Below are positions 1 to 64,000 of a stretch of 64,000 bases of DNA, one piece after another. Numbering within the stretch: the stretch's first letter is position 1; every line of letters begins with the position of its first letter. Both the position numbers and the translations under genes were made by a program. The notes under the pieces are model-generated. The model saw nothing but the letters and a program-made list of their open reading frames with translations, was not told the origin of the DNA and made no database searches. The stretch lies in NCBI RefSeq assembly GCF_000620845.1, contig NZ_KK211189.1, positions 697,662-761,661 on the forward strand, read 5' to 3'. Source of the DNA: Exiguobacterium marinum DSM 16307 (GTDB taxonomy: Bacteria > Bacillota > Bacilli > Exiguobacteriales > Exiguobacteriaceae).

Positions 1-2
1 GT

Positions 3-1052
3 AGTGACCAAGAGTTGTTCGATGACTATGAAGCGACACAACGGTCGTTGAAAAAAGCACAAGCTGACTTGAAAACAGAACGTGCTTCACTTCTAGAACA
101 ACAAAAAGCACTTGAGGTTCGCCAAGCTGAACTTGAGAAGAAAATGAAACAACGTGAAAAACGTATTAAAGAACTTGAAGAGAAAAACATCAAGTTCGAA
201 TCGCAAATCTTCGACCTTCAAGAGATTGAAGCGACGTTAGTGGCACAAGAACAGGCGATTGCGGCTGAAATCGAGGCACAACGTCGTGAAGAAGAGGAAG
301 CTCGTCGTCGCGCTGAAGAAGCAGCTCGTCAAGAGGCGGCACGTAAAGCAGAAGAAGCACGCCAAGCAGAAGCTGCACGTCAAGCTGAGGCAGCTCGTAA
401 GGCAGAGGCAGAACGAGAAGCAGAAGCGGCACGTCAACAAGCTGCACAACAAAAGCAGGACAATAAATCGAATACCCCGTCTTCGTCGTCTTCAAACAAT
501 ACGACTTCGTCGACATCGGCATCAAAACCTGCACCGGCGCCGAAACCGGCTCCAGCACCAACGCCGGCACCGAAACCGGCTCCAGCACCGAAACCAACTC
601 CAAAACCTGCACCGACGACGTCGACACCAGCTCCATCTAGCTCGATGTTCATTCAACCGGCTTCAGGACGCTACTCACAAGGATGGGGTCCAGCGAGCGG
701 TGCGTATGGCTACACGTTCCATAACGGTTTAGATATTGCAGGTCCTACAGGGACACCGATCCGTGCATCGGCAACAGGTACGGTCATTCGTGCAGGTTGG
801 GGTGGCGCATACGGGAACCACGTCATGATTGCACACGTCATCAACGGTCAAGTTTGGACGACAGTGTATGCGCACATGAACTCGGTATCTGTCAGCTCAG
901 GACAGCGTGTGACACAAGGATCAAACATCGGAACGCTTGGAAACACAGGGAACTCGTCAGGTCCGCACTTGCACTTTGAGATTCATAAAGGCGGCTACTC
1001 ATACTCGGCAACGAGCGCAGGTAGCACGGTCAATCCGCGTCAGTTTTTCTGA
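3..1052 (+). CDS. Secreted M23 peptidoglycan endopeptidase with coiled-coil N-terminus (5' partial)
   Basis: The reading frame is open to the left edge, so the true start and signal peptide lie outside. The visible part begins with about 150 residues of charged, Ala/Glu/Gln/Arg-rich coiled coil. A Ser/Thr then Pro-Ala-Lys low-complexity linker follows (about residues 150-215), then a C-terminal LytM/M23 domain. That domain shows the zinc-ligand pattern HNGLD and the HLHFE motif near the end. Family knowledge: such coiled-coil/M23 proteins (EnvC/CwlO-like layout) cut peptide cross-links in the wall outside the membrane. The Pro-Ala stretch looks like a wall-spanning spacer. Family assignment is firm; the exact bond cut is not known from sequence. 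Confidence 0.9.
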   Translation, partial: SDQELFDDYEATQRSLKKAQADLKTERASLLEQQKALEVRQAELEKKMKQREKRIKELEEKNIKFESQIFDLQEIEATLVAQEQAIAAEIEAQRREEEEARRRAEEAARQEAARKAEEARQAEAARQAEAARKAEAEREAEAARQQAAQQKQDNKSNTPSSSSSNNTTSSTSASKPAPAPKPAPAPTPAPKPAPAPKPTPKPAPTTSTPAPSSSMFIQPASGRYSQGWGPASGAYGYTFHNGLDIAGPTGTPIRASATGTVIRAGWGGAYGNHVMIAHVINGQVWTTVYAHMNSVSVSSGQRVTQGSNIGTLGNTGNSSGPHLHFEIHKGGYSYSATSAGSTVNPRQFF

Positions 1053-1063
1053 TGCCCTATACA

Positions 1064-1095
1064 AAAAGCTCCTTTCGATTGCGAAAGGGGCTTTT
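1064..1095 (+). terminator. Rho-independent terminator of the M23 gene
   Basis: Stem AAAAGCTCCTTTCG / CGAAAGGGGCTTTT (one G-T pair) with a 4-nt loop lies 12 bases after the M23 stop codon and ends in a T run. Confidence 0.8.
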
Positions 1096-1111
1096 GTGCG
1101 TACAAAAACAC

Positions 1112-1132
1112 CCCTTCGCTAATTGCGAAGGG
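1112..1132 (-). terminator. Terminator of the amino-acid permease gene
   Basis: CCCTTCGC/GCGAAGGG hairpin just downstream of the permease stop. Read on the minus strand it is followed by GTGTTTTTG, a usable T tract. Together with the previous hairpin it separates two convergent genes. Confidence 0.7.
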
Positions 1133-1139
1133 ATGCTCG

Positions 1140-2501
1140 TTAGTTGGCTTGCTCGATGTCGCTTGGACGATCTTGTTTTTTACGCATTTGTTCACGCACG
1201 TAATAGATAACCGTCAACCCAATCAACCATGGAATGCCGAACTTCAACATAATATTGAAGTCAGTGAACCATGTCGTGATCATGAGGCTGAGGAGTAAGA
1301 TGGCTCCGAGGATTGGAAGGAACGGATAACCAATCATGCGGACAGGGAGCTTTCGTCCCGTCCATTTCTTACGGAAGAACAAATGAGAGACGAAGACCAT
1401 GAACCATGTGAAAATGGCGCCGAACATCGAGATGCCCATTAAGAACGGATATGACGATTCCATAAACACTTGTAATAAAGCAGCCAAAACGATTCCGCCC
1501 GTGGAAACAAGTAGCGCGAACATCGGGATGCCGTTTTTGCTGATTTTTTTGAACGCTTTCGGTGCATCACCGGCTTCGGCGAGCGAGTACATCATGCGTG
1601 TCGATGCATAGAGTTGCGCGTTCATCGCTGACAAAGCAGCAATCAAAATCACAAAGTTAAGGATGCCGGCCGCGAACGGGACGTCGAACTGTTCCATGAC
1701 GAGCACGAACGGGCTTTGGTCAATCCCCGCTTGCTGCCATGGGATGAGCATAAGCATGATGGCGAGCGTGATGACATAGAAGAACGTCAGACGGAACACG
1801 GTAGCACGTAAAGCGCGTGGTACGGCCTGGTCCGGGTCTTTCGCTTCTCCTGCTGTGACGGCGACGAGTTCGGTTCCGAGGAAGCTGAAGAGGGAGATGA
1901 AAATCGTCACCCACATTCCGTAAAATCCGAAAGCGAAGAATCCTTCGTTTCCTGTCGTGATCGATTCAATCGGTGATCCTGGTTCGCCGAACAATGTAGC
2001 GGCACCGAGGACGATGAATAGGATAATGGCAGTTACTTTGATGAAGGATAACCAGTATTCAGTCGTCCCGAACGTGTGAACGTGACGGGCATTGACGTAA
2101 ATGAGTAGTCCACCGAAGAGGGCGACCCAGACGAACCCGTTCACATCAGGGAACCAATAGCGCATATAGATGGCGATCGCACTGACCTCAACCCCTACAG
2201 CTAGTACATTTGCGACCCAGTAAGAGTAACGGACGAGAAAGCCTGCGAGTGGATGAACATAGCGCTCGGCAATTGTTCCGAATGATCCGGATGTTGGATG
2301 GGCGACCGTCATTTCGGCGAGTGCACCCATCAGTAAGAGGACGATGAACGCCCCGATGGCATAGCTGACGAGTACGCTCGGGCCAGCTGTTTGAATCGCA
2401 AGCCCGCTTCCGAGGAAGAGCCCGGTTCCGATGGCGCTCCCGAGGGAAATCATCGTAAGTTGCCGGGTGGACAGCTCGCGTTTTAGTTTGTTTGTTTCCA
2501 A
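1140..2501 (-). CDS. APC-superfamily amino acid permease (AAT family)
   Basis: A 453-residue polytopic membrane protein with about 12 hydrophobic segments. The N-terminal pattern LSTRQLTMISLGSAIGTGLF, the GPSVLVSYAIGA stretch and the FSFLGTELVAVTAGEA region are typical of H+-coupled amino acid permeases of the AAT family. The start is TTG, with AAAGGAGA eight bases upstream. It is transcribed away from the Trp T-box leader, so it is not under that control. Substrate cannot be told from sequence. An aromatic amino acid is possible given the neighbour, but that is only inference. Confidence 0.88.
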   Translation of the reverse strand: METNKLKRELSTRQLTMISLGSAIGTGLFLGSGLAIQTAGPSVLVSYAIGAFIVLLLMGALAEMTVAHPTSGSFGTIAERYVHPLAGFLVRYSYWVANVLAVGVEVSAIAIYMRYWFPDVNGFVWVALFGGLLIYVNARHVHTFGTTEYWLSFIKVTAIILFIVLGAATLFGEPGSPIESITTGNEGFFAFGFYGMWVTIFISLFSFLGTELVAVTAGEAKDPDQAVPRALRATVFRLTFFYVITLAIMLMLIPWQQAGIDQSPFVLVMEQFDVPFAAGILNFVILIAALSAMNAQLYASTRMMYSLAEAGDAPKAFKKISKNGIPMFALLVSTGGIVLAALLQVFMESSYPFLMGISMFGAIFTWFMVFVSHLFFRKKWTGRKLPVRMIGYPFLPILGAILLLSLMITTWFTDFNIMLKFGIPWLIGLTVIYYVREQMRKKQDRPSDIEQAN

Positions 2502-2542
2502 AATCGATTCTCCTTTAGCTGAGTGAAATGTTGTTGTGGACG

Positions 2543-2572
2543 ACTATAGCAGACAGAAAAAAACAATGTCAA
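2543..2572 (-). promoter_or_regulatory. Sigma-A promoter for the permease
   Basis: On the minus strand TTGACA (2572-2567) and TATAGT (2548-2543) are separated by 18 bases, about 40 bases upstream of the permease start. Confidence 0.7.
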
Positions 2573-2644
2573 TTCGAAAAACCGGTGAAGGTTCCTTGTT
2601 TTCGGGGTGCACATATAGAGGCGAAGTTTTATAATTTTTTTTAT

Positions 2645-2673
2645 TTGACACGGAAACATCTGCCCTGTATAGT
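2645..2673 (+). promoter_or_regulatory. trp: Sigma-A promoter of the trp operon leader
   Basis: TTGACA at 2645-2650 and TATAGT at 2668-2673 with an exact 17-base spacer. Transcription would start near 2680, just ahead of the first T-box stem I. Confidence 0.85.
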
Positions 2674-2679
2674 ACGAGT

Positions 2680-2962
2680 TAACTTAACTGAAACGAATAA
2701 AGGCGTCGACGAAGAGAAGTAACGATGAATCCTGTATGACAGAGAGCTGATGGTTGGTGCGAATCAGTATATAGGACGTCGCGAATGGACTTCTGAGCTC
2801 TAAACCGAACTTTGAGTAGGCTTTAGCGGGTTACCCACCGTTATCACGGGGAAGCGGATGATTGTCCGTGAAGTGGGTTTTTCGGAACCAACGAAGGTGG
2901 CACCACGGGGTTACTCGTCCTTCTTGTAGCGTAGGCTATGAGGAGACGGGTAACCCCTTTTT
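2680..2962 (+). ncRNA. T-box riboswitch 1 (tryptophan specifier)
   Basis: Canonical T-box leader. It has the AGAGAGCTGATGGTTGGTG stem I elements and a specifier loop GAATGGAC with codon TGG (2786-2788), so it reads tRNA-Trp. The T-box core AGGTGGCACCACGG is at 2895-2908. The TGGC bulge would pair with an acceptor end GCCA, which fits tRNA-Trp. The terminator stem is 2907-2919 / 2945-2957 followed by TTTTT. Uncharged tRNA-Trp should favour antitermination. No gene follows directly; a second T-box does. Confidence 0.93.
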
Positions 2963-2974
2963 CGTTTCAATAAC

Positions 2975-3229
2975 ACAAATCGAGGATTGAGAAGAGTAGC
3001 GTGAGAAGACGTTTCGTCCAGAGAGTCAGGGATGGTGAGATCCTGACCGAGGCGTCCGCGTGAATGGGCTCATGAGAGCACGACTGAAGAAAGTAGGTCG
3101 TGACGGCTTCCCCCGTTATCAGGATACGATGTGATTGCATCGGAGAGTGGATTCTTTGGAATCAACGAGAGGTGGCACCGCGGTCTAGAACCGTCCTCCA
3201 TACGACGATTGTCGTATGGAGTTTTTTTA
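2975..3229 (+). ncRNA. T-box riboswitch 2 (tryptophan specifier)
   Basis: A second complete T-box in tandem. It has stem I with CAGAGAGTCAGGGATGGTG, a specifier TGG in GAATGGGC at 3065-3067, T-box core AGGTGGCACCGCGG around 3170-3183, and terminator stem CTCCATACGAC / GTCGTATGGAG (3196-3206 / 3211-3221) with a T7 tail. It ends 28 bases before trpD. Two tandem Trp T-boxes should sharpen the response to tRNA-Trp charging, as known for some Bacillus trp operons. Confidence 0.93.
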
Positions 3230-3256
3230 TACACATTTTTAGAGGGGGAAGAGAAG

Positions 3257-4246
3257 ATGATTCAACAATTGGAGACAAACTCGTTATCAACAGCAGATAT
3301 GAAAGTGGCAGCAAGTGAAATGTTCCAAGCGGATGAAGCGCAAATCGAACGAGTGCTACTGGCGATGAAAGAACGCGGGGAAACAGCTGAAGAGATGGCG
3401 GGACTCGCGGCATACATTCGAGAAGCAGCTCAGTTCCCCCAAAGCGATTTATCCGTTCTTGATGTTTGTGGCACCGGCGGCGATGGGGCGCATACGTTCA
3501 ATATCAGCTCGACCGTTGCGTTCGTCTTGGCCGGCCTTGGAGTACCAGTCGCGAAACATGGCAACCGAAGTGTGTCGAGCCGGTCGGGAAGTGCGGACGT
3601 CCTCGAGGCATTGAACGTTCCGATTGTGAAAACGGCGGCGGAAGTACATGAAGACTTGGAACGGACGAATCTCAGTTTCCTATTCGCCCAGCATGTCCAT
3701 CCGATTATGAAACATGTCATGCCGGTCCGTAAACGCCTCGCAACTGCGACCATCTTCAACCAAATCGGGCCGTTGACGAATCCACTTCGTCCGAAGCGAC
3801 AACTTGTCGGTGTCTACCATCCATCATTACTGGAGAAGATGGCGACCGCGATGCGACATCTAGGCGTGGAGCGCGGCATGGTCGTCCACGGTGCAGGCGG
3901 ACTCGATGAAGCGAGTCTCGCCGGTGTGAACGACGTGTATTTCTTTGATGGGGAACAGACAGCGCGTTACGCGATCGACCCACGAGATGTCGGCTTGATG
4001 CGGGCACCGCTCGAAGCATTACGCGGAGGCACACCGGAAGAGAACGCCGCGACGCTGCTCGCTGTGTTGAACGGAAAGTCAGGGCCGGCGCGAGACGTCG
4101 TCTTATTGAATGCGGCACTTGCCCTTTGCACGTACGGCACGACCGCAACGCTTCGAGAAGGTGTGAAAGAAGCGAAACGCAGTATCGATGAAGGGCACGC
4201 GTTACGCGTATTACAACACTTACAACGTACGGAGGTAGAGGCATGA
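3257..4246 (+). CDS. trpD: Anthranilate phosphoribosyltransferase
   Basis: Transfers phosphoribose from PRPP to anthranilate, the second step of tryptophan synthesis. At 329 residues it has normal family length. The PRPP-binding glycine motif GTGGDG and the KHGNRSVSSRSGSADVLEAL region are intact. The start chosen is the ATG at 3257, behind GAGGGGGAAGAG; an in-frame extension back to 3131 runs through the T-box terminator and is not real. It is the first gene after the leader and overlaps trpC by 4 bases (ATGA). The anthranilate synthase genes trpE and trpG that normally precede it are absent. Confidence 0.96.
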   Translation: MIQQLETNSLSTADMKVAASEMFQADEAQIERVLLAMKERGETAEEMAGLAAYIREAAQFPQSDLSVLDVCGTGGDGAHTFNISSTVAFVLAGLGVPVAKHGNRSVSSRSGSADVLEALNVPIVKTAAEVHEDLERTNLSFLFAQHVHPIMKHVMPVRKRLATATIFNQIGPLTNPLRPKRQLVGVYHPSLLEKMATAMRHLGVERGMVVHGAGGLDEASLAGVNDVYFFDGEQTARYAIDPRDVGLMRAPLEALRGGTPEENAATLLAVLNGKSGPARDVVLLNAALALCTYGTTATLREGVKEAKRSIDEGHALRVLQHLQRTEVEA

Positions 4247-5004
4247 GCTATTTAAAGAAAATCATCGGAACGAAAATTGAAGAAGTGAGTGGCATGCAAC
4301 CCATCGATGTCACCGTGACGAAGCCGATCTCTCTATTACATGTAATGAGCGAGGGATTCCATATCATTTCTGAAATTAAACGGTCGTCTCCTTCGAAAGG
4401 AATGATTCGGGAAACGGTCGATGTCGCCGAACGGGCCCGTCAATATGAACAAGCCGGTGCGACGATGATTTCGGTATTGACAGACACGACGTATTTCAAT
4501 GGGTCCTTTGACGATTTGCGACAAGTCGCCGATGTTGTCACCATCCCGGTGCTCTGTAAGGACTTTATCATCGATGAACGGCAACTCGACTATGCGAAGC
4601 ATTACGGGGCGAGTGTTGCACTTCTTATCGTGGCGGTCTTACATCCGACACGTCTCCATGAACTGACGCGATACGCTCGCTCCATCGGTCTCGACGTATT
4701 GGTTGAAGTACATGACGAAGCGGAGTTACACATCGCACTCGAACTCGATGACGTGTTGATCGGCATCAATAACAGAGACTTAAAAACGTTCGCGGTCGCT
4801 CTTGAGACATCAATCGACTTGATGAATCGCTATCCCGACGTCACATTCGTCAGTGAGAGCGGGGTCAGCACCGTCGAAGCGGCAGCGCGTCTGAAAGAAG
4901 CCGGCGCAAGTGCCATCCTCGTCGGAGAAGCACTCATGCGTGAAGAAGACCCGACCCGGCTACTCGAGGAGTTGAAAACATGTTCGTTAAAATCTGTGGA
5001 TTAA
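4243..5004 (+). CDS. trpC: Indole-3-glycerol-phosphate synthase
   Basis: Closes the indole ring: CdRP to indole-3-glycerol phosphate, cytosolic TIM barrel. 253 residues. Visible signatures are SEIKRSSPSKG (phosphate and catalytic Lys region), LVEVHDEAEL, GINNRDLKTF and the SESGVST phosphate-binding loop. Its start overlaps trpD by 4 bases and its 3' end overlaps trpF by 25 bases, so translational coupling is likely throughout the operon. Confidence 0.96.
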   Translation: MSYLKKIIGTKIEEVSGMQPIDVTVTKPISLLHVMSEGFHIISEIKRSSPSKGMIRETVDVAERARQYEQAGATMISVLTDTTYFNGSFDDLRQVADVVTIPVLCKDFIIDERQLDYAKHYGASVALLIVAVLHPTRLHELTRYARSIGLDVLVEVHDEAELHIALELDDVLIGINNRDLKTFAVALETSIDLMNRYPDVTFVSESGVSTVEAAARLKEAGASAILVGEALMREEDPTRLLEELKTCSLKSVD

Positions 5005-5534
5005 AGACAGAGGAAGCGGTCCAGGCGGCGGTCGAAGCGGGAGCAGATGCCATCGGGTTCGTATTCGCACCGAGTTCCCGCCAAATCGACGTGAGCAGAG
5101 CGAAGGAGCTAGCAGCTTATATTCCCGAATCGGTTCGAATCGTTGGTGTGTTTTTAAATCCTTCAATGGAAGACATCGAGCAAGCGATGGACGTGGGACT
5201 GACGGATTTACAAATTCACCATCGGACGCAGTCAATGGAACAACTCCGCACTTTCGGATTACCAATTATCGATGCATCGACCGAGGAGGCGGCGGATGTG
5301 CGATTGATGGATCATCCGACTCCGGGAAGTGGACAGGTATTAGACTGGGGCGCGAGCGACCGGCCGAAACATCCATTTTGGCTAGCAGGCGGTCTATCTC
5401 CTGACAATGTGAGACAAGCGATTCAAACGATCCAACCAGACGGCGTCGATATCTCGAGCGGTGTCGAGACGGACGGTGTAAAAGATATCAAAAAAATTCG
5501 TGCGTTCATTCAACGCGCCAAGGAGGAACTATGA
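4980..5534 (+). CDS. trpF: Phosphoribosylanthranilate isomerase
   Basis: Amadori rearrangement of PRA to CdRP, the substrate of TrpC. 184 residues, slightly short of the usual 200 or so but with all core pieces. [10 protein letters not shown] carries the catalytic Cys, then [21 protein letters not shown] and [14 protein letters not shown] for phosphate binding. It starts inside the end of trpC and shares ATGA with trpB, so it belongs to the same polycistron. Confidence 0.95.
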
Positions 5535-6718
5535 TGTATGCACAACCAGTGAACGGAAAGTTTGGACAATACGGTGGAAAGTACATTCCGGAGACACTCA
5601 TGCAGGCGGTCGAAGAATTGGAGGCTGCTTACGAAGAGGCGAAGCAAGACCCTGAGTTTCAAGAACGCTTCTCTTCCTTATTACGTGAATACGTAGGACG
5701 TGAGACGCCACTCTATTATGCGTCGAATCTAAGTCGTCGTCTTGGAACGAACGTCTATTTGAAACGAGAGGATCTGAACCATACCGGTGCCCATAAAATC
5801 AACAACACGGTTGGGCAAGCGCTCCTTGCGAAACGGATGGGGAAACAAAAAGTCGTCGCCGAGACGGGGGCCGGTCAGCACGGTGTCGCGACCGCGACGG
5901 TATGTGCATTACTCGACCTGGAATGTACCATCTTTATGGGGGAGGTCGACGTCGAGCGCCAAGCGTTGAACGTGTTTCGGATGGAATTGCTCGGAGCGAA
6001 GGTCGTTCCCGTCAAATCTGGAAGTCGCACGTTAAAAGATGCTGTCAATGAAGCGCTTCGTTACTGGGTCAAACACGTAGACGATACGCACTATGTGATG
6101 GGTTCCGTTCTCGGCCCGCATCCGTTCCCGCAGATGGTTCGTGATTTTCAAAGCGTAATTGGGACAGAGACACGCCGTCAAATCCTCGAACAGACGGGAC
6201 GCCTTCCAGATGCCGTCGTCGCCTGTGTCGGTGGAGGGAGCAATGCGATGGGCATGTTCTATCCGTTTTTGAATGATGAGTCGGTCGCACTCTACGGTGT
6301 CGAGGCGGCAGGGAGCGGCATCGATACGGACAAACACGCGGCGACACTCACAAAAGGAGAAGTCGGTGTATTGCATGGGTCACTCATGTATGTGTTGCAA
6401 GACGCAGCGGGTCAAATCGAGGAGGCACATTCCATCTCAGCCGGACTCGATTATCCAGGGGTAGGACCAGAGCACAGCTTCTTGAAAGATATTGAACGGG
6501 TCCGTTACGCAGCCGTCACGGACGATGAGGCACTCGATGCATGTCTCGCACTCAGTCGACAAGAAGGAATCATACCTGCCTTAGAGTCTTCGCATGCTCT
6601 CGCTTACGCAGAAACGCTCGCGAAGACGATGGGAGAAGACGATACACTGGTGATTTGTTTATCTGGACGCGGAGACAAAGACGTCCACACAATCCGAGAG
6701 AAGGTGGCAACACGATGA
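5531..6718 (+). CDS. trpB: Tryptophan synthase beta chain
   Basis: PLP enzyme joining indole and serine. 395 residues, normal length. The PLP lysine lies in [14 protein letters not shown]. The phosphate-binding GGGSNAMG and the C-terminal CLSGRGDKD are present. It partners with TrpA to form the alpha2beta2 channelling complex. Two adjacent ATGs (5531 and 5534) can serve as start; the first overlaps the trpF stop. The strong GGAGGAAC ribosome site lies in the end of trpF. Confidence 0.97.
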
Positions 6719-7482
6719 AACTAGAGACAGCGATTCGAGAGCGAGAAGGGGCGGCATTCGTTCCTTATATTATGGCTGGTGACGGAGGGATAGAACGACT
6801 CATCCCGACTATTGTTGAGCTAGAACAGATGGGGGCGACGGCGATCGAACTCGGAATCCCATTCTCTGATCCGGTGGCCGATGGACCGATCATTGAGGCG
6901 GCAGGAATGCGCGCTCTTGAAGCGGGTGTGACGCTTGAAATGGTGTTGAACCATTTAATAGAAGGAAATGATCGATTTACTGTGCCGATTGTCTTGATGA
7001 CATACTTGAACCCGGTGTTTCGGTTCGGGGTCCAACCGTTCTTTGACCGGGCGAATGAGTGTGGGGTGAGCGGAGTCATCATTCCAGACCTTCCATTTGA
7101 AGAAAGTCTTCAATTGTTTTCGAACGTCGATCGCCAGGAAGTCGCAGTCATCCCACTCGTTACGTTGACGAGCAGCGAGGCACGGACGGCATCCATCTTA
7201 GAGAAGGCTGAAGGATTCGTCTATGCGGTCACACTCAAAGGCACAACAGGGAAGACTGATGTGTTCCCGGATAAACTACTCACCCATTTGACTCGATTGA
7301 CAGAGCAGTCACGTGTTCCCGTCTTAGCAGGATTCGGGGTACATCGTCCGGAACAAGTGCAGACGCTTGGGAATGCATGTGACGGTGTCGTCGTCGGAAG
7401 CTTTATCGTCGAGGCACTTCATGAAGGGAGAACAGGCGACGTCGAGACGTTGATTCGTTCGGCAAAACAAATACACGCATAA
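6715..7482 (+). CDS. trpA: Tryptophan synthase alpha chain
   Basis: Cleaves indole-3-glycerol phosphate to indole and GAP. 255 residues. The catalytic Glu and Asp lie in [14 protein letters not shown]. The loop region TLKGTTG and the phosphate site [10 protein letters not shown] are visible. The start chosen is the ATG overlapping the trpB stop by 4 bases; longer in-frame readings go back into trpB and are unlikely. Last gene of the operon, followed by a terminator. Confidence 0.96.
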
Positions 7483-7485
7483 GAA

Positions 7486-7513
7486 AACCGGCGCTTCGCA
7501 TGAAGCACCGGTT
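7486..7513. terminator. Bidirectional terminator between trpA and antiporter
   Basis: AACCGGcGCTTC / GAAGCaCCGGTT hairpin with 4-nt loop between two convergent genes. Confidence 0.75.
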
Positions 7514-7523
7514 ATTCGTTTAC

Positions 7524-9023
7524 TCATAATTCCACTCGATCGAGACCGTCTTCCCCAAACTTTTGGTCGAGTTGGTCATGACGGTACATCGAGGCGAGAA
7601 CGTATAAGAGATCGCCTTCTTCGATAGCTGTCTGTCCGTTCGGCGGAATCAAATATTCGTTTCGGACGATGGCGTTTACGACGGTGTTCGGCGGGAGCGT
7701 GATGTCCGCTAGCGTCTTGCCGATCATCGAGGAGCTCTCCGTGACGACATAAGGAACGAGTTTATGTTGGGACTGTTTGCTGGAAACGAGGGCGATTGTA
7801 TAGGGGGAACGGATTTTATCCGGACCGAGTAGCCCTAACTTCTCGGCAAGTGGAGTCAACGTCGTTCCTTGAATCAAGGCACTGGTCACGACAACGAAGA
7901 AGACGGCATTGAATAGAAGTTGACTGTCATCAATTCCTGCGATTAACGGGAAAGTTGCGAGCACGATTGGTACGGCTCCTTTTAGACCGGCCCAAGAAAT
8001 GAAGAACTTCTCTTTTTTTGTGAACGCCATCCCGAGTGTCGATAAATAAACGGCGATGGGGCGAGCAACGAACATAAGGACAAAGGAAATAAGTATACCT
8101 TTCCAAATTAAGTCGGGCTCGATGAGTTGACGAGGGAAGACGAGCAATCCGAGGATGACGAACATGATGATCTGCATGATCCATGCGAGTGCCTCTGAGA
8201 ACTGGACGATGGTCACTTCGTGCGCCGTATCCGCGTTGCCAACAATCATCGCAGCGATATAGACCGCGAGTAGTCCGCTCCCCAACAAGTAAGCCGTGAC
8301 ACCGTATGTGAGGAATGCCATCGAAATCATCAGAACTGCATGTAGTCCGCTCGATTCTAGTTTCAAATGATTCAACATGAGACGAGACAATTGTCCGAGT
8401 AAAAAGCCGATGAATGCTCCGACAACGATTTGAAGGACGAACATCCAAATGCCATCCCATATGGTCGTCTCGGGCTTCAACATAAAGTCGAGGGCGAGAA
8501 TCGTTAAAAACATCGCCATCGGGTCGTTCGTGCCGGACTCGGCTTCGAGTGTCGCACCGACTTTCGGTGAGATATTCTTTCCTTTGAATGCGGCGAAGAC
8601 GGCCGCTGCATCGGTCGAACCAATAATCGCGCCGAATAGGAAAGATTCAATCCAATCGAAACCAAATACGAAACGAACGGCCACGGCGACGACAGTCGTC
8701 GTAATCAAGACACCAAACGTGGCAAGTGAGGCGGCTGGAACGAGAACGTTCCGCATCGACGTCCATTTCGTCTGGAGACCCCCTTCAAACAAAATGACAA
8801 TTAATGCGGCGACTCCGATTAACTGTGCCAAATTTGAATCATCGAAGAAGATGAGACCGGTAATGTCACTTCCCATGATCATGCCGATCCCCATAAACAA
8901 GATCAAGGCCGGTAAGCCGAATCGAGTCGAGATTCGCGTCGCCATGACACCGGCTACAAGGAGTAGACCGAAAAGTAGAATGAGTACATCAGTACTTATA
9001 ACAGGTACGGGCAAACACAACAC
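7524..9023 (-). CDS. CPA1-type K+ (or Na+)/H+ antiporter with C-terminal RCK_C/TrkA-C domain
   Basis: 499 residues. Residues 1-390 form about 12-13 membrane segments of a cation/proton antiporter, with the ion-site motif GSTDAAAVFAAF and the GTNDPMAM stretch. Residues about 410-490 form a soluble TrkA-C domain ending in DLLYVLASMYRHDQLD. This layout matches NhaP2/CvrA-type K+/H+ antiporters, where the C-domain senses ligand or ions. The start is uncertain: the GTG at 9023 sits only two bases after AAAGGA, while the TTG at 9020 has better spacing. Likely role: cytoplasmic pH or K+ balance. Confidence 0.87.
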   Translation of the reverse strand: MLCLPVPVISTDVLILLFGLLLVAGVMATRISTRFGLPALILFMGIGMIMGSDITGLIFFDDSNLAQLIGVAALIVILFEGGLQTKWTSMRNVLVPAASLATFGVLITTTVVAVAVRFVFGFDWIESFLFGAIIGSTDAAAVFAAFKGKNISPKVGATLEAESGTNDPMAMFLTILALDFMLKPETTIWDGIWMFVLQIVVGAFIGFLLGQLSRLMLNHLKLESSGLHAVLMISMAFLTYGVTAYLLGSGLLAVYIAAMIVGNADTAHEVTIVQFSEALAWIMQIIMFVILGLLVFPRQLIEPDLIWKGILISFVLMFVARPIAVYLSTLGMAFTKKEKFFISWAGLKGAVPIVLATFPLIAGIDDSQLLFNAVFFVVVTSALIQGTTLTPLAEKLGLLGPDKIRSPYTIALVSSKQSQHKLVPYVVTESSSMIGKTLADITLPPNTVVNAIVRNEYLIPPNGQTAIEEGDLLYVLASMYRHDQLDQKFGEDGLDRVEL

Positions 9024-9168
9024 ATCCTTTCAAAAAACAATACTATTAAGTTCATTGTACCATGAAATCGTCTGATATTTCAGAATTGACGATTATACAA
9101 ACTATGCAAATTGGAATTGTCGGTTATGAATGTGGTAAAGTAAACACATCATATAAGGAGGGATGATG

Positions 9169-10107
9169 ATGTCTAAAATTCACGTCATTCATGAGAACGA
9201 AGAATGGACGAATCACCTGGTTCACCGCTTAGAAGAACTACAGTACCCTTATGAACTATGGCACTTGGACCAAGGGACGATTGATCTCGAAGCAACGCCC
9301 CCGGAAGGTGTCTTTTATAATCGTATGAGCGCCTCTTCGCACACACGTGGGCATCGGTACGCCCCTGAATTGACGGAAGGCGTCCTCGCTTGGTTAGAGG
9401 CGAACGACCGGACCGTGTTCAACGGCACACGTGCCATCCGTCTTGAAGTGAGCAAGGTCAATCAATATACGGCGCTTCGACGCGAAGGAATCCGTGTACC
9501 GAAGACGATTGCGGCAGTTGGTAAGAAGCAAATCATCGAGGCGGCTGAGAAGCTGGGCATGACACCGTTCATCACGAAACATAATCGTGCCGGGAAAGGA
9601 CTTGGGGTCCAATTGTTCCATACGATCGAAGGACTCAAAGAATATGTATATGGTCCCTCGTTCGAGGACTCGGTTGACGGCATCACGCTCATTCAACAGT
9701 ATATCGAAGCACCAGAACCGTATATTACCCGCTGTGAATTCATCGGCGGGAAGTTCCTATATGCGGTCCGTGTCGATACGTCGGAAGGCTTCGAGCTCTG
9801 CCCGGCAGACGCTTGCTCGATTGAAGACCAGTTCTGTCCGGTCGGGGAGACGCCGCCGGCGAAGTTCGAAATCGTCGAAGGATTCGATGACCCGATCATT
9901 CCGCAACTTGAGCAGTTCCTTAAAGTGAATGCGATTGACATCGCCGGGATCGAAATCATCCGAGATGAAGACGGCAACGTCTACGCCTACGACGTCAATA
10001 CGAATACGAACTATAATTCCGAAGCCGAAGCGAAAGCAGGGCGCTACGGCATGCTTGAATTGGCTACTTTCTTAGGCGACGCACTTCACGTCACCACGAC
10101 AAAATAA
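9169..10107 (+). CDS. RimK-like ATP-grasp family protein
   Basis: About 312 residues with an ATP-grasp fold: a lysine-containing segment FITKHNRAGKGLGVQLF, LIQQYIEAPEPYITRCEFIGG, and the metal-site pattern DIAGIEIIRDEDGNVYAYDVNTNTN. Family knowledge: RimK-like ATP-grasp enzymes ligate amino acids to a carboxylate. The substrate here is not recognisable. Three consecutive ATGs occur (9163, 9166, 9169). GGAGGG at 9157-9162 favours the third. It appears monocistronic, with its own terminator. Confidence 0.75.
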   Translation: MSKIHVIHENEEWTNHLVHRLEELQYPYELWHLDQGTIDLEATPPEGVFYNRMSASSHTRGHRYAPELTEGVLAWLEANDRTVFNGTRAIRLEVSKVNQYTALRREGIRVPKTIAAVGKKQIIEAAEKLGMTPFITKHNRAGKGLGVQLFHTIEGLKEYVYGPSFEDSVDGITLIQQYIEAPEPYITRCEFIGGKFLYAVRVDTSEGFELCPADACSIEDQFCPVGETPPAKFEIVEGFDDPIIPQLEQFLKVNAIDIAGIEIIRDEDGNVYAYDVNTNTNYNSEAEAKAGRYGMLELATFLGDALHVTTTK

Positions 10108-10129
10108 GGGTCAGGCGCTCGCCTGACCC
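10108..10129 (+). terminator. Terminator of the ATP-grasp gene
   Basis: GGGTCAGGCG / CGCCTGACCC directly abuts the TAA stop and is followed by TTTTGC. It also contains the stop codon of the small minus-strand ORF that runs towards it. Confidence 0.75.
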
Positions 10130-10257
10130 TTTTGCTGTGTATGTTTGAGTTGCTCTTCAAATCGATGTTGGACTAATTCTGCTGTCGGTGCCATTCGTTC
10201 GATGAACGAATCTAAACGTTCCGCAGTGTCTCGATCGGTTTCTTTGAACACGCGCAT
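10111..10257 (-). CDS. Small hypothetical protein, 48 residues
   Basis: An ORF of 48 codons starting MRVFKETDRDTAERLDSF and ending in TGA inside the neighbouring terminator. The start ATG (10257-10255) is preceded by GAGGTGA with 6-base spacing, a good ribosome site, which is the main reason to believe it. The sequence is charged and probably helical, with no membrane segment and no recognisable domain. It lies downstream of hemQ on the same strand (gap about 75 bases), so it may be read through from there. Function unknown. Confidence 0.5.
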   Translation of the reverse strand: MRVFKETDRDTAERLDSFIERMAPTAELVQHRFEEQLKHTQQKGQASA

Positions 10258-10332
10258 CGTTGTTCACCTCGTTGATCAGGATGACTTGCTTACATCATCT
10301 TTAATTCCCGAGGTGTTATACACGTAAACCTT

Positions 10333-11109
10333 TTATACGCTAAAGAATGTTCTCAAATTTTCTTTCGGTAAGATGTTCCCGACGTAGAAGTCACCGAACT
10401 CACCGTATTTCGCACTCACTTCATCAAAGCGCATCTCGTAGACGATTTTCTTAAATTGAAGTGAATCTTCAGCGAAGAGCGTGACGCCCCATTCCCATGC
10501 ATCGAATCCTGTTGACCCACCGATGAATTGCTGAATCTTACCGGCATAGCTACGACCGATCATGCTGTGACGATACATGAGGTCTTTCCGTTCATCCATC
10601 GCTAACATATACCAGTTGTCTCCGTCACGACGAGCCTTGCTCATCGGGTAGAAACAAATGTGTGCGGCCTTTGGAAGTGTCGGATAGAGGCGTGAGCGGA
10701 TGTGTGGGTTTTGGTACGGGTCCCCATCTCCAGATCCACGATACATACCGAGCTCGATGACAGACACGTATGAATATGAGGGAATCATATAGTCGTATAA
10801 TGCTGTTTTGCGGAACGCACGCTCAACATCTTCAAGTTCGTTGAATGTCGGGCGAAGCACCATCAAGACGAGGTCTGCCTTTTGACCGAGAATCGAGTAG
10901 AAGGCGTGACTTCCTTCACCTTTTGCTTCGATTTCTTCGAGAGAAGCGAGGAATGTTGTGAACTCGTCAATCATGTGTTGACGCTTTTCGGCATCGACGA
11001 GCTTCAAACGAGCCCAATCGATCTTGCGGAAATCATGGAGTGAATACCATCCGTCTAATGTGGCGGCGGCATGTTGTGTATCTGTTGTAGGTACTGGACG
11101 TTCTGACAT
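10333..11109 (-). CDS. hemQ: Coproheme decarboxylase (heme synthase HemQ, chlorite-dismutase fold)
   Basis: Converts coproheme to heme b in the coproporphyrin-dependent pathway of Gram-positives. 258 residues, standard length. Features include the N-terminal TLDGWYSLHDFRKIDW, the Tyr-containing core DYMIPSYSYVSVIELGMY, KAAHICFYPMSKARRDGDNWY, and the FDAWEWGVTLFA segment near the heme site. It is divergent from pta, the same neighbourhood as ywfI-pta in Bacillus subtilis. AAAGGAG lies upstream of the ATG. Cytosolic, homopentameric by family knowledge. Confidence 0.95.
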   Translation of the reverse strand: MSERPVPTTDTQHAAATLDGWYSLHDFRKIDWARLKLVDAEKRQHMIDEFTTFLASLEEIEAKGEGSHAFYSILGQKADLVLMVLRPTFNELEDVERAFRKTALYDYMIPSYSYVSVIELGMYRGSGDGDPYQNPHIRSRLYPTLPKAAHICFYPMSKARRDGDNWYMLAMDERKDLMYRHSMIGRSYAGKIQQFIGGSTGFDAWEWGVTLFAEDSLQFKKIVYEMRFDEVSAKYGEFGDFYVGNILPKENLRTFFSV

Positions 11110-11446
11110 AAAAAATCTCCTTTCGGGACTTGGCTTCGCCGTCTATTTTACCATACACGCTTCACTGACTGGCAACTTTGAGGCACTGTGAGGGTTATCA
11201 CGATTCATGACGGGTAAAGAACAGAGGACAGAAACATGAAAACGGCTACAAAAATGGCTGTATCAGTCACTTTGGAGAAACTGTTCTATTCATATAATGA
11301 TTGATTCTAAGCGATTTATGACGAAATGGGCAGAATAGTTTATTTTGAAAAGGGTACTGTGTATAATTGAAATCGCGTAAAGACACAAGTCAATGGCAAA
11401 ACCATTAGCAGTCATGCTGTAAATTGAGAAAAGGGGTTCATTCGTT
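11110..11446. promoter_or_regulatory. hemQ/pta intergenic control region with cre-like site
   Basis: A 337-base divergent region. TGAAAACGGCTACA at 11237-11250 matches the CcpA cre consensus except one base. TATAAT at 11362-11367 is the likely -10 of pta; its -35 is poor. Known: Bacillus subtilis pta is activated by CcpA from an upstream cre. Here the cre-like site is about 130 bases from the presumed start, farther than usual, so regulation is tentative. Confidence 0.45.
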
Positions 11447-12436
11447 ATGAAATTATTTGAAACGTTGAAGCAAAAAGTCAGCCCGGTTCGTCCCACGATC
11501 GTCTTTCCAGAAGGCGTCGATGAGCGTGTTCTTGGAGCTGCGGTTCGATTGAAAACGGACGGTATGGTAGAACCAATCGTCGTTGGTGCGAAAGCAGACG
11601 TCGAAGCGGTTGCGGCAAAACATGGTTTCGACATCTCAGGTTTAACACAATACGACCCAGCGACGTACGAAGACATCGATGTTCTCGTCGAATCATTCGT
11701 CGAGCGTCGCAAAGGGAAAGCGACGGCTGAACAAGCGCGCGAACTCCTCACATCGGACGTGAACTACTTCGGAACGATGCTCGTTCATACAGGAAAAGCA
11801 GAAGGTCTTGTCTCAGGCGCGATGCACGCGACGGCTGATACGGTACGTCCGGCACTTCAAATCATCAAAATGCAAACAGGCATCAAAAAGACGTCAGGTG
11901 TGTTCATCATGGTGCGTGACGACGAGCAATACGTCTTCTCGGACTGTGCGATCAACATCGCACCAGACGCAGCGGACTTAGCAGAAAATGCATTCTTATC
12001 AGCAGCGACAGCGAAGACGTTCGGGATCGACCCACAAGTCGCCCTTCTTAGCTTCTCGACAAAAGGTTCTGCGAAGTCACCTGAAACAGAGAAAGTTGTG
12101 GAAGCGACACGCCTTGCGAAAGAAAAATCACCGAACCTTCCAATCGATGGAGAACTTCAATTCGATGCAGCATTCGTCCCTAGCGTAGCGGCGAAGAAAG
12201 CACCAGGTTCTGATGTGGCGGGTAAAGCGAACGTATTCGTCTTCCCAAGTCTTGAAGCAGGAAACATTGGCTACAAGATGGTTCAACGTTTCGGTGGATT
12301 CGAAGCGATCGGTCCAATCCTTCAAGGTCTCAATAAACCAGTAAATGACTTATCACGTGGCTGTAACGAAGAGGATGTCTACAAATTGACACTCATCACA
12401 GCAGCACAAGCAATCGACGAGCGCAACGAAGCGTAA
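11447..12436 (+). CDS. pta: Phosphate acetyltransferase
   Basis: Acetyl-CoA + Pi to acetyl phosphate + CoA, the first step of overflow acetate formation. 329 residues, the short single-domain Pta form. Signatures include PTIVFPEGVDERVL, the TVRPALQIIKMQTGIKKTSG region, LLSFSTKGSAKSPETEKV and GFEAIGPILQGLNKPVNDLSRGC. AAAAGGGG lies ahead of the ATG. Cytosolic. Confidence 0.96.
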   Translation: MKLFETLKQKVSPVRPTIVFPEGVDERVLGAAVRLKTDGMVEPIVVGAKADVEAVAAKHGFDISGLTQYDPATYEDIDVLVESFVERRKGKATAEQARELLTSDVNYFGTMLVHTGKAEGLVSGAMHATADTVRPALQIIKMQTGIKKTSGVFIMVRDDEQYVFSDCAINIAPDAADLAENAFLSAATAKTFGIDPQVALLSFSTKGSAKSPETEKVVEATRLAKEKSPNLPIDGELQFDAAFVPSVAAKKAPGSDVAGKANVFVFPSLEAGNIGYKMVQRFGGFEAIGPILQGLNKPVNDLSRGCNEEDVYKLTLITAAQAIDERNEA

Positions 12437-12441
12437 GTCCG

Positions 12442-12469
12442 AAGCATCCTTCTAGGTAGAAGGGTGCTT
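12442..12469 (+). terminator. pta terminator
   Basis: AAGCATCCTTCT / AGAAGGGTGCTT (with a G-T pair), then a T run. Confidence 0.8.
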
Positions 12470-12540
12470 TTTTCATGTTTTTTTGAGTGGTAGCTGAGGT
12501 AAACTAAAAGAGGAATCCAATATCGAAAGGGGAAATACGT

Positions 12541-12840
12541 ATGCAAAATATTCATGCAACTGAATTACGAGAAAAGCTAGAAAACGGGGAGTCGCTCCAT
12601 ATCATCGATGTGCGCGAACAAGACGAATATGACGCAGGGCATATCCCGAACGTACCGCTCTACCCATTGTCTGAATTCCCGCAAGTGACAGAAAAGTTAG
12701 CACAGGACAACGTCTACCACGTCATTTGTCGCTCGGGCGGCCGCAGTGTGACGGCATGTGACCACTTAGAGTCAAACGGATATAAAGTCGTAAACGTTGA
12801 GGGCGGTATGCTCGCTTGGGATGGCGACATCGAGGCGTGA
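12541..12840 (+). CDS. Single-domain rhodanese-like sulfurtransferase
   Basis: 99 residues, one rhodanese domain. It starts IIDVREQDEYDAGHIPN and has the active-site loop ICRSGGRS with the catalytic Cys that can carry persulfide sulfur. It closes with the GYKVVNVEGGMLAWDG signature. Cytosolic, about the size of YqhL/GlpE-type proteins. Its stop overlaps the next ATG by one base, suggesting co-translation with a small membrane protein. AAAGGGGA lies upstream. Confidence 0.92.
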   Translation: MQNIHATELREKLENGESLHIIDVREQDEYDAGHIPNVPLYPLSEFPQVTEKLAQDNVYHVICRSGGRSVTACDHLESNGYKVVNVEGGMLAWDGDIEA

Positions 12841-13004
12841 TGTTAGAGAATCCATGGGTCGTCGTTCCTCTTCTCATCGCACTGTATCTCACTGTCTATG
12901 CAATGGTGAAGCGGTTTGATTGGGAGAAGTGGCGACTCGTTTGGGCGGTGTGGGTGATGCTCATCATCATCTTGCTGACAATTGAACTCGTAGTGAGTCT
13001 ATAG
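12840..13004 (+). CDS. Small two-helix membrane protein, 54 residues
   Basis: Begins MLENPWVVVPLLIALYLTVY with a first hydrophobic segment at about residues 6-22. A charged turn (KRFDWEKWR) follows, then a second segment at about 33-52. The ATG shares one base with the rhodanese stop codon (TGATG), so it is translationally coupled. No recognisable family. It may be a membrane partner of the rhodanese; that is inferred from position only. Confidence 0.75.
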   Translation: MLENPWVVVPLLIALYLTVYAMVKRFDWEKWRLVWAVWVMLIIILLTIELVVSL

Positions 13005-13042
13005 AAAATGCGGAACCTTCTTTAAAAGAGGTTCCGCATTTT
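13005..13042. terminator. Bidirectional terminator
   Basis: AAAATGCGGAACCT / AGGTTCCGCATTTT hairpin between the convergent small membrane protein gene and folE2. Confidence 0.85.
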
Positions 13043-13043
13043 C

Positions 13044-13955
13044 TTATGCGTCGTTGCGCTTATCAAATGTGATCGATGCGATGGCATCGTGTTGGTGAAT
13101 CGACTCTTCGTTACGGCATTCGACGAAGAAGTTCACAACTTGTTTCATCTCGTACAAATCAGCCGCAATCAAGCGGACCATGTCCTCGACGAAACGTGGG
13201 TTTTCGTATGCGATTTCTGTCGCACGTTTTTCATCCGGACGTTTGAGGACCGGATGGAGTGGTGCTGAGGCGTTCGATTCCGCCGCATCGAGAAGTGCCA
13301 CACGCCAGTCGAACCCATCCATCGACGTCTCATCAAGACCTGCTTCGATCGTGATGTACCCACGTTGGTTATGGGCGCTGTACTCACTGATTTCTTTTGA
13401 ACATGGGCAAAGCGTCGTGACATTGATGACGAGACCGACTGTCACATTTGCGACGCCCGTTTCGAGGTTATATGTCACGCGGTGCATCACATCTGCGTTC
13501 ATCAAACCACTGAGGCCTGTTGCGGGTGCTTTACGCGTGAAGAACCACGGGTAACGAATTGTCAATTGTCCTTCCGTTTGCTCCATACGCTCCGCGAGCT
13601 CTTGTGCAAACTCGATTAACGAACGGTTCGATACCGTCCATCCTTGTTGATGATACGCATCGAGCTGTTCCGTCAAACGGGACATGTTGATTCCTTTACG
13701 ATCTTGAACGAGCGATGTCGTCAATTCGAAGGTAGCAACTGTTGACTGGACCCCTTCTGACGTCTCGACGTTCACAGGGTGCTTCACGTTTGAAATTCCA
13801 ACACTATCAAGAGCGAATAAGAAGTTTTTCGGTGTATTTTGTAAATCGACCATCTGTTCTTTCTCGGTCGGTTTTGTTCCTTTAATCGGTGGGACCGACC
13901 CGAACAATTTATGTCGTTCTGCTTTAGTAGGTAAAGCGACATGGCTTGTAGACAT
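13044..13955 (-). CDS. folE2: GTP cyclohydrolase FolE2 (type IB)
   Basis: GTP to dihydroneopterin triphosphate, entry to folate. 303 residues, normal length. The family signature LCPCSKEISEYSAHNQRG carries the metal-ligand Cys. EGQLTIRYPWF and NPRFVEDMVR are also typical. FolE2 is the Zn-independent alternative to FolE and is often Zur-controlled. I looked for a Zur-type palindrome upstream and did not see a convincing one. ATG start with GGAGAA upstream. Confidence 0.94.
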   Translation of the reverse strand: MSTSHVALPTKAERHKLFGSVPPIKGTKPTEKEQMVDLQNTPKNFLFALDSVGISNVKHPVNVETSEGVQSTVATFELTTSLVQDRKGINMSRLTEQLDAYHQQGWTVSNRSLIEFAQELAERMEQTEGQLTIRYPWFFTRKAPATGLSGLMNADVMHRVTYNLETGVANVTVGLVINVTTLCPCSKEISEYSAHNQRGYITIEAGLDETSMDGFDWRVALLDAAESNASAPLHPVLKRPDEKRATEIAYENPRFVEDMVRLIAADLYEMKQVVNFFVECRNEESIHQHDAIASITFDKRNDA

Positions 13956-14207
13956 AATCGGATTCTCCTTTTTTAGAGCGGTTCAAGCGACCACTCGTTC
14001 TTGTTAGGATTTTATCACGAAATGATGGCTGAACGGGTATGATTTTGCTCTCAAAACGTGTTTTGAATATGCAATCCTAAAAAAACCTTCAGATATTGAA
14101 GAAAGAGGATTGATTTACTTTGTGAACGGGAATAAAATGGTCCTGTGAACTTAAAAAATAGATCACTATTAAATATGAAGGAATTGAAAGGAAAAGGAGA
14201 TGTTGTT

Positions 14208-15038
14208 ATGGATTGGCAGTTAGTCCTGCAGTATGCCTGGATTGTCGTCGTTCTCGTCGGTTTAGAAGGCTTGTTATCTGCAGACAACGCGCTCGTCTTG
14301 GCTGTCATGGTCAAGCATTTGCCACGTACAGAGCAGAAGAAGGCATTGTTCTACGGACTCCTTGGGGCGTTCGTCTTCCGCTTTATCGCATTGTTCTTAA
14401 TCTCGTTCTTAATTAACGTATGGCAAGTTCAAGCGCTCGGTGCGCTTTACTTGATTGGAATGAGTGCGCGTCATCTGTATATGACGTATAAGGCGAGAAA
14501 AATGGAGCCACAGCAAGATTTGGCAGCAGAAGCGAAAGAAGAGACGGCCGTCACAGAACGACCTGTTTCGAAGAAAGAGTTTTGGCTCACTGTCGCGAAA
14601 GTTGAGTTTGCGGATATCGCCTTTGCGGTCGACTCAATCTTGGCAGCGGTTGCGCTCGCGGTCAGCTTGCCACCGCTCGGTCTCGGGGAGATCGGTGGGA
14701 TTGACTCAGGTCAGTTCTTTGTCGTCTTGACGGGTGGACTCATCGGGGTCGTCTTGATGCGATTCGCGGCTCGGATTTTTGTCAAGTTGCTTCATCAACG
14801 TCCTACACTTGAAACAGCCGCTTTTATCATCGTCGGTTGGGTCGGGGTCAAGTTGACGGTCCTCGTACTTGAACATCCAGGTTTCAAAGAATTGATTGCC
14901 GGGACACCATTCGAATTCATGGGGCTCCCGGATGGATTCGTCCACTCGGCAGCTTGGACGATTTTCTTCTGGTCAGTCATGGTCGGGATTGCGTTATGGG
15001 GCTGGTTCTCATCGAAGCCGACAGCGGTCAAACACTGA
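14208..15038 (+). CDS. TerC/YkoY-family integral membrane protein
   Basis: 276 residues with about 7 membrane segments and the TerC hallmarks: LVGLEGLLSADNALVLAVMVKHL and EFADIAFAVDSILAAVALAVS, both with acidic residues inside the membrane. Family knowledge: these proteins export Mn2+ or help metalate secreted enzymes. The start chosen is the ATG at 14208, with AAGGAG 8 bases upstream; a longer reading back to 14145 is poorer. A central acidic loop (about residues 100-125) is poorly conserved in composition. No Mn riboswitch was seen upstream. Confidence 0.88.
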   Translation: MDWQLVLQYAWIVVVLVGLEGLLSADNALVLAVMVKHLPRTEQKKALFYGLLGAFVFRFIALFLISFLINVWQVQALGALYLIGMSARHLYMTYKARKMEPQQDLAAEAKEETAVTERPVSKKEFWLTVAKVEFADIAFAVDSILAAVALAVSLPPLGLGEIGGIDSGQFFVVLTGGLIGVVLMRFAARIFVKLLHQRPTLETAAFIIVGWVGVKLTVLVLEHPGFKELIAGTPFEFMGLPDGFVHSAAWTIFFWSVMVGIALWGWFSSKPTAVKH

Positions 15039-15057
15039 GTTTAGATAGATCGTATAT

Positions 15058-15094
15058 AAATCCCCTCCGAACCTCAGATGTTCGGAGGGGATTT
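15058..15094. terminator. Bidirectional terminator
   Basis: AAATCCCCTCCGAAC / GTTCGGAGGGGATTT between the convergent terC-like and GNAT genes. Confidence 0.85.
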
Positions 15095-15556
15095 TTGTAG
15101 GCGTTTCATCGAGAGAAAGGAATACACGCCTCCGTTCGTCTCCTGCATGAACGTGTCTTCTGGGATGAAATCGAGTGATCTGTATAAACGGATGGCTCGT
15201 TTGTTGAACGTGGCGACAGCGAGACGTACTGTACGAGTCCCATATGTCGCCTCGATCCAAGTTAGAATCGAAGCGAGGAATCGATGTCCGTTGCCGCTCC
15301 CCGTCAAATCAGGGCGCATGCCGAGACCGATGGAGACAGTTTCCACTGATTCGAAGTGCAACGTGACAAAGCCGATCAGTTCATCGTCATTAAGGATGGC
15401 GAACGTCGTGTCTCCCCGTTCCTTCGCATCTAAAAATGAGGCGAGATCTTCCTCGTCGGCGTCCATATTGTAAAACGCGTATTCGCCTTCATAGCGCCAC
15501 TTGAAGGCGATCAATTCGGCTTGTTCTTGTGTGAGTGGATGAAATGTATGATTCAC
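15074..15556 (-). CDS. GNAT-family N-acetyltransferase
   Basis: 160 residues with the GNAT core: ALNDDELIGFVTL-type beta strand, IGLGMRPDLTGSGNGHRFL (acetyl-CoA pyrophosphate loop, degenerate Q/R-x-x-G-x-G/A), and TVRLAVATFNKRAIRLYRSLDF. The substrate is unknown. Its 3' end lies inside the shared terminator hairpin. GTG start with GAGGAA seven bases upstream. Confidence 0.85.
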   Translation of the reverse strand: MNHTFHPLTQEQAELIAFKWRYEGEYAFYNMDADEEDLASFLDAKERGDTTFAILNDDELIGFVTLHFESVETVSIGLGMRPDLTGSGNGHRFLASILTWIEATYGTRTVRLAVATFNKRAIRLYRSLDFIPEDTFMQETNGGVYSFLSMKRLQKSPPNI

Positions 15557-15631
15557 TTTATTTCCTCATCTCTGACTGGATTGTACGTGCTACACTCAAA
15601 TCGTATCATGAAAATAAGGGGAGGGAATGGG

Positions 15632-16012
15632 ATGGCAGTCAAATTGGACATGGTCGGCATCGTCGTGACGGATATGAAGCGGTCGCTCGATTTTTATCGG
15701 GCACTCGGGTTTGAGATTCCAGAAGCGATGAACGGGGAAGCGCATGTGGAGATTGATGAAGGCGGCGTGCGTCTCGCGTTCGATACGGTGGAAGTGGCCG
15801 AATCGGTATACGGGGAATGGAAACAGGCAGACGGGCATCGGATCGAGCTTGCCTTCTTATGTGAAAGCCGTGAGTCACTGAATGCTTTGTATGACTCAGT
15901 ACTTGAACAAGGCTATGCGTCACACAAAGCTCCATGGGATGCGTTCTGGGGTCAACGTTACGCGATTCTGTACGATGCGGACGGGAATCTAATTAGTTTG
16001 TTCGCCGCATAA
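15632..16012 (+). CDS. VOC/glyoxalase-family protein
   Basis: 126 residues, a single vicinal-oxygen-chelate unit with two beta-alpha-beta-beta-beta modules: MVGIVVTDMKRSLDFYRALGF and the closing YAILYDADGNLISLFAA. Such small VOC proteins include fosfomycin or bleomycin resistance proteins and unassigned enzymes. The metal-ligand set is incomplete by eye (no clear first His), so it may bind ligands rather than catalyse. Start ATG 15632 with GGGAGGG upstream; longer readings overlap the GNAT promoter side. Confidence 0.82.
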   Translation: MAVKLDMVGIVVTDMKRSLDFYRALGFEIPEAMNGEAHVEIDEGGVRLAFDTVEVAESVYGEWKQADGHRIELAFLCESRESLNALYDSVLEQGYASHKAPWDAFWGQRYAILYDADGNLISLFAA

Positions 16013-16013
16013 A

Positions 16014-16045
16014 AATAATCCCGGGCCATATGGCTCGGGATTATT
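16014..16045. terminator. Bidirectional terminator
   Basis: AATAATCCCGgGCCA / TGGCtCGGGATTATT, a 15-bp stem with minimal loop, between the VOC gene and the HxlR gene. Confidence 0.85.
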
Positions 16046-16355
16046 GATTGTCGTGGCACTCTCCCCATGAACAAAGGGCATTCATGGCAGGTTGCAGGCC
16101 GAGGGCGTCTTCAGTTAATGAATACTCGACGTGCAGGTGCTTCTCCGTCGAATAGTCGACACGACGAACCATACCGAGCTGTTCAAGCTCGCGCAATTGG
16201 TCGGTCAACACTTTTCGGCTGACGTCCGGAATCGCCCGTTGAATATCAGAGAAACGGAGCGGTCCATCTTGAAGCGTGCAATACACTTGAGGGCGCCATT
16301 TGCCGCCGATAATCTCGAGTGCGCGGTTGACGGGGAACGATGTGGTCATGTTCAA
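16041..16355 (-). CDS. HxlR-family winged-helix transcriptional regulator
   Basis: About 104 residues. HxlR signature: ALEIIGGKWRPQVYCTLQDGPLRFSDIQRAIPDVSRKVLTD... with the wing RRVDYSTEKHLHVEYSLT. It contains Cys in VYC and near the C-terminus (LCSWGEC). Family knowledge: many HxlR proteins (YodB, HypR) sense quinones, aldehydes or disulfide stress through Cys. It is divergent from a VOC-oxidoreductase pair, its probable target. The start is the TTG at 16355 or the ATG at 16349; GTGAGG lies upstream. Confidence 0.88.
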   Translation of the reverse strand: MNMTTSFPVNRALEIIGGKWRPQVYCTLQDGPLRFSDIQRAIPDVSRKVLTDQLRELEQLGMVRRVDYSTEKHLHVEYSLTEDALGLQPAMNALCSWGECHDNQ

Positions 16356-16467
16356 TGAGCCTCACTTTCGGGTAGTTACTTCAATGTGCGTACTTTTTTT
16401 CTTGCTTCAATGACAGTATCTTATCGTTATCCGCCAAATTGAGCAAACAAAAAGGAGTAGATGAAAC

Positions 16468-16959
16468 ATGACGTATCCAAGAACATTTTCACACATCGGT
16501 CTTTCTGTACCGAGCGTAGCCGAGGCCGTTACATTTTATGAGGACGTGATGGGATGGTATACCATCATGACACCTTCAGACGTCGTCGAGGACGATTCAC
16601 CAATCGGCGTGATGTGTACTGACGTCTTCGGACCAGGCTGGGGCAAATTCCGTATTGCCCACATGTCAACGGGAGATGGGATTGGGATCGAGTTATTTGA
16701 GTTCCCGAATAACGAGACACCAGAAGACAACTTCGAATTTTGGAAGACAGGGATCTTCCACTATTGTGTACAAGACCCTGATATCGAAGGACTCGTCGAG
16801 AAGATTGTCGCTCATGGCGGCAAACAACGGATGCCGATTCGTGAGTACTACCCAGGCGAAAAACCGTATCGCATGGTGTACTGCGAAGATCCATTCGGTA
16901 ACCTCGTTGAAATTTATTCACACTCATACGAACTTACGTATTCGGAAGGAGCTTATTAA
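16468..16959 (+). CDS. Lactoylglutathione-lyase-like VOC protein
   Basis: 163 residues. A VOC fold with what look like four metal ligands: His in FSHIGLSVPS, Glu in IGIELFEF, His in IFHYCVQD and Glu in NLVEIYSHS. That is the His/Glu/His/Glu set of glyoxalase-type metalloenzymes. AAAGGAG precedes the ATG. It is divergent from the HxlR regulator and 2 bases upstream of an NADPH oxidoreductase, so the two probably detoxify one electrophile. Confidence 0.85.
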   Translation: MTYPRTFSHIGLSVPSVAEAVTFYEDVMGWYTIMTPSDVVEDDSPIGVMCTDVFGPGWGKFRIAHMSTGDGIGIELFEFPNNETPEDNFEFWKTGIFHYCVQDPDIEGLVEKIVAHGGKQRMPIREYYPGEKPYRMVYCEDPFGNLVEIYSHSYELTYSEGAY

Positions 16960-16961
16960 AC

Positions 16962-17942
16962 ATGAAAGCATGGCTACTCGACCAACCTGGTCTGGATCAT
17001 CTGCATATTGGAGAAATCGACCGACCGACACCTGGAGCCGGAGAATTATTGATTCGTGTCGAGGCGGTCGCCTTGAACCCGGTCGATTATAAAGTCGGAT
17101 CGAATGGCAATCCGAATTGGTCATATCCACACATTCTCGGTGTCGATCTCGTTGGAGAAGTCGTCGAGGTCGGTTCGAGTATCGCCAACATCATTACCGG
17201 TTCGCGTGTGGCCGTTCATACGGATCTTTCGAAATATGGAGGGTTCGCTGAGTATACGGTCGTCGATGCCCGGGCATGTGCGGTCGTTCCGGAAGGTGTG
17301 AGCGACGAAGCGGCTGCCTCGATTTTATGTGCTGGAATGACAGCGTATGAAGCGGTCATGCAGAAACTGAATACACGGAATAAAGAAACGATTCTCATGC
17401 ACGCTGGTGCAGGTGGTGTTGGTGGCTTTGCCATTCAGCTCGCAAAACGCCTCGGGCTAAAGGTCTTCACGACGGCATCTCCCGAGAACGTTGAATGGGT
17501 AGAGTCGCTTGGTGCGGATGTGGCAATCGATTACAACGTCGAGGACGTGACGGCACGAATCATGGAAGAGACGGATGGACGTGGTGTCGACTTGATTTTG
17601 AACACGGTCGGTCGTGACGTCGCGACAGCCGACTTAGATCGTCTCGCGTTTAGTGGACACCTCGCCTATATCGCCGGTCCACCAGACATGACGAACATGA
17701 AAGGGTTCACATTATCCCCTTCGATTCACGAGGTGGCGCTCGGGGCAGCGCATGCGAGCGAGGACGAACATGCGATTCGCAACTTGGCGTATATGGCCGA
17801 AGAGTTGATGCACTTACTTGAAGCGGGTGAACTGAACGACCTCGTCACAGAAGTGTTATCTTTCGACCAATTGAAAGAAGGTCTCGAAAAACTACAAACG
17901 CGAAAAGTGCGCGGTAAACTTATCGTCCGGATTCGCGACTGA
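16962..17942 (+). CDS. Zinc-free MDR/quinone-oxidoreductase-type NADPH dehydrogenase
   Basis: 326 residues of the medium-chain dehydrogenase/reductase superfamily. It has a GroES-like N-terminal half (LNPVDYKVGSNG, HILGVDLVGEVVEVG) and a Rossmann half with HAGAGGVGGFAIQLAKRLG for NADPH. No Cys cluster for structural zinc is seen, as in QOR-type members. It starts 2 bases after the VOC stop. A likely role is reduction of quinones or unsaturated aldehydes; the substrate is inferred. Confidence 0.88.
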   Translation: MKAWLLDQPGLDHLHIGEIDRPTPGAGELLIRVEAVALNPVDYKVGSNGNPNWSYPHILGVDLVGEVVEVGSSIANIITGSRVAVHTDLSKYGGFAEYTVVDARACAVVPEGVSDEAAASILCAGMTAYEAVMQKLNTRNKETILMHAGAGGVGGFAIQLAKRLGLKVFTTASPENVEWVESLGADVAIDYNVEDVTARIMEETDGRGVDLILNTVGRDVATADLDRLAFSGHLAYIAGPPDMTNMKGFTLSPSIHEVALGAAHASEDEHAIRNLAYMAEELMHLLEAGELNDLVTEVLSFDQLKEGLEKLQTRKVRGKLIVRIRD

Positions 17943-17950
17943 GTATTTGG

Positions 17951-17980
17951 CTCCCTGTTATACTGACAGGGAGTTTATTT
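17951..17980 (+). terminator. Terminator after oxidoreductase
   Basis: CTCCCTGT / ACAGGGAG hairpin (17951-17973) followed by TTTATTTG. It lies only about 20 bases before the next start, so the next gene may have partial read-through. Confidence 0.6.
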
Positions 17981-17997
17981 GTCGAGGAGGGGGAAGG

Positions 17998-19062
17998 ATG
18001 GAGCGATTAGCAGACACGTATCGACAGACGAACGTCCAATTGAGCGGTCACGGGAAACGGGAAGTCGGTGTATTGAAACGCGCATTTGAACAGGTGCGTG
18101 AAGATGAGCCGAGTGATCAGTATGGACAGGGGAGAACGATTCGACAGTTTGAAGAGAAGATGGCACAAGTTCTTGGGAAAGAGTCGGCGGTATTCTTTCC
18201 GAGCGGCACGATGGCGCAACAGATTGCGTTACGCATTTGGTGTGATGAGACAGGGAAGAACAAGGTCGCATATCATCCGCTCTGTCACCTTGAAATCCAT
18301 GAGCAGGACGGCTTGAAAGAGTTGCATTATATCGAACCGATTTTAGTTGGAAACGAAAACCGTCTTATGACACTCGAAGAGATTCAAGCGTTGCCGGACA
18401 TCGCCTGTCTGTTGCTCGAACTTCCACAACGGGAAATCGGAGGAGAGCTACCGACGTTCGAGGAACTCGAAGCGATTAGCGAACATTGTCGTGACAAACG
18501 GATTTATCTACATCTAGACGGAGCACGACTGTTCGAATCGCTCCCGTATTATGAGAAAGAAGCATCTGAGATTTGTGCACTCTTCGATAGTGTGTACGTC
18601 TCGTTCTATAAAGGAATTGGTGGCATTGCCGGGGCCATCCTTGCTGGACCGAAGGCGTTTTGTGAGACGTCGAAAGTATGGAAGCGTCGCTATGGCGGTG
18701 ACTTGATCAGCCTGTATCCGTATATTCTTTCTTCAGATTATTATTATGAGTTGCGAAAAGACAAAATGCAGGGATATCGCGATGCTGCCGTACAATTGGC
18801 AGCACGATTCAACGAACTCGACGGTGTCTGGACGACCCCACTTATTCCGGTCACGAATATGTTCCATTTACATTTCCAAGGGGATGAAGAGGAAGTGGGC
18901 GAGCGGATGGCACGCATCCAACAAGAAACCGGGGTTGGCATTACAGGGCATCTCGTAGAAAATGATGGATACTGTTCAACGGAAATCAGCATCGGGGATG
19001 TCTACAGTCATATAACCTCTAATCAACTCGATGATGTATTTAGGCAATTCAACTCTAAATAA
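17998..19062 (+). CDS. Threonine-aldolase-like PLP enzyme (beta-eliminating lyase family)
   Basis: 354 residues of the aspartate-aminotransferase fold. It has an FFPSGTMAQQIALR pocket, LHLDGARLFES (cofactor Asp) and SVYVSFYKGIGGIAGAILAG with the Schiff-base Lys. These match L-threonine aldolase/beta-eliminating lyase proteins. Whether it acts on threonine, allo-threonine or another amino acid cannot be told. Start ATG at 17998 with GGAGGGGGAAGG upstream; longer readings run through the hairpin before it. Confidence 0.85.
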   Translation: MERLADTYRQTNVQLSGHGKREVGVLKRAFEQVREDEPSDQYGQGRTIRQFEEKMAQVLGKESAVFFPSGTMAQQIALRIWCDETGKNKVAYHPLCHLEIHEQDGLKELHYIEPILVGNENRLMTLEEIQALPDIACLLLELPQREIGGELPTFEELEAISEHCRDKRIYLHLDGARLFESLPYYEKEASEICALFDSVYVSFYKGIGGIAGAILAGPKAFCETSKVWKRRYGGDLISLYPYILSSDYYYELRKDKMQGYRDAAVQLAARFNELDGVWTTPLIPVTNMFHLHFQGDEEEVGERMARIQQETGVGITGHLVENDGYCSTEISIGDVYSHITSNQLDDVFRQFNSK

Positions 19063-19067
19063 ATATA

Positions 19068-19103
19068 AAGAACGCTGAAGAGATGTTTCTCTTCAGCGTT
19101 CTT
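19068..19103. terminator. Bidirectional terminator
   Basis: AAGAACGCTGAAGAG / CTCTTCAGCGTTCTT, a 15-bp perfect stem between convergent genes. Confidence 0.85.
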
Positions 19104-19104
19104 G

Positions 19105-20286
19105 TCATGCGACTTTGAGTGTGGATTTGTCGGCGGCAGATGATAGATGCGTAGAAGACAACTTCACGACCCATTGAATTGTTTTAAATTGTATGAATAC
19201 AAGAGGTGATAAAGCGATATAATGCATCCACGTGTGTACAGTCAAGAAGCCGTTTTGAACGAGTCCCCAATGAACAAAGAACATTCCGAGTACCACATAT
19301 GCGACACCTGGACAAATGAGACCAAAACTTGCTCCGCCCTCTGGCTGATTTCTGAAGTAATCAAGTCGACGTAATACACTATATCCGATTAGTCCAACCG
19401 CGGTGCTCCCCATAAATAATATCCCGAGTACAATCAGCATAAAGGCTGCATTGACCTCAGTCTCTAGCAAGCGATGTGACACCATTGAGTTCAATCGAAC
19501 GAATGTAATACCAGTAAGGGTGAGAATCGGGATAGGTAACCAAATAGTCGGTGCGCTCGCTTTTGCAAAGCCTTTACTGAAGATGGCTCGTAGACTCATT
19601 CCGGCGAAAAATAAAATAATCCCCCATACAAGTGTCATAAAAAATATAGAGGCGATTGTCGCACTGACAGAAACCCATTGGATTTTTGACATAGCGGCAG
19701 GACTAGCTAATCCCACTGCGACCATGACGAACGAAAAAGCACCTAAGAATTGTCCGAATTGGTTCATATTTTCAACGTCAACTTGACCACTCACCATAAC
19801 CGATGCAATGTACTGAACATAACGAGTAAATGCATATTCACCAATGATTAAGAAGGCAATGAGGGCAAAAGGTAGTAAGGATTGAACATTAGACCAAAGT
19901 CCTGGAACAAACAAAGCACCTAGAATAAACAGTACATTGACACTCATCGCATAGGTGAGTGGTTCTGCCATGACAGCTACTTCTCCAGGAGTTCCTTTCA
20001 CTTTGGAATATCGATCGCTTTTCTTGAATTTACGAAATGAACGGATATTCCATGCAAGCAGACGGAAGTGATTTGCCGAGAAGCCAATAATGACCAATGA
20101 AACGAGAACGACAAGAATAGCTGGGATTCCTCCGCCCTCAAACGTCTCACGTAAATGATTGAAGTGAGGTAGTGGAGAATCAGGGTGTGGTATGAGGAAC
20201 ATAAAGTACATAAAAAATGACACAGCGAGCCCACCGTTGCCAAGAGCAGATAAAAAATATAATGGGTGATAGGTTTGTTTTGACAT
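19105..20286 (-). CDS. Ten-helix membrane protein, TDT/TsoY-like, of the sulfide locus
   Basis: 393 residues with about 10 hydrophobic segments, opening SKQTYHPLYFLSALGNGGLAVSFF and ending in a short charged tail. The layout resembles the tellurite-resistance/dicarboxylate transporter superfamily and, from memory, proteins named TsoY; I am not certain of either. No in-frame TGA is present, so it is not a selenoprotein. It is divergent from the sulfide:quinone oxidoreductase gene. Its promoter spacer contains a CstR/CsoR-like palindrome, so a role in sulfur-compound transport is a reasonable inference. Confidence 0.65.
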   Translation of the reverse strand: MSKQTYHPLYFLSALGNGGLAVSFFMYFMFLIPHPDSPLPHFNHLRETFEGGGIPAILVVLVSLVIIGFSANHFRLLAWNIRSFRKFKKSDRYSKVKGTPGEVAVMAEPLTYAMSVNVLFILGALFVPGLWSNVQSLLPFALIAFLIIGEYAFTRYVQYIASVMVSGQVDVENMNQFGQFLGAFSFVMVAVGLASPAAMSKIQWVSVSATIASIFFMTLVWGIILFFAGMSLRAIFSKGFAKASAPTIWLPIPILTLTGITFVRLNSMVSHRLLETEVNAAFMLIVLGILFMGSTAVGLIGYSVLRRLDYFRNQPEGGASFGLICPGVAYVVLGMFFVHWGLVQNGFLTVHTWMHYIALSPLVFIQFKTIQWVVKLSSTHLSSAADKSTLKVA

Positions 20287-20320
20287 GATAAAAAACTCCT
20301 CCTTTAAATTACATAATCAC

Positions 20321-20350
20321 TTTATACCCCCTAGGGTATCTAGAGGTCAA
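20321..20350 (-). promoter_or_regulatory. Promoter with CstR/CsoR-like operator for the membrane protein
   Basis: On the minus strand -35 TTGACC (20350-20345) and -10 TATAAA (20326-20321) have an 18-base spacer. The near-palindrome ATACCCCCTAGGGTAT (20324-20339) fills the spacer. This matches the known G/C-rich operators of CsoR-family repressors, including the persulfide sensor CstR. The site placement predicts repression. Confidence 0.65.
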
Positions 20351-20365
20351 GAGGGTTGGATATAA

Positions 20366-20383
20366 TTGAGGGCAATCCCTCAA
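20366..20383 (+). promoter_or_regulatory. GGG-N4-CCC palindrome, candidate response-regulator site
   Basis: TTGAGGGcaatCCCTCAA, 7-base arms around 4 bases, upstream of sqr. The core GGG-N4-CCC is the pattern reported for NreC of staphylococci, a NarL-type regulator related to the one encoded at 23551. A second GGG-actt-CCC occurs at 20501-20510. Confidence 0.5.
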
Positions 20384-20610
20384 TAATAGACATGGCTGTC
20401 TGTGTGATTTTCATCACCTCTGATAACGTTTAATATTGATATTTTGTTTGAAGATAATATGTGCTATATTACGTCAAGTGTTGATTCATAAGGAAATTGA
20501 GGGACTTCCCCTATATAAAATGTATACGCTTTCAAATATGCTTAAGTTGTATAGAAGTTCACTGTTTTGTCAAAAAAGAAAACATAGCAAGAAGGAAGGA
20601 GAGGCATACG

Positions 20611-21804
20611 ATGCGTACACATTATCGTGTTGTGATTGTAGGAGCAGGAACTGGGGGAATCAGTGTCGCGGCCAGATTGCTTCGAGAGAAACATCATTTA
20701 AGAGATGAGGTTTTATTGATTGATCCCGCAACCACTCACTATTATCAACCATTATGGACACTCGTCGGAGCAGGTATTGTCAAAAAAGAGGAGTCAGCCC
20801 GCACGATGGATTCACTCATTCCTGATGGGGCGACGTGGTTACAAGACCATGTGACGACATTTGATCCTGAAAACAATCAAGTCGAAACGTCAAGTCACGG
20901 AAAGATTCAATACGATTTTCTTGTCGTGTCACCAGGTATTGAAATTGACTGGGGGCGCGTCAAAGGGTTAAAAGAATCGCTTGGGTCGAAAGGAGTCTGC
21001 AGTAACTACTCATACGAACACGTTGATTATACATGGGATACCCTCGAAAAGCTCACAGGTGGAACTGCATTGTTCACGCACCCGGCTTCTCCAGTGAAAT
21101 GTGGGGGCGCCCCTCAAAAAATCATGTATCTGGCTGAAGAGTATTTAACGAAGACGGGAGTTCGTGATTCGAGTCGAGTGGTCTTCGGTTCGGCTAATCC
21201 CGCCATTTTCGATGTTACGAAGTATCGTGATGCGTTGGAGAAAGTACTCGAACGAAAACAGATTGAAACGCATTTCCGGGTTAATTTAACGGAAATAAAA
21301 GCAGATGAAAAAATTGCGGTTTTTGAAAACTTAGATTCTGGTGAATCGTTTGAGATGAGTTATGACATGATTCATGTCACACCACCGATGCAAGCTCCGG
21401 CGTTTATTCGGAACAGTTCATTGGCGGAATCCGGTGGTTGGGTCGATGTCGACAAACATACACTTCAACATAAACAATTTAAAAATGTGTTCGGGTTAGG
21501 TGATTGTACGAACCTACCTACATCGAAGACAGGTGCAGCGATTCGAAAGCAAGCGCCCGTCGTCGTGCGAAACGTACTGGATGTGATGTACGGTCATTTA
21601 CCGACTGCTTCTTATGATGGTTATTCTTCTTGTCCGATTGTCACGGGCTATGGTTCATTAATTCTCGCAGAGTTTGATTATGATAAAGTTCCACAAGAAT
21701 CTATGCCGTTCAATCAAGCAAAAGAAAGACGGAGCATGTATATTTTGAAAAAAGACTTTTTACCGATTATGTACTGGAATGGCATGTTGAAAGGGACGAT
21801 GTAG
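20611..21804 (+). CDS. sqr: Sulfide:quinone oxidoreductase
   Basis: Oxidises sulfide to zero-valent sulfur and passes electrons to the quinone pool; peripheral membrane flavoprotein. 397 residues. The N-terminal FAD motif is VVIVGAGTGGISVAARLL. Cys164 lies in SPVKCGGAPQK and Cys341 in SSCPIVTGYG, a likely catalytic redox pair. A second flavin motif is VFGLGDCTNLPTSKTGAAIRKQAP. The start chosen is the ATG at 20611 behind GAAGGAGAGG. It is followed 16 bases later by a DUF1641 gene. Confidence 0.9.
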   Translation: MRTHYRVVIVGAGTGGISVAARLLREKHHLRDEVLLIDPATTHYYQPLWTLVGAGIVKKEESARTMDSLIPDGATWLQDHVTTFDPENNQVETSSHGKIQYDFLVVSPGIEIDWGRVKGLKESLGSKGVCSNYSYEHVDYTWDTLEKLTGGTALFTHPASPVKCGGAPQKIMYLAEEYLTKTGVRDSSRVVFGSANPAIFDVTKYRDALEKVLERKQIETHFRVNLTEIKADEKIAVFENLDSGESFEMSYDMIHVTPPMQAPAFIRNSSLAESGGWVDVDKHTLQHKQFKNVFGLGDCTNLPTSKTGAAIRKQAPVVVRNVLDVMYGHLPTASYDGYSSCPIVTGYGSLILAEFDYDKVPQESMPFNQAKERRSMYILKKDFLPIMYWNGMLKGTM

Positions 21805-21820
21805 GAAGGGAGGGATCGTG

Positions 21821-22381
21821 ATGGAACGTTCTGCACTTGAAGAGCAAACAGTTGAAACAGTACTGACAAGACCCGACGTTGAGCAAGCACTGATTGCACT
21901 CATTGATCGTCTACCTAAAATCGAACAGTCTCTCCGTCGTTTGGAAGATGCTGTTGATTTTGGTATGGCGACGATGAAAGATGAAACGGTGAAAGAAAAA
22001 GTTGACGCGGCCATCGACAATTCCAACATACAAATCGAAACGCTTGAATCGGCTATAGAGCTGATTGAAAAATTACCGATGTTGTTACAGGTGACCAATC
22101 AACTTGAGTCCATGTTCACGTTTGTTCAAGATGTATACCACGATGAACAAACGAAAGAAATGATTGGCCAACGGATTGAGGGGTATGCCGTGCCAGCGAA
22201 AGAGAAGGTTGAATGGACACGAGATATGTGGGCGGAAGTACAAAGTCGTGTGGAACAGGATGACCGCCACATCACGCTATTCTCACTCATGCGATGGATT
22301 AAAGAACCGTCTGTTCAACACGGGCTCAAATATGTGCAAGCGACTGTTGATGTCTTAAATGAACGGACGATCAAGCGTTAA
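21821..22381 (+). CDS. DUF1641 protein
   Basis: About 187 residues, highly helical and acidic, with the repeated LEDAVDFGMATMKDETVKEKV and IELIEKLPMLLQVTNQLE features of DUF1641. Family knowledge: DUF1641 proteins sit beside SQR or formate-dehydrogenase-like genes in Bacillales and have no settled function. Here it directly follows sqr and is probably its partner or a membrane-recruitment factor; that is inference. The start is GTG 21818 or, more likely, ATG 21821 after GGGAGGGATC. Confidence 0.8.
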   Translation: MERSALEEQTVETVLTRPDVEQALIALIDRLPKIEQSLRRLEDAVDFGMATMKDETVKEKVDAAIDNSNIQIETLESAIELIEKLPMLLQVTNQLESMFTFVQDVYHDEQTKEMIGQRIEGYAVPAKEKVEWTRDMWAEVQSRVEQDDRHITLFSLMRWIKEPSVQHGLKYVQATVDVLNERTIKR

Positions 22382-22423
22382 ATATGAGTGGATTGTGATG
22401 AATAGGGTTTTCAAAAGAAATCG

Positions 22424-22450
22424 GACGTGCCTCGGTGCACGTCTTTTTTT
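22424..22450 (+). terminator. Terminator ending the sqr-DUF1641 transcript
   Basis: GACGTGC / GCACGTC with 6-nt loop and a T7 tail. It separates the sqr pair from the two-component genes. Confidence 0.85.
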
Positions 22451-22473
22451 CATGGGAAAGTGAAGTACATCAT

Positions 22474-22502
22474 TTGGGTTTATTTACCCATAGGGGTATT
22501 AT
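22474..22502 (+). promoter_or_regulatory. Promoter with CstR/CsoR-like operator for the two-component genes
   Basis: TTGGGT (22474-22479) and TATTAT (22497-22502) with a 17-base spacer. The spacer carries TTACCCATAGGGGTAT (22484-22499), the same kind of operator as at 20324-20339. Confidence 0.65.
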
Positions 22503-22532
22503 AGATATAAGAACTGAAAGAGTGCGGAGGGG

Positions 22533-23564
22533 ATGAGGTTGACACTACGTGACTTTGAACATCAAATATTAGACGTACTCAAAGACGGTGTGATTGTGAT
22601 GGATCATGACAGGAAAATCATATCGATGAACCAATCGGCCGAACAATTGACGGGATGGCAAGTCGGTGAACCGGTTCCTTATTGTTCTTTTTGTCAGAAA
22701 CGGAGAATGAGCTTAGGTGAAGAACGGTGTTACTTAATTGAACATGAACGTTCTCCATACTTCTCTTCAGAAATGCCGACTTACTCCGGAAAACTAGTAG
22801 ATGTTGAGATGAATACAGCTCGAATTCTAAATGATGCCAAAACAGGAGCCACATATTATTTGCTCGTTTTACGAGATTTCACAGAACGAAAGCGCCGAGA
22901 AGCGCACGCTTTAAGAGAAAAGATGGTTCGGGAATTGATTCATGCACGAGAGGAAGAACATGAACGGTTGGCTCAGGAACTACATGACGGTGTCGGACAA
23001 TCGCTCTTTAGTATCACCCTTGCGTTGAGTGCTCTTCAATCAGACGTCGCAGACCCGGATAAAAAAGAATATTTGACGTCCGTTCTATCTGAAGTAAGTC
23101 TCCTGATGGATCATGTAAGAAATTACTCGAAGCAATTAAGACCGATTGAGCTTGATCAATTTGGACTTGAATCCGCATTACAAGTGTTGCTTGATAGTTT
23201 TGCGACCCGTTACCCAAACGTAGCGTTTCATACAGACATTCGTCTGACGACACGATGCGATTCTCTTGTGGAGATTAATTTGTATCGGATTGTCCAAGAG
23301 GCACTCGTAAATACAATGAAATACGCAAATCCGACAATTGTGGATTGTCAGGTAATCGAGCGTGACGGGCGAGTTGAATTGTTATTCCGGGATGACGGGG
23401 CAGGTTTTGATGCGCTGAACGTCTCGAAAGGATTAGGGTTACGTCATATGGAAGAGAGAGCGAAAACGATTGAGGGTTTGTTTCAAATCGTTACAGCGGT
23501 AGGGGAAGGGACGCAAATTTCCGTGTCGGTTCCGAGAGAGCGAGGTTATTATGCAACCGATTAA
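22533..23564 (+). CDS. PAS-containing NarL-group sensor histidine kinase with CxxC-x11-C motif
   Basis: 343 residues with no clear membrane segment, so probably cytosolic. The N-terminal PAS-like domain (about 5-115) contains Cys51, Cys54 and Cys66 (YCSFC ... ERC), three of the four positions of the NreB Fe-S oxygen sensor pattern. A HisKA_3 domain follows with phospho-His151 in AQELHDGVGQSL, then an HATPase domain with DDGAGFDA and GLGLRHMEERA. The gene may start at the TTG 22539, which is better spaced from GGAGG. It overlaps the regulator gene by 14 bases. Likely input: oxygen, redox state or persulfide. Confidence 0.88.
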   Translation: MRLTLRDFEHQILDVLKDGVIVMDHDRKIISMNQSAEQLTGWQVGEPVPYCSFCQKRRMSLGEERCYLIEHERSPYFSSEMPTYSGKLVDVEMNTARILNDAKTGATYYLLVLRDFTERKRREAHALREKMVRELIHAREEEHERLAQELHDGVGQSLFSITLALSALQSDVADPDKKEYLTSVLSEVSLLMDHVRNYSKQLRPIELDQFGLESALQVLLDSFATRYPNVAFHTDIRLTTRCDSLVEINLYRIVQEALVNTMKYANPTIVDCQVIERDGRVELLFRDDGAGFDALNVSKGLGLRHMEERAKTIEGLFQIVTAVGEGTQISVSVPRERGYYATD

Positions 23565-24195
23565 TGTATTAATTGTCGATGATCATGAACTTGTACGTCG
23601 TGGGTTAAAACTGATGTTTCGTACGAATGAGCGCATTCGGGTAGTCGGGGAAGCGACAGAAGGGTCAGCAGCTATCCAAGAAGCGCTTCGGACACGTCCT
23701 GATGTCATTTTACTTGATATCACGATGCCGAATGGATTGGATGGTTTTGTGACAGTCAAAGCACTCGCAGAGGAAGTGCCCACCGTAAAAGTGATCTTAC
23801 TGACGATGCACGATGAAGAGATTTACATCAAACGTGCTCTCGAGCTGGGCGTCCCTGGTTATATGTCCAAAAATAGTGATCCTTCTCAACTAGAAGAAGG
23901 AATCAAACACGTATTTGACGGGAAACGATATTATGCTACTTCGTTGAACGAGGATTATATTGAAAAGATTGTCTTTCAAAAGAATAATCATCCGTTATTG
24001 ACGCGTCGTGAACTAGAAATCGTCCGATTGTCGACTCTCGGCTATAGCCATAATGAGATTGGAGAGAAATTAGGGATTAGTCCCAAAACAGTTGAAAATC
24101 ATAAAGCACGTGTCATGAATAAATTGCAAATCAAGCATCGTCATGAACTTGTGCAATATGCTTTGAAGAATCATTTGATTGAAATGGAAGGATGA
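23551..24195 (+). CDS. NarL/LuxR-family response regulator
   Basis: 214 residues. The receiver domain has the acidic pair DD at 10-11, phospho-acceptor Asp56 (VILLDITMP) and Lys in PGYMSKNS. The C-terminal LuxR HTH is LTRRELEIVRLSTLGYSHNEIGEKLGISPKTVENHKARVMNKL. It is translationally coupled to the kinase upstream and to the DUF202 gene downstream (ATGA). Candidate binding sites are the GGG-N4-CCC boxes upstream of sqr. Close in layout to NreC. Confidence 0.92.
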   Translation: MQPINVLIVDDHELVRRGLKLMFRTNERIRVVGEATEGSAAIQEALRTRPDVILLDITMPNGLDGFVTVKALAEEVPTVKVILLTMHDEEIYIKRALELGVPGYMSKNSDPSQLEEGIKHVFDGKRYYATSLNEDYIEKIVFQKNNHPLLTRRELEIVRLSTLGYSHNEIGEKLGISPKTVENHKARVMNKLQIKHRHELVQYALKNHLIEMEG

Positions 24196-24575
24196 TTGAA
24201 AGAATGAAGTTAGAAGTAGAAAAAACGATAGATTCTCAATATATCCAGCAACACTTAGCGAACGAGCGGACATTTTTGGCATGGATTCGTACTGCGATTA
24301 CCGTGATCGGGATTGGGTTTTTAGTGACGAACTTTCATTATTATCGAAGCGAGAATTTAAGTGGGGCAGAACATCAATTGATTTCAGCAATCGGGATGTT
24401 ATCCATTTTGTTCGGCATCAGCACGATTCTTGTAGGTACCCGTTCATATTTGAAAAAAGTGCATACGATTAACACGCAACAATTCAAATCTGCGAAGATG
24501 AGTCTCATTGCTTTGGCGATTGGGATGGTCTTTATCTTTTCACTGATCCTCGTAGTGAGCTACTTTTTGTTTTAA
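24192..24575 (+). CDS. DUF202 small membrane protein
   Basis: 127 residues. The DUF202 signature QQHLANERTFLAWIRTAITVIGIGF is followed by two more hydrophobic segments (three in total). Function unknown in the family (YidH/YidG type). The ATG at 24192 overlaps the regulator stop; the ATG at 24204 is an alternative start. As the last gene of the two-component operon it may serve sulfide or redox physiology, by context only. Confidence 0.8.
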   Translation: MIERMKLEVEKTIDSQYIQQHLANERTFLAWIRTAITVIGIGFLVTNFHYYRSENLSGAEHQLISAIGMLSILFGISTILVGTRSYLKKVHTINTQQFKSAKMSLIALAIGMVFIFSLILVVSYFLF

Positions 24576-24583
24576 ACGAAAAC

Positions 24584-24614
24584 AGGCACCGTCTCTATTA
24601 CGAGGTCGGTGCCT
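24584..24614. terminator. Bidirectional terminator
   Basis: AGGCACCG / CGGTGCCT stem with a 15-nt loop between convergent genes. Confidence 0.65.
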
Positions 24615-24620
24615 TGCTCG

Positions 24621-25121
24621 TTACTGTGTCACGATTGCTTCAAGACGATCGAGTTGGGATGTGAACCCTTCGACGGCCCCCATATCAACCACTTGTTGGA
24701 GAGCCTCTTCATTCGGGAATTCGGAGCGGCTAATGAATAGCGTGCCTTCCGATGTATCGAGAAATTCATTCGTGATGGTCATGACAGGAAAATCTGGATT
24801 GACATGACCGTCCGCATCCGAGAACGCATCTGTATAAACGATTCGCGAGTAGGGGTCGATGTCGATGAAGGTGGATTTCCCCCAGGACTCCATACCGTAG
24901 AAGTCACCTTGTTCTTTATCGACGCAAGTCATGCAATAATGCCAAATCCCACCTGGTTTGAAGTCGAAGCTGTATACTTTCGTCTCCCATCCAGTTGGTC
25001 CCCACCATTTCTCTAAATGTGCGGGTGTAGAGAATGCTTCAAATACAAGTTGACGTGGTGCCTTGAACAGACGTTCCATAATCAGTGTCGTACCCTCTAT
25101 ATGTGATTTGACCGTACTCAT
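24621..25121 (-). CDS. SRPBCC (AHSA1-like) domain protein
   Basis: 166 residues. The Activator-of-Hsp90-ATPase-like START/SRPBCC fold is seen in MERLFKAPRQLVFEAFSTPAHLEKWWGPTGW, the FDFKPGGIWHY strand and the C-terminal helix GFTSQLDRLEAIVTQ. Such proteins bind hydrophobic ligands and have no defined role in most bacteria. AAAGGAGAA precedes the ATG. Monocistronic. Confidence 0.88.
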   Translation of the reverse strand: MSTVKSHIEGTTLIMERLFKAPRQLVFEAFSTPAHLEKWWGPTGWETKVYSFDFKPGGIWHYCMTCVDKEQGDFYGMESWGKSTFIDIDPYSRIVYTDAFSDADGHVNPDFPVMTITNEFLDTSEGTLFISRSEFPNEEALQQVVDMGAVEGFTSQLDRLEAIVTQ

Positions 25122-25240
25122 GATCCATTCTCCTTTCAGGGTGAATCAGCTATACATCTAATAGTTCGGAAAAGAAGCGAGTTTCGTCACGGAGCTCATA
25201 TTTGGATATGCCCAATCCATATATTCCAAAACAAAAGTAT

Positions 25241-27532
25241 TCAATCCTGAAATAACAAATCAAGCAACATCTCGCCAATTGGTCGTTCTTTTCCCTCATA
25301 GGGGAACGCATGGATATGAATGGCAGGATTAAAATTCAGTTCGATGATGCCGTATTCAATGTGCTCATCATTAAGAGATGGGAGCATCATATCGACACCA
25401 CAGATTGTTGTCCCGACTGACTTAGCGGCATCGACAGCAATGCGTTTATAGACATCAGGGATTTGGTCTGTGTAGTCGATGCTGTCGCCACCTGTACTGA
25501 TATTAGAGTTTTCGCGCAAGAAGACACGCTCATCGAGAGCGGGAATACTATCGGGTGTCTTACCTTGAGCACGTAAAAATGAAATGACGATGTCATCGAT
25601 TTCGATTTTCTCGAGTGGTGTCTTATATCCTTTCCCACGCAACGGGTTTTCATTTTTTGTCGCAACGAGTTGACGAATGGAAGAGGTGCCATCCCCTGTG
25701 ACGTTCGCTGGGACACGATGGAGGATGCCCGCGACTTCATCTCCGATGACGAGGAAGCGATATTCTTTTCCAGGTAAAAACGTCTCCAGTAAAACGACAT
25801 CGTCAAACGTTTTCGCATACTGAAATGCAGATAGAGCTTCCTCATAAGTCGTTCCGTCTTTAAAAATATGAATGCCTACGCCGAAGTTCGTGGACTTCGG
25901 TTTTAAGACGATTGGTTTATGTGAAAACAGGTGCCATGCATGCGATAAATCAGATTCGTTATGAAGTTCTACACCTTCAGGGACACGAATTCCGTGTTCA
26001 GCGAGTACATACTTCGTTACCGTTTTGTTTTCCATCATCAGGACTGATACATAATTGTCTTTTGATGTCTTTGTTGCCTGTTTGACGTACTCCTCATATT
26101 TGCCGTTGTGAATGCGGATAAATTGATCGGACCAATCGATGACGTCGACACGATACCCCCGTTTGATGGCAGATTTCATTAATACTTGAGTAGACAACTC
26201 AAGGTCGGAATAACCATGTACACGAAAACGATTTGCATACGCGTCCTCATAAAAGTGTTCGGCTTGGGCCAGAGACCACGCGTTATAACCCGTCTCGGTC
26301 ATAATCGTCTTCAATCGAGAAGCGTACGTCATGTCCACGTGATCAATTTTTTCTCGTAGAGAGGGGAAGACATCTTTGAAGCCGAGGTCATATTTCGTGT
26401 CGAACGCATCGATCGCGTCGAGAAGTTCTGTCGCGTACGTGTGTAGTTTTACGTCGTCACCATCTCGAGTCAATGTGTTCGTGGGAGACATGCCTTCTTT
26501 GGCGACACGTTGTTGGTTATTATACGCTTCAGCCTGCCAATCGAAATAAGTTGTCTCCTCAGTAAATGTCAAGTAGAGCAAAAATAGATGAAGAAACCGT
26601 AAATCTGAACGCGCGATCCCGGTCTTTTCAAACGGATTCAAATCAATATTGCGAATTTCGATGTAGTCGATACCGTTTGCCTCGAGCTTGTCCAAGTCGT
26701 TGCCACCTCTCGATGTTTTCAATCGAATCGGGGAGTAGAGTTCGTTTGGATGTGTAATCTCCCCTTTGGCAATGAATCGACGTACATCATTTGTATATGC
26801 TGAGAGTGTCCTATAGTTTGGATAAAGTGGTTCGACATTCGTATAGCCACAGTCGCTATTCCGATAGGACAACGCTTGTTTATTTGAAAAGGTATCCTCA
26901 TGGAGCGCTTGCATCTGGCTGACACATCGTTCTTCATAACTCGCATGAACAGCCGGGGTAGCGCCGAGCAAATAGACGATGAGCCATCGCATCCGTAAAT
27001 ATTGGCGAACCAGCTTCAAGTAAAGGTGATCTTTAAAGTGTCGATATTGCTCAGGAGACCCTTCGTATAGTGTGGACAACATCTCATCGGAAAACGAAAA
27101 ATTGAAATGAATTCCGGAAATGAGTTGTTTTTTCGCCCCATATTTTTGGAGTAAATGCTCCCGGTAACGACTAGCCTCGAGTCCGGACACACCAAAGTCA
27201 GCTAGTGGAATCGTACCGCCTTCCGGTAAGGCGCATGGCATCGATTGTGGCCAAAGGCGTTCGTCGCCTATGTTTAGCGCAGTGATATCATAAAGCGTTT
27301 CTAAAAAGTGATGTGCCCCCTCAATCGTCGGAAACGTCGGGGTGACGAGCTCGATTTGACTTTCAGAGAAGTCGGTCGTGATATATGGATGCGTTGCCTT
27401 ATGACCGAGTGACTTTGGGTGCTTCGTAATAGCGAGTGTGCCGTCTGACGTGACCCGCAACATTTCCCGCTCGATGGCAAACTTTCCGCTCGTGATGAGA
27501 CGATGGGGTAGTTGATTAAACTGCTTCTGCAA
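25241..27532 (-). CDS. gshF: Bifunctional glutamate-cysteine ligase/glutathione synthetase
   Basis: Makes glutathione from Glu, Cys and Gly in one polypeptide. 763 residues, typical for GshF. The N-terminal ligase half (about 1-480) has FAIEREMLRV, ITTDFSESQIELVTP and TYASRLKTIM. The C-terminal ATP-grasp half (about 490-763) has LKPKSTNFGVGIHIF, VLLETFLPGKEYRFLVIGD and NFNPAIHIHAFP. The start is TTG with a weak GGAAGTGA site, overlapping the MATE gene by 17 bases, so translation is probably coupled to it. Cytosolic. Confidence 0.95.
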   Translation of the reverse strand: MQKQFNQLPHRLITSGKFAIEREMLRVTSDGTLAITKHPKSLGHKATHPYITTDFSESQIELVTPTFPTIEGAHHFLETLYDITALNIGDERLWPQSMPCALPEGGTIPLADFGVSGLEASRYREHLLQKYGAKKQLISGIHFNFSFSDEMLSTLYEGSPEQYRHFKDHLYLKLVRQYLRMRWLIVYLLGATPAVHASYEERCVSQMQALHEDTFSNKQALSYRNSDCGYTNVEPLYPNYRTLSAYTNDVRRFIAKGEITHPNELYSPIRLKTSRGGNDLDKLEANGIDYIEIRNIDLNPFEKTGIARSDLRFLHLFLLYLTFTEETTYFDWQAEAYNNQQRVAKEGMSPTNTLTRDGDDVKLHTYATELLDAIDAFDTKYDLGFKDVFPSLREKIDHVDMTYASRLKTIMTETGYNAWSLAQAEHFYEDAYANRFRVHGYSDLELSTQVLMKSAIKRGYRVDVIDWSDQFIRIHNGKYEEYVKQATKTSKDNYVSVLMMENKTVTKYVLAEHGIRVPEGVELHNESDLSHAWHLFSHKPIVLKPKSTNFGVGIHIFKDGTTYEEALSAFQYAKTFDDVVLLETFLPGKEYRFLVIGDEVAGILHRVPANVTGDGTSSIRQLVATKNENPLRGKGYKTPLEKIEIDDIVISFLRAQGKTPDSIPALDERVFLRENSNISTGGDSIDYTDQIPDVYKRIAVDAAKSVGTTICGVDMMLPSLNDEHIEYGIIELNFNPAIHIHAFPYEGKERPIGEMLLDLLFQD

Positions 27533-28844
27533 GTGAAGTCACTTCCTTTTTCGTTAGTCGGACAAAGAGGGCGGAGACAAGCCCTTTGATGATACTTGAG
27601 ATGGCAATACTCCACCAGATGGCATCGATTCCGAGATAAGGCTCAAGTAACAATGCGAGTGGGATACGGGCCACTGTGAAAATGATCGAGATCGTCGCAG
27701 GAATTTTCGGTAATCCGAGTCCTGAGAAGTAGCCGTTTCCGATCATTTCAATCGAAGAGAAGACGAGAGAAATACCGATAATTCGCAAGTAGCTCGCCCC
27801 AATGCCGATGGTTCGAACATCTTCGACGAATAAACCGATGAGGAAATCCGGGACGATTATAAATAACAACATGATGAACCCCGTATAGACTATCCCGAGT
27901 CGGGTCGTCACGCGGTAACCTTCATAAACACGATCCACTTTTTGAGCCCCGATATTTTGACCGGTATAGCTAGCCATTGCTCCATTCAGTCCACCGATCA
28001 TCATATAAGCGACCGATTCGATTTGAAGCCCGATCCGTTGTGCTGCAATCGCTTCAGTCCCATACGAACCAATCATGCGAGCAAGGAAAATGCTGATGAC
28101 GGTGAACAAAATCCGTTGGGTCGCCATCGGAAATCCGAGACGAAAGATTTCTTTATAGTCGGTTCGAGTCGGCTGAATGACTTCATCCCAATTGAACAAT
28201 GAACGGGCGCGACGCCAGAAGAACCCGAACATGACGACGTTGGCGACAAGTGTCGCAAGAGCTGCTCCAAGGACGCCGAGTTGAAGTGGATAAATGAAGA
28301 TCGGTGAGAGAACCATGTTGAGTATGACGCCTGTCGCATTGATTCGCATCGCTGTTGTCGTATTGCCATAGGCACTGAATAGACGGGCGAACAGCAAGTT
28401 GAAGAAAGAAAAAATAAGCATCGGCGCACTGACGAGCAAATATCCATACGCGAGACGCTCGACGGTTGGTGCGTTCATATTCAAAAAGCCGATCAACGAA
28501 TGACCAAAAAAAATCAGTAATGAGGCATACGAGAGACCGAGTGCTAGATTTAGACGTCTTCCGGCCCGAACATAGCGCTGGATGAATTTCAGGTCACGTT
28601 TCCCGACAGCTTGTGACACTTTAATGCCGGCGCCAACGACAATCAACGATTGAATCGCCTGTCCGAGCATGATATAAAAACTGGCCGCACCGACACTTGC
28701 GACGGCATCACTTCCTAGTGCGCCTACCCAAAACATATCGACGAGACTATACGTAAACTGTAACAATGAACTGCCGACGAGCGGAAGGGCAAGCGTGAGG
28801 ATGACACGCTGTACGTTTCCGGTCGTCAAATCGACGGTTTTCAC
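27516..28844 (-). CDS. MATE-family efflux transporter
   Basis: 442 residues with 12 membrane segments in two halves. MATE hallmarks are ALPLVGSSLLQFTYSLVDMFWVG and the second-half repeat FPMATQRILFTVISIFLARMIG. It exports cations or drugs using Na+ or H+. GTG start with AAAGGAG. It is first in an operon with gshF, which suggests export of toxic compounds or conjugates linked to thiol metabolism (inference). A palindrome lies about 25 bases upstream of its start. Confidence 0.92.
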   Translation of the reverse strand: MKTVDLTTGNVQRVILTLALPLVGSSLLQFTYSLVDMFWVGALGSDAVASVGAASFYIMLGQAIQSLIVVGAGIKVSQAVGKRDLKFIQRYVRAGRRLNLALGLSYASLLIFFGHSLIGFLNMNAPTVERLAYGYLLVSAPMLIFSFFNLLFARLFSAYGNTTTAMRINATGVILNMVLSPIFIYPLQLGVLGAALATLVANVVMFGFFWRRARSLFNWDEVIQPTRTDYKEIFRLGFPMATQRILFTVISIFLARMIGSYGTEAIAAQRIGLQIESVAYMMIGGLNGAMASYTGQNIGAQKVDRVYEGYRVTTRLGIVYTGFIMLLFIIVPDFLIGLFVEDVRTIGIGASYLRIIGISLVFSSIEMIGNGYFSGLGLPKIPATISIIFTVARIPLALLLEPYLGIDAIWWSIAISSIIKGLVSALFVRLTKKEVTSLAEAV

Positions 28845-28867
28845 AAAGCAAGACTCCTTTAATTATT

Positions 28868-28889
28868 TATATAACCATTTAGTTATATA
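28868..28889 (-). promoter_or_regulatory. Palindrome upstream of MATE-gshF, probable operator
   Basis: TATATAAC-cattta-GTTATATA, 8-bp perfect arms, 24 bases upstream of the GTG. Arm length and AT-rich form suit a MarR- or TetR-type dimer. No cognate regulator is adjacent. Confidence 0.5.
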
Positions 28890-28973
28890 TAAACACAGGG
28901 TGTAATGATTAGCAATTAGGAGATAGGATTCGATGAAAAATAGACATAAAAAAAGGAACTCGTATCGAATTCC

Positions 28974-29438
28974 TTAACGTGTATAAGCGCGGATCCAAGT
29001 TACCATATAGACGAATGTCGCGATGATGAGCGTTGAAGCGAGTGCGTAGATTGGATAAGTAGGGAGTGCGTCTTCAAATAGTGGATAGAACATGAACGAT
29101 CCCATAAGAATGGGGACCGAAATACTAAACGAGACATAGGCAGCTTTTGTCGCTTTCGCAGTGATGATTTGTTCACGTTCATCGACTTCACTGAATTCGG
29201 TCATGCGGACAGACCATTGAGCAAAGTTCAGCTGTTTGTTTGGTCGTGTGTTAAACGAATAGATTGTCCAAACGATAAAAAAGCCAATGAGCAACAAGAG
29301 TGGAAGCAGATTGAACTCGACGATGAATGAATCTGATTCAATGATGGTTGAAATATCAGACAAAAATGAACTGAACAGAAAAGCCATCAGGACATACAGG
29401 ATGATGCTTGAAATAGACTGAACGACGACGTGTTTCAT
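28974..29438 (-). CDS. Four-helix membrane protein of XRE-linked DUF2178-like type
   Basis: 154 residues with four hydrophobic segments in two pairs (about 10-30, 45-65, 100-120, 128-148) and a central cytosolic loop containing SEVDEREQIITAKATKAAY. That loop and the pairing with a small XRE regulator are typical of DUF2178-like proteins. Function unknown. Its ATG overlaps the regulator stop by 4 bases. Confidence 0.7.
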   Translation of the reverse strand: MKHVVVQSISSIILYVLMAFLFSSFLSDISTIIESDSFIVEFNLLPLLLLIGFFIVWTIYSFNTRPNKQLNFAQWSVRMTEFSEVDEREQIITAKATKAAYVSFSISVPILMGSFMFYPLFEDALPTYPIYALASTLIIATFVYMVTWIRAYTR

Positions 29439-29644
29439 TTTGTTTCCTCCTCGATTGTGAATATAGATTCGACCGGTTCCTTGAACACTCTTGCGATGTG
29501 CATCGCCAGCATGAGAGACGGCGTGTAACTGCCTTTCTCGAGCGAGATAATCGTCTGTCTCGTCACGCCGACCTTTTCAGCAAGATCGCCTTGAGTTAAC
29601 TGGTGCCGGGCACGCAGTTCTTTCACGCGGTTGACCAATGGCAT
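29435..29644 (-). CDS. Small XRE-family HTH regulator
   Basis: 69 residues, essentially one helix-turn-helix: VNRVKELRARHQLTQGDLAEK followed by TRQTIISLEKGSYTPSLMLAMHIARVF. Start ATG at 29644 with AGAGGTGG upstream; a longer reading to 29695 lacks a ribosome site. It probably controls itself and the membrane protein downstream in the same operon. Confidence 0.88.
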   Translation of the reverse strand: MPLVNRVKELRARHQLTQGDLAEKVGVTRQTIISLEKGSYTPSLMLAMHIARVFKEPVESIFTIEEETK

Positions 29645-29760
29645 GGCGCCACCTCTTTTCTGATTTATACTAAAAGTGTAAAACAAACTTAACATAATGT
29701 AAAGAAGACTTTACTTACTTAGAGGTGCTACAATAGCGATATAGTCGAAAGGGGAGATGG

Positions 29761-30696
29761 TTGGTGAAGGTGATTAGTGGACAACATCATGTGTCAGCGA
29801 TGACCGGGGATGCCAAAAAGAACTTACGATTTTATACGGAAGTACTAGGGATGCGACTCGTCAAAAAGACGGTTAACCAGGATGATCCATCGATGTATCA
29901 CTTATTCTATGCGGACGAAACGGGGACGCCTGGAACAGATTTGACGTTCTTTGAGCTCCCGTTTCTCGGGCAGACGTATCGGGGGTCAAACAGTATTTCT
30001 CGAACCGCGCTACGGGTACCAGAAGGGGCTCTTACATATTGGCAGGAGCGTTTCGACACGTTCGATGTGACATACGGGGACGTCGAATCGGTTCAAGGGA
30101 GACCGACGCTCGCGTTTGAAGATCATGAGGGTCAACGTCTCTGTCTCGTGGAAGGAGGGAACGGAACACCTTGGGAAAAGGGCCCTGTACCAACAGATGT
30201 CGGCATCTTTGGTCTCGGATTTAGTGAGTGGACGGTACGGCGGATTGAAAAGACGGCACGGGTGCTGACAGAAGTGCTTGACTATCGATACGTGACGACA
30301 TTTGATCGGGATGGTCACGACGTGCGCGTCTTTGAGACGGGAGCGGGTGGCGTGGCGACAGAGATTCATCTCGTCGATCGACCGGATTTGGCATCGGAAC
30401 GACCTGGGCGGGGAAGTGTGCATCACGTGGCGATTCGAGTGGAAGAAACAGGCGATATGGCGAAATGGATTGAGAAGCTTGATGCGCATGGCATCAGTCA
30501 CTCCGGTCTCATTGACCGCTACTATTTTCAGTCGATTTATTTCCGCGAACCGAGTGGAATCTTAGTGGAACTGGCAACAGATGAACCGGGATTCGCGACG
30601 GATGAATCGGTTGAGACGCTCGGAGAGAGATTGGCCTTGCCGCCGTTTCTAGAGTCGAGACGAGCAGACATCGAAGCGAAGCTAAAGGCGCTGTAA
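29761..30696 (+). CDS. Ring-cleaving-dioxygenase-type VOC protein (MhqO/LinE-like)
   Basis: 311 residues with two tandem VOC modules. The first His is in SGQHHVSAMTGD, a second metal His in SVHHVAIRVEE, and Glu in GILVELATDEPG, the His-His-Glu Fe(II) triad of extradiol-type dioxygenases. Bacillus homologues (MhqA/E/O) are induced by hydroquinones. The start is TTG 29761 or GTG 29764; GGGGAG supports either. Monocistronic, ending in a terminator shared with nsrR. Confidence 0.88.
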   Translation: MVKVISGQHHVSAMTGDAKKNLRFYTEVLGMRLVKKTVNQDDPSMYHLFYADETGTPGTDLTFFELPFLGQTYRGSNSISRTALRVPEGALTYWQERFDTFDVTYGDVESVQGRPTLAFEDHEGQRLCLVEGGNGTPWEKGPVPTDVGIFGLGFSEWTVRRIEKTARVLTEVLDYRYVTTFDRDGHDVRVFETGAGGVATEIHLVDRPDLASERPGRGSVHHVAIRVEETGDMAKWIEKLDAHGISHSGLIDRYYFQSIYFREPSGILVELATDEPGFATDESVETLGERLALPPFLESRRADIEAKLKAL

Positions 30697-30698
30697 AC

Positions 30699-30733
30699 AA
30701 AAACCGACGGACTTTTTCAGTCCATCGGTTTTT
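30699..30733. terminator. Bidirectional terminator
   Basis: AAAAACCGAcGGACT / AGTCCaTCGGTTTTT between the VOC dioxygenase gene and nsrR. Confidence 0.85.
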
Positions 30734-31157
30734 GTATGCTCAATAGCAGGGCGAGTTCGTTCGTTCGATTAGCGACGAGATCCGCAATCGTGTAACGGTC
30801 GAGCACATGAAAGAACGCCAGCATTGCCTCGTTCAACACACTTCTTAAGTCACAGGCCGGTGCGATCACGCATCGGCCTTCCCCGAAGCACTCCACGAGT
30901 TCGAGCGGTTCCATCGACCGAACCACCTCGCCCACGTTGATTTCTTCCATCGGGCGAGCGAGACGGAATCCACCGCCGCGGCCACGCACCGACTCCAAAT
31001 AGCCATGCTTGCCGAGCTCGTAAACGACCTTCATGACATGGTTTTTGGAGATGTTATATTGGTCCGCCACTTCTTGAATCGTGACGAGTCGATGTGAAAA
31101 TGTGGCGCTATACATCAATGTTCGCAGTGCGTAGTCACACGTTTGCGTGAGTCTCAT
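30717..31157 (-). CDS. nsrR: Rrf2-family nitric-oxide-sensing repressor NsrR
   Basis: 146 residues. An N-terminal winged helix (TCDYALRTLMYSATF, ISKNHVMKVVYELGKHGYLESVRGRGGGFRLA) is followed by the cluster motif CFGEGRCVIAPAC, three Cys spaced as in NsrR Fe-S sensors. NO destroys the cluster and relieves repression. It is divergent from hmp with 186 bases between. Its own ATG follows GAGGTGATGATG. Confidence 0.9.
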   Translation of the reverse strand: MRLTQTCDYALRTLMYSATFSHRLVTIQEVADQYNISKNHVMKVVYELGKHGYLESVRGRGGGFRLARPMEEINVGEVVRSMEPLELVECFGEGRCVIAPACDLRSVLNEAMLAFFHVLDRYTIADLVANRTNELALLLSIQKPMD

Positions 31158-31259
31158 CCATCATCACCTCTCGTTTCATTGTACAAGACAATTCCTAAAA
31201 GTGCGATTCGGAAAAATGTGAAAGGGTGATGGCGAAAATAAGTCAAAAGCGTGAAATCT

Positions 31260-31294
31260 ACTTTAAACAAGTATTTAATATATTGCTTTAAAGT
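31260..31294 (+). promoter_or_regulatory. AT-rich imperfect palindrome, likely NsrR operator of hmp
   Basis: Arms ACTTTAAA / TTTAAAGT enclose an inner imperfect inverted repeat CAAGTATT / ATATATTG. It overlaps the -35 of the predicted hmp promoter (TTGCTT 31283-31288, 17-base spacer, CATAAT 31306-31311). Confidence 0.6.
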
Positions 31295-31343
31295 GACTTG
31301 ACTCACATAATGAACGTGTACGAAACAAAAGGGGGAAATTCAC

Positions 31344-32444
31344 ATGTTAGATCAACAAACGATTGAGATTGTAAAGGCGACGGCACCAGTTTTGAAAGAA
31401 CATGGTGTGACGATTACGAAGCATTTTTATCAACGAATGTTTGAACAAAATCCAGAAGTGCGTCACTTCTTCAACCATACGAACCAAAAACGAGGACGCC
31501 AGCCGGAAGCGCTCGCGAACGCGGTCTATGCGGCAGCGCTTCATATCGATCGACTCGAAGCGATTCTTCCTGCCATCCAACCAGCACTTCATAAACATAA
31601 AAGTTTGAACATCCGCCCGGAACACTATCCGATTGTCGGTGAAAACTTGATTGCGGCGATTCAAGACGTGCTCGGTGAAGCTGCAACACCTGATATCATC
31701 GATGCATGGGCAAAAGCGTATGGTGTGATTGCCGATGTCTTTATCTCACTTGAGAAACAGATGTATGATGACGCGCCATGGGTCGGATTCAAACCGTTCG
31801 TCATTGAAGAAATCATAGAAGACACAACGGAAGTGAAGCGATTCCGTCTCGTCGCAAAAGATGGAGTTATTGGCACAGCCATTCCAGGACAATACATCTC
31901 GGTTCAAGCGCGAATCGCTGATGAAGACATCTTGCACCACCGCCAATATAGCGTCATCGACACGACAGAAAACGGATATTGGATTGCGCCGAAAGCGGAG
32001 GGACTCGTCTCAAACTGGCTTCATGAACAGATGGTCGGAACAGAAGTCCCGATGAGCGCACCGGCAGGAGAATTCATCCTTGAAGCATCAGACCGTCCGC
32101 TCACACTCATCGCAGGAGGTATCGGAATTACGCCCCTCTTCAATATGGCGAAGACGGCACTTCGTCAAGGACGTTCTGTCACGTTATTGCACGCAGTTCG
32201 GAGTATGGACCTTCGTCCACTCGGAGACGAACTCGACGAACTTGTGAAAGAAGGGCTTCATCTCATGACACATGTGGATGACGTATCGGGTTGTATGAGT
32301 ACGACGCAGCTCGAGGCACTTGATGTCGAAAGGCATGATGTTTACACGTGTGGGCCGAATGCGATGATGGAGACGGTCGTCCGTGTCATTCCTCAGGCGC
32401 GATATGAATTTTTCGGGCCGTCTGGAGTTCTTGCGACCAACTAA
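31344..32444 (+). CDS. hmp: Flavohemoglobin (nitric oxide dioxygenase)
   Basis: Converts NO to nitrate with O2 and NAD(P)H. 366 residues. The globin domain (about 1-135) has the proximal His in HKHKSLNIRPEHYPIVG. The FAD domain has GQYISVQ and RQYSVID. The NAD domain has IAGGIGITPLFNM, TCGPNAMM and FFGPSG. It is about 30 residues shorter than Bacillus Hmp. The loss lies mainly between RQYSVID and LVSNWLHEQM and in the NAD domain. The catalytic elements still look intact. AAAGGGGG precedes the ATG. Confidence 0.93.
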   Translation: MLDQQTIEIVKATAPVLKEHGVTITKHFYQRMFEQNPEVRHFFNHTNQKRGRQPEALANAVYAAALHIDRLEAILPAIQPALHKHKSLNIRPEHYPIVGENLIAAIQDVLGEAATPDIIDAWAKAYGVIADVFISLEKQMYDDAPWVGFKPFVIEEIIEDTTEVKRFRLVAKDGVIGTAIPGQYISVQARIADEDILHHRQYSVIDTTENGYWIAPKAEGLVSNWLHEQMVGTEVPMSAPAGEFILEASDRPLTLIAGGIGITPLFNMAKTALRQGRSVTLLHAVRSMDLRPLGDELDELVKEGLHLMTHVDDVSGCMSTTQLEALDVERHDVYTCGPNAMMETVVRVIPQARYEFFGPSGVLATN

Positions 32445-32446
32445 AA

Positions 32447-32469
32447 AAGACGACTGGAAAAGTCGTCTT
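32447..32469. terminator. hmp terminator
   Basis: AAGACGACT / AGTCGTCTT with 5-nt loop, between convergent hmp and the next gene. Confidence 0.75.
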
Positions 32470-32492
32470 GATTCATAATATGGCGAGAAGGA

Positions 32493-33050
32493 TTATTCCG
32501 TGAGTTCACTTAAATGTATGACTTGTTTGTTGTCATCCAACGTTTCAAGTGACCACGAACCATCTAACGGTTTTGTTGTTTCAATGACATATGTCATGGT
32601 GTAGCTTTCGTTTTCGGGATCGTTGACGAGAAAATCTTTTGAGACATCGTCACCGTTTAACCGTAAATAGACGACATCTTCCGGGCGTTCTTTTAGATGG
32701 ACACCGATGTACTCCTTGTTTTCAACATGAAGGGTGACGAAATCAAAAGACTGATTCGGTTCTATTTCTTTAGTGACAGACCCTAAGTTTCCTGTCGTGA
32801 CATCAATCTCGGCTAGACCGATGACGGAGCGATCTTCGTTTGTGTAAAAAGAGAGAATGGACTGTTCTCTGTTATGAACTTCAAAACTATACCAGTCGTT
32901 TATCGTCATATAACGATTCATTTCTTTTTCGGCATTTTCGTATGAGTTGCCGGCCTGAATGTTAGTGTACGTGTAAAGTCCGACACCGACTGCGATTGCC
33001 ACGACGATGAGACCGGAGACGATCGTGAGTAAGGTGATTCCCTTGGACAT
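32493..33050 (-). CDS. Membrane-anchored extracytoplasmic protein, unknown
   Basis: 185 residues. One N-terminal membrane segment (about 5-30), then a soluble beta-rich domain rich in Asp, Glu, Thr and Tyr, probably outside the cell. No Cys for lipid attachment and no recognised domain. It lies downstream of the DUF350 operon on the same strand but is separated by a terminator, so it is likely its own unit. Function unknown. Confidence 0.7.
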   Translation of the reverse strand: MSKGITLLTIVSGLIVVAIAVGVGLYTYTNIQAGNSYENAEKEMNRYMTINDWYSFEVHNREQSILSFYTNEDRSVIGLAEIDVTTGNLGSVTKEIEPNQSFDFVTLHVENKEYIGVHLKERPEDVVYLRLNGDDVSKDFLVNDPENESYTMTYVIETTKPLDGSWSLETLDDNKQVIHLSELTE

Positions 33051-33078
33051 GATTTTTCCTCCTGTCTTTTATAAACAT

Positions 33079-33117
33079 AAACACCCCATGCCTCGCGAAT
33101 GCGTGCATGGGGTGTTT
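33079..33117 (-). terminator. Terminator of the ATP-grasp/DUF350 operon
   Basis: AAACACCCCATGC / GCATGGGGTGTTT, a 13-bp perfect stem just after the DUF350 stop codon. Confidence 0.85.
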
Positions 33118-33120
33118 GAA

Positions 33121-33534
33121 TTAGTACGTCAAGCTCGCGGCGACGATGATGCCGACGACGAGTGATGCGGCGAACAAACTGAAACCGATGGCCATGTTGC
33201 CGTTCTCGACTTCTTTTTCTAAGTTCACGCCTGGTGTAAGGACGTATTCAAACGTCCAAAACGCCAATACTTGGGCAGCGATGCCGACGAGTCCCCAGAT
33301 GAACGCATCGAGCAAGTTGACGCTGTTCGCCCAAACCGTGTAGATGACGATGGCGAGTCCGAGCGCTTTCCCCCAAAGCTTTAAAGCGACGGCCATGTTG
33401 CCTTCTTTGATTAACTTACGTTCCGAATATTTGGTCGTCAATGCGAAGATGATGAGTCCGGCGAGAATGAGACCGAATCCTGTCCCGAGGTGGGCGAGGA
33501 AGCTTAAAATTGAATCGAGTGTGATGAATGTCAT
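33121..33534 (-). CDS. DUF350 membrane protein (YjfL-like)
   Basis: 137 residues and four membrane segments built as two repeats: EGNMAVALKLWGKALGLAIV in the first half and ENGNMAIGFSLFAASLVVGI in the second, which is the DUF350 pattern. Family knowledge: DUF350 proteins accompany YjfC-like ATP-grasp enzymes and ion channels in several bacteria, with unknown role. The start overlaps the ATP-grasp stop by 4 bases. Last gene of the operon. Confidence 0.88.
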   Translation of the reverse strand: MTFITLDSILSFLAHLGTGFGLILAGLIIFALTTKYSERKLIKEGNMAVALKLWGKALGLAIVIYTVWANSVNLLDAFIWGLVGIAAQVLAFWTFEYVLTPGVNLEKEVENGNMAIGFSLFAASLVVGIIVAASLTY

Positions 33535-34760
33535 GAGTTTGTCTCCTTTTGTGTAGGTGTGCCAACGGCTAAGTAGTACGAATGATTGTTCGTGATCATG
33601 CTACCGGCGCGAACGCCGAGTGCGGATGGGTGTCCATTCAAACAGAAACATCCGATCATGTAATGTGTCTCGACAAGGCCCTTGACGGTCGTCGTCATCC
33701 GAGTCGGAAGTTCGATGAACTGTTGGTACACGGCCGTCTCTTCCGCATACGTTTGTAGTAATTCTCGGTGAAACGGTTTGCCTTCTTTCGTGTACAAGAT
33801 GACGGAGTCCCCTTCACGTCCGAATGCCGGTTTTTTGACGTAGTTCGATTCGCCGAGAAACGGTGCGTCTTCTAAGTAAGTTGGTAAAAAATATGTGTCG
33901 ATGATGTCGCGCTCAGCTTCATCGAACAGTGTCTCGGTCTCATATAACTCCCAAATCAGGGCCTGTACGCCTTTCGATTGCATGAGGAAAGCTGAGAGCG
34001 GATTGAGAAGCGATACGTGTTTTTGTTGATTGAGTTCGAGCAACCGAATGCCAATCAAGTCTCCGTCCGGTGCTTGATCGTCTACGAGATGTTCAATCGG
34101 ATATGTTTGACGGTACAAGATATCGATTCGTTCACCCGATGGTGTATAGATACCGTTTTCGTCGACGAGCAAAGCATGAAGTGACACAAATTCAGACGGT
34201 AAATCGAGCGTTTCTTGCAGGAAGCGAGCCGTCCATTTGTCTTCGATGTTGTCATCATGAGCCGTGAAGACGATTTTTGGTGTGCCTTCTCGTCCGAGTC
34301 GTTTCCATGCGGCAACGATGGCCTTCCGCAACTCGGTTTTTAACTGAGCGGTGGCTTCCTTGTTCGGATCGAGGAGATCGAATTCGGAAGCGACCACGCC
34401 GTTCACGTCAAACAGTTCTTTAATGAACGTCGGTGTATCTGAGTTGAACTCCATCAATTTGAGTTGGCCGTTCTTCATGATCCAGTCGTAGCGACCGATG
34501 ATTGTCTCCTGCGGAATTGTCTTCTCCCGTAAGAACGGCAGGCTCGATTCGGGATAGCCGAGCAGTCGTAGCGTCTCGTCAGGTAGCGAGCGCAACAGTT
34601 GATTCGTCTTCCGAAAAATCGAATCAACCGCCCCGGTCGCCTCTCGGACGGACTCTACCTGCGAGGCGGTCATTTCGAAACAGTCGTATAGGGCATATTC
34701 TTCATCGTTTAAATCGGGCCAAAAATAAGGGATTTGACTGTAAAGTTCGTCACGCGTCAT
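33531..34760 (-). CDS. Glutathionylspermidine-synthase-like ATP-grasp enzyme (YjfC-like)
   Basis: 409 residues. The GspS C-terminal synthetase fold is seen in GRYDWIMKNGQLKLMEFNSD (acidic/Asn metal site), YVKKPAFGREGDSVIL (ATP Lys) and GVRAGSMITNNHSYYLAVG. It lacks the N-terminal amidase domain of E. coli Gss. Family knowledge: stand-alone YjfC-type members are thought to ligate an amine or amino acid to a carboxylate at the membrane; the true substrates are unknown. It overlaps its neighbours by 4 bases on each side. Confidence 0.85.
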   Translation of the reverse strand: MTRDELYSQIPYFWPDLNDEEYALYDCFEMTASQVESVREATGAVDSIFRKTNQLLRSLPDETLRLLGYPESSLPFLREKTIPQETIIGRYDWIMKNGQLKLMEFNSDTPTFIKELFDVNGVVASEFDLLDPNKEATAQLKTELRKAIVAAWKRLGREGTPKIVFTAHDDNIEDKWTARFLQETLDLPSEFVSLHALLVDENGIYTPSGERIDILYRQTYPIEHLVDDQAPDGDLIGIRLLELNQQKHVSLLNPLSAFLMQSKGVQALIWELYETETLFDEAERDIIDTYFLPTYLEDAPFLGESNYVKKPAFGREGDSVILYTKEGKPFHRELLQTYAEETAVYQQFIELPTRMTTTVKGLVETHYMIGCFCLNGHPSALGVRAGSMITNNHSYYLAVGTPTQKETNS

Positions 34761-35125
34761 CCGCCGAATCCACCTTTAGAGCCGCTCCCGAGTCCAGATT
34801 TTGACGACCCTGAATTTGAGCCGTTCGACACGGCGCCGGTCGCACCACCATTTGACTTATATGATTTATAGGTCGAAGAGTTTTTCAGTGCACTTTTTGA
34901 ACGGAACAAGCTACCGAGTAAAAAGTAACTCCCGTAATGGGGGGAACGATCGTCGTCACAATAATATGATTCTGTCACATCATCCCAGTCCCAATCGTCA
35001 CATTCGTAGCCGGTCGGCTCTTCAGGGAGCGCGGCTTCGTTATAGTTATCATCTCCACATGCGGCGAGAGAGGTCGTTAATACCGCAGCAGAAAGTCCGC
35101 TTAAAATTTTCTTACTTGTCTTCAT
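34757..35125 (-). CDS. Small lipoprotein with Gly/Ser-rich tail
   Basis: 122 residues. A lipoprotein signal peptide with lipobox SLAAC (Cys at about residue 23) is followed by an acidic Trp/Asp/Tyr-rich segment (ECDDWDWDDVTESYYCDDD). A Ser/Asn/Gly-rich tail ends GSGSKGGFGG. The flexible C-terminus ending in Gly-Gly could be a substrate tail for the adjacent ATP-grasp ligase; this is inference. Overlaps both neighbours by 4 bases. Confidence 0.8.
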   Translation of the reverse strand: MKTSKKILSGLSAAVLTTSLAACGDDNYNEAALPEEPTGYECDDWDWDDVTESYYCDDDRSPHYGSYFLLGSLFRSKSALKNSSTYKSYKSNGGATGAVSNGSNSGSSKSGLGSGSKGGFGG

Positions 35126-35580
35126 GTTGATTCCTCCAATGTATAACCGGTCGGTGTGACATATATGACATACACACCACGATCTTCATCTGTTTCTGCT
35201 GAATCGCGTTCGTACTCTTTATTGGCGACGTACAAGTATTGACTCCCGAGCATGGCGAGTGCATCGAGGTGACGATCGACGTAATAGGCTTCGAGCAACG
35301 GGTTGTCAAAGCGGTCGTCGAGTGTACGGATTTCGACTTTAATCTCGCTCGTTTCTTGTTTGTCCATCGGTCCTTCAGTGTAGCGATCGACGTAAATCAA
35401 AAAGTATTGATCGCCTTCTAGGGCGGACGAGCGTTGTTTGTATGTCATGCCGTCTTTGACGAAAAACTCACATTCGCGACGGGCGAGCACTTCGTCTAAT
35501 CCGAGAGACGTGTAATGGTATAGTGGTTCGAACGATAATTCATTTTTATAGAGACGATACTCTAATACGATTGAATTCAT
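35122..35580 (-). CDS. Conserved-looking hypothetical protein, first gene of the ATP-grasp operon
   Basis: 152 residues, soluble, beta-rich, with many Tyr, Glu and Asp. It has no signal peptide, membrane segment or motif I can name. Features include a central GDQYFLIYVDRYTEG and a C-terminal GVYVIYVTPTGYTLEES. It overlaps the lipoprotein gene by 4 bases, so it is translationally coupled to the system. GGAAGGACTGAATT precedes the ATG. Function unknown. Confidence 0.75.
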   Translation of the reverse strand: MNSIVLEYRLYKNELSFEPLYHYTSLGLDEVLARRECEFFVKDGMTYKQRSSALEGDQYFLIYVDRYTEGPMDKQETSEIKVEIRTLDDRFDNPLLEAYYVDRHLDALAMLGSQYLYVANKEYERDSAETDEDRGVYVIYVTPTGYTLEEST

Positions 35581-35686
35581 AATTCAGTCCTTCCTTTTTT
35601 CTTTTTATACGGGGTGAATGTCAAAATGGTTTCGTGAATCTTTCCTTGGATACGTTTAGTATATAAGAGAGAAGGAGGGGGAAACA

Positions 35687-36706
35687 GTGCATATCTTGTT
35701 TCGTGTATGGAAAGGATTAGCGAAATTATCATTTTTGAACGTGATTCTGGCCTCGGTTGGTATCATCGTCGTCGGGACTGTGCTCGGTTATTTATTTGAA
35801 CCGGAGACGTTCGAGTCATTGTTCGACTCGTTCTGGTGGACGATGACGACATTGACGACCGTTGGATATGGAGATTTTTATCCGTCTTCCGTGGCGGGGC
35901 GATGGCTCGGGATTTTCTTGTTCCTATTCGGGATTGGGATTATCGGGGCATTGATTGGAAAACTAGTTGAAGTCGGAGCGACGTTTCAACGATTAAAACG
36001 GGAGGGAAGACTAGTGTATCGTGGAGAAGGACATTATGTATATATCGGATGGTCCCCGAAGACGAAAAAAGCAATCGATGAAGTGCTCAACTATGAACCG
36101 AAAGCGGAGATTGTCTTAATCGATCAATTGATTGAGGAGCCGTATGTGCACGATCAAGTACATTTCGTATCAGGAGACGCCTCGGATGAAGCGGTGTTGA
36201 TGCAGGCAAACGTCTTGAAAGCTCGACGAATCGCCATTTTTGCGGATGCACGTATCACGGAGACATTACTCGCTGATGGGAAGTCGTTATTGATTGCATC
36301 AGCGGTAGAAGCGTTATCACACGATTACAAAGTCGATTTGCACACGGTCGTGGAGGTGTGCGAGGAACGGAATATCTCGAAATTTAAACACGTCCGTGTC
36401 GACGACTTTATTTTAGCGAACGACTCGGTCTCGCTCTTGATGGCGAAAGCGACATTACAACCAGGGACAACGACCATTTTCCGTCAATTATTAAGTAAGC
36501 AGTCGGGTGGGAACATTCAAGCGTTGAAACCGAAAGCCGAGTGGCAAAATGTTCGACAAGCAAATACAGCGTTACTTGAATCTGGGGTGACGCTCATCGC
36601 GGTCAATGACCGCTTGGATGTGGCGACGATGCTCGACTTACCGCTCCAAGATACAGACATGCTCTACGTCGTCTGTCACGACGAAGTATTTGAACGATTA
36701 TCGTAA
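35687..36706 (+). CDS. Two-helix potassium channel with RCK/TrkA-N domain (YugO-like)
   Basis: 339 residues. A first membrane helix (about 15-35) is followed by a pore loop with the K+ filter TTVGYGDFYP and a second helix (FLFLFGIGIIGALIG). A cytosolic RCK/TrkA-N domain (about 115-230) begins YVYIGWSP, with a degenerate nucleotide motif and HFVSGDASDEAVL. A C-terminal extension reaches 339. GTG start with AAGGAGGGGG. It is divergent from the ATP-grasp operon and 11 bases ahead of an HD gene. Confidence 0.92.
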   Translation: MHILFRVWKGLAKLSFLNVILASVGIIVVGTVLGYLFEPETFESLFDSFWWTMTTLTTVGYGDFYPSSVAGRWLGIFLFLFGIGIIGALIGKLVEVGATFQRLKREGRLVYRGEGHYVYIGWSPKTKKAIDEVLNYEPKAEIVLIDQLIEEPYVHDQVHFVSGDASDEAVLMQANVLKARRIAIFADARITETLLADGKSLLIASAVEALSHDYKVDLHTVVEVCEERNISKFKHVRVDDFILANDSVSLLMAKATLQPGTTTIFRQLLSKQSGGNIQALKPKAEWQNVRQANTALLESGVTLIAVNDRLDVATMLDLPLQDTDMLYVVCHDEVFERLS

Positions 36707-36717
36707 GGAGTGAAATC

Positions 36718-37845
36718 ATGCATAACGGAACGTTTATCCGAAAGATGACACGCATGCAAAACGTGCAACGATGGGACGAATATGCCCCGCATTATCATGA
36801 CAATGCTGCAAGTCACAGTTTTCGTGTCGCGGTCTTCAGCTTGATCGCGGCTTATGTGGAGAAAGAGAACGGGCACGAAGTCGATTTGCTCGATTTACTT
36901 GGGAAAGCCATCTTCCATGACATGAATGAAGTGCAGACGGGGCCGATTATGCACCGGACGAAAAAAGAACCGACGTTGATTGGTCACATCGAACGGATGG
37001 AGCGGACAGCGAGCCTCGGTCTTGTCGAGTTGCTGTCACAGTCGCTACGTCCTCACTTTCATCGCTTCGTTGTCGAAGCGGAAGATGACTCATTTGAAGG
37101 ACGAATTGTGGACGGAATCGATTCATTCGATGCGATGCTGTTCGTGCGACGGGAAGTCGCGCATGGTTCTCCACATTTCGATGACAAATTAGAAGAGATG
37201 AAAGCTGCACTCCGTCATCATCCGATTGATTCGGTTCGCTGGCTGTTCGACCAGGTCGAGGCAGAGACGGATGTGTTACGGTTCATCGAGAACGTCATGC
37301 GGATGGATAGTGTGCGTCGTTGGAAAGGTCGCTTCAACACGATTGACGACAACGATGCGATTCACGGTTTCCGCGCGGCTGCACTCGGTATGTTCAGTGG
37401 GCTCTTAGAGCGTGAGAAGTACGACGTCGATGTCGATGTCGCCGAACTCGTGGCCCGTCTTCTCTGTCACGACTTAGTGGAAGGGGTGACCGGAGACGTG
37501 CTCGGTCCAGTCAAACATTCGACGCAAGAGACAGGGGCTGCGTTTGAGGCGTACGAACGGGCGGAAAGTGAACGTCTGCTTGGACTGTTGCCTGAGTATA
37601 TGCAACCGGCATTCCGGAGATATATGGCCGACTCGAAAGATGATACGTATGAAGGAATGCTTGTCGATATGATGGACAAACTCGATGCACTCATCAAGAT
37701 GAACATGGAGCGGAAGATGAACGGGGCCGAGTATGAGGTCACGTATCGCGAGCAGCTCCGTAAAGTCCAGATGCGTTATGAGAATCCAAGCATGATCTTC
37801 TTCCTGGCGTATATTTTGCATGATTTGGATTACGTCACAAGCTAA
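36718..37845 (+). CDS. Tandem YfbR-like HD-domain phosphohydrolase
   Basis: 375 residues made of two homologous halves. Each half begins similarly (KMTRMQNVQRW and NVMRMDSVRRW) and keeps the HD set: His33, His67-Asp68 and Asp135 in half one; His216, His251-Asp252 and DMMDKLDAL in half two. YfbR is a 5'-deoxynucleotidase with a single such domain, so this is an internal duplication. It is likely co-transcribed with the K+ channel (11-base gap, AAGGAGTG site). The substrate is unknown. Confidence 0.85.
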   Translation: MHNGTFIRKMTRMQNVQRWDEYAPHYHDNAASHSFRVAVFSLIAAYVEKENGHEVDLLDLLGKAIFHDMNEVQTGPIMHRTKKEPTLIGHIERMERTASLGLVELLSQSLRPHFHRFVVEAEDDSFEGRIVDGIDSFDAMLFVRREVAHGSPHFDDKLEEMKAALRHHPIDSVRWLFDQVEAETDVLRFIENVMRMDSVRRWKGRFNTIDDNDAIHGFRAAALGMFSGLLEREKYDVDVDVAELVARLLCHDLVEGVTGDVLGPVKHSTQETGAAFEAYERAESERLLGLLPEYMQPAFRRYMADSKDDTYEGMLVDMMDKLDALIKMNMERKMNGAEYEVTYREQLRKVQMRYENPSMIFFLAYILHDLDYVTS

Positions 37846-37859
37846 ATCAATCCACACAG

Positions 37860-37893
37860 AAGTCGCATACCTAAATGGGTGCGACTTTTTTTA
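37860..37893 (+). terminator. Terminator after the HD gene
   Basis: AAGTCGC / GCGACTT stem with an internal bulge and a T7 tail. Confidence 0.75.
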
Positions 37894-37902
37894 TATCATT
37901 TA

Positions 37903-37960
37903 TTGACATATATCATTTAACGATATATATTGAATGTAAGAGGTGTATCATTTAATGATA
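37903..37960 (+). promoter_or_regulatory. PadR promoter with two operator copies
   Basis: TTGACA (37903-37908), 17-base spacer, TATATT (37926-37931). Palindrome 1, ATATATCATTTAACGATATAT (37908-37928), fills the spacer. Palindrome 2, TATCATTTAATGATA (37946-37960), lies downstream of the start of transcription. A partial third copy (TATATCATTTATTGA) is just upstream. This predicts autorepression. Confidence 0.7.
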
Positions 37961-37974
37961 TAGGAGGTGGGGAG

Positions 37975-38307
37975 ATGCCGCGAACGGACTCCTTGGAGTT
38001 AGGGGAACTGACGGATAGTATGTTTTACATCTTATTGGCGTTCACGACGCCGCGTCATGGCTATTTGGTCATGCAGTTTGTCGAAGAGACTACGCGAGGG
38101 CGAATGCAAATTGGTCCGGCTTCGATGTATACAATCATCAAAAAGTTGTTGAACGCCGAATTGATTGAACCGATGGACGGAGACGGAAAGAAAAAGAACT
38201 ATCAGATTACGCGTAAAGGGCGTTCGATTCTGACAGATGATGTGAAAAGACGACAGGCGATGGTCGAAGATGCCTGTGCCATTTTAGATATGGAGGGATC
38301 ACGATGA
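37975..38307 (+). CDS. PadR-family transcriptional regulator
   Basis: 110 residues. The PadR winged helix is seen in MFYILLAFTTPRHGYLVMQFVEE and GPASMYTIIKKLLNAELIEPM, with wing KKNYQITRKGRSIL. The ATG at 37975 follows AGGAGGTGGGGAG; longer readings begin inside the operator. The C-terminal dimerisation helix is short. It overlaps the DUF2812 gene by 4 bases, a common pairing. Confidence 0.9.
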   Translation: MPRTDSLELGELTDSMFYILLAFTTPRHGYLVMQFVEETTRGRMQIGPASMYTIIKKLLNAELIEPMDGDGKKKNYQITRKGRSILTDDVKRRQAMVEDACAILDMEGSR

Positions 38308-38831
38308 GACAGAAGTATATGTCGAGCTGGGGACTAGCGTTTGCCGAAGAGCGTGAGATGCGGAAATTGGAGCGAATGGCGGCGAAGGGTTGGCATTTGA
38401 AAAAGTTTGCCCCTTTAGGATATACGCTTGTCGAAGGGGAACCGGAAGACGTTCAATATAGTTTGGATTATCGAACTCGTCCAGATGAAGACTACTTTGA
38501 CCTGTTTGCGTCGAGCGGATGGCAACATGTCACATCGACCGGGGATGAGATTCATATTTTCAAAGGAAATCGAGATGCGAAGCCGATTTACTCGGATATC
38601 GAAACAACAGAGGAGAAATATCATGACATGGAACGTCAGATGGGACGGGCTGCGCTCATCCTAGGTATATTATGGATTGCGCTCTTTTCCTTGTTTCAAT
38701 TTGATTGGCCGACCGTAGTCGAAATGATATTGATTGGCGTTCAACTACTCGTGACGACAGGTCTCGTGTTCACGGGACTTCCGTATATCGGCTACCGATT
38801 CAAACGAATAAAAGTGAATCGTCAAGGATGA
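38304..38831 (+). CDS. DUF2812 membrane protein
   Basis: 175 residues. The N-terminal soluble DUF2812 domain (EREMRKLERMAAKGWHLKKF, YSLDYR, FASSGWQHV) is followed by two membrane helices (about 113-133, 137-157). Family knowledge: DUF2812 proteins are usually encoded next to PadR regulators and have no known activity; some are thought to act in envelope stress. Translationally coupled to padR. Confidence 0.85.
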   Translation: MRQKYMSSWGLAFAEEREMRKLERMAAKGWHLKKFAPLGYTLVEGEPEDVQYSLDYRTRPDEDYFDLFASSGWQHVTSTGDEIHIFKGNRDAKPIYSDIETTEEKYHDMERQMGRAALILGILWIALFSLFQFDWPTVVEMILIGVQLLVTTGLVFTGLPYIGYRFKRIKVNRQG

Positions 38832-38835
38832 ATAG

Positions 38836-38866
38836 GCGGATGGCACAAGCCATCCGTCTTTGTTTC
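38836..38866 (+). terminator. Terminator of the padR operon
   Basis: GCGGATGGC / GCCATCCGT with loop acaa, then CTTTGTTT. Confidence 0.75.
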
Positions 38867-38955
38867 GTTCAACTGAACTATTCGAATGAAAAATAGTTAG
38901 GGAGAGAGAACTGTTTTTGGACATCGGTCTATGCAACAAAATCAAAATCCTTCAC

Positions 38956-38987
38956 AATGATTAATGCAAGCGCTTTCATTAATCATT
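38956..38987 (+). promoter_or_regulatory. CcpA cre site inside a 32-bp palindrome upstream of amylase
   Basis: TGCAAGCGCTTTCA (38965-38978) fits the cre consensus with one deviation. It is the centre of a 32-bp palindrome with arms AATGATTAATG / CATTAATCATT around AAGCGCTT; only one base pair in 16 is mismatched. It lies 4 bases before the AGGAGG site. Carbon catabolite repression of amylase is expected. Confidence 0.75.
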
Positions 38988-39000
38988 TGAGGAGGAATGA

Positions 39001-40548
<1,548 letters not shown>

Positions 40549-40555
40549 ATTAGTT

Positions 40556-40590
40556 AGACTTGTCTCTAAAGATAGGGACAAGTCTTTTTT
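40556..40590 (+). terminator. Amylase terminator
   Basis: AGACTTGTCtCTA / TAGgGACAAGTCT with T7 tail. Confidence 0.85.
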
Positions 40591-40750
40591 TCTGAATTTT
40601 CACCACATAAGTTTTATACATGATATAATGACCTGGTGTTAATTCTTGATAGGGAATGCTTCCAATCCATGAATTCACATTGAACAACGTCGGTTGTTGG
40701 TTTTATCTATATTTTTGCGTTGTGACGCTGTTGAGTTCAAGGAGGTCGTG

Positions 40751-41764
40751 ATGAGTAAAGAAAAGATTGCCCAATTAAGAAAGCACGTCTCGCCGTTTGA
40801 AAAGTCCGATATTCGGATTAGTGTGCGGCAGATGATTAATACGATTTTACCGTTTCTCGTTTCATGGTTTTTGGCGTATCAACTACTGAGTGTCTCCATT
40901 TTCCTGACATTACCGTTTACGTTGATAGCAGCAGGATTTGTCGTGCGGATGTTTATCATCTTCCATGACTGTACACACGGTTCGTTCTTTAAGAATAAGA
41001 AGGCAAACGCCATCGTCGGAACGATTACCGGTGTTTTGACGTTGTTTCCTTACGAGAAGTGGAAACGCGAGCATGCGATTCATCATGCGTCGAGTGGGAA
41101 TTTGGATAAACGGGGCGTCGGCGACATCTGGGTCATGACGATTGAGGAGTACATCGAAGCCTCGAAATGGATGCGATTGAAGTATCGCCTATATCGTCAT
41201 CCGCTCGTCATGTTCGGTCTTGGACCACTTTGGCTCATTCTCGTGACGAGTCGTTTCAATCGAAAAGACGCCCGTAAAAAAGAACGGCAAAACACGTATA
41301 TCATTAATCTCTCACTCGTCGTGTTATACAGTGCGTTGATTTATGTCATCGGATGGCAAGCGTTCCTCATTGTTCAAGGTACGACGATGTTCATCGCTGG
41401 TGTGCTCGGGATTTGGTTGTTCTATGTCCAGCACACGTTTGAAGATTCATACTTCGAGGATGAGCAAGAGTGGGACTACGTGAAGGCGGCAATCGAAGGA
41501 AGCTCGTATTATGAATTGCCGAAAGTGCTTCAATGGGTGACAGGAAATATTGGTTTCCATCACGTCCACCATTTGAGTCCACGAGTGCCGAACTATCATT
41601 TAGAGAAGGCACATACGTCGACACCACCATTACAGCGAGCAACGACAATCGGGCTATTTTCAAGCCTGAAGTCGTTACGTTACAAGTTATATGATGAAAA
41701 CAATAAAACATTCGTCACGTTCCGGGATGTGCGCCATCTCTTGCGCCGAACGAACGTGGCATGA
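40751..41764 (+). CDS. Membrane acyl-lipid fatty acid desaturase
   Basis: 337 residues with hydrophobic segments and the three His boxes of di-iron desaturases: HDCTHGS (box 1), HAIHHASS (box 2), HHVHHLSP (box 3). It introduces a double bond in membrane acyl chains using O2. It resembles the Des/delta-12 class; regiospecificity cannot be read. The ATG at 40751 follows GGAGGTCGTG. No DesK/DesR genes or clear DesR site are nearby. Confidence 0.9.
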   Translation: MSKEKIAQLRKHVSPFEKSDIRISVRQMINTILPFLVSWFLAYQLLSVSIFLTLPFTLIAAGFVVRMFIIFHDCTHGSFFKNKKANAIVGTITGVLTLFPYEKWKREHAIHHASSGNLDKRGVGDIWVMTIEEYIEASKWMRLKYRLYRHPLVMFGLGPLWLILVTSRFNRKDARKKERQNTYIINLSLVVLYSALIYVIGWQAFLIVQGTTMFIAGVLGIWLFYVQHTFEDSYFEDEQEWDYVKAAIEGSSYYELPKVLQWVTGNIGFHHVHHLSPRVPNYHLEKAHTSTPPLQRATTIGLFSSLKSLRYKLYDENNKTFVTFRDVRHLLRRTNVA

Positions 41765-41765
41765 A

Positions 41766-41800
41766 AAAAGATTGTCCCCGTAAAAAAGGGACAATCTTTT
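41766..41800. terminator. Bidirectional terminator
   Basis: AAAAGATTGTCCC / GGGACAATCTTTT between convergent desaturase and lipM. Confidence 0.85.
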
Positions 41801-42630
41801 TAGCGTTTCCAGACCCATTCGTCACTCTCATACTTCTTCACGAGCAAATCGATCTCAGCTCGCTGTTCTGTCGTAAAGACGAGTGGTTCGAACGTCAAGG
41901 AGAACGCGTCTTTGAAGCCGGTCTCAAATGCGGCTGCTACTTCGTCAAAGGAGACGAAGCGCTGTAACGTGTCATTCAAGGCGACGGCTTTTTCGCTGAA
42001 GCGGTTTTTGGCTTCAAGTTTTTCGTGCTCCTCCATCGTGAAGCAGTCGAACAACACCTCATCGTCGACAGAAAGCGGGATCGATCCATGTTGAAGCACG
42101 GCCCCTTGATGACGTACCTGTGCGCTACCCGCAATCTTCTTCCCGTCGACGGCAAGCTCGTAATACGAGGCGGCATCGAAGCAAACGGCTGATTTTGGTT
42201 TGCGGAGCGCCTCACGGTCCTCTTCCGTCAACGGCACCGAAAATTCGGCCGGTACACCGAGCTCATGATAACCGCGGCGGACACCCTCCGTGAGTAATCG
42301 ATAGCTCTCGATGATATTCGTCGGAAGAGCCGGTGTCGACTCGGGCAAGATGACGCTATATGTTAGTTCATCCGCGTGTAACACGGCCCGTCCACCCGTC
42401 AGGCGACGGACGACCGGAATATTGTTCTTCGTGAGCGCCTCGCGGTCCAAGTCGCGTGTCGCCCGCTGGAAACGTCCGACGCTGATCGCATGAGGTGCCC
42501 ATGAATAAAAACGGAGCGTCGGTTTGAGTTCTCCCTTCGCGACCCAATTGGCGATGGCTTCGTCAATCGCCATGTTCTCAGCCGGTGAAGTGGATTCAGT
42601 TCTAAGTAAGTGCCACGTCGTACCAGTCAT
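41800..42630 (-). CDS. lipM: Octanoyltransferase LipM
   Basis: Moves octanoate from acyl carrier protein to GcvH, the first step of lipoate synthesis in Bacillales. 276 residues. Biotin/lipoate-ligase fold: RFYSWAPHAISVGRFQ, VVRRLTGGRAVLHADELTYSV and KIAGSAQVRHQGAVLQHGSI, with Cys in AVCFDAASYYEL, the likely catalytic residue. It lacks the C-terminal ligase domain. It lies 17 bases downstream of lipA, forming a lipA-lipM operon. Confidence 0.88.
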   Translation of the reverse strand: MTGTTWHLLRTESTSPAENMAIDEAIANWVAKGELKPTLRFYSWAPHAISVGRFQRATRDLDREALTKNNIPVVRRLTGGRAVLHADELTYSVILPESTPALPTNIIESYRLLTEGVRRGYHELGVPAEFSVPLTEEDREALRKPKSAVCFDAASYYELAVDGKKIAGSAQVRHQGAVLQHGSIPLSVDDEVLFDCFTMEEHEKLEAKNRFSEKAVALNDTLQRFVSFDEVAAAFETGFKDAFSLTFEPLVFTTEQRAEIDLLVKKYESDEWVWKR

Positions 42631-42647
42631 AATCTCTCTTCTTTCTG

Positions 42648-43544
42648 TTAATCGATTGGCAACATCGTGTGGCGACGTGCCTTGTGTACTTGTTCGTCCG
42701 CATGGTAAGAAGAACGGACGAGCGGACCTGCCTCACAATGTGAGAATCCTTTTGCTAGTGCGATTTCTTTCAACTCGGCGAACTCGTCTGGATGATAGTA
42801 ACGTTCGACCTCGAGATGTTTCTTCGTCGGCTGTAAATATTGACCGAGCGTCAAAATATCAACGTTGTGCGCGCGAAGGTCGTCCATCGCTTCAATCAAC
42901 TCTTCTTTCGTTTCTCCGAGTCCGACCATGATTGATGATTTCGTAGGGATCTCGGGATTCAGTTCTTTCGAACGCCTCAAGAACTCGAGGGTCCGGTCAT
43001 ACGTTGCTTTGGCACGGACTCTCGGTGTGAGGCGACGAACGGTCTCTAAGTTATGGTTCATGATGTCAGGACCCGCATCAATCAACGTCTGCAAGGCAGA
43101 GAAGTCACCCATCATGTCTGACGGGAGCACCTCAATCGATGTTTCCGGGTTCATGGCGCGGACGGCACGAACCGTTTCCGCGAAGACGGTAGCCCCGTAA
43201 TCGTTCAAGTCGTCACGCGCGACGGCCGTGATGACGACATGTTTCAAGTTCATGAGTCGTACGGATTCGGCGACACGCTTCGGTTCTTCCCAATCAAGCT
43301 CGTTCGGTTTACCTGTCGTGACGGCGCAAAAGCGGCAGGCGCGTGTACAAATACTTCCTAAAATCATGAAAGTCGCGGTCCGACGTACCGCCCAACATTC
43401 ATGGATGTTCGGACATTTCGCCTCCTCACATACCGTATGTAGATTTTTCTCACGCATCATGTTTTTTAAGCCGGTATATGTTTCATTCGTGTTCAATTTA
43501 ATCTTTAACCATTCCGGCTTGCGTTTCAGTTCCCCTCTTGCCAC
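42648..43544 (-). CDS. lipA: Lipoyl synthase
   Basis: Radical-SAM enzyme inserting two sulfurs into protein-bound octanoate. 298 residues. The auxiliary cluster motif is [12 protein letters not shown] and the radical-SAM motif is CTRACRFC. The C-terminal RSSYHAD region contains the conserved Ser that coordinates the auxiliary cluster. GTG start with GGGGGAG seven bases upstream. First gene of the lipA-lipM operon. Confidence 0.97.
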
Positions 43545-43871
43545 AAAAAACTCCCCCTTTTTTTAAGTTAACCTGTAACGAATTGAGTTTACCAAAAAAA
43601 GAATCAAAAACGAACCAGAGAAATTATTGGTTTTACCAATACAGTTTTCTGTGTATCAAAACAGAAACATTGTTTCAAAATGGTTACGCTTTCACTAGGG
43701 CGATTGTTTCTGAAAAGTGGAGTTGCTATACTGTTGTTGACCACCTGAATAAGAACCAAATGTAACTGATGCGATCAGGCATGGGGTGAACGAGCGTTGA
43801 TGAGGCAACGCTTCTTCCTCCATGCCTTTTCGTTTGGGGGTCAGCCAAATTTGACTAAGGGGAGTGGGAAC
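43545..43871 (+). promoter_or_regulatory. nagZ control region: MurR-like palindrome, promoter and leader hairpin
   Basis: 327 bases between lipA and nagZ. AGAAACATTGTTTCA (43663-43677) resembles the MurR-type palindrome upstream of murQ. A weak cre-like sequence lies at 43682-43695 on the minus strand. Promoter: TTGTTT (43704-43709), 17-base spacer, TATACT (43727-43732). The leader holds a two-tier hairpin, AGGCATGG 43777-43784 / CCATGCCT 43820-43827 enclosing AGCGTTG / CAACGCT, followed by a short TTT. Confidence 0.5.
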
Positions 43872-45821
43872 ATGAACAAGGCATTAAATTGGACGGCAAC
43901 ACTCGGATTGACGACAGCGTTGCTCGTCTCATCGGTTCCGGCAGCGGACGCGGTCGTGGCGGAAGGGACACCGACCATGTCGATTGATCAGCGTGTCAGC
44001 ACGAAATTGGAATCGATGACACTCGTTCAAAAAATCGGACAGATGATCATGCCGGACTTCCGACTATGGAACGGGGCGAACCATACGGCACTTGCACCGG
44101 AAGTTGCGCGAATCATCGATCGATTTGACCTTGGGGGCGTCATTTTATTCGCGGAAAACGTGAAAGAGACGGAACAGACGACGAAACTCGTTCATGACCT
44201 GCAAGAAGTCGTGAAACAAGATGCCAGCAATGATATTCCGTTATTCGTCACAATCGACCAAGAAGGTGGGATTGTGACACGCCTTGGGACGGGAACGAAT
44301 TTACCGGGGAATATGGCGCTTGGAGCGACTCGAAACAGTCAATATGCCTATGATGCAGGGGAAATCATCGGTTCTGAATTACACGCACTCGGGGTAAACG
44401 TGAACTTCGGACCAGTGTTAGACGTCAACAATAACCCAGGGAATCCAGTCATCGGGGTCCGTTCCTTCTCGAGCGATCCTGACCTGGTCGGCGAACTTGG
44501 ATCAGCGATGACGAAAGGCATTCAAGACCAAGGCGTAGCGGCAACGGCGAAGCATTTCCCAGGTCATGGAGATACAGCCGTCGACTCCCATTACGGATTA
44601 CCGATTGTCGACAAAACGCTCGACGAGTTGCGCGGACTGGAACTGCTACCGTTCAAACGTGCCATCACGGAAGGCATCGATATGATTATGACAGCACATA
44701 TCGGGATGCCGCAGATTGAAGACGAGGTCGTCGAGTCAGATCGCGGCACGTTCCCGCTTCCGGCGACGCTCTCGGACGATGTCATTACGGGAGTGCTCCG
44801 TGAGGAACTCGAATATGAAGGAATCGTTGTGACCGATGCGCTCAACATGCAGGCTATCGCAGACAACTTCACGGAAGCGGAAGCGGTCATCAAGACGTTC
44901 GAAGCGGGGGTCGACATCGCGCTCATGCCGACGATTTTACGTTCGGAGGCGGACGTGATCAAACTCGAGGCGATCTTTGAGGAAGTCATCGCGGCAGTGA
45001 ACGATGGACGTTTGTCGGAGGCGACCATCGATGAATCGGTCGAACGGATTTTAAAACTGAAGGCAGAACGGGGCATCTGGGGAGAAACGATGAACTCGAC
45101 TACGCTCGAGGCGAAGCTTGCGGAAGCAAATACTGTCGTAGGAAGCGCAGAACATAAAGTGAAAGAGCGTGAAATCGCGGAAGCGGCTGTGACTCTTGTG
45201 AAGAATGAGAATAAGACGCTCTCGTTCAAACCGAAAAAAGGGGACACGGTGCTCGTCTTGTCACCAACGAAAGACCAGACGGATAGCATGGTGAAAACGA
45301 TTAAGTCACTAGAAAAGAATGCGGGGAATATGAAAGACGTGAACGTCATCACGGCCAACTATTCAGCATCGACGCCACATCTAGATCGAAATCCGGCACT
45401 GTGGCAACAAGTTGAGGCAGCTGACTATATCATCGTCGGTTCAAACGTGAACAACAGTGCCAAACTGAAGCCGACGTCAGCCGATCATTATGTACCGGCC
45501 GAAGTGTTCCGTTACGCCAACGAGACAGGGAAGAAGTCGGTCTTACTCAGTTTGCGTAATCCATATGATATTGCCGTTCAGCTAGAAGCACCGGCGCAGC
45601 TATTGATCTATGGATTCAAAGGCGACCCGAACGGACCAGACTCGGAAGCGGGTAACTTGAAGTCGGCAGGACCGAACTTACCGGCAGGCATCCGTGCCAT
45701 CTTCGGTGAAGTGAAGCCGCAAGGGAAGTTGCCGGTAGATGTACCAAAATTTGTGGACGGTGTATTCCAAGACGAGAACTATGCGCAGTTTGGGGACGGA
45801 TTTAAGAGCTGGAATCGCTAA
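43872..45821 (+). CDS. nagZ: Secreted beta-N-acetylglucosaminidase NagZ (GH3)
   Basis: Removes GlcNAc from the ends of muropeptides, releasing MurNAc for uptake. 649 residues. The signal peptide is about residues 1-28 (TLGLTTALLVSSVPAADA). The GH3 core has VTIDQEGGIVTRL, KHFPGHGDTAVDSHYGLP (the Asp-His dyad typical of NagZ) and the nucleophile region VVTDALNMQAI. The C-terminal alpha/beta domain is also present in Bacillus NagZ. Start ATG 43872 after AGGGGAGTGG; longer readings run through the leader hairpin. It is functionally linked to the murQ locus 9 kb away. Confidence 0.92.
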   Translation: MNKALNWTATLGLTTALLVSSVPAADAVVAEGTPTMSIDQRVSTKLESMTLVQKIGQMIMPDFRLWNGANHTALAPEVARIIDRFDLGGVILFAENVKETEQTTKLVHDLQEVVKQDASNDIPLFVTIDQEGGIVTRLGTGTNLPGNMALGATRNSQYAYDAGEIIGSELHALGVNVNFGPVLDVNNNPGNPVIGVRSFSSDPDLVGELGSAMTKGIQDQGVAATAKHFPGHGDTAVDSHYGLPIVDKTLDELRGLELLPFKRAITEGIDMIMTAHIGMPQIEDEVVESDRGTFPLPATLSDDVITGVLREELEYEGIVVTDALNMQAIADNFTEAEAVIKTFEAGVDIALMPTILRSEADVIKLEAIFEEVIAAVNDGRLSEATIDESVERILKLKAERGIWGETMNSTTLEAKLAEANTVVGSAEHKVKEREIAEAAVTLVKNENKTLSFKPKKGDTVLVLSPTKDQTDSMVKTIKSLEKNAGNMKDVNVITANYSASTPHLDRNPALWQQVEAADYIIVGSNVNNSAKLKPTSADHYVPAEVFRYANETGKKSVLLSLRNPYDIAVQLEAPAQLLIYGFKGDPNGPDSEAGNLKSAGPNLPAGIRAIFGEVKPQGKLPVDVPKFVDGVFQDENYAQFGDGFKSWNR

Positions 45822-45824
45822 ACG

Positions 45825-45861
45825 AAAATGAGCTCGCCCGAAAATCGGGAGAGCTCATTTT
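45825..45861. terminator. nagZ/degV terminator
   Basis: AAAATGAGCTCgCCCG / CGGGaGAGCTCATTTT between convergent genes. Confidence 0.85.
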
Positions 45862-45862
45862 T

Positions 45863-46708
45863 TCATGCTTCGAAATAGGCGATGACGAGTAGACCTGGAC
45901 CGGTGTGGGCACCGATGGCAGACCCGACCAGTGTCTTCGTGATGTGCTTCGGTTCGAGATGTTCGCGGACCATCTTCTCGAACTGTTCCGCTTTTTCAAG
46001 GTCGTCACCGTGACCGATGAAAAAGTCCCCGTTCTCGACGAGCGGCTTCGATTCAACGGTCCATTCGACCATGCGCCGCATGACTTTCTTATGACCGCGT
46101 ACCTTTTCAATCGGGACGAGCTTGCCGTCCTCGACCGTCAATAACGGTAAAATCGTCAACAAGTCTCCGATGAAAGCACTCGCTTTCGACACACGTCCGC
46201 CTCGCATCAAATATTCGAGCGATTCGACCGTGAACAAGTGGCGAATCTTTCCGACGAGCGAAGCAGCATACGCAACTGTTTCTTCGTACGTGTGCTCTTG
46301 ACTGTACTCTGCGACTGTCTTGACGAATAACGCCTGTCCGACTGAAGCGGTTCGAGTATCGAGGATCTTGAATGTGCTGTCTGGATACTCCTCCTTCAGC
46401 ATCTCACCGACCATGACGGCGGTTTGATAGGTACCAGAAAGTTCACCTGAGAAGGCGAGATATAAGAACGGCAGTCCCGCCTCGAGATGCTGACGGAAGC
46501 AATGTTCAATACGTGACGCCTCGATTTGGAACGTCTTCGGCGTCTTGCCTTGACGCATCGCATCGTACACGTCTTTCGGTTGAATTGTTTCCCCGTCTAA
46601 AAACTCTTCGTTGTCGATGATGACACCGAGCGGTAAAATCTCAAGACCGTATTCGATGATTTGATCGTGTGTCAAATCGGCTCCGGTGTCTGTGATCAGT
46701 TTAAACAT
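45863..46708 (-). CDS. DegV-family fatty-acid-binding protein
   Basis: 281 residues. DegV signatures: KLITDTGADLTHD at the start, YLAFSGELSGTYQTA in the lipid pocket, and SLEYLMRGGRVSKASAFIGDLLTILPLL. Family knowledge: DegV/FakB proteins bind a fatty acid for phosphorylation by FakA. The start chosen is the ATG at 46708, since the GTG at 46720 overlaps the ribosome site GAGGAG. It lies directly after lipL in the same operon. Confidence 0.9.
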   Translation of the reverse strand: MFKLITDTGADLTHDQIIEYGLEILPLGVIIDNEEFLDGETIQPKDVYDAMRQGKTPKTFQIEASRIEHCFRQHLEAGLPFLYLAFSGELSGTYQTAVMVGEMLKEEYPDSTFKILDTRTASVGQALFVKTVAEYSQEHTYEETVAYAASLVGKIRHLFTVESLEYLMRGGRVSKASAFIGDLLTILPLLTVEDGKLVPIEKVRGHKKVMRRMVEWTVESKPLVENGDFFIGHGDDLEKAEQFEKMVREHLEPKHITKTLVGSAIGAHTGPGLLVIAYFEA

Positions 46709-46716
46709 TGGATGAA

Positions 46717-47559
46717 TCACTCCTCTGTTAATTGTTGTTCAATCTCGCGTAGCGGTTCATTCCGTTTCCACATCCGTTCGAGCTGGCTCACGAGTGTCGT
46801 TTGTTCTTCAGCTGTCAGTGACGCGTTTTGGAGCGTGCTGACAGTGGAAAGGACGCGGTAGGCCCGTGTAAGAACATCTTGAACCGTGAGGGGAATGCCG
46901 AGCAAATCTTCTAGCGAAGCCATCGTTTCCGGTACAATGGTAGGGTACGTGAACTTGGTGGCTTCCTCTTGGATCGCCAAATCATAAAAGTCTCGAATGA
47001 TTTCGGCACGTTTGCTCCCGCTCTGTCTGACGCTCAAGTAAATTTGAACGGCGACACCGCCACGGACGCGTCGTTGCGAAATACCGGCGAATTTTTTCCC
47101 GTCAATCGACAAGTCGAAACTTCCCGGACAGTACGAGCCGACGACCTCACCTGGGACGATGTCGCTCGTGACATCTTGGAACATCTGTTGGATAAGGGAG
47201 GTCATGGCCTCATAGCCGCTGTCGATTTGAATCCCGTCATTCTCGGGTAAGATTAAAGATAAGTTCAGGACATCATCGTCTAACACGACGGCAAGTCCGC
47301 CCGAGTTACGGACGACCGGTCGAAAGCCACGCTCGTGCAAATACCGAACCCCATCTTTTAAATGAGGCAACCTTGCGTCTTGGATTCCGAGTACAATCGT
47401 ATTCGTGTGCACCCATACGCGCAAGACAGCGCCTGATTGTTGGGTTGAAGCACATAACGTATCGTCAGTTGCGAAAGATTGTTCCGCTTGAAACATCGTG
47501 CCAAGGCTCGATTGGTCGATCACACGATAACTCGGTTGTTTTAATAATGGATGGATCAT
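46717..47559 (-). CDS. lipL: Octanoyl-[GcvH]:protein octanoyltransferase LipL
   Basis: Transfers octanoyl or lipoyl groups from GcvH to E2 subunits. 280 residues, same as Bacillus LipL. Signature: VRNSGGLAVVLDDDVLNLSL and CPGSFDLSIDGKKFAGISQRR, where the Cys is the catalytic residue by homology. It lacks an ATP-binding ligase site. Its stop is next to the DegV start. The gene context differs from Bacillus, where lipL is next to pta. Confidence 0.9.
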   Translation of the reverse strand: MIHPLLKQPSYRVIDQSSLGTMFQAEQSFATDDTLCASTQQSGAVLRVWVHTNTIVLGIQDARLPHLKDGVRYLHERGFRPVVRNSGGLAVVLDDDVLNLSLILPENDGIQIDSGYEAMTSLIQQMFQDVTSDIVPGEVVGSYCPGSFDLSIDGKKFAGISQRRVRGGVAVQIYLSVRQSGSKRAEIIRDFYDLAIQEEATKFTYPTIVPETMASLEDLLGIPLTVQDVLTRAYRVLSTVSTLQNASLTAEEQTTLVSQLERMWKRNEPLREIEQQLTEE

Positions 47560-47665
47560 ATACTTAATTCCTTTTCACAAATAATTTTCCTTCTCATTAT
47601 AGCACGGAGGGAACGATTCGTTTGAAGTCGAATCTAGAACATAACGAAACGTAGGAGGGCATGTC

Positions 47666-48961
47666 ATGTACTCGTCACGAGGACAACTATCTGGATCAAA
47701 AGTGTTTAAAGACCCGGTACACCGTTATATTTACGTCTACGATCATCTTATTTGGGAGCTGATCAACACGAAAGAGTTTCAGCGCTTGCGTCGCATCAAG
47801 CAACTCGGGACGTCCTTTTTGACGTTCCACGGCGCAGAGCACACACGATTTCATCACTCGCTCGGTGTATACGAAATCGCACGCCAGTTAATCGATCAGT
47901 TCCAACAGTACCCAGAATGGAACGACCGAGACCGTGAGTTGTTGTTAGCAGCGGCACTCTTACATGACGTCGGGCATGGGCCGTTCTCGCACGCATTCGA
48001 ACACGTCTTTTCCGTTCGCCATGAAGTATGGACCGAACGAATCATTTTAGGGGATACCGAAGTTAACAAAGTGTTATCCGAGATGGGTGTCGGGTTTGCG
48101 GAAGAAGTGGCCTCGATCATCAACAAGACGCACCCGAATCGTCTAATTGTCAACATACTCAGTTCGCAACTCGATGTCGACCGGATGGACTACTTGCTAA
48201 GAGATGCGCACTTTGCAGGTGTCAGCTACGGGAAATTTGATTTAGAGCGCATGTTGCGCGTCTTGCGTCCAGATGAAGATCAAGTCGTCGTCAAGCAGTC
48301 GGGGATGCACACGATTGAAGATTACATCATGCGTCGCTATCAGATGTATTGGCAAGTGTACCTTCATCCGGCGACACGTTCGAGCGACCTTCTCTTGAAA
48401 GCGATTCTTGAGCGAGCACAGGAACTGTATGAGAGTGGCTATGCCTTCAACCTGACCCCGAAGCACTTCTTGCCAATTTTTGAACAAAAAGTGATGGCGC
48501 TCGAACAATATTTGAAGTTGGATGAAACGGTCGTCTACTTCTATTTCCAAGAGTGGATGGATGAGGAAGACTCGATTTTGGCCGATCTGTCCAGTCGGTT
48601 CGTGAATCGTCGTTTATTGAAATATAAAAACTTCCCGGAAGCGAACCGTGACCGTCATATGGAACGTCTCCGTCAGACGATGGAAACAATCGGGTTACCG
48701 TCGAAATATTATTTGCTTGAAGATCAGTTAAGTCAATTGCCATATGACTTGTATAAAGGCCAAGGAAAGTATGAAGGGATTTATCTTCAGATGAATGACG
48801 GTGAGCGGAAAGAGATTTCGGAAGTGTCGATGCTTGTCCAGTCGATTTTGAACTCGAGACAGTCGGATGAAAAGATTTATTATCCGGAAGATGTGTTGTT
48901 GAACTTGAAGGATTATGCCAACGAGAAATCGTGGATTTTGTCGACATTAAAAGACGAATAA
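47666..48961 (+). CDS. ywfO: YwfO-like HD-domain nucleotide phosphohydrolase
   Basis: 431 residues, as in Bacillus YwfO (SAMHD1/dGTPase-like). The HD set is HTRFHHSLGVYEIAR, LLHDVGHGPFSHAFEH and SQLDVDRMDYLLRDAHFAG. The C-terminal half forms the helical oligomer part. Family knowledge: deoxynucleoside triphosphate hydrolysis; the exact substrate is not readable. GTAGGAGGGC precedes the ATG. Confidence 0.9.
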   Translation: MYSSRGQLSGSKVFKDPVHRYIYVYDHLIWELINTKEFQRLRRIKQLGTSFLTFHGAEHTRFHHSLGVYEIARQLIDQFQQYPEWNDRDRELLLAAALLHDVGHGPFSHAFEHVFSVRHEVWTERIILGDTEVNKVLSEMGVGFAEEVASIINKTHPNRLIVNILSSQLDVDRMDYLLRDAHFAGVSYGKFDLERMLRVLRPDEDQVVVKQSGMHTIEDYIMRRYQMYWQVYLHPATRSSDLLLKAILERAQELYESGYAFNLTPKHFLPIFEQKVMALEQYLKLDETVVYFYFQEWMDEEDSILADLSSRFVNRRLLKYKNFPEANRDRHMERLRQTMETIGLPSKYYLLEDQLSQLPYDLYKGQGKYEGIYLQMNDGERKEISEVSMLVQSILNSRQSDEKIYYPEDVLLNLKDYANEKSWILSTLKDE

Positions 48962-48983
48962 GCACGCAAAGGAGCGTGACACG

Positions 48984-50570
48984 ATGGAGATTGCGACACT
49001 GATTGGCGGAATCGGGATATTTTTACTCGGCATGACACTACTCACAGATACGCTCAAAAAATGGGCGGGTACACGACTACGTCATCACTTAAATCAATTC
49101 ACCGATGGCTCTTTGTCAGGTGCGACACTTGGTGCCATGTTAACAGCCTTATTCCAATCTTCTTCGGTCACTACGTTGATGACGATTGGATTTGTGAGTG
49201 CAGGGCTCCTCACGTTCACACAATCGTTACCGCTCGTCATTGGAGCCAATGTAGGGAGTGCGACGACAGGGTGGATTATTGCCGTCCTTGGCTACAATTT
49301 AGACGTGCGCCAGTTGTTTCTACCGCTCATTGGAATCGGGATGGTGTTTCGTCTCTCCCGTCCGCGCCTTCGCCGTATTGGATTGTTTCTCGTCAGCATC
49401 GGGTTGATTTTTGTTGGAATTGGAACACTTCAAGAAGCAATGCGGGATGTCGTCACGTTCTCGTTTGGCTCGGTCGGTGAAATGACTATTCTGCATCAGG
49501 CAGTTCTGATTGGAATCGGGTTCATGATGACCGCCATCCTTCAGTCGTCGACGATTGGACTCGTGTTAACGATGACGGCCCTTGCGACAGTGGCGATTTC
49601 ACTCCCACAGGCTGCTTATTTGGTGCTCGGTCAGAGTGCTGGAACGAGCCTTGTCGTGGCACTCGGTTCGATTGGTGGATGGAAATCGGCGCGGCGCATC
49701 GTGTTGGCTCATGCCATCTACCATGTGTCGATTGTCCTCATGGGGTGGTTGACATTTCCCGTTCTCTTCGAGATCGTCAATCGAGTGGCCGATTGGTTCA
49801 ACTGGAACGATTTGTTGCGCCTCGCTTTATTCCATACGACATTCCATCTACTTGGTGTGATCTTGTTCCTGCCTTTTTATCAAACGTTCGCACGTCGATT
49901 ACTGAAGTGGATTCCAAGTCGCTCCGAAAAATTGACACGTCTGCTCGATAAAAACATGTCACAACTTCCGACAGTCGCTTTGGAAGCGGCACGACGTTCC
50001 TTACTTGAAATCGAGCGTTATTTAGGGAACGAGACCGAGTTGCTCGTCCGTGAAGGGCGACTACGTGAAGATGAATTGATCCTCGTCGACAAGACGTTGA
50101 GCGACGTTCGTTTCTTTTTGAGCACGATACGTCTTGAGGATGATGGAAAGCGAAATGATTATGGTCAACATTTATCTCTCTTGCACACGATTGACCACCT
50201 GGAACGCTGGTTATACGTCTTGCGGGAAGTCGAACCGGTCCACGTACTTCGGGACACCGACTTTTTAGCAGCACGAGAACTTGTGTTACATGAGCTTGAC
50301 CTTGTGAATCAACTGAATCATCATACGCCACCGGATGATTCAAAGCTGTGGAAACAGGCCTCGAAACAACTGGCGGAGTATCGGAAAGCACATCGTTCGG
50401 AACTGTTAGAAGAGACGGCAGCGAATCAACTGGAGATGGACCTGACGATACAAAAAGTGCAAGTATTGCTCTGGCTCGACCGTATCGGCTATCACATCTG
50501 GCGAGCGACGCGTCACTTGATTAAGCCGACCATACCGAGTGAACGGTTCGACGTGAACAGGGAAGATTAG
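48984..50570 (+). CDS. Na+/phosphate cotransporter family protein with PhoU-like tail
   Basis: 528 residues. Two inverted membrane repeats of the Na/Pi family carry QSSSVTTLMTIGFVSAG ... GANVGSATTGW and QSSTIGLVLTMTALAT ... GQSAGTSLV. A helical PhoU-like cytosolic domain follows from about 330 to 528. NptA-type; transport of phosphate is inferred. Begins 22 bases after ywfO and is probably co-transcribed with it. Confidence 0.9.
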   Translation: MEIATLIGGIGIFLLGMTLLTDTLKKWAGTRLRHHLNQFTDGSLSGATLGAMLTALFQSSSVTTLMTIGFVSAGLLTFTQSLPLVIGANVGSATTGWIIAVLGYNLDVRQLFLPLIGIGMVFRLSRPRLRRIGLFLVSIGLIFVGIGTLQEAMRDVVTFSFGSVGEMTILHQAVLIGIGFMMTAILQSSTIGLVLTMTALATVAISLPQAAYLVLGQSAGTSLVVALGSIGGWKSARRIVLAHAIYHVSIVLMGWLTFPVLFEIVNRVADWFNWNDLLRLALFHTTFHLLGVILFLPFYQTFARRLLKWIPSRSEKLTRLLDKNMSQLPTVALEAARRSLLEIERYLGNETELLVREGRLREDELILVDKTLSDVRFFLSTIRLEDDGKRNDYGQHLSLLHTIDHLERWLYVLREVEPVHVLRDTDFLAARELVLHELDLVNQLNHHTPPDDSKLWKQASKQLAEYRKAHRSELLEETAANQLEMDLTIQKVQVLLWLDRIGYHIWRATRHLIKPTIPSERFDVNRED

Positions 50571-50577
50571 AATAGAA

Positions 50578-50603
50578 AACGGACTCCATATTAGGGGTCC
50601 GTT
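50578..50603. terminator. Bidirectional terminator
   Basis: AACGGACtCC / GGgGTCCGTT between the Na/Pi gene and the tautomerase gene. Confidence 0.65.
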
Positions 50604-50609
50604 CGTCGC

Positions 50610-50798
50610 TTATTTCTTATCTGCGTGCATCACACCGGCTTGACCGTAATGTGTTGCATCCATCTCTTCGATGAAGACGGTGATGTTTTCTTTTGGCGCG
50701 TTCGTCGTCTCGGAGACGGCATCCGTCACCTTTTCGATCAACGCACGTTTCTGTTCCACGGTACGGCCCGGAAGCATTTTTACCGTTACGTAAGGCAT
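50610..50798 (-). CDS. ywhB: 4-oxalocrotonate tautomerase-family protein
   Basis: 62 residues, a single short tautomerase unit. The catalytic Pro follows the initiator Met (MPYVTVKM), and Arg in PGRTVEQKRALI helps bind substrate. Similar in size to Bacillus YwhB, a hexameric 2-hydroxymuconate tautomerase; physiological substrate unknown. AAAGGAGGAATGACCC lies before the ATG. Confidence 0.92.
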   Translation of the reverse strand: MPYVTVKMLPGRTVEQKRALIEKVTDAVSETTNAPKENITVFIEEMDATHYGQAGVMHADKK

Positions 50799-50947
50799 GG
50801 GTCATTCCTCCTTTGCTGAAGTCTCTTATATTGTAGTGAATCCCGTTCGCTGAGAAAAGAAAAATTCGCATCTACCTCAAAGCAGGCGCTCATTTTTTAT
50901 ATATTTCGGGTATGTAACAAGACAGAGCGAATGTAGGAGGAATGAAG

Positions 50948-51802
50948 ATGAAGTGGAAAGGAAGACAACAGAGCCGTAACGTCGAGGACCGACGGGGACG
51001 GAGCATCGGAGGAAAAGGGATTGCCGGGGTCGGGGGTGGTCTCGGATTGATTCTCGTCATCGTCTTTACGTTATTGAACGGAGGCAGTCCGACGGATCTC
51101 GTCAACAACATCGGACTTGGGGAACCTCAATCGGAGGGAACGTATACGGGAACGGCTCGTGAAGAGGAGATGGCGGACTTCGTAGCGGTCGTTTTAAAAG
51201 ATACGGAAGAAGTGTGGACAGACATATTCGCTAAAAATGGGATGACATATGAAGAGCCGACGCTCGTCCTATTTTCGGGACAAGTCGAATCCGCTTGTGG
51301 TATTGCCGGGTCGGCCGTTGGTCCGTTCTATTGTCCCGGCGACCAAAAACTATATATCGATTTGAGTTTTTATGATGAACTGAGCCAACGTTTCAATGCA
51401 CCTGGTGACTTTGCGATGGCATACGTCGTCGCCCATGAGGTCGGGCATCATGTACAGACACTTCTCGGGGCGACAGGAGAAATCATGCCGCTTCGTAACG
51501 AGATGAGTGAAACGGAATTCAACCGTTATCTCGTTCGCTTTGAATTGCAGGCGGACTACTACGCAGGCGTATGGGCGCATCATGCGCAAGGTTTAGGGTA
51601 TCTCGAAGCAGGAGACGTCGAAGAGGCGATGAATGCCGCGCATCAGATTGGGGATGACACGTTACAACGTCAGGCGGGTGGATACGTGACACCGGACTCG
51701 TTCACGCATGGTACTTCTGAACAACGGATGCGATGGTTCGAAAGAGGATTTGAGAACGGATCGATTCAAGGTGGGGACACGTTCAATACGAACAACTTAT
51801 AG
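50948..51802 (+). CDS. Membrane-anchored neutral zinc metallopeptidase (YpfJ/KPN family)
   Basis: About 284-286 residues (ATG 50942 or 50948). Short basic N-terminus (RQQSRNVEDRRG), one membrane helix rich in Gly (GIAGVGGGLGLILVIVFTLL), then an external domain with zinc motif AYVVAHEVGHHVQTLLG, the typical FYCPGDQKLYIDLSFYDEL, and RFELQADYYAGVWAHHA with the third ligand region. Function unknown; it may process envelope proteins. Confidence 0.88.
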   Translation: MKWKGRQQSRNVEDRRGRSIGGKGIAGVGGGLGLILVIVFTLLNGGSPTDLVNNIGLGEPQSEGTYTGTAREEEMADFVAVVLKDTEEVWTDIFAKNGMTYEEPTLVLFSGQVESACGIAGSAVGPFYCPGDQKLYIDLSFYDELSQRFNAPGDFAMAYVVAHEVGHHVQTLLGATGEIMPLRNEMSETEFNRYLVRFELQADYYAGVWAHHAQGLGYLEAGDVEEAMNAAHQIGDDTLQRQAGGYVTPDSFTHGTSEQRMRWFERGFENGSIQGGDTFNTNNL

Positions 51803-51832
51803 GCCGGGTGAACGCTCGACCTTCTTAGCCGA

Positions 51833-51862
51833 TTGGAATATGAGGAAAGAATCCGCTATCAT
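51833..51862 (+). promoter_or_regulatory. Probable murR promoter
   Basis: TTGGAA (51833-51838), 18-base spacer, TATCAT (51857-51862), 35 bases before the murR ATG. Confidence 0.5.
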
Positions 51863-51896
51863 AAAAGAACAACAGTTGCAGGAAGGGGATGACCCG

Positions 51897-52745
51897 ATGG
51901 AATCCTTACTTACGAAAATTGATTTAGCAAAAGACGATATGACAGCGGTTGAAAAGAAAATTGCGGACTACATTTTGTCGCATTCAACGCTCATTCCAAA
52001 TATGACGACAAAAGAGCTTGCCCAAAAGACGGATGTGTCTGAGGCGAGTATCGTTCGCTTCGCTAGAGTGATTGGAATCGATAGTTTTAAAGCATTTAAA
52101 CTCGCGCTCGTGAAAGACCTGGCCGTCACGGAGACGACATTGACAGATTTCAATGTCCTTCAGCAAAAAGATACCCCGTACGACTCGTTTCAAAAAGTCA
52201 TTCACGTCAATAAAGCGGCGATCGAAGCATGCGCCGAAGCGATGGATAAACGAGAACTCGAACATGCGGTGGAGTTGTTCGCACGTGCAAACCGTGTCAT
52301 TTTTTACGGGGTCGGCGGATCTTCGACGGCGGCGATTGATGCGCAATATAAGTTTACGAAATTGGGATATGCAGCCATGACATCTCCGGATTTTCATTAT
52401 ATGTTGTCGCTGATCCCGCATTTAGGAAAGTCTGACGTATTTGTCGCGATTAGTACGTCAGGACGAACGAAAGATGTGCTCGAGCTCGTCCGATTTGCGA
52501 AAAAGAAACGTGTTCCTGTCATTGCCATCACCAACCTCGACAAATCGCCACTTTACCGGGAAGCGGACGTTCGACTCTGTACGCCGAACGTCGAGAGTGA
52601 CTTCCGAATCGCAAGTATCGCCTCACGGATGACGCAATTAACGATTGTCGATACGTTATATATGGGACTCCTTCACCGAAAAGGAGAAGGATTGATCGAT
52701 CGTTATGCAGAAGCCCGAGATGAGATGGTGAAATTGCGCCGATGA
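51897..52745 (+). CDS. murR: MurR/RpiR-family regulator of MurNAc catabolism
   Basis: 282 residues. RpiR HTH (MTTKELAQKTDVSEASIVRFARVIGIDSFKAFK) at about 35-75. SIS sugar-phosphate domain at about 120-260 (VIFYGVGGSSTAAIDAQYKF, VFVAISTSGRTKDVLELV). It should sense MurNAc 6-phosphate. The ATG at 51897 is chosen after GGAAGGGG; longer readings overlap the previous gene. It overlaps the GNAT gene by 4 bases. Likely operators lie upstream of murQ. Confidence 0.9.
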   Translation: MESLLTKIDLAKDDMTAVEKKIADYILSHSTLIPNMTTKELAQKTDVSEASIVRFARVIGIDSFKAFKLALVKDLAVTETTLTDFNVLQQKDTPYDSFQKVIHVNKAAIEACAEAMDKRELEHAVELFARANRVIFYGVGGSSTAAIDAQYKFTKLGYAAMTSPDFHYMLSLIPHLGKSDVFVAISTSGRTKDVLELVRFAKKKRVPVIAITNLDKSPLYREADVRLCTPNVESDFRIASIASRMTQLTIVDTLYMGLLHRKGEGLIDRYAEARDEMVKLRR

Positions 52746-53209
52746 TTCGACCATATGCGGTAGAGGATCGACCGGAGTTGGAGAACTTCTTGATGCGGCA
52801 GCGCACGTTCGCTCGTATGAATGGACAATCCACTGAAACGTTTCGCGACGAGAACGTGGCGGATTTTGAAGAAGAAGGGACAATGAGCCTGATTTTTCGC
52901 GAAGGAGAGCGAATCATAGCAATCGCAGACCTCTTAAAAAAACACCCGGTAGATGGCTCGCTTTGGCTCGGTTTGTTCGTCGTCGATGAGTCGCTTCACG
53001 GGACAGGTCTGGCGCAAACGTTGTATGAACAGTTGGAAAATCAATATATGCGTCCATATCAAACAGAGTTTCGGTTAGGAGTGCTTCCTCATAATGAGAG
53101 AGCCCGCCGATTTTGGGAACGGAACGGCTATGAATACGAAAAGGATTCGGTCACGAATAAAGACGTGCGCGTTCACGTCCTGAAGAAACAACTCATTCGA
53201 TTGGAGTGA
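52742..53209 (+). CDS. GNAT N-acetyltransferase in the mur operon
   Basis: 155 residues with a GNAT fold: IIAIADLLKKHPVDGSLWLGLFVVDESLHGTGLAQTLYEQ (acetyl-CoA loop G-T-G-L-A) and LGVLPHNERARRFWERNGYEYEKD. It starts within the murR stop codon (ATGA), so it is made together with MurR. Substrate unknown; an amino sugar or muropeptide fragment would fit the locus but that is inference. Confidence 0.85.
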   Translation: MIRPYAVEDRPELENFLMRQRTFARMNGQSTETFRDENVADFEEEGTMSLIFREGERIIAIADLLKKHPVDGSLWLGLFVVDESLHGTGLAQTLYEQLENQYMRPYQTEFRLGVLPHNERARRFWERNGYEYEKDSVTNKDVRVHVLKKQLIRLE

Positions 53210-53229
53210 GTTTTCTTTTGAATCTCATT

Positions 53230-53278
53230 TGAAATTAAATTTCATAAAAATTAAATTATAAATTGACTTTAAGTTTCA
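53230..53278 (+). promoter_or_regulatory. Two MurR-type operator palindromes upstream of murQ
   Basis: TGAAATTAAATTTCA (53230-53244), a perfect palindrome with 3-base centre, and TGACTTTAAGTTTCA (53264-53278), an imperfect copy. The centres are 34 bases apart, about three helical turns. They flank the most likely murQ promoter region. Confidence 0.65.
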
Positions 53279-53310
53279 ATATAGTACGATGAAATCATAG
53301 AGAAGAAAGG

Positions 53311-54204
53311 ATGGTGGCGATGCTAGATACATTGGCTACAGAAAGACGGAATGAACGAACGATGCAACTGGACGAGATGTCGATTGAGGAACGATTGACG
53401 ATTATGAATGCAGAGGATCAAAAAGTCCCTCAAGTGATTCAAGAACAACTCCCGGTCATCGCGCAAGTTGTAGAGCAGGTCATCGCTTCCTTTCGTAAAG
53501 GCGGTCGCTTGATTTACATCGGAGCGGGTACGAGTGGGCGACTCGGTATTTTAGACGCTGCAGAGTGTGTGCCGACGTTCGGTGTGTCACCGAACCAAGT
53601 CATCGGACTGATTGCAGGTGGCGAACGTGCGCTCGTTAAAGCCGTCGAGGGAGCAGAAGACAGTAAGGAATTGGCGGTTCAAGATTTGAAAGCGCTTCAA
53701 TTGTCAGCGGACGATACGGTCATTGGGGTTGCGGCGAGTGGTCGGACACCATACGTGGTCGGGGGTCTCGACTACGCACGTGAAATCGGTGCGGTGACGG
53801 CTGCTATTTCATGTAACCAAGATGCGATTATCAGTCGACATGCGAATTATCCGATTGAAGTGGAGACCGGACCGGAAGTGTTGACCGGTTCGACGAGATT
53901 GAAGGCAGGAACGGCTCAAAAACTTGTCCTCAACATGATATCGACGACGTCGATGATTGGAGTAGGGAAAGTGTATCAAAACTTGATGGTCGACGTGAAG
54001 CCGACGAATGAAAAGCTAGAAATGCGTGCCAAGGGGATGATCGCAGAAGCGACAGGGGTCGACCTGGAGACGGCCGCGCGTTATTTTGTGTCATCCAAGG
54101 GCCACGTCAAAACAGCAATCGTCATGATTTTAGCCGACGTCTCTTATGAAGAGGCTATCAAACGATTAGAGAGTGCGAACGGATTCGTCCGTGAGGCGCT
54201 ATAA
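53311..54204 (+). CDS. murQ: N-acetylmuramic acid 6-phosphate etherase
   Basis: Cleaves the lactyl ether of MurNAc 6-phosphate to GlcNAc 6-phosphate and D-lactate. 297 residues (or 294 from the ATG at 53320). SIS domain with RLIYIGAGTSGRLGILDAAECVPTFG and the catalytic Glu region KAVEGAEDSKE, then NMISTTSMIGVGKVYQNLMVDV. Cytosolic. murP follows 13 bases later. Confidence 0.95.
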   Translation: MVAMLDTLATERRNERTMQLDEMSIEERLTIMNAEDQKVPQVIQEQLPVIAQVVEQVIASFRKGGRLIYIGAGTSGRLGILDAAECVPTFGVSPNQVIGLIAGGERALVKAVEGAEDSKELAVQDLKALQLSADDTVIGVAASGRTPYVVGGLDYAREIGAVTAAISCNQDAIISRHANYPIEVETGPEVLTGSTRLKAGTAQKLVLNMISTTSMIGVGKVYQNLMVDVKPTNEKLEMRAKGMIAEATGVDLETAARYFVSSKGHVKTAIVMILADVSYEEAIKRLESANGFVREAL

Positions 54205-54217
54205 GGGGGAATTCAAG

Positions 54218-55591
54218 GTGAAGAAAGAAGAGGTTTTAGCACGGGACATCCTCGCACATGTCGGGGGGAAAGAGAATATTCGTCAACTCGCGCATTGCAT
54301 GACACGTGTAAGGTTGACGTTGAAAGATGCGACGAAAGCAGATCTTGACGCATTGAAGAAGATTGACGGGGTCATGGGTGTCATCGATGACGAGACGCTG
54401 CAAATTGTCGTCGGTCCAGGTACCGTGAATCGGGTCGCGGACTATATGAGCCATGAAACGGGATTAGCGATTGGGGAAGAGTCGGTGGATGAGAACTTAA
54501 CGTTAGAGGAACGTGCGGCTGTTGAACGCCAGAAGGTGAAAGAGAAGCAAAAGTCACCGTTCAAACGATTCCTTCGTCGCCTCGGAAACATCTTCATTCC
54601 GCTCATTCCTGGACTTGTCGCTTCGGGGATTATTAACGGTGCGGCGAACTTCGCTGTCAATGCCGGTGTCGACCGAACAGAGACGTGGATGCAAATTCTG
54701 CTCGTGCTCGGGAGTACAGTTTTTGCGTACTTGGCCATCCTTGTCGGGTGGAATACAGCAAAAGAGTTTGGGGGAACGCCGGTACTCGGGGCAATTGCCG
54801 GGGGAATTCTATTCAACCCGCTCCTCGCGGACATCGTTATTTATGGGGAACCACTCGTTGTCGGGCGTGGAGGGCTGTTCGGTGTTATTTTTGCCGGTTG
54901 GCTCATGACTTATATCGAGAAGCACATTCGTCGCTTCATGCCGGTATCGATTGATATTATCTTTACACCACTCTTTACTGTCCTAATCGTTGGATTTACT
55001 GCCCTTTATGCCATCATGCCAGTCGCAGGATTATTATCAGACGGCATCATGCGAGGTATCAATGCGACGCTTGAAGTCGGGGGGCCGGTAGCGGGAGCAG
55101 TACTTGCCGGATTCTTCTTACCACTCGTCATGGTCGGGTTACACCACGGATTGACGCCGATTCATTTAGAACTGTTGAACACGGTCGGAACGACGGCGCT
55201 TCTCCCAATTTTGGCGATGGCCGGTGCAGGTCAGGTCGGTGCGGCGCTCGCCATCTTTGTGAAGACGCGCAACCCGCGACTGCGTAATATTATCAAAGGA
55301 GCCATCCCGGTCGGGTTCCTCGGAATCGGAGAGCCGCTTCTTTACGGGGTCACGCTCCCGCTCGGACGTCCCTTCTTGACGGCGTGTCTCGGGGCCGCGG
55401 TCGGTGGGGCATTCCAAGCGACCATGCAGACAGCGGCGCTCGGAATTGGTGTATCCGGTCTATCGCTCACACCATTGATTGATAACGGCATGTATTTGAC
55501 GTACATTGCAGGACTATTGATTTCATATACGGCAGGCTTTTTATTCACGTATTTCTTCGGCTTTAAAGAAGAGATGGCGGACGGGATCTAA
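54218..55591 (+). CDS. murP: PTS MurNAc-specific EIIBC component
   Basis: Imports MurNAc with phosphorylation to MurNAc 6-phosphate; needs an external EIIA (often the glucose-type EIIA). 457 residues. EIIB at about 1-90 with phospho-Cys in IRQLAHCMTRVRLTL; EIIC at about 115-457 with about 10 membrane segments, ending in FFGFKEEMADGI. The GTG at 54218 is chosen after AAGGGGGAATTCAAG; longer readings run back into murQ. Substrate specificity is from gene context. Confidence 0.92.
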   Translation: MKKEEVLARDILAHVGGKENIRQLAHCMTRVRLTLKDATKADLDALKKIDGVMGVIDDETLQIVVGPGTVNRVADYMSHETGLAIGEESVDENLTLEERAAVERQKVKEKQKSPFKRFLRRLGNIFIPLIPGLVASGIINGAANFAVNAGVDRTETWMQILLVLGSTVFAYLAILVGWNTAKEFGGTPVLGAIAGGILFNPLLADIVIYGEPLVVGRGGLFGVIFAGWLMTYIEKHIRRFMPVSIDIIFTPLFTVLIVGFTALYAIMPVAGLLSDGIMRGINATLEVGGPVAGAVLAGFFLPLVMVGLHHGLTPIHLELLNTVGTTALLPILAMAGAGQVGAALAIFVKTRNPRLRNIIKGAIPVGFLGIGEPLLYGVTLPLGRPFLTACLGAAVGGAFQATMQTAALGIGVSGLSLTPLIDNGMYLTYIAGLLISYTAGFLFTYFFGFKEEMADGI

Positions 55592-55597
55592 TAAACA

Positions 55598-55626
55598 AAG
55601 ATGGCTCAGAAGCGAGTCATCTTTTT
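55598..55626 (+). terminator. Terminator or attenuator between murP and mupG
   Basis: AAGATGgCTC / GAGtCATCTT hairpin followed by TTTTTCTC. It may reduce expression of mupG relative to murQP. Confidence 0.6.
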
Positions 55627-55653
55627 CTCTACTTTTGGTAAGGAGTGATGGGT

Positions 55654-56703
55654 ATGAGAGGAATTTCAATTTACTTGAGCGAGGAACTGTCACCTGAATT
55701 AATTGATTGGATGGAACATATGCGAGAGGTAGGGTTTACGAGCATCTTCACGTCGCTTCATATTCCAGAAGACGACCCGAAAACCTATACGGAACGACTC
55801 CAGCAGTTAGGTGCGTTGGCAAGACGCCTCGATATGGAACTCGTAGCAGATATTGCCCCGTCTTCTCTACAGGCGCTCGGCAAGGACTGGGACGATGCGC
55901 ATACGCTTTTAGATTGGGGCATCACGGGATTACGAGTCGATTATGGCGTTACGCCGAAACAAGTCGCTGCTTTATCGAAACAGATGATGGTTGCATTGAA
56001 TGCGAGTACGCTCACAGAAAAAGAACTCGAAGAGATGCTTCGGCACGGATTACAACGAGAACGCGTAGAAGCGTGGCATAATTTTTATCCTCGTCCGGAA
56101 ACAGGGCTCGAGCGTACATGGTTTGATGAAAAAAACCTTTGGCTCCGGTCACAAGGAATCAAGATACAAGCGTTCATCCCTGGAGAAGAGCGGTTGCGTG
56201 GTCCCCTTCATGAGACGTTACCGACACTCGAAGCGCATCGTCACAAGTCTCCTTTTTCGTGTTATGTCGATTTGCAAACGACAGTCGATCGTATCTTGAT
56301 TGGCGACCCGTATGTATCAGATACGACGATGCGACAGTTTCAGGCGTACGATGAGGGAATCATCGTCCTTCGAGCGACTGCACGGGATCGTGATGATTCT
56401 CTTCCGACCCGTCACACGAATCGGATGGACCCTGCCCGTGATGTCCTTCGTTCCGTTGAGTCTCGTGCTTACGGTAGACCCGGAAATCAACGGATTCAAC
56501 CGCGATACACAGAAGAAAGGCTGATTGGCAGTATCACGATCGACAATGAACGTTACGGTCGATATGCAGGAGAATTACAAGTGACGAAGCAGAATTTATC
56601 GGCAGATGAACGAGTCAATGTCATCGGAAGAGTCATCGAAGAAGACCGTTCACTGATTCAACAAATCGGTCCAGGCGGACGCTTTCAAATCGACTGGGTG
56701 TGA
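55654..56703 (+). CDS. mupG: MupG-type 6-phospho-N-acetylmuramidase (DUF871 family)
   Basis: About 349-352 residues (ATGs at 55645, 55648 and 55654). DUF871 fold: an N-terminal TIM barrel (RGISIYLSEELSPELIDWMEHMREVGFTSIFTSLHIPEDD; VADIAPSSLQALG; WGITGLRVDYG) and a C-terminal cyclophilin-like domain (GSITIDNERYGRYAGELQV ... GRVIEEDRSLIQQIGPGGRF). In Staphylococcus aureus MupG splits MurNAc6P-GlcNAc made on uptake of the disaccharide. It completes the recycling locus. Confidence 0.9.
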   Translation: MRGISIYLSEELSPELIDWMEHMREVGFTSIFTSLHIPEDDPKTYTERLQQLGALARRLDMELVADIAPSSLQALGKDWDDAHTLLDWGITGLRVDYGVTPKQVAALSKQMMVALNASTLTEKELEEMLRHGLQRERVEAWHNFYPRPETGLERTWFDEKNLWLRSQGIKIQAFIPGEERLRGPLHETLPTLEAHRHKSPFSCYVDLQTTVDRILIGDPYVSDTTMRQFQAYDEGIIVLRATARDRDDSLPTRHTNRMDPARDVLRSVESRAYGRPGNQRIQPRYTEERLIGSITIDNERYGRYAGELQVTKQNLSADERVNVIGRVIEEDRSLIQQIGPGGRFQIDWV

Positions 56704-56758
56704 CTCATGATTGCCACAATCCTATATCATTGTGTACAGTAGAGAGGGAGGGTGGAAC

Positions 56759-57262
56759 ATGAAAGACATTAATTTTAATATTATTTCAGACGATGCAACG
56801 GACGGGCATGGTGGTTTTGGTGTCGGTTCGCTTAGTTTAAATAACATGTCCCCGGTGATTATCGATGTCGAGACGGGCACAGCGACAATCGACATGGGCG
56901 CAATGCATGCGAAGTCTGCCATTGAGAAACGCATTAAGTTTTTGACGGACCGGGAGGCGGTACCGAACGGGAAACTGTACTGGATTGTGTGGGTCACAGT
57001 CGGTCGAAAACCAGAAGGCTTTTACTACGGTGGAATTGCGGCATGTGATATGTTGGTTGACTTAGAAGCGAGACGCGGCTATAAATTATTGCCATATCAC
57101 GTCAATCAGATGGACAAGTCGTTGAAGGGTCGGATTTTAATCGAGATGATGGACGCTCCGTCCCGAGACGTATTAGCAAATTTCTTACAGGAACATCGCC
57201 CCGAGATTTGGGAACAGTCGACTGAACTTCATGCAGAGCTCGAGCGCTTAATCGCTGAGTAA
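56759..57262 (+). CDS. ywhD: YwhD-family protein
   Basis: 167 residues. It opens KDINFNIISDDATDGHGGFG and continues with GTATIDMGAMHAKSAIEKRIKF and YYGGIAACDMLVDLEARRGYKLLPYHVNQMDKS, matching Bacillus YwhD. Soluble, no known activity. The ATG at 56759 follows GGGAGGGTGGAAC. Its neighbour ywhB 6 kb away is also from the same Bacillus region, which hints at old synteny. Confidence 0.82.
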   Translation: MKDINFNIISDDATDGHGGFGVGSLSLNNMSPVIIDVETGTATIDMGAMHAKSAIEKRIKFLTDREAVPNGKLYWIVWVTVGRKPEGFYYGGIAACDMLVDLEARRGYKLLPYHVNQMDKSLKGRILIEMMDAPSRDVLANFLQEHRPEIWEQSTELHAELERLIAE

Positions 57263-57297
57263 AAAGATTGGACGAATTTTCGTCTCCAATCTTTTTT
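57261..57297 (+). terminator. ywhD terminator
   Basis: AAAGATTGGAcGA / TCgTCtCCAATCTTT with T6 tail. Confidence 0.8.
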
Positions 57298-57418
57298 GTT
57301 TCGACTTTTTGGTATTAAAAGGGAATTTTGTAACTGAAGAGATATTCATTTGTAATTGTATGAAAATTCAGTATTATGATATACTGACTACATTGTGAAA
57401 AAAAGAAAGGGTGATACG

Positions 57419-58696
57419 ATGAGCGAAACGAAAAAAATCTTAATCGGTCTCGCGCTAGGTGTTGTAGTTGGTCTAGGATTGGCGGGATTGCCGGATAATA
57501 TTTATGAAACTGTGAATCCATATATTTTATCTCCGGTCGGAACGATTTTCTTGAATTTGATTAAAATGTTAGTCGTACCGATTGTCTTCTTCTCGATTAT
57601 TTTAGGTGTCATGGGTCTCGGGGATCCGAAAGAGTTAGGCCGAGTCGGGACGAAATCGATTTTATTCTTTTTGACGACGACAGCACTCGCCATCATGTTA
57701 GCGATGGGTGTCGCATCTGTCTTACAGCCAGGGGAGCGTGGGGACTTCCAAACAACAGGTCTTGAATTTGAATCAACAGCGACCGAGGAATCGTCAAATA
57801 TCGTACAGACATTCGTCAATATGATTCCGACAAATCCGATTACGGCACTCGCTGAAGGAAACATGCTTCAAATCATCGTCTTTGCGGCATTGATTGGATT
57901 TGCATTAATTGCTCTCGGGGATAAGGCGAAGACGTGGCGTCAATTCATCAAACAAGGTGATCGTATCATGATGTATTTGATTCATCTTGTCATGAAGCTC
58001 GCACCATACGGCGCTTTCGCATTGATTGCTTCTGCGATTGGAGGCATCGGTCTCGATGCGGTCGTTGCGATGGCATGGTATATGATTGCCGTCGTCTTGA
58101 CGCTATTCTTACATGCAACCATTGTATACGGAGCAGCCGTTTACTTCATCGGGAAGATGAGTCCTGTATTCTTCTTCAAAAACTTCTATGAAGCGATGAC
58201 GTTCGCCTTCTCGACGTCTTCATCAAACGCGACCCTTCCTGTTTCTATGGAAGTGGCACAAAGAAAACTTGGTGTCCCGCGTTCAATTTCTTCATTCGTG
58301 CAACCACTCGGGGCAACGGTCAACATGGACGGGACGGCAATCATGCAAGGGGTTGCGACGATTTTCATCGCACAAGTATTTGCTTCTGATTTAACGATGA
58401 CTCAGTTGTTGACGGTCGTCATCACAGCGGTCCTCGCATCCATTGGGACAGCAGGTGTGCCAGGAGTCGGGCTCGTCATGCTTGCCCTCGTCCTTCAGTC
58501 GGTCAACTTACCGGTAGAGGGAATCGCCCTCATTATCGGGGTCGACCGTATTCTCGATATGCTTCGCACATCAGTCAACATCACGGGGGATGCGGCATGT
58601 GCGGTCGTCGTTTCAAAATTGGAAGAAAAACATTTACCACCAGTCGACGAAGACTCGTGGGATGAAGCAGGCGCAACGTCTTCTTCATCACTATGA
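57419..58696 (+). CDS. Dicarboxylate/amino acid:cation symporter (DAACS, GltP-like)
   Basis: 425 residues with 8 membrane segments and two re-entrant loops. The first loop has FSTSSSNATLPVSME, followed by ATVNMDGTAIMQG, the Asn-Met-Asp-Gly Na+ site of segment 7. The second loop has SIGTAGVPGVGLVMLALVL. Segment 8 has GVDRILDMLRTSVNITGDAACAVVVSK. Imports glutamate, aspartate or C4-dicarboxylates with Na+ or H+. Start ATG 57419 after AAAGGGTGA. Confidence 0.92.
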   Translation: MSETKKILIGLALGVVVGLGLAGLPDNIYETVNPYILSPVGTIFLNLIKMLVVPIVFFSIILGVMGLGDPKELGRVGTKSILFFLTTTALAIMLAMGVASVLQPGERGDFQTTGLEFESTATEESSNIVQTFVNMIPTNPITALAEGNMLQIIVFAALIGFALIALGDKAKTWRQFIKQGDRIMMYLIHLVMKLAPYGAFALIASAIGGIGLDAVVAMAWYMIAVVLTLFLHATIVYGAAVYFIGKMSPVFFFKNFYEAMTFAFSTSSSNATLPVSMEVAQRKLGVPRSISSFVQPLGATVNMDGTAIMQGVATIFIAQVFASDLTMTQLLTVVITAVLASIGTAGVPGVGLVMLALVLQSVNLPVEGIALIIGVDRILDMLRTSVNITGDAACAVVVSKLEEKHLPPVDEDSWDEAGATSSSSL

Positions 58697-58703
58697 TATA
58701 GTG

Positions 58704-58736
58704 AAGGACCATGACGACATGTCATGGTCCTTATTT
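58704..58736 (+). terminator. Symporter terminator
   Basis: AAGGACCATGAC / GTCATGGTCCTT, perfect 12-bp stem, then TATTTTG. Confidence 0.85.
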
Positions 58737-58759
58737 TGTGCATAGAAAGAGTGATCGTT

Positions 58760-59293
58760 ATGGAATGGGAATTGCTCCCGCTCCCTTTATTTTTGATTAT
58801 CAGTATTTTACTGAATAGTGTAATCGCGGTCGCCGGTGTCCTACCGAGTGCTTTTCTAACAGCCATCAATGTGAGCGTCCTCGGTCTCGTACCGGGCATA
58901 CTCGTATCGATTATCGGGGAGGCGATCGGCGCCATCGTGAGCTTCATTCTTTACCGAAAAGCACTGCATCGCTATACGTCCCCGGACAGTGGCCGGTTTC
59001 AGCGACTTCGTGAGTCTGGAGGAGCCGAAGCATGGTTTCTCGTTCTCGGGATGCGTTTCATGCCGTTCGTCCCGTCTGGTCTTGTTACGTTATCGGCAGC
59101 GTTCAGTCGTATGACACTCACATCGTTCGCGGTCGCGAGTACGATTGGAAAAGTGCCCGCTTTGATCATCGAAGGACTTGCCGTGACAGCTGCCATGCAG
59201 TTGACAATGGGATGGCAGTTGTTTTTAGTCGGACTCGTCGCCATTTCATACCTCGTTTGGCGAATGCGTCAAAGGAGTGGCGAAAAGATATGA
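58760..59293 (+). CDS. VTT-domain (DedA/TVP38-like) membrane protein
   Basis: 177 residues with 5-6 hydrophobic segments. VTT signature: GLVPGILVSIIGEAIGAIVSFILYRKAL (G-x-x-x-G/E membrane helix), then LGMRFMPFVPSGLVTLSAAFSRM (R-F-x-P-x-x-P) and STIGKVPALIIEG. Family knowledge: DedA/VTT proteins act as lipid scramblases or flippases. Start ATG 58760. The 3' end overlaps the convergent cls gene by 25 bases. Confidence 0.85.
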   Translation: MEWELLPLPLFLIISILLNSVIAVAGVLPSAFLTAINVSVLGLVPGILVSIIGEAIGAIVSFILYRKALHRYTSPDSGRFQRLRESGGAEAWFLVLGMRFMPFVPSGLVTLSAAFSRMTLTSFAVASTIGKVPALIIEGLAVTAAMQLTMGWQLFLVGLVAISYLVWRMRQRSGEKI

Positions 59294-60789
59294 CAAAACG
59301 CCTCGACGAAACGTTTCCTCGTCGTCTTTTTTCGTAACATGGTCCAGTCAATCAAAATCGATTCTTCAAAATCCTTTAAAAAGGTGTTGTGAAGCTCTTG
59401 TATGGATGTCGTATCGAATTGGGCAATCGTCATCTCATGGTTGAGAAACATGCTTCGAAAATCAAAGTTGGCCGATCCGACAAGGGCAACCTTGCCATCA
59501 ATCAGAAGCGTTTTCGCATGGATGAAATGTCGATTATATTTATAAATTTTAATGTTTCGCTTAATCAGCTGTTCGAAATAATATTCGGAAGCATGAAAAC
59601 TGAACCATTCATCGCCTTTCCCCGGTACGACGATTCTTACATCAATCCCGCTACGACCGGCGACCTCGAGAATCGCCAACAGTTCAGGTGGTGGAACGAG
59701 ATAAGGGGTCGTGAGCCAGATGGACTCTTTAGCCTCCATGAGCAAGCGCATGAGTCCATCACGAATCGTGACATCTTTCCCGGGTGACGTGACGAGAAGT
59801 TGCGTCGCGCCGTTTTGTCCTTTCGGTTCATTCACAAAATACCGAGATAGATGTTCTTCGTCTGCGAACAAGTCCCATGTCTCATCCATCGTACCTTGAC
59901 CCGCATATAACCAATTCTCAACGAAGAGCTGTTGGAGTTCTCGGACGAGTGGTCCCTCAAGGTGTAAATGGGTATCTCGCCAAAAGCCTAACTTCTCATT
60001 TTTACCGAGATATTCGTCTCCTACGTTTAATCCACCGGTCAAAGCGATTTGACCGTCCACGACAATCAGTTTTTGGTGATTTCGGAAGTTCGCGTTGAAG
60101 ACGAGATAGGGGTGTAAGACCGGGTCGAACGCCTGGACGTGAACGCGTGATTCACGTAACGGTTGAATGAAGTCTTCTCCGATTTCTTGACTACCGAGTC
60201 CGTCATACAAAAAACGAACGGTCACGTCTTCATTTGATTTTTGGATGAGTGCATCTCGGACTTTCAAAGAAATCTCATCCGTTCGAAATAGATAGTACTG
60301 AATATGAATATGATCTGTTGCATTGTTGATGACTTCTAACAAAGCCTCAAATTTCGATTCACCATTGACGAGAAGCTTCGTCGAGGTATGTCCGTTCGCA
60401 CCGGTCGCACCTAACTTTTCGAGTGTTCGTGTCAACGGATAGGCGGACACGATCTCAGGTGAGGTCTCGATTTTTTCGCTCTCGATTGCTTGTCTTAGCA
60501 TCCGAATTTCAGATGACGTCCGTTTAAAGCGTCGATGACGACGTGGAGTGCGTCCGAACATGACCCACGCCAACACACCGATGAACGGGATGAAGAACAC
60601 GGTAAGTAACCAGGCGAGCTTTCCTTGGGGCTGTACTTGGTCAAATAGAATCTGCCAACCGACGACAAGCGGTGCGACGATGGCGATGCCGATTAAAACA
60701 GGTATAAGGATATCCAGCCAAAAAAAGAGACTGACTAGCAAAATGACACTGATGACCATAATCATCAATTGAATGACACGACGTTTCAA
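59269..60789 (-). CDS. cls: Cardiolipin synthase (phospholipase D superfamily)
   Basis: Joins two phosphatidylglycerols to cardiolipin at the membrane. 506 residues. Two N-terminal membrane helices end near GVLAWVMFGRTPRR. Two HKD motifs follow: NHQKLIVVDGQIALTGG (about residue 230) and HAKTLLIDGKVALVGSANFD (about residue 410). The TTG at 60789 is chosen after GGAAAGGTGG with 8-base spacing; a longer reading to 60834 runs through a terminator hairpin. Confidence 0.93.
   Translation of the reverse strand: MKRRVIQLMIMVISVILLVSLFFWLDILIPVLIGIAIVAPLVVGWQILFDQVQPQGKLAWLLTVFFIPFIGVLAWVMFGRTPRRHRRFKRTSSEIRMLRQAIESEKIETSPEIVSAYPLTRTLEKLGATGANGHTSTKLLVNGESKFEALLEVINNATDHIHIQYYLFRTDEISLKVRDALIQKSNEDVTVRFLYDGLGSQEIGEDFIQPLRESRVHVQAFDPVLHPYLVFNANFRNHQKLIVVDGQIALTGGLNVGDEYLGKNEKLGFWRDTHLHLEGPLVRELQQLFVENWLYAGQGTMDETWDLFADEEHLSRYFVNEPKGQNGATQLLVTSPGKDVTIRDGLMRLLMEAKESIWLTTPYLVPPPELLAILEVAGRSGIDVRIVVPGKGDEWFSFHASEYYFEQLIKRNIKIYKYNRHFIHAKTLLIDGKVALVGSANFDFRSMFLNHEMTIAQFDTTSIQELHNTFLKDFEESILIDWTMLRKKTTRKRFVEAFCHIFSPLL
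59303..59335 (+). terminator. Terminator of the VTT gene inside the cls 3' coding end
   Basis: CGACGA / TCGTCG hairpin with T6 tail on the plus strand, wholly within the last codons of the opposing cls gene. Confidence 0.5.
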
Positions 60790-60817
60790 ACGAAACACCA
60801 CCTTTCCAGAAACGATG

Positions 60818-60845
60818 AAAACGAGGGGATGCATCCCCTCGTTTT
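60818..60845. terminator. 28-bp perfect palindrome, terminator upstream of cls
   Basis: AAAACGAGGGGATG / CATCCCCTCGTTTT, abutting the stop codon of the 60845-61195 gene and 29 bases before the cls start. It ends the upstream minus-strand gene or acts as a partial terminator before cls. Confidence 0.7.
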
Positions 60846-61195
60846 TAGTACACGCTGTTCAGAACAGCGTTGATTTCATCCGCGTAACGGACAAAGAAGT
60901 ACACATTCACTGCGAGAGAGAACAAGACGAGGAAGAGACCGAACTGTGCTTTTGTCCGATTCCGATTCCAGTAATAGAAGACGGACAATAACACGGCTAG
61001 TCCGACGAATAGAGCGATGACTTCAACGATTCCCCAGACGATATCTTTGGATAAAAACATGTCGACGATTGTCATGACGACATAAACGAAGACGACAATC
61101 CCCATAATCACGACTAAAATAGCTAGAATAATGCTAATCCAATCTGAGCTAACTGCGTCAATTAGGTTTTCAATGGCCATTTCGTATTCGCTCAC
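60845..61195 (-). CDS. Small membrane protein, unknown
   Basis: 116 residues with three hydrophobic segments (about 20-43, 55-75, 83-103), an acidic N-terminus (MSEYEMAIENLIDAVSSD) and no motif I can name. GAAAGGAGGAACGGTTGTGAGCGAA lies around the start; the first codon is GTG. On the same strand as cls, but a strong hairpin lies between them. Function unknown. Confidence 0.75.
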   Translation of the reverse strand: MSEYEMAIENLIDAVSSDWISIILAILVVIMGIVVFVYVVMTIVDMFLSKDIVWGIVEVIALFVGLAVLLSVFYYWNRNRTKAQFGLFLVLFSLAVNVYFFVRYADEINAVLNSVY

Positions 61196-61260
61196 AACCG
61201 TTCCTCCTTTCGAGAGACTGCATAACTATTCATCTATTCCCCTTTTTCCTATTTCTAAAA

Positions 61261-62445
61261 TCAAGCTTTCACTGGAGAGTGCATAAATGACGGCAGTGGG
61301 ATTTTGGAAACGATTGCTACGACCGCAAATATATAAAGCCAACTATTCGGTGGAAAAAAGAGTACGAGTAGTACGATAATCGCCAACGGTTGTCGCATCG
61401 CTGTCGCAAGTAAGGCACTCGTCGTGAGAACGACGGAAAATGTCATATCAACCTCAAATAAGAGGCTGAAAAAATAGCCAAGAGTGAACGAAGAAAAAAG
61501 AAGTGGGTATATATGACCGCCACGCCAACCGGTAGCTAGGCAGAATGCCGTAAAGAGCAGTTTTAACACACTGTAAAGGAGAAGTGTGTATAGCGGGATG
61601 AGTTGCCACTCATCTACGTACTCAAGGATTGTTTCTTCACCAGAGAAGAGTAAGTCTGGATAGAGGAGAGCCATTCCCCCGATCCCGATGCCGCCAAGCG
61701 TAGTGAGCAATAAAATAGGAATGTTTGAAAAAAGTCGCATTAATGTATGTTCACTGACTAAGTAGAGCCATCCGAGAATCATACCGCCAAGGACAATCAA
61801 TAAAATTGACCAATCGATTTGGACGCTTTCAATCGCTGGGAATTTAATGATAAACGGTGGGCGTTCGTCGAGTTGATTGAGTAGATAGAACGTTCCGATT
61901 CCAGCGAGTGTAGCAAGAAGGTTCAGCATCGGTTGTTTCTTTCGCTCAGTTTCCTCAGCCGCAATCGCGCCGAAGAGTGGCGCGTTGAAGACAATCCCGA
62001 GAACGACCGCATGACCGACTTCTTGTAATTCACCTAATTCTTGGCGCACGTAGCGGATGCGCTCTGAGAACCATGTCGTGAGCCCCCCGACGATGCCGAC
62101 GAGTGCCGCTTCAGGTCCTAAACTTGCCCCTCCGATGAGGACGAGTAAAGCGGTCAATGTCGTGAACCCGATCAAGCGGTAGTCAATACGGCCGGTCCCT
62201 TTCCGTTCTTCTAATACTTCTGGCATGAGGCGCGGCATCCGACCATAACGGTGTTGCAAAAGACCGATCAACACCCCGGCGAGGACCGGGACGAGGAATA
62301 GATACAACCGAACATCAAATTGTTCAGGGACCGTATGCCATACAAAATGAATCCCTTTATAGACGACGGATAAGAAGAGCCAACTCACTAAGCCGATGAT
62401 AATTCCGAGTACAATCGCATAGCCACTGACAATCCATGATTTCAT
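61261..62445 (-). CDS. ClC-family chloride channel/transporter
   Basis: 394 residues with about 10 membrane segments. ClC features are GGASLGPEAALVGIVGGLTTW (the G-x-x-G-P-E-x helix) and ATGWRGGHIYPLLFSS (third selectivity region). The Glu of GPEA is kept, which suggests a gated or exchanging member. No C-terminal CBS domains. Specificity for Cl- or F- is not determinable here. Confidence 0.87.
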   Translation of the reverse strand: MKSWIVSGYAIVLGIIIGLVSWLFLSVVYKGIHFVWHTVPEQFDVRLYLFLVPVLAGVLIGLLQHRYGRMPRLMPEVLEERKGTGRIDYRLIGFTTLTALLVLIGGASLGPEAALVGIVGGLTTWFSERIRYVRQELGELQEVGHAVVLGIVFNAPLFGAIAAEETERKKQPMLNLLATLAGIGTFYLLNQLDERPPFIIKFPAIESVQIDWSILLIVLGGMILGWLYLVSEHTLMRLFSNIPILLLTTLGGIGIGGMALLYPDLLFSGEETILEYVDEWQLIPLYTLLLYSVLKLLFTAFCLATGWRGGHIYPLLFSSFTLGYFFSLLFEVDMTFSVVLTTSALLATAMRQPLAIIVLLVLFFPPNSWLYIFAVVAIVSKIPLPSFMHSPVKA

Positions 62446-62586
62446 CTACATATTCACCTCTTTCGCCCGCATCAATCTTCTATAATTATGCTATCTCCTG
62501 AACACCTCTGACCGAAACCTAAAAATTAATGAAATAAAGAGGAAGGAATGGGCGGCAGACATTTACTCATCATAGAAAAACGAAAA

Positions 62587-62622
62587 GAGTGCAGGGTTTC
62601 GACAAGGTCGATGCCTACACTC
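62587..62622 (-). terminator. Terminator of the EAL gene
   Basis: On the minus strand GAGTGtAGG / CCTgCACTC stem followed by TTTTCGTTTTTC. Confidence 0.65.
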
Positions 62623-62639
62623 CTCGTTAAGAAGTTTAC

Positions 62640-63578
62640 TTATGCAATTTCAAAGGTGTGCTTATTCGCAGGTGCCGGTTTTCCAAAGAAATACCCTTGT
62701 GCCAAATCGAATCCGAGCTCACGACAGACATCTGCCTCCTCTAGACGCTCTATGCCCTCGGCAAGAAGCGTGATTCCCATCGAATTGGTCAAAGTTCGTA
62801 CTTTTTTGAGGAAGGACCGCTTCTCGGCATCTTCATCACAAAATGAAATATAAGAGCGGTCGATTTTGACATAGTCTGGTTCGAGTCGTTTCAACATATC
62901 GATGGTAGAGAAACCTGCACCGACATCATCTAATGCGACTTTCATCCCCCGTTGTTTATACGTTGAAAAAACGTGTTGAAGATGATCGACGTCATGTACT
63001 TTCTCCGTCTCTACGACTTCGAATATAAAGCGGTCTGGGCTGAGTCCATATCGATCGATGATATCGAACGTATGTTGTAAACAATAGTCCGGATTATAAA
63101 TCGTCGATGGTAAAAAGTTGATAAACGTCTTTTGATGTGGAGCGACGGCTTCGAACGTCGCTTTAATCGCCTCGGCGCGAGCACGTTGATCGAGCTTCGA
63201 ATGCAACCCAAACCGGTTGGCCGTTCGGAACAGATCACCGGGTGAAATAGAAGCACCACTACGGAGAAGTGCCTCATACCCGAACGTTTCCTTAGAATCG
63301 AGGAAGATAATCGGTTGAAGGTGGCTCTCAAACGTTCCGTGCTGAATTTGATCAATGATATGACGATGCGCGAGTTGATCGCGTAACACCTCGACCTCGA
63401 GTGGAGGCGTTTGACTGTTCGATTGATTGTCGACACAGTATACGGTACCCTCAACGTGCATCAGAAGTGCATCTAATTCTTCGAATGATGTATAAGAATA
63501 TTCTTTCGTTTTTGTGATGAGTTCCCCTTGAGAAATTAAAGGAACCGTTGTGTTACAGGAAGCACAGGGTGACCACAT
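62640..63578 (-). CDS. EAL-domain cyclic-di-GMP phosphodiesterase with CxxC N-terminus
   Basis: 312 residues. The EAL domain (about 80-312) keeps catalytic elements: [50 protein letters not shown] and AQGYFFGKP, so it is predicted active. Residues 1-60 hold WSPCASC and YCVDNQ, a possible small metal or redox site. No membrane segment, so cytosolic. The ATG at 63578 is chosen after GAAAGGTGGAATACT; a longer start at 63596 overlaps this ribosome site. Confidence 0.88.
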
Positions 63579-63779
63579 AGTATTCCACCTTTCCATTCAA
63601 AATTAGTTCATTCAGTATATCGGCTACGTCTCACAAAAAACTCACATTCAAGATACATTTCGCAAAAAAATCGTGCAAAATGGGTACAGGTTTTGTATAC
63701 TTCCTATCGTATGAATAAGAAGCGCCTCAAAACGCCACTCGCATACGAACAACTTTTTGAACAGAAAGGGGTTCTATCG

Positions 63780-64000
63780 ATGGACCAAAAATTAAAATTA
63801 TGGTTTACGGAGCACCAAACAGAAGATTACGGAATCACGTTCCGTGTAAACCACGTTTATGAGAGCGAACAAACGGAGTTTCAACGACTAGAAATGGTCG
63901 AAACGGACGAGTTCGGAACGATGTTGTTACTTGACGGGATGGTCATGACGACGGATAAGGACGAATTCGTCTATCACGAGATGGTCGCACACGTCCCACT
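63780..64000 (+). CDS. speE: Spermidine synthase (3' partial)
   Basis: The first 73 codons are visible. It begins [20 protein letters not shown], then [45 protein letters not shown], the N-terminal beta sheet and the start of the catalytic fold of SpeE. Transfers aminopropyl from decarboxylated SAM to putrescine. The ATG follows AGAAAGGGG by 8 bases. The gene runs off the right edge. Confidence 0.93.

Follow-up and report, generated by a model that had tools for sequence, protein, structure and literature searches.

In Bacillus licheniformis MW3, the CstR-like repressor YrkD stands above the two-component system NreBC in the control of sqr-pdo, and phosphorylated NreC (NreC-P) binds between nreC and sqr (PMC9918477). 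The yrkD gene is linked, as the first gene of a single 11-gene transcript, and this organism provides the only published case that we found of an NreBC-type system responding to sulfide (PMC9918477). In Staphylococcus aureus, CstR is reported to regulate likely one operon directly, sqr included (PMC5480029).

The window analysed here, a 64,000-nucleotide stretch of the Exiguobacterium marinum DSM 16307 genome, contains a sulfide oxidation locus with the same kinds of genes as the B. licheniformis system (Table 1). A CstR-like repressor would likewise act over an NreBC-type activator of sqr, and an NreC-type palindrome is found in the sqr promoter in both. The two-layer logic is therefore already published, and the Exiguobacterium locus represents a rewired variant: its repressor gene lies elsewhere in the chromosome, a separate CstR-type promoter serves the two-component genes, which lie downstream of sqr, and the locus additionally includes tsoY, which bears sites of both types. 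The S. aureus cst system shares a CstR-type protein and repressed sulfide-oxidation genes including TauE, a sulfurtransferase and a persulfide dioxygenase (PMC5480029); unlike S. aureus, the source genome has at least 5 dispersed predicted operators, none of which lies at sqr.

Table 1 Features of the sulfide oxidation locus (positions are those of the window).
Feature	Position	Strand	Description
tsoY	19105..20286	-	393-aa ten-helix membrane protein; TsoY family, NCBIfam NF047644
tsoY promoter	20321..20350	-	-35 TTGACC 20345-20350, -10 TATAAA 20321-20326, 18-bp spacer; predicted from sequence
CstR-type operator ATACCCCCTAGGGTAT	20324..20339	.	Overlaps spacer and -10 of tsoY promoter
Candidate NreC-type response-regulator site TGAGGGCAATCCCTCA	20367..20382	.	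Centre about -60 of tsoY promoter
Candidate NreC-type response-regulator site TGAGGGACTTCCCCTA	20498..20513	.	Centre about -43 of predicted sqr promoter
sqr	20611..21804	+	Sulfide:quinone reductase-like flavoprotein (type III-related); PF07992
DUF1641-like gene	21821..22381	+	sqr partner; syntenic homologue in locus L137 passes PF07849
Two-component promoter	22474..22502	+	-35 TTGGGT 22474-22479, -10 TATTAT 22497-22502, 17-bp spacer; predicted from sequence
CstR-type operator TTACCCATAGGGGTAT	22484..22499	.	Overlaps spacer and -10 of kinase promoter
Sensor kinase gene	22533..23564	+	PAS-HisKA_3 (NreB-like); CX2CX11C in PAS domain
Response regulator gene	23551..24195	+	NarL/NreC-type; PF00072 and PF00196
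DUF202 gene	24192..24575	+	Membrane protein, operon end; PF02656 E=1.1e-17

We propose, with a probability of about 0.78, that an unlinked CstR represses tsoY and the two-component genes, and that the phosphorylated regulator then activates sqr. Binding, effectors and the direction of regulation are parts of this model that we infer from the sequences, their conservation and co-occurrence, and the residues of the repressor. At the tsoY and two-component promoters, CstR would occupy the 16-bp operators that cover the spacer and -10. The same operator would serve cstR together with the rhodanese gene divergent from it, a membrane rhodanese gene and the cst operon. Modification of both CstR cysteines by reactive sulfur (persulfide) would release the repressor from DNA. 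The NreB-like kinase made after this release would sense sulfide or a related redox signal via its Cys-rich PAS domain and phosphorylate the NreC-like regulator, which would bind TGAGGG-N4-CCCYYA and thereby switch on sqr-DUF1641 (about -43) and, probably, tsoY (about -60). SQR would convert sulfide to sulfane sulfur, which the rhodaneses would process along with the persulfide dioxygenase encoded in the cst operon. This model would turn two-layer sulfide sensing, which experiments have shown in one case, into a pattern seen in many Bacilli, and it explicitly names candidate binding sites for each regulatory layer.

Candidate response-regulator sites and control of sqr

The tsoY-sqr interval holds no CstR-type operator besides that of tsoY, and direct control of sqr by CstR in the source genome was therefore rejected; the earlier note had overlooked this absence at sqr. 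The predicted sqr promoter, with a weak -10 (TATGCT, 20537-20542), carries instead the palindrome TGAGGG-N4-CCCCTA, with a polarity opposite to that of the CstR operator and at an activator position. All 16 bases of TGAGGGACTTCCCCTA are invariant in five genomes, and the site is two bases off TAGGGGN4CCCCTA. Since sqr has no CstR site but has a palindrome that tracks the two-component system, its control by CstR is probably indirect.

This tracking was quantified across 42 Bacilli sqr loci, 23 of which have a linked PAS-HisKA_3 kinase and NarL-type regulator. A matching palindrome was found upstream of sqr in 19/23 loci with the NreB-type kinase versus 1/19 without (p=3e-7), and in two of the four kinase-bearing exceptions it was found upstream of cstB, which precedes sqr. 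In B. paralicheniformis, the sister species of B. licheniformis, GTAGGGGAGTTCCCCTAT lies between nreC and sqr, and CstR-like sites flank yrkD on both sides. The NreC-type site reads TGAGGG in Exiguobacterium and TAGGGG elsewhere, so the link between regulator and site rests on their co-occurrence. Genome G003 is the only one in the genus with sqr and the DUF1641-like gene yet without the kinase; upstream of its sqr the palindrome is also missing, and the CstR-type operator ATACCTGGTGGGGTATAAT takes its place. This natural promoter swap, seen in one genome, shows how the two layers could be exchanged.

CstR could alternatively control tsoY and the two-component genes while another factor binds the palindromes, sqr being independent and no cascade existing. 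The binding of the regulator to the palindrome is predicted from their co-occurrence, and the single locus with a palindrome but no kinase within reach (L167, where the sequence covered ends ~2.3 kb after sqr) agrees with such a factor. The covariation of palindrome and kinase across Bacilli, their joint absence from G003 and the binding of NreC-P to the corresponding interval in B. licheniformis (PMC9918477) make this alternative unlikely.

The kinase motif CX2CX11C is invariant in 20/20 homologues and represents a candidate sulfide-sensing centre. NreB of Staphylococcus carnosus has a four-Cys [4Fe-4S] PAS motif, CX2CX11CX2C; in the Exiguobacterium kinase three Cys are invariant and the fourth position is not Cys. 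NreABC of S. carnosus shares with this locus a PAS-HisKA_3 kinase with clustered PAS cysteines, a NarL-type regulator and a GC-rich palindromic target, but here the target is sqr rather than nitrate respiration. NreA is absent from the Exiguobacterium two-component operon, which comprises the kinase, the regulator and the DUF202 protein.

The genes between the two operators are sqr and the DUF1641-like gene, as the earlier note had described. The sqr product scored 252 bits against NF049943, under the 525-bit cut-off, and its Cys130, 164 and 341 are invariant in 19 homologues. The DUF1641-like protein of the window itself fell below the Pfam model threshold, and we found no report in the literature searched of DUF1641 coupled with sulfide:quinone reductase.

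The unlinked repressor and its predicted regulon

The earlier note had reported no CsoR/CstR gene in the window and had predicted an unlinked repressor. The window indeed contains no CsoR-family gene, and a genome scan identified a CstR-type gene at C2:153158, encoding an 88-aa protein with two Cys. The protein belongs to the CsoR/DUF156 family (PF02583, E=2.4e-26), its nearest solved chains are 7mq1/7mq3 (E about 1e-16), and it is found in 19/19 genomes of the genus with an identity of 93-100%. Its predicted operator marks cstR itself as well as sulfurtransferase and sulfide-oxidation genes: the 16-mer lies upstream of cstR in all 19 genomes, and in the source genome also at the membrane rhodanese (C2:689294) and at the cst operon (C2:2450174).

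At least five dispersed CstR operators are thus predicted in the genome, which implies direct CstR targets beyond a single operon. Used by itself, the strict pattern TACCCN4GGGTA recovered the regulon poorly; relaxing it to ATACCN6GGTAT added three sulfur promoters and two unplaced sites. As operators, C2:981048 (intergenic) and C2:2054434 (inside a coding region) are probable noise. The one-mismatch sites C2:39318, 250421, 552973 and 585634 were dropped as located within genes, and those at C2:132584 and 383191 have no sulfur gene alongside.

The genome encodes two CsoR-family proteins only, one CstR-type and one copper-type, the gene for the latter adjoining a copA-like gene. The operators of the family have similar GC tracts, and the copper sensor CsoR could in principle read the sites described here, tying the sulfide genes to copper stress. 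We consider this very improbable: the csoR promoter has a different element, TACGGGGTAGGGGTATA, with no match to the 16-mer, which is found in every cstR promoter of the genus, and the strong sites adjoin sulfur genes, the two unplaced ones excepted. In CstR, Asn replaces the copper-binding His (EGKEC...KNLEQC in the genus versus SDRYC...RHMRKC in the CsoR of this genome). The similarity of CstR and CsoR operators means, on sequence grounds, that cross-talk between them may occur.

Operators at the tsoY and kinase promoters

Both 16-mers lie in -35/-10 spacers, as the earlier note had claimed, and their final TAT supplies the first three bases of the -10 box. The "mirror positions" it described correspond to start codons ~37 bp (tsoY) and ~33 bp (kinase) past the operators, on opposite strands. 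Scanning the 2.81 Mb genome for exact TACCCN4GGGTA returned these two sites alone; a reversed control pattern gave 6, so that the count by itself shows no enrichment and the weight rests on position and conservation. With a matrix built solely from the cstR promoters of the genus, the tsoY operator ranked 1st in the window (22.9 bits; 0 such sites in 3 Mb of random sequence), and the kinase operator ranked 4th with 10.5 bits, which alone is not significant.

The earlier note had staked its claim on the conservation of the palindromes in relatives, and they are kept in every relative with the genes (tsoY 4/4, kinase 5/5 carriers in the genus), one kinase-bearing genome without tsoY included. 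In the kinase operator 13/16 columns are invariant (5 genomes), compared with 7/40 and 4/40 flanking columns; in the tsoY operator 14/16 are invariant (4 genomes). The tsoY operator was also found in two other Bacilli families; in the family of genome G185, tsoY has one carrier among 261 genomes. A chance origin, or GC-rich promoter sequence bound by no repressor, which would fit the lack of genome-wide over-representation and the weak matrix score of the kinase site, was rejected on this conservation amid poorly conserved flanks, the fixed position over the -10 box and the recurrence in other families.

The TsoY membrane protein

TsoY scored 415.8 bits against its family model NF047644 (E=1.4e-124, cut-off 150). 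Its AlphaFold model (pLDDT 81.8, pTM 0.84) aligned with SLAC1/TehA at Z 27-30 across ~300 residues, against 14.8 for the next unrelated row, and Foldseek returned a probability of 1.00 (best E 2e-3). TsoY is thus predicted to share the ten-helix anion-channel fold of SLAC1/TehA (TDT family), although identity is ~10% and TsoY has no Pfam match. The ion that it conducts is probably hydrosulfide or an oxyanion of sulfur. This uncharacterised family thereby gains a likely control circuit and a predicted channel fold.

We slightly favour a broader picture, in which a dispersed CstR regulon has as its main local target another sensor, of NreBC type and activating sqr, the layers are evolutionarily exchangeable and the SLAC1-fold TsoY is placed under both. 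If this is true, TsoY would be a new sulfur-anion exporter. Some TsoY homologues contain an in-frame TGA, probably encoding selenocysteine.

Two CstR-type operators and a putative unlinked repressor

An earlier note had proposed that an unlinked CsoR/CstR-like repressor acts at two palindromes flanking sqr and the DUF1641-like gene, each between the -35 and -10 boxes of a promoter. Inspection of the sequence confirmed both palindromes and their placement; in each, the final TAT supplies the first three bases of the -10 box.

Features of the sulfide locus (window positions)
Feature	Position (strand)	Description
tsoY	19105-20286 (-)	ten-helix membrane protein family NF047644
CstR-type operator, tsoY promoter	20324-20339	TTGACC-18-TATAAA (minus strand)
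NreC-type palindrome TGAGGGCAATCCCTCA	20367-20382	about -60 of tsoY
NreC-type palindrome TGAGGGACTTCCCCTA	20498-20513	centre about -43 of the sqr promoter
sqr	20611-21804 (+)	PF07992; type III-like; score below NF049943 cut-off
DUF1641-like gene	21821-22381 (+)	misses Pfam model; syntenic homologue passes same model
CstR-type operator, two-component promoter	22484-22499	TTGGGT-17-TATTAT
kinase	22533-23564 (+)	PAS-HisKA_3; two-component operon
regulator	23551-24195 (+)	NarL-type; two-component operon
DUF202 gene	24192-24575 (+)	two-component operon
gshAB	25241-27532 (-)	bifunctional glutathione synthase, NF002688, 904 bits

Only two exact matches to TACCCN4GGGTA exist in the 2,814,016-base genome, and both lie at this locus; the count shows no excess (the reversed control pattern occurs 6 times). 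The weight of the operator case lies in location and conservation rather than in site number. The palindromes proved to be conserved in related strains: tsoY is carried by only 4 of 19 genus genomes and its operator is kept in all four, while the kinase operator is found in 5/5 genus genomes with the kinase at this locus, including one without tsoY. Invariant columns amounted to 14/16 in the tsoY operator (8/40 upstream, 17/40 downstream) and 13/16 in the kinase operator (7/40 and 4/40). Two distant tsoY genes, from other families of the same class, carry ATACCCCTATAGGTAT and ATACCCCTGGGGGTAT directly 5'. By a matrix trained solely on cstR promoters, the tsoY operator was the top hit in the window and the kinase operator came only fourth; the case for the latter is therefore one of conservation.

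Two CsoR-family genes were found in the genome (C2 positions, source-genome numbering), and both types are present in 19/19 genus genomes. The protein at C2:2515641 has a Cys-His-Cys pattern and its gene adjoins a copA-like gene, identifying it as the predicted CsoR; its own promoter (locus sequence L007, ~10938-11020) holds TACGGGGTAGGGGTATA in the spacer, a G-tract element that differs from the CstR 16-mer. The protein at C2:153158 has two Cys, with Asn at the position of CsoR's His. Its gene is divergent to a rhodanese gene followed by a CoA-disulfide reductase/rhodanese/TusA/DsrE fusion. We assign it as the putative CstR, the unlinked repressor gene that had been anticipated; its nearest solved structures are 7mq1-7mq3.

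Outside the window, ATACCCCCTTAGGTAT lies between cstR and the divergent rhodanese gene, an interval holding a strong operator version in 19/19 genus genomes. ATACCTTAGGGGGTAT is directly 5' of a membrane rhodanese gene, and an identical second copy marks the cst site, flanked on one side by tauE with rhodanese and on the other by rhodanese, a metallo-beta-lactamase/rhodanese persulfide-dioxygenase-like gene and a thiol-disulfide protein. In four cases (tsoY, kinase, membrane rhodanese and cst site) the right half-site merges into a -10-like box. ATACCCTAATTGGTAT at C2:981048-981063 (L018/L038) is intergenic, with no sulfur gene in the vicinity.

A probable indirect route to sqr

No CstR site was found upstream of sqr in this genome. 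The palindrome before sqr is invariant at 16/16 bases in five genomes, and TGAGGGN4CCCYYA occurs genome-wide only there and upstream of tsoY. With transcription starts placed from the promoter boxes, these palindromes occupy class II (sqr, whose -10 is weak, TATGCT) and class I (tsoY) activator positions. The kinase has homologues with >40% full-length identity in many genera; together with the regulator it adjoins sqr across Bacilli, where TAGGGG-N4-CCCCTA lies upstream of sqr. Among 42 Bacilli loci, a palindrome (two mismatches or fewer, <=350 bp from sqr) was found in 19/23 with the kinase versus 1/19 without (Fisher p=3.4e-7, a guide rather than a strict probability because sqr loci share descent). 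In the exceptional locus without kinase, the sequence ends ~2.3 kb past sqr; 2 of the 4 kinase loci lacking a palindrome at sqr have one before cstB, the gene preceding it. The sequence data support an indirect route from CstR to sqr, overlooked in the earlier note.

In B. licheniformis, CstR-like YrkD represses an 11-gene cluster and binds two intergenic regions, the region before sqr is also bound by phosphorylated NreC, and sulfide-responsive NreBC amplifies sqr-pdo (PMC9918477). Because of this precedent, the predicted cascade is of a known kind. In the sister species B. paralicheniformis, CstR-like 16-mers flank yrkD on both sides and GTAGGGGAGTTCCCCTAT lies before sqr, which by analogy would tie both motifs to the intervals probed in B. 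licheniformis. Unlike that system, the locus described here has an unlinked repressor, two-component genes under their own CstR-type promoter, and a tsoY gene carrying sites of both kinds. Collectively, these results confirm the observation and support the interpretation, all functional steps being predictions.

In the relative G003, sqr occurs together with the DUF1641-like gene and DUF202; no kinase match and no TGAGGGN4CCCYYA were found in its genome. At its sqr promoter a CstR-type operator, ATACCTGGTGGGGTATAAT, merges directly with a consensus -10; TTACCCCTAGGGGTAT lies before DUF202. In this one genome, with the direction of change not fixed, the lack of the activator layer is therefore accompanied by predicted direct repressor control of sqr.

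TsoY, the sensor kinase and neighbouring sulfur genes

The AlphaFold model of TsoY (pLDDT 81.8, pTM 0.84, seven input sequences) matched SLAC1/TehA anion channels with Z 27-30 (next unrelated row, 14.8); Foldseek E-values were modest (best 2e-3). TsoY may pass sulfite, thiosulfate or sulfide. An in-frame TGA was found in three TsoY homologues, in line with an annotated selenoprotein subfamily. Locus sequences L075, L076, L077 and L088 hold homologues with one in-frame TGA, probably selenocysteine, and L088 has two tsoY copies in tandem.

The kinase PAS domain contains CX2CX11C, its three Cys invariant in 20/20 kinases. NreB of S. carnosus has an oxygen-sensitive [4Fe-4S] cluster (PMC8139620). 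Speculatively, sulfide could bind to a three-Cys centre that has one coordination site free. No reference to the triad turned up in the main text of the paper on B. licheniformis NreB. The gshAB gene near the locus stays close to it in relatives that have the sulfide locus, and glutathione persulfide may be a thiol-borne signal.

In E. aurantiacum (G006; L081, L128) a second cluster, sqr-DUF1641-persulfide dioxygenase-tauE-kinase-regulator, carries an NreC-type palindrome of its own, and a further such palindrome lies before a peroxiredoxin gene (L081:3612-3627 and L081:4408-4423; also L128). L138, L158 and L161 have similar peroxiredoxin-like genes following the two-component genes.
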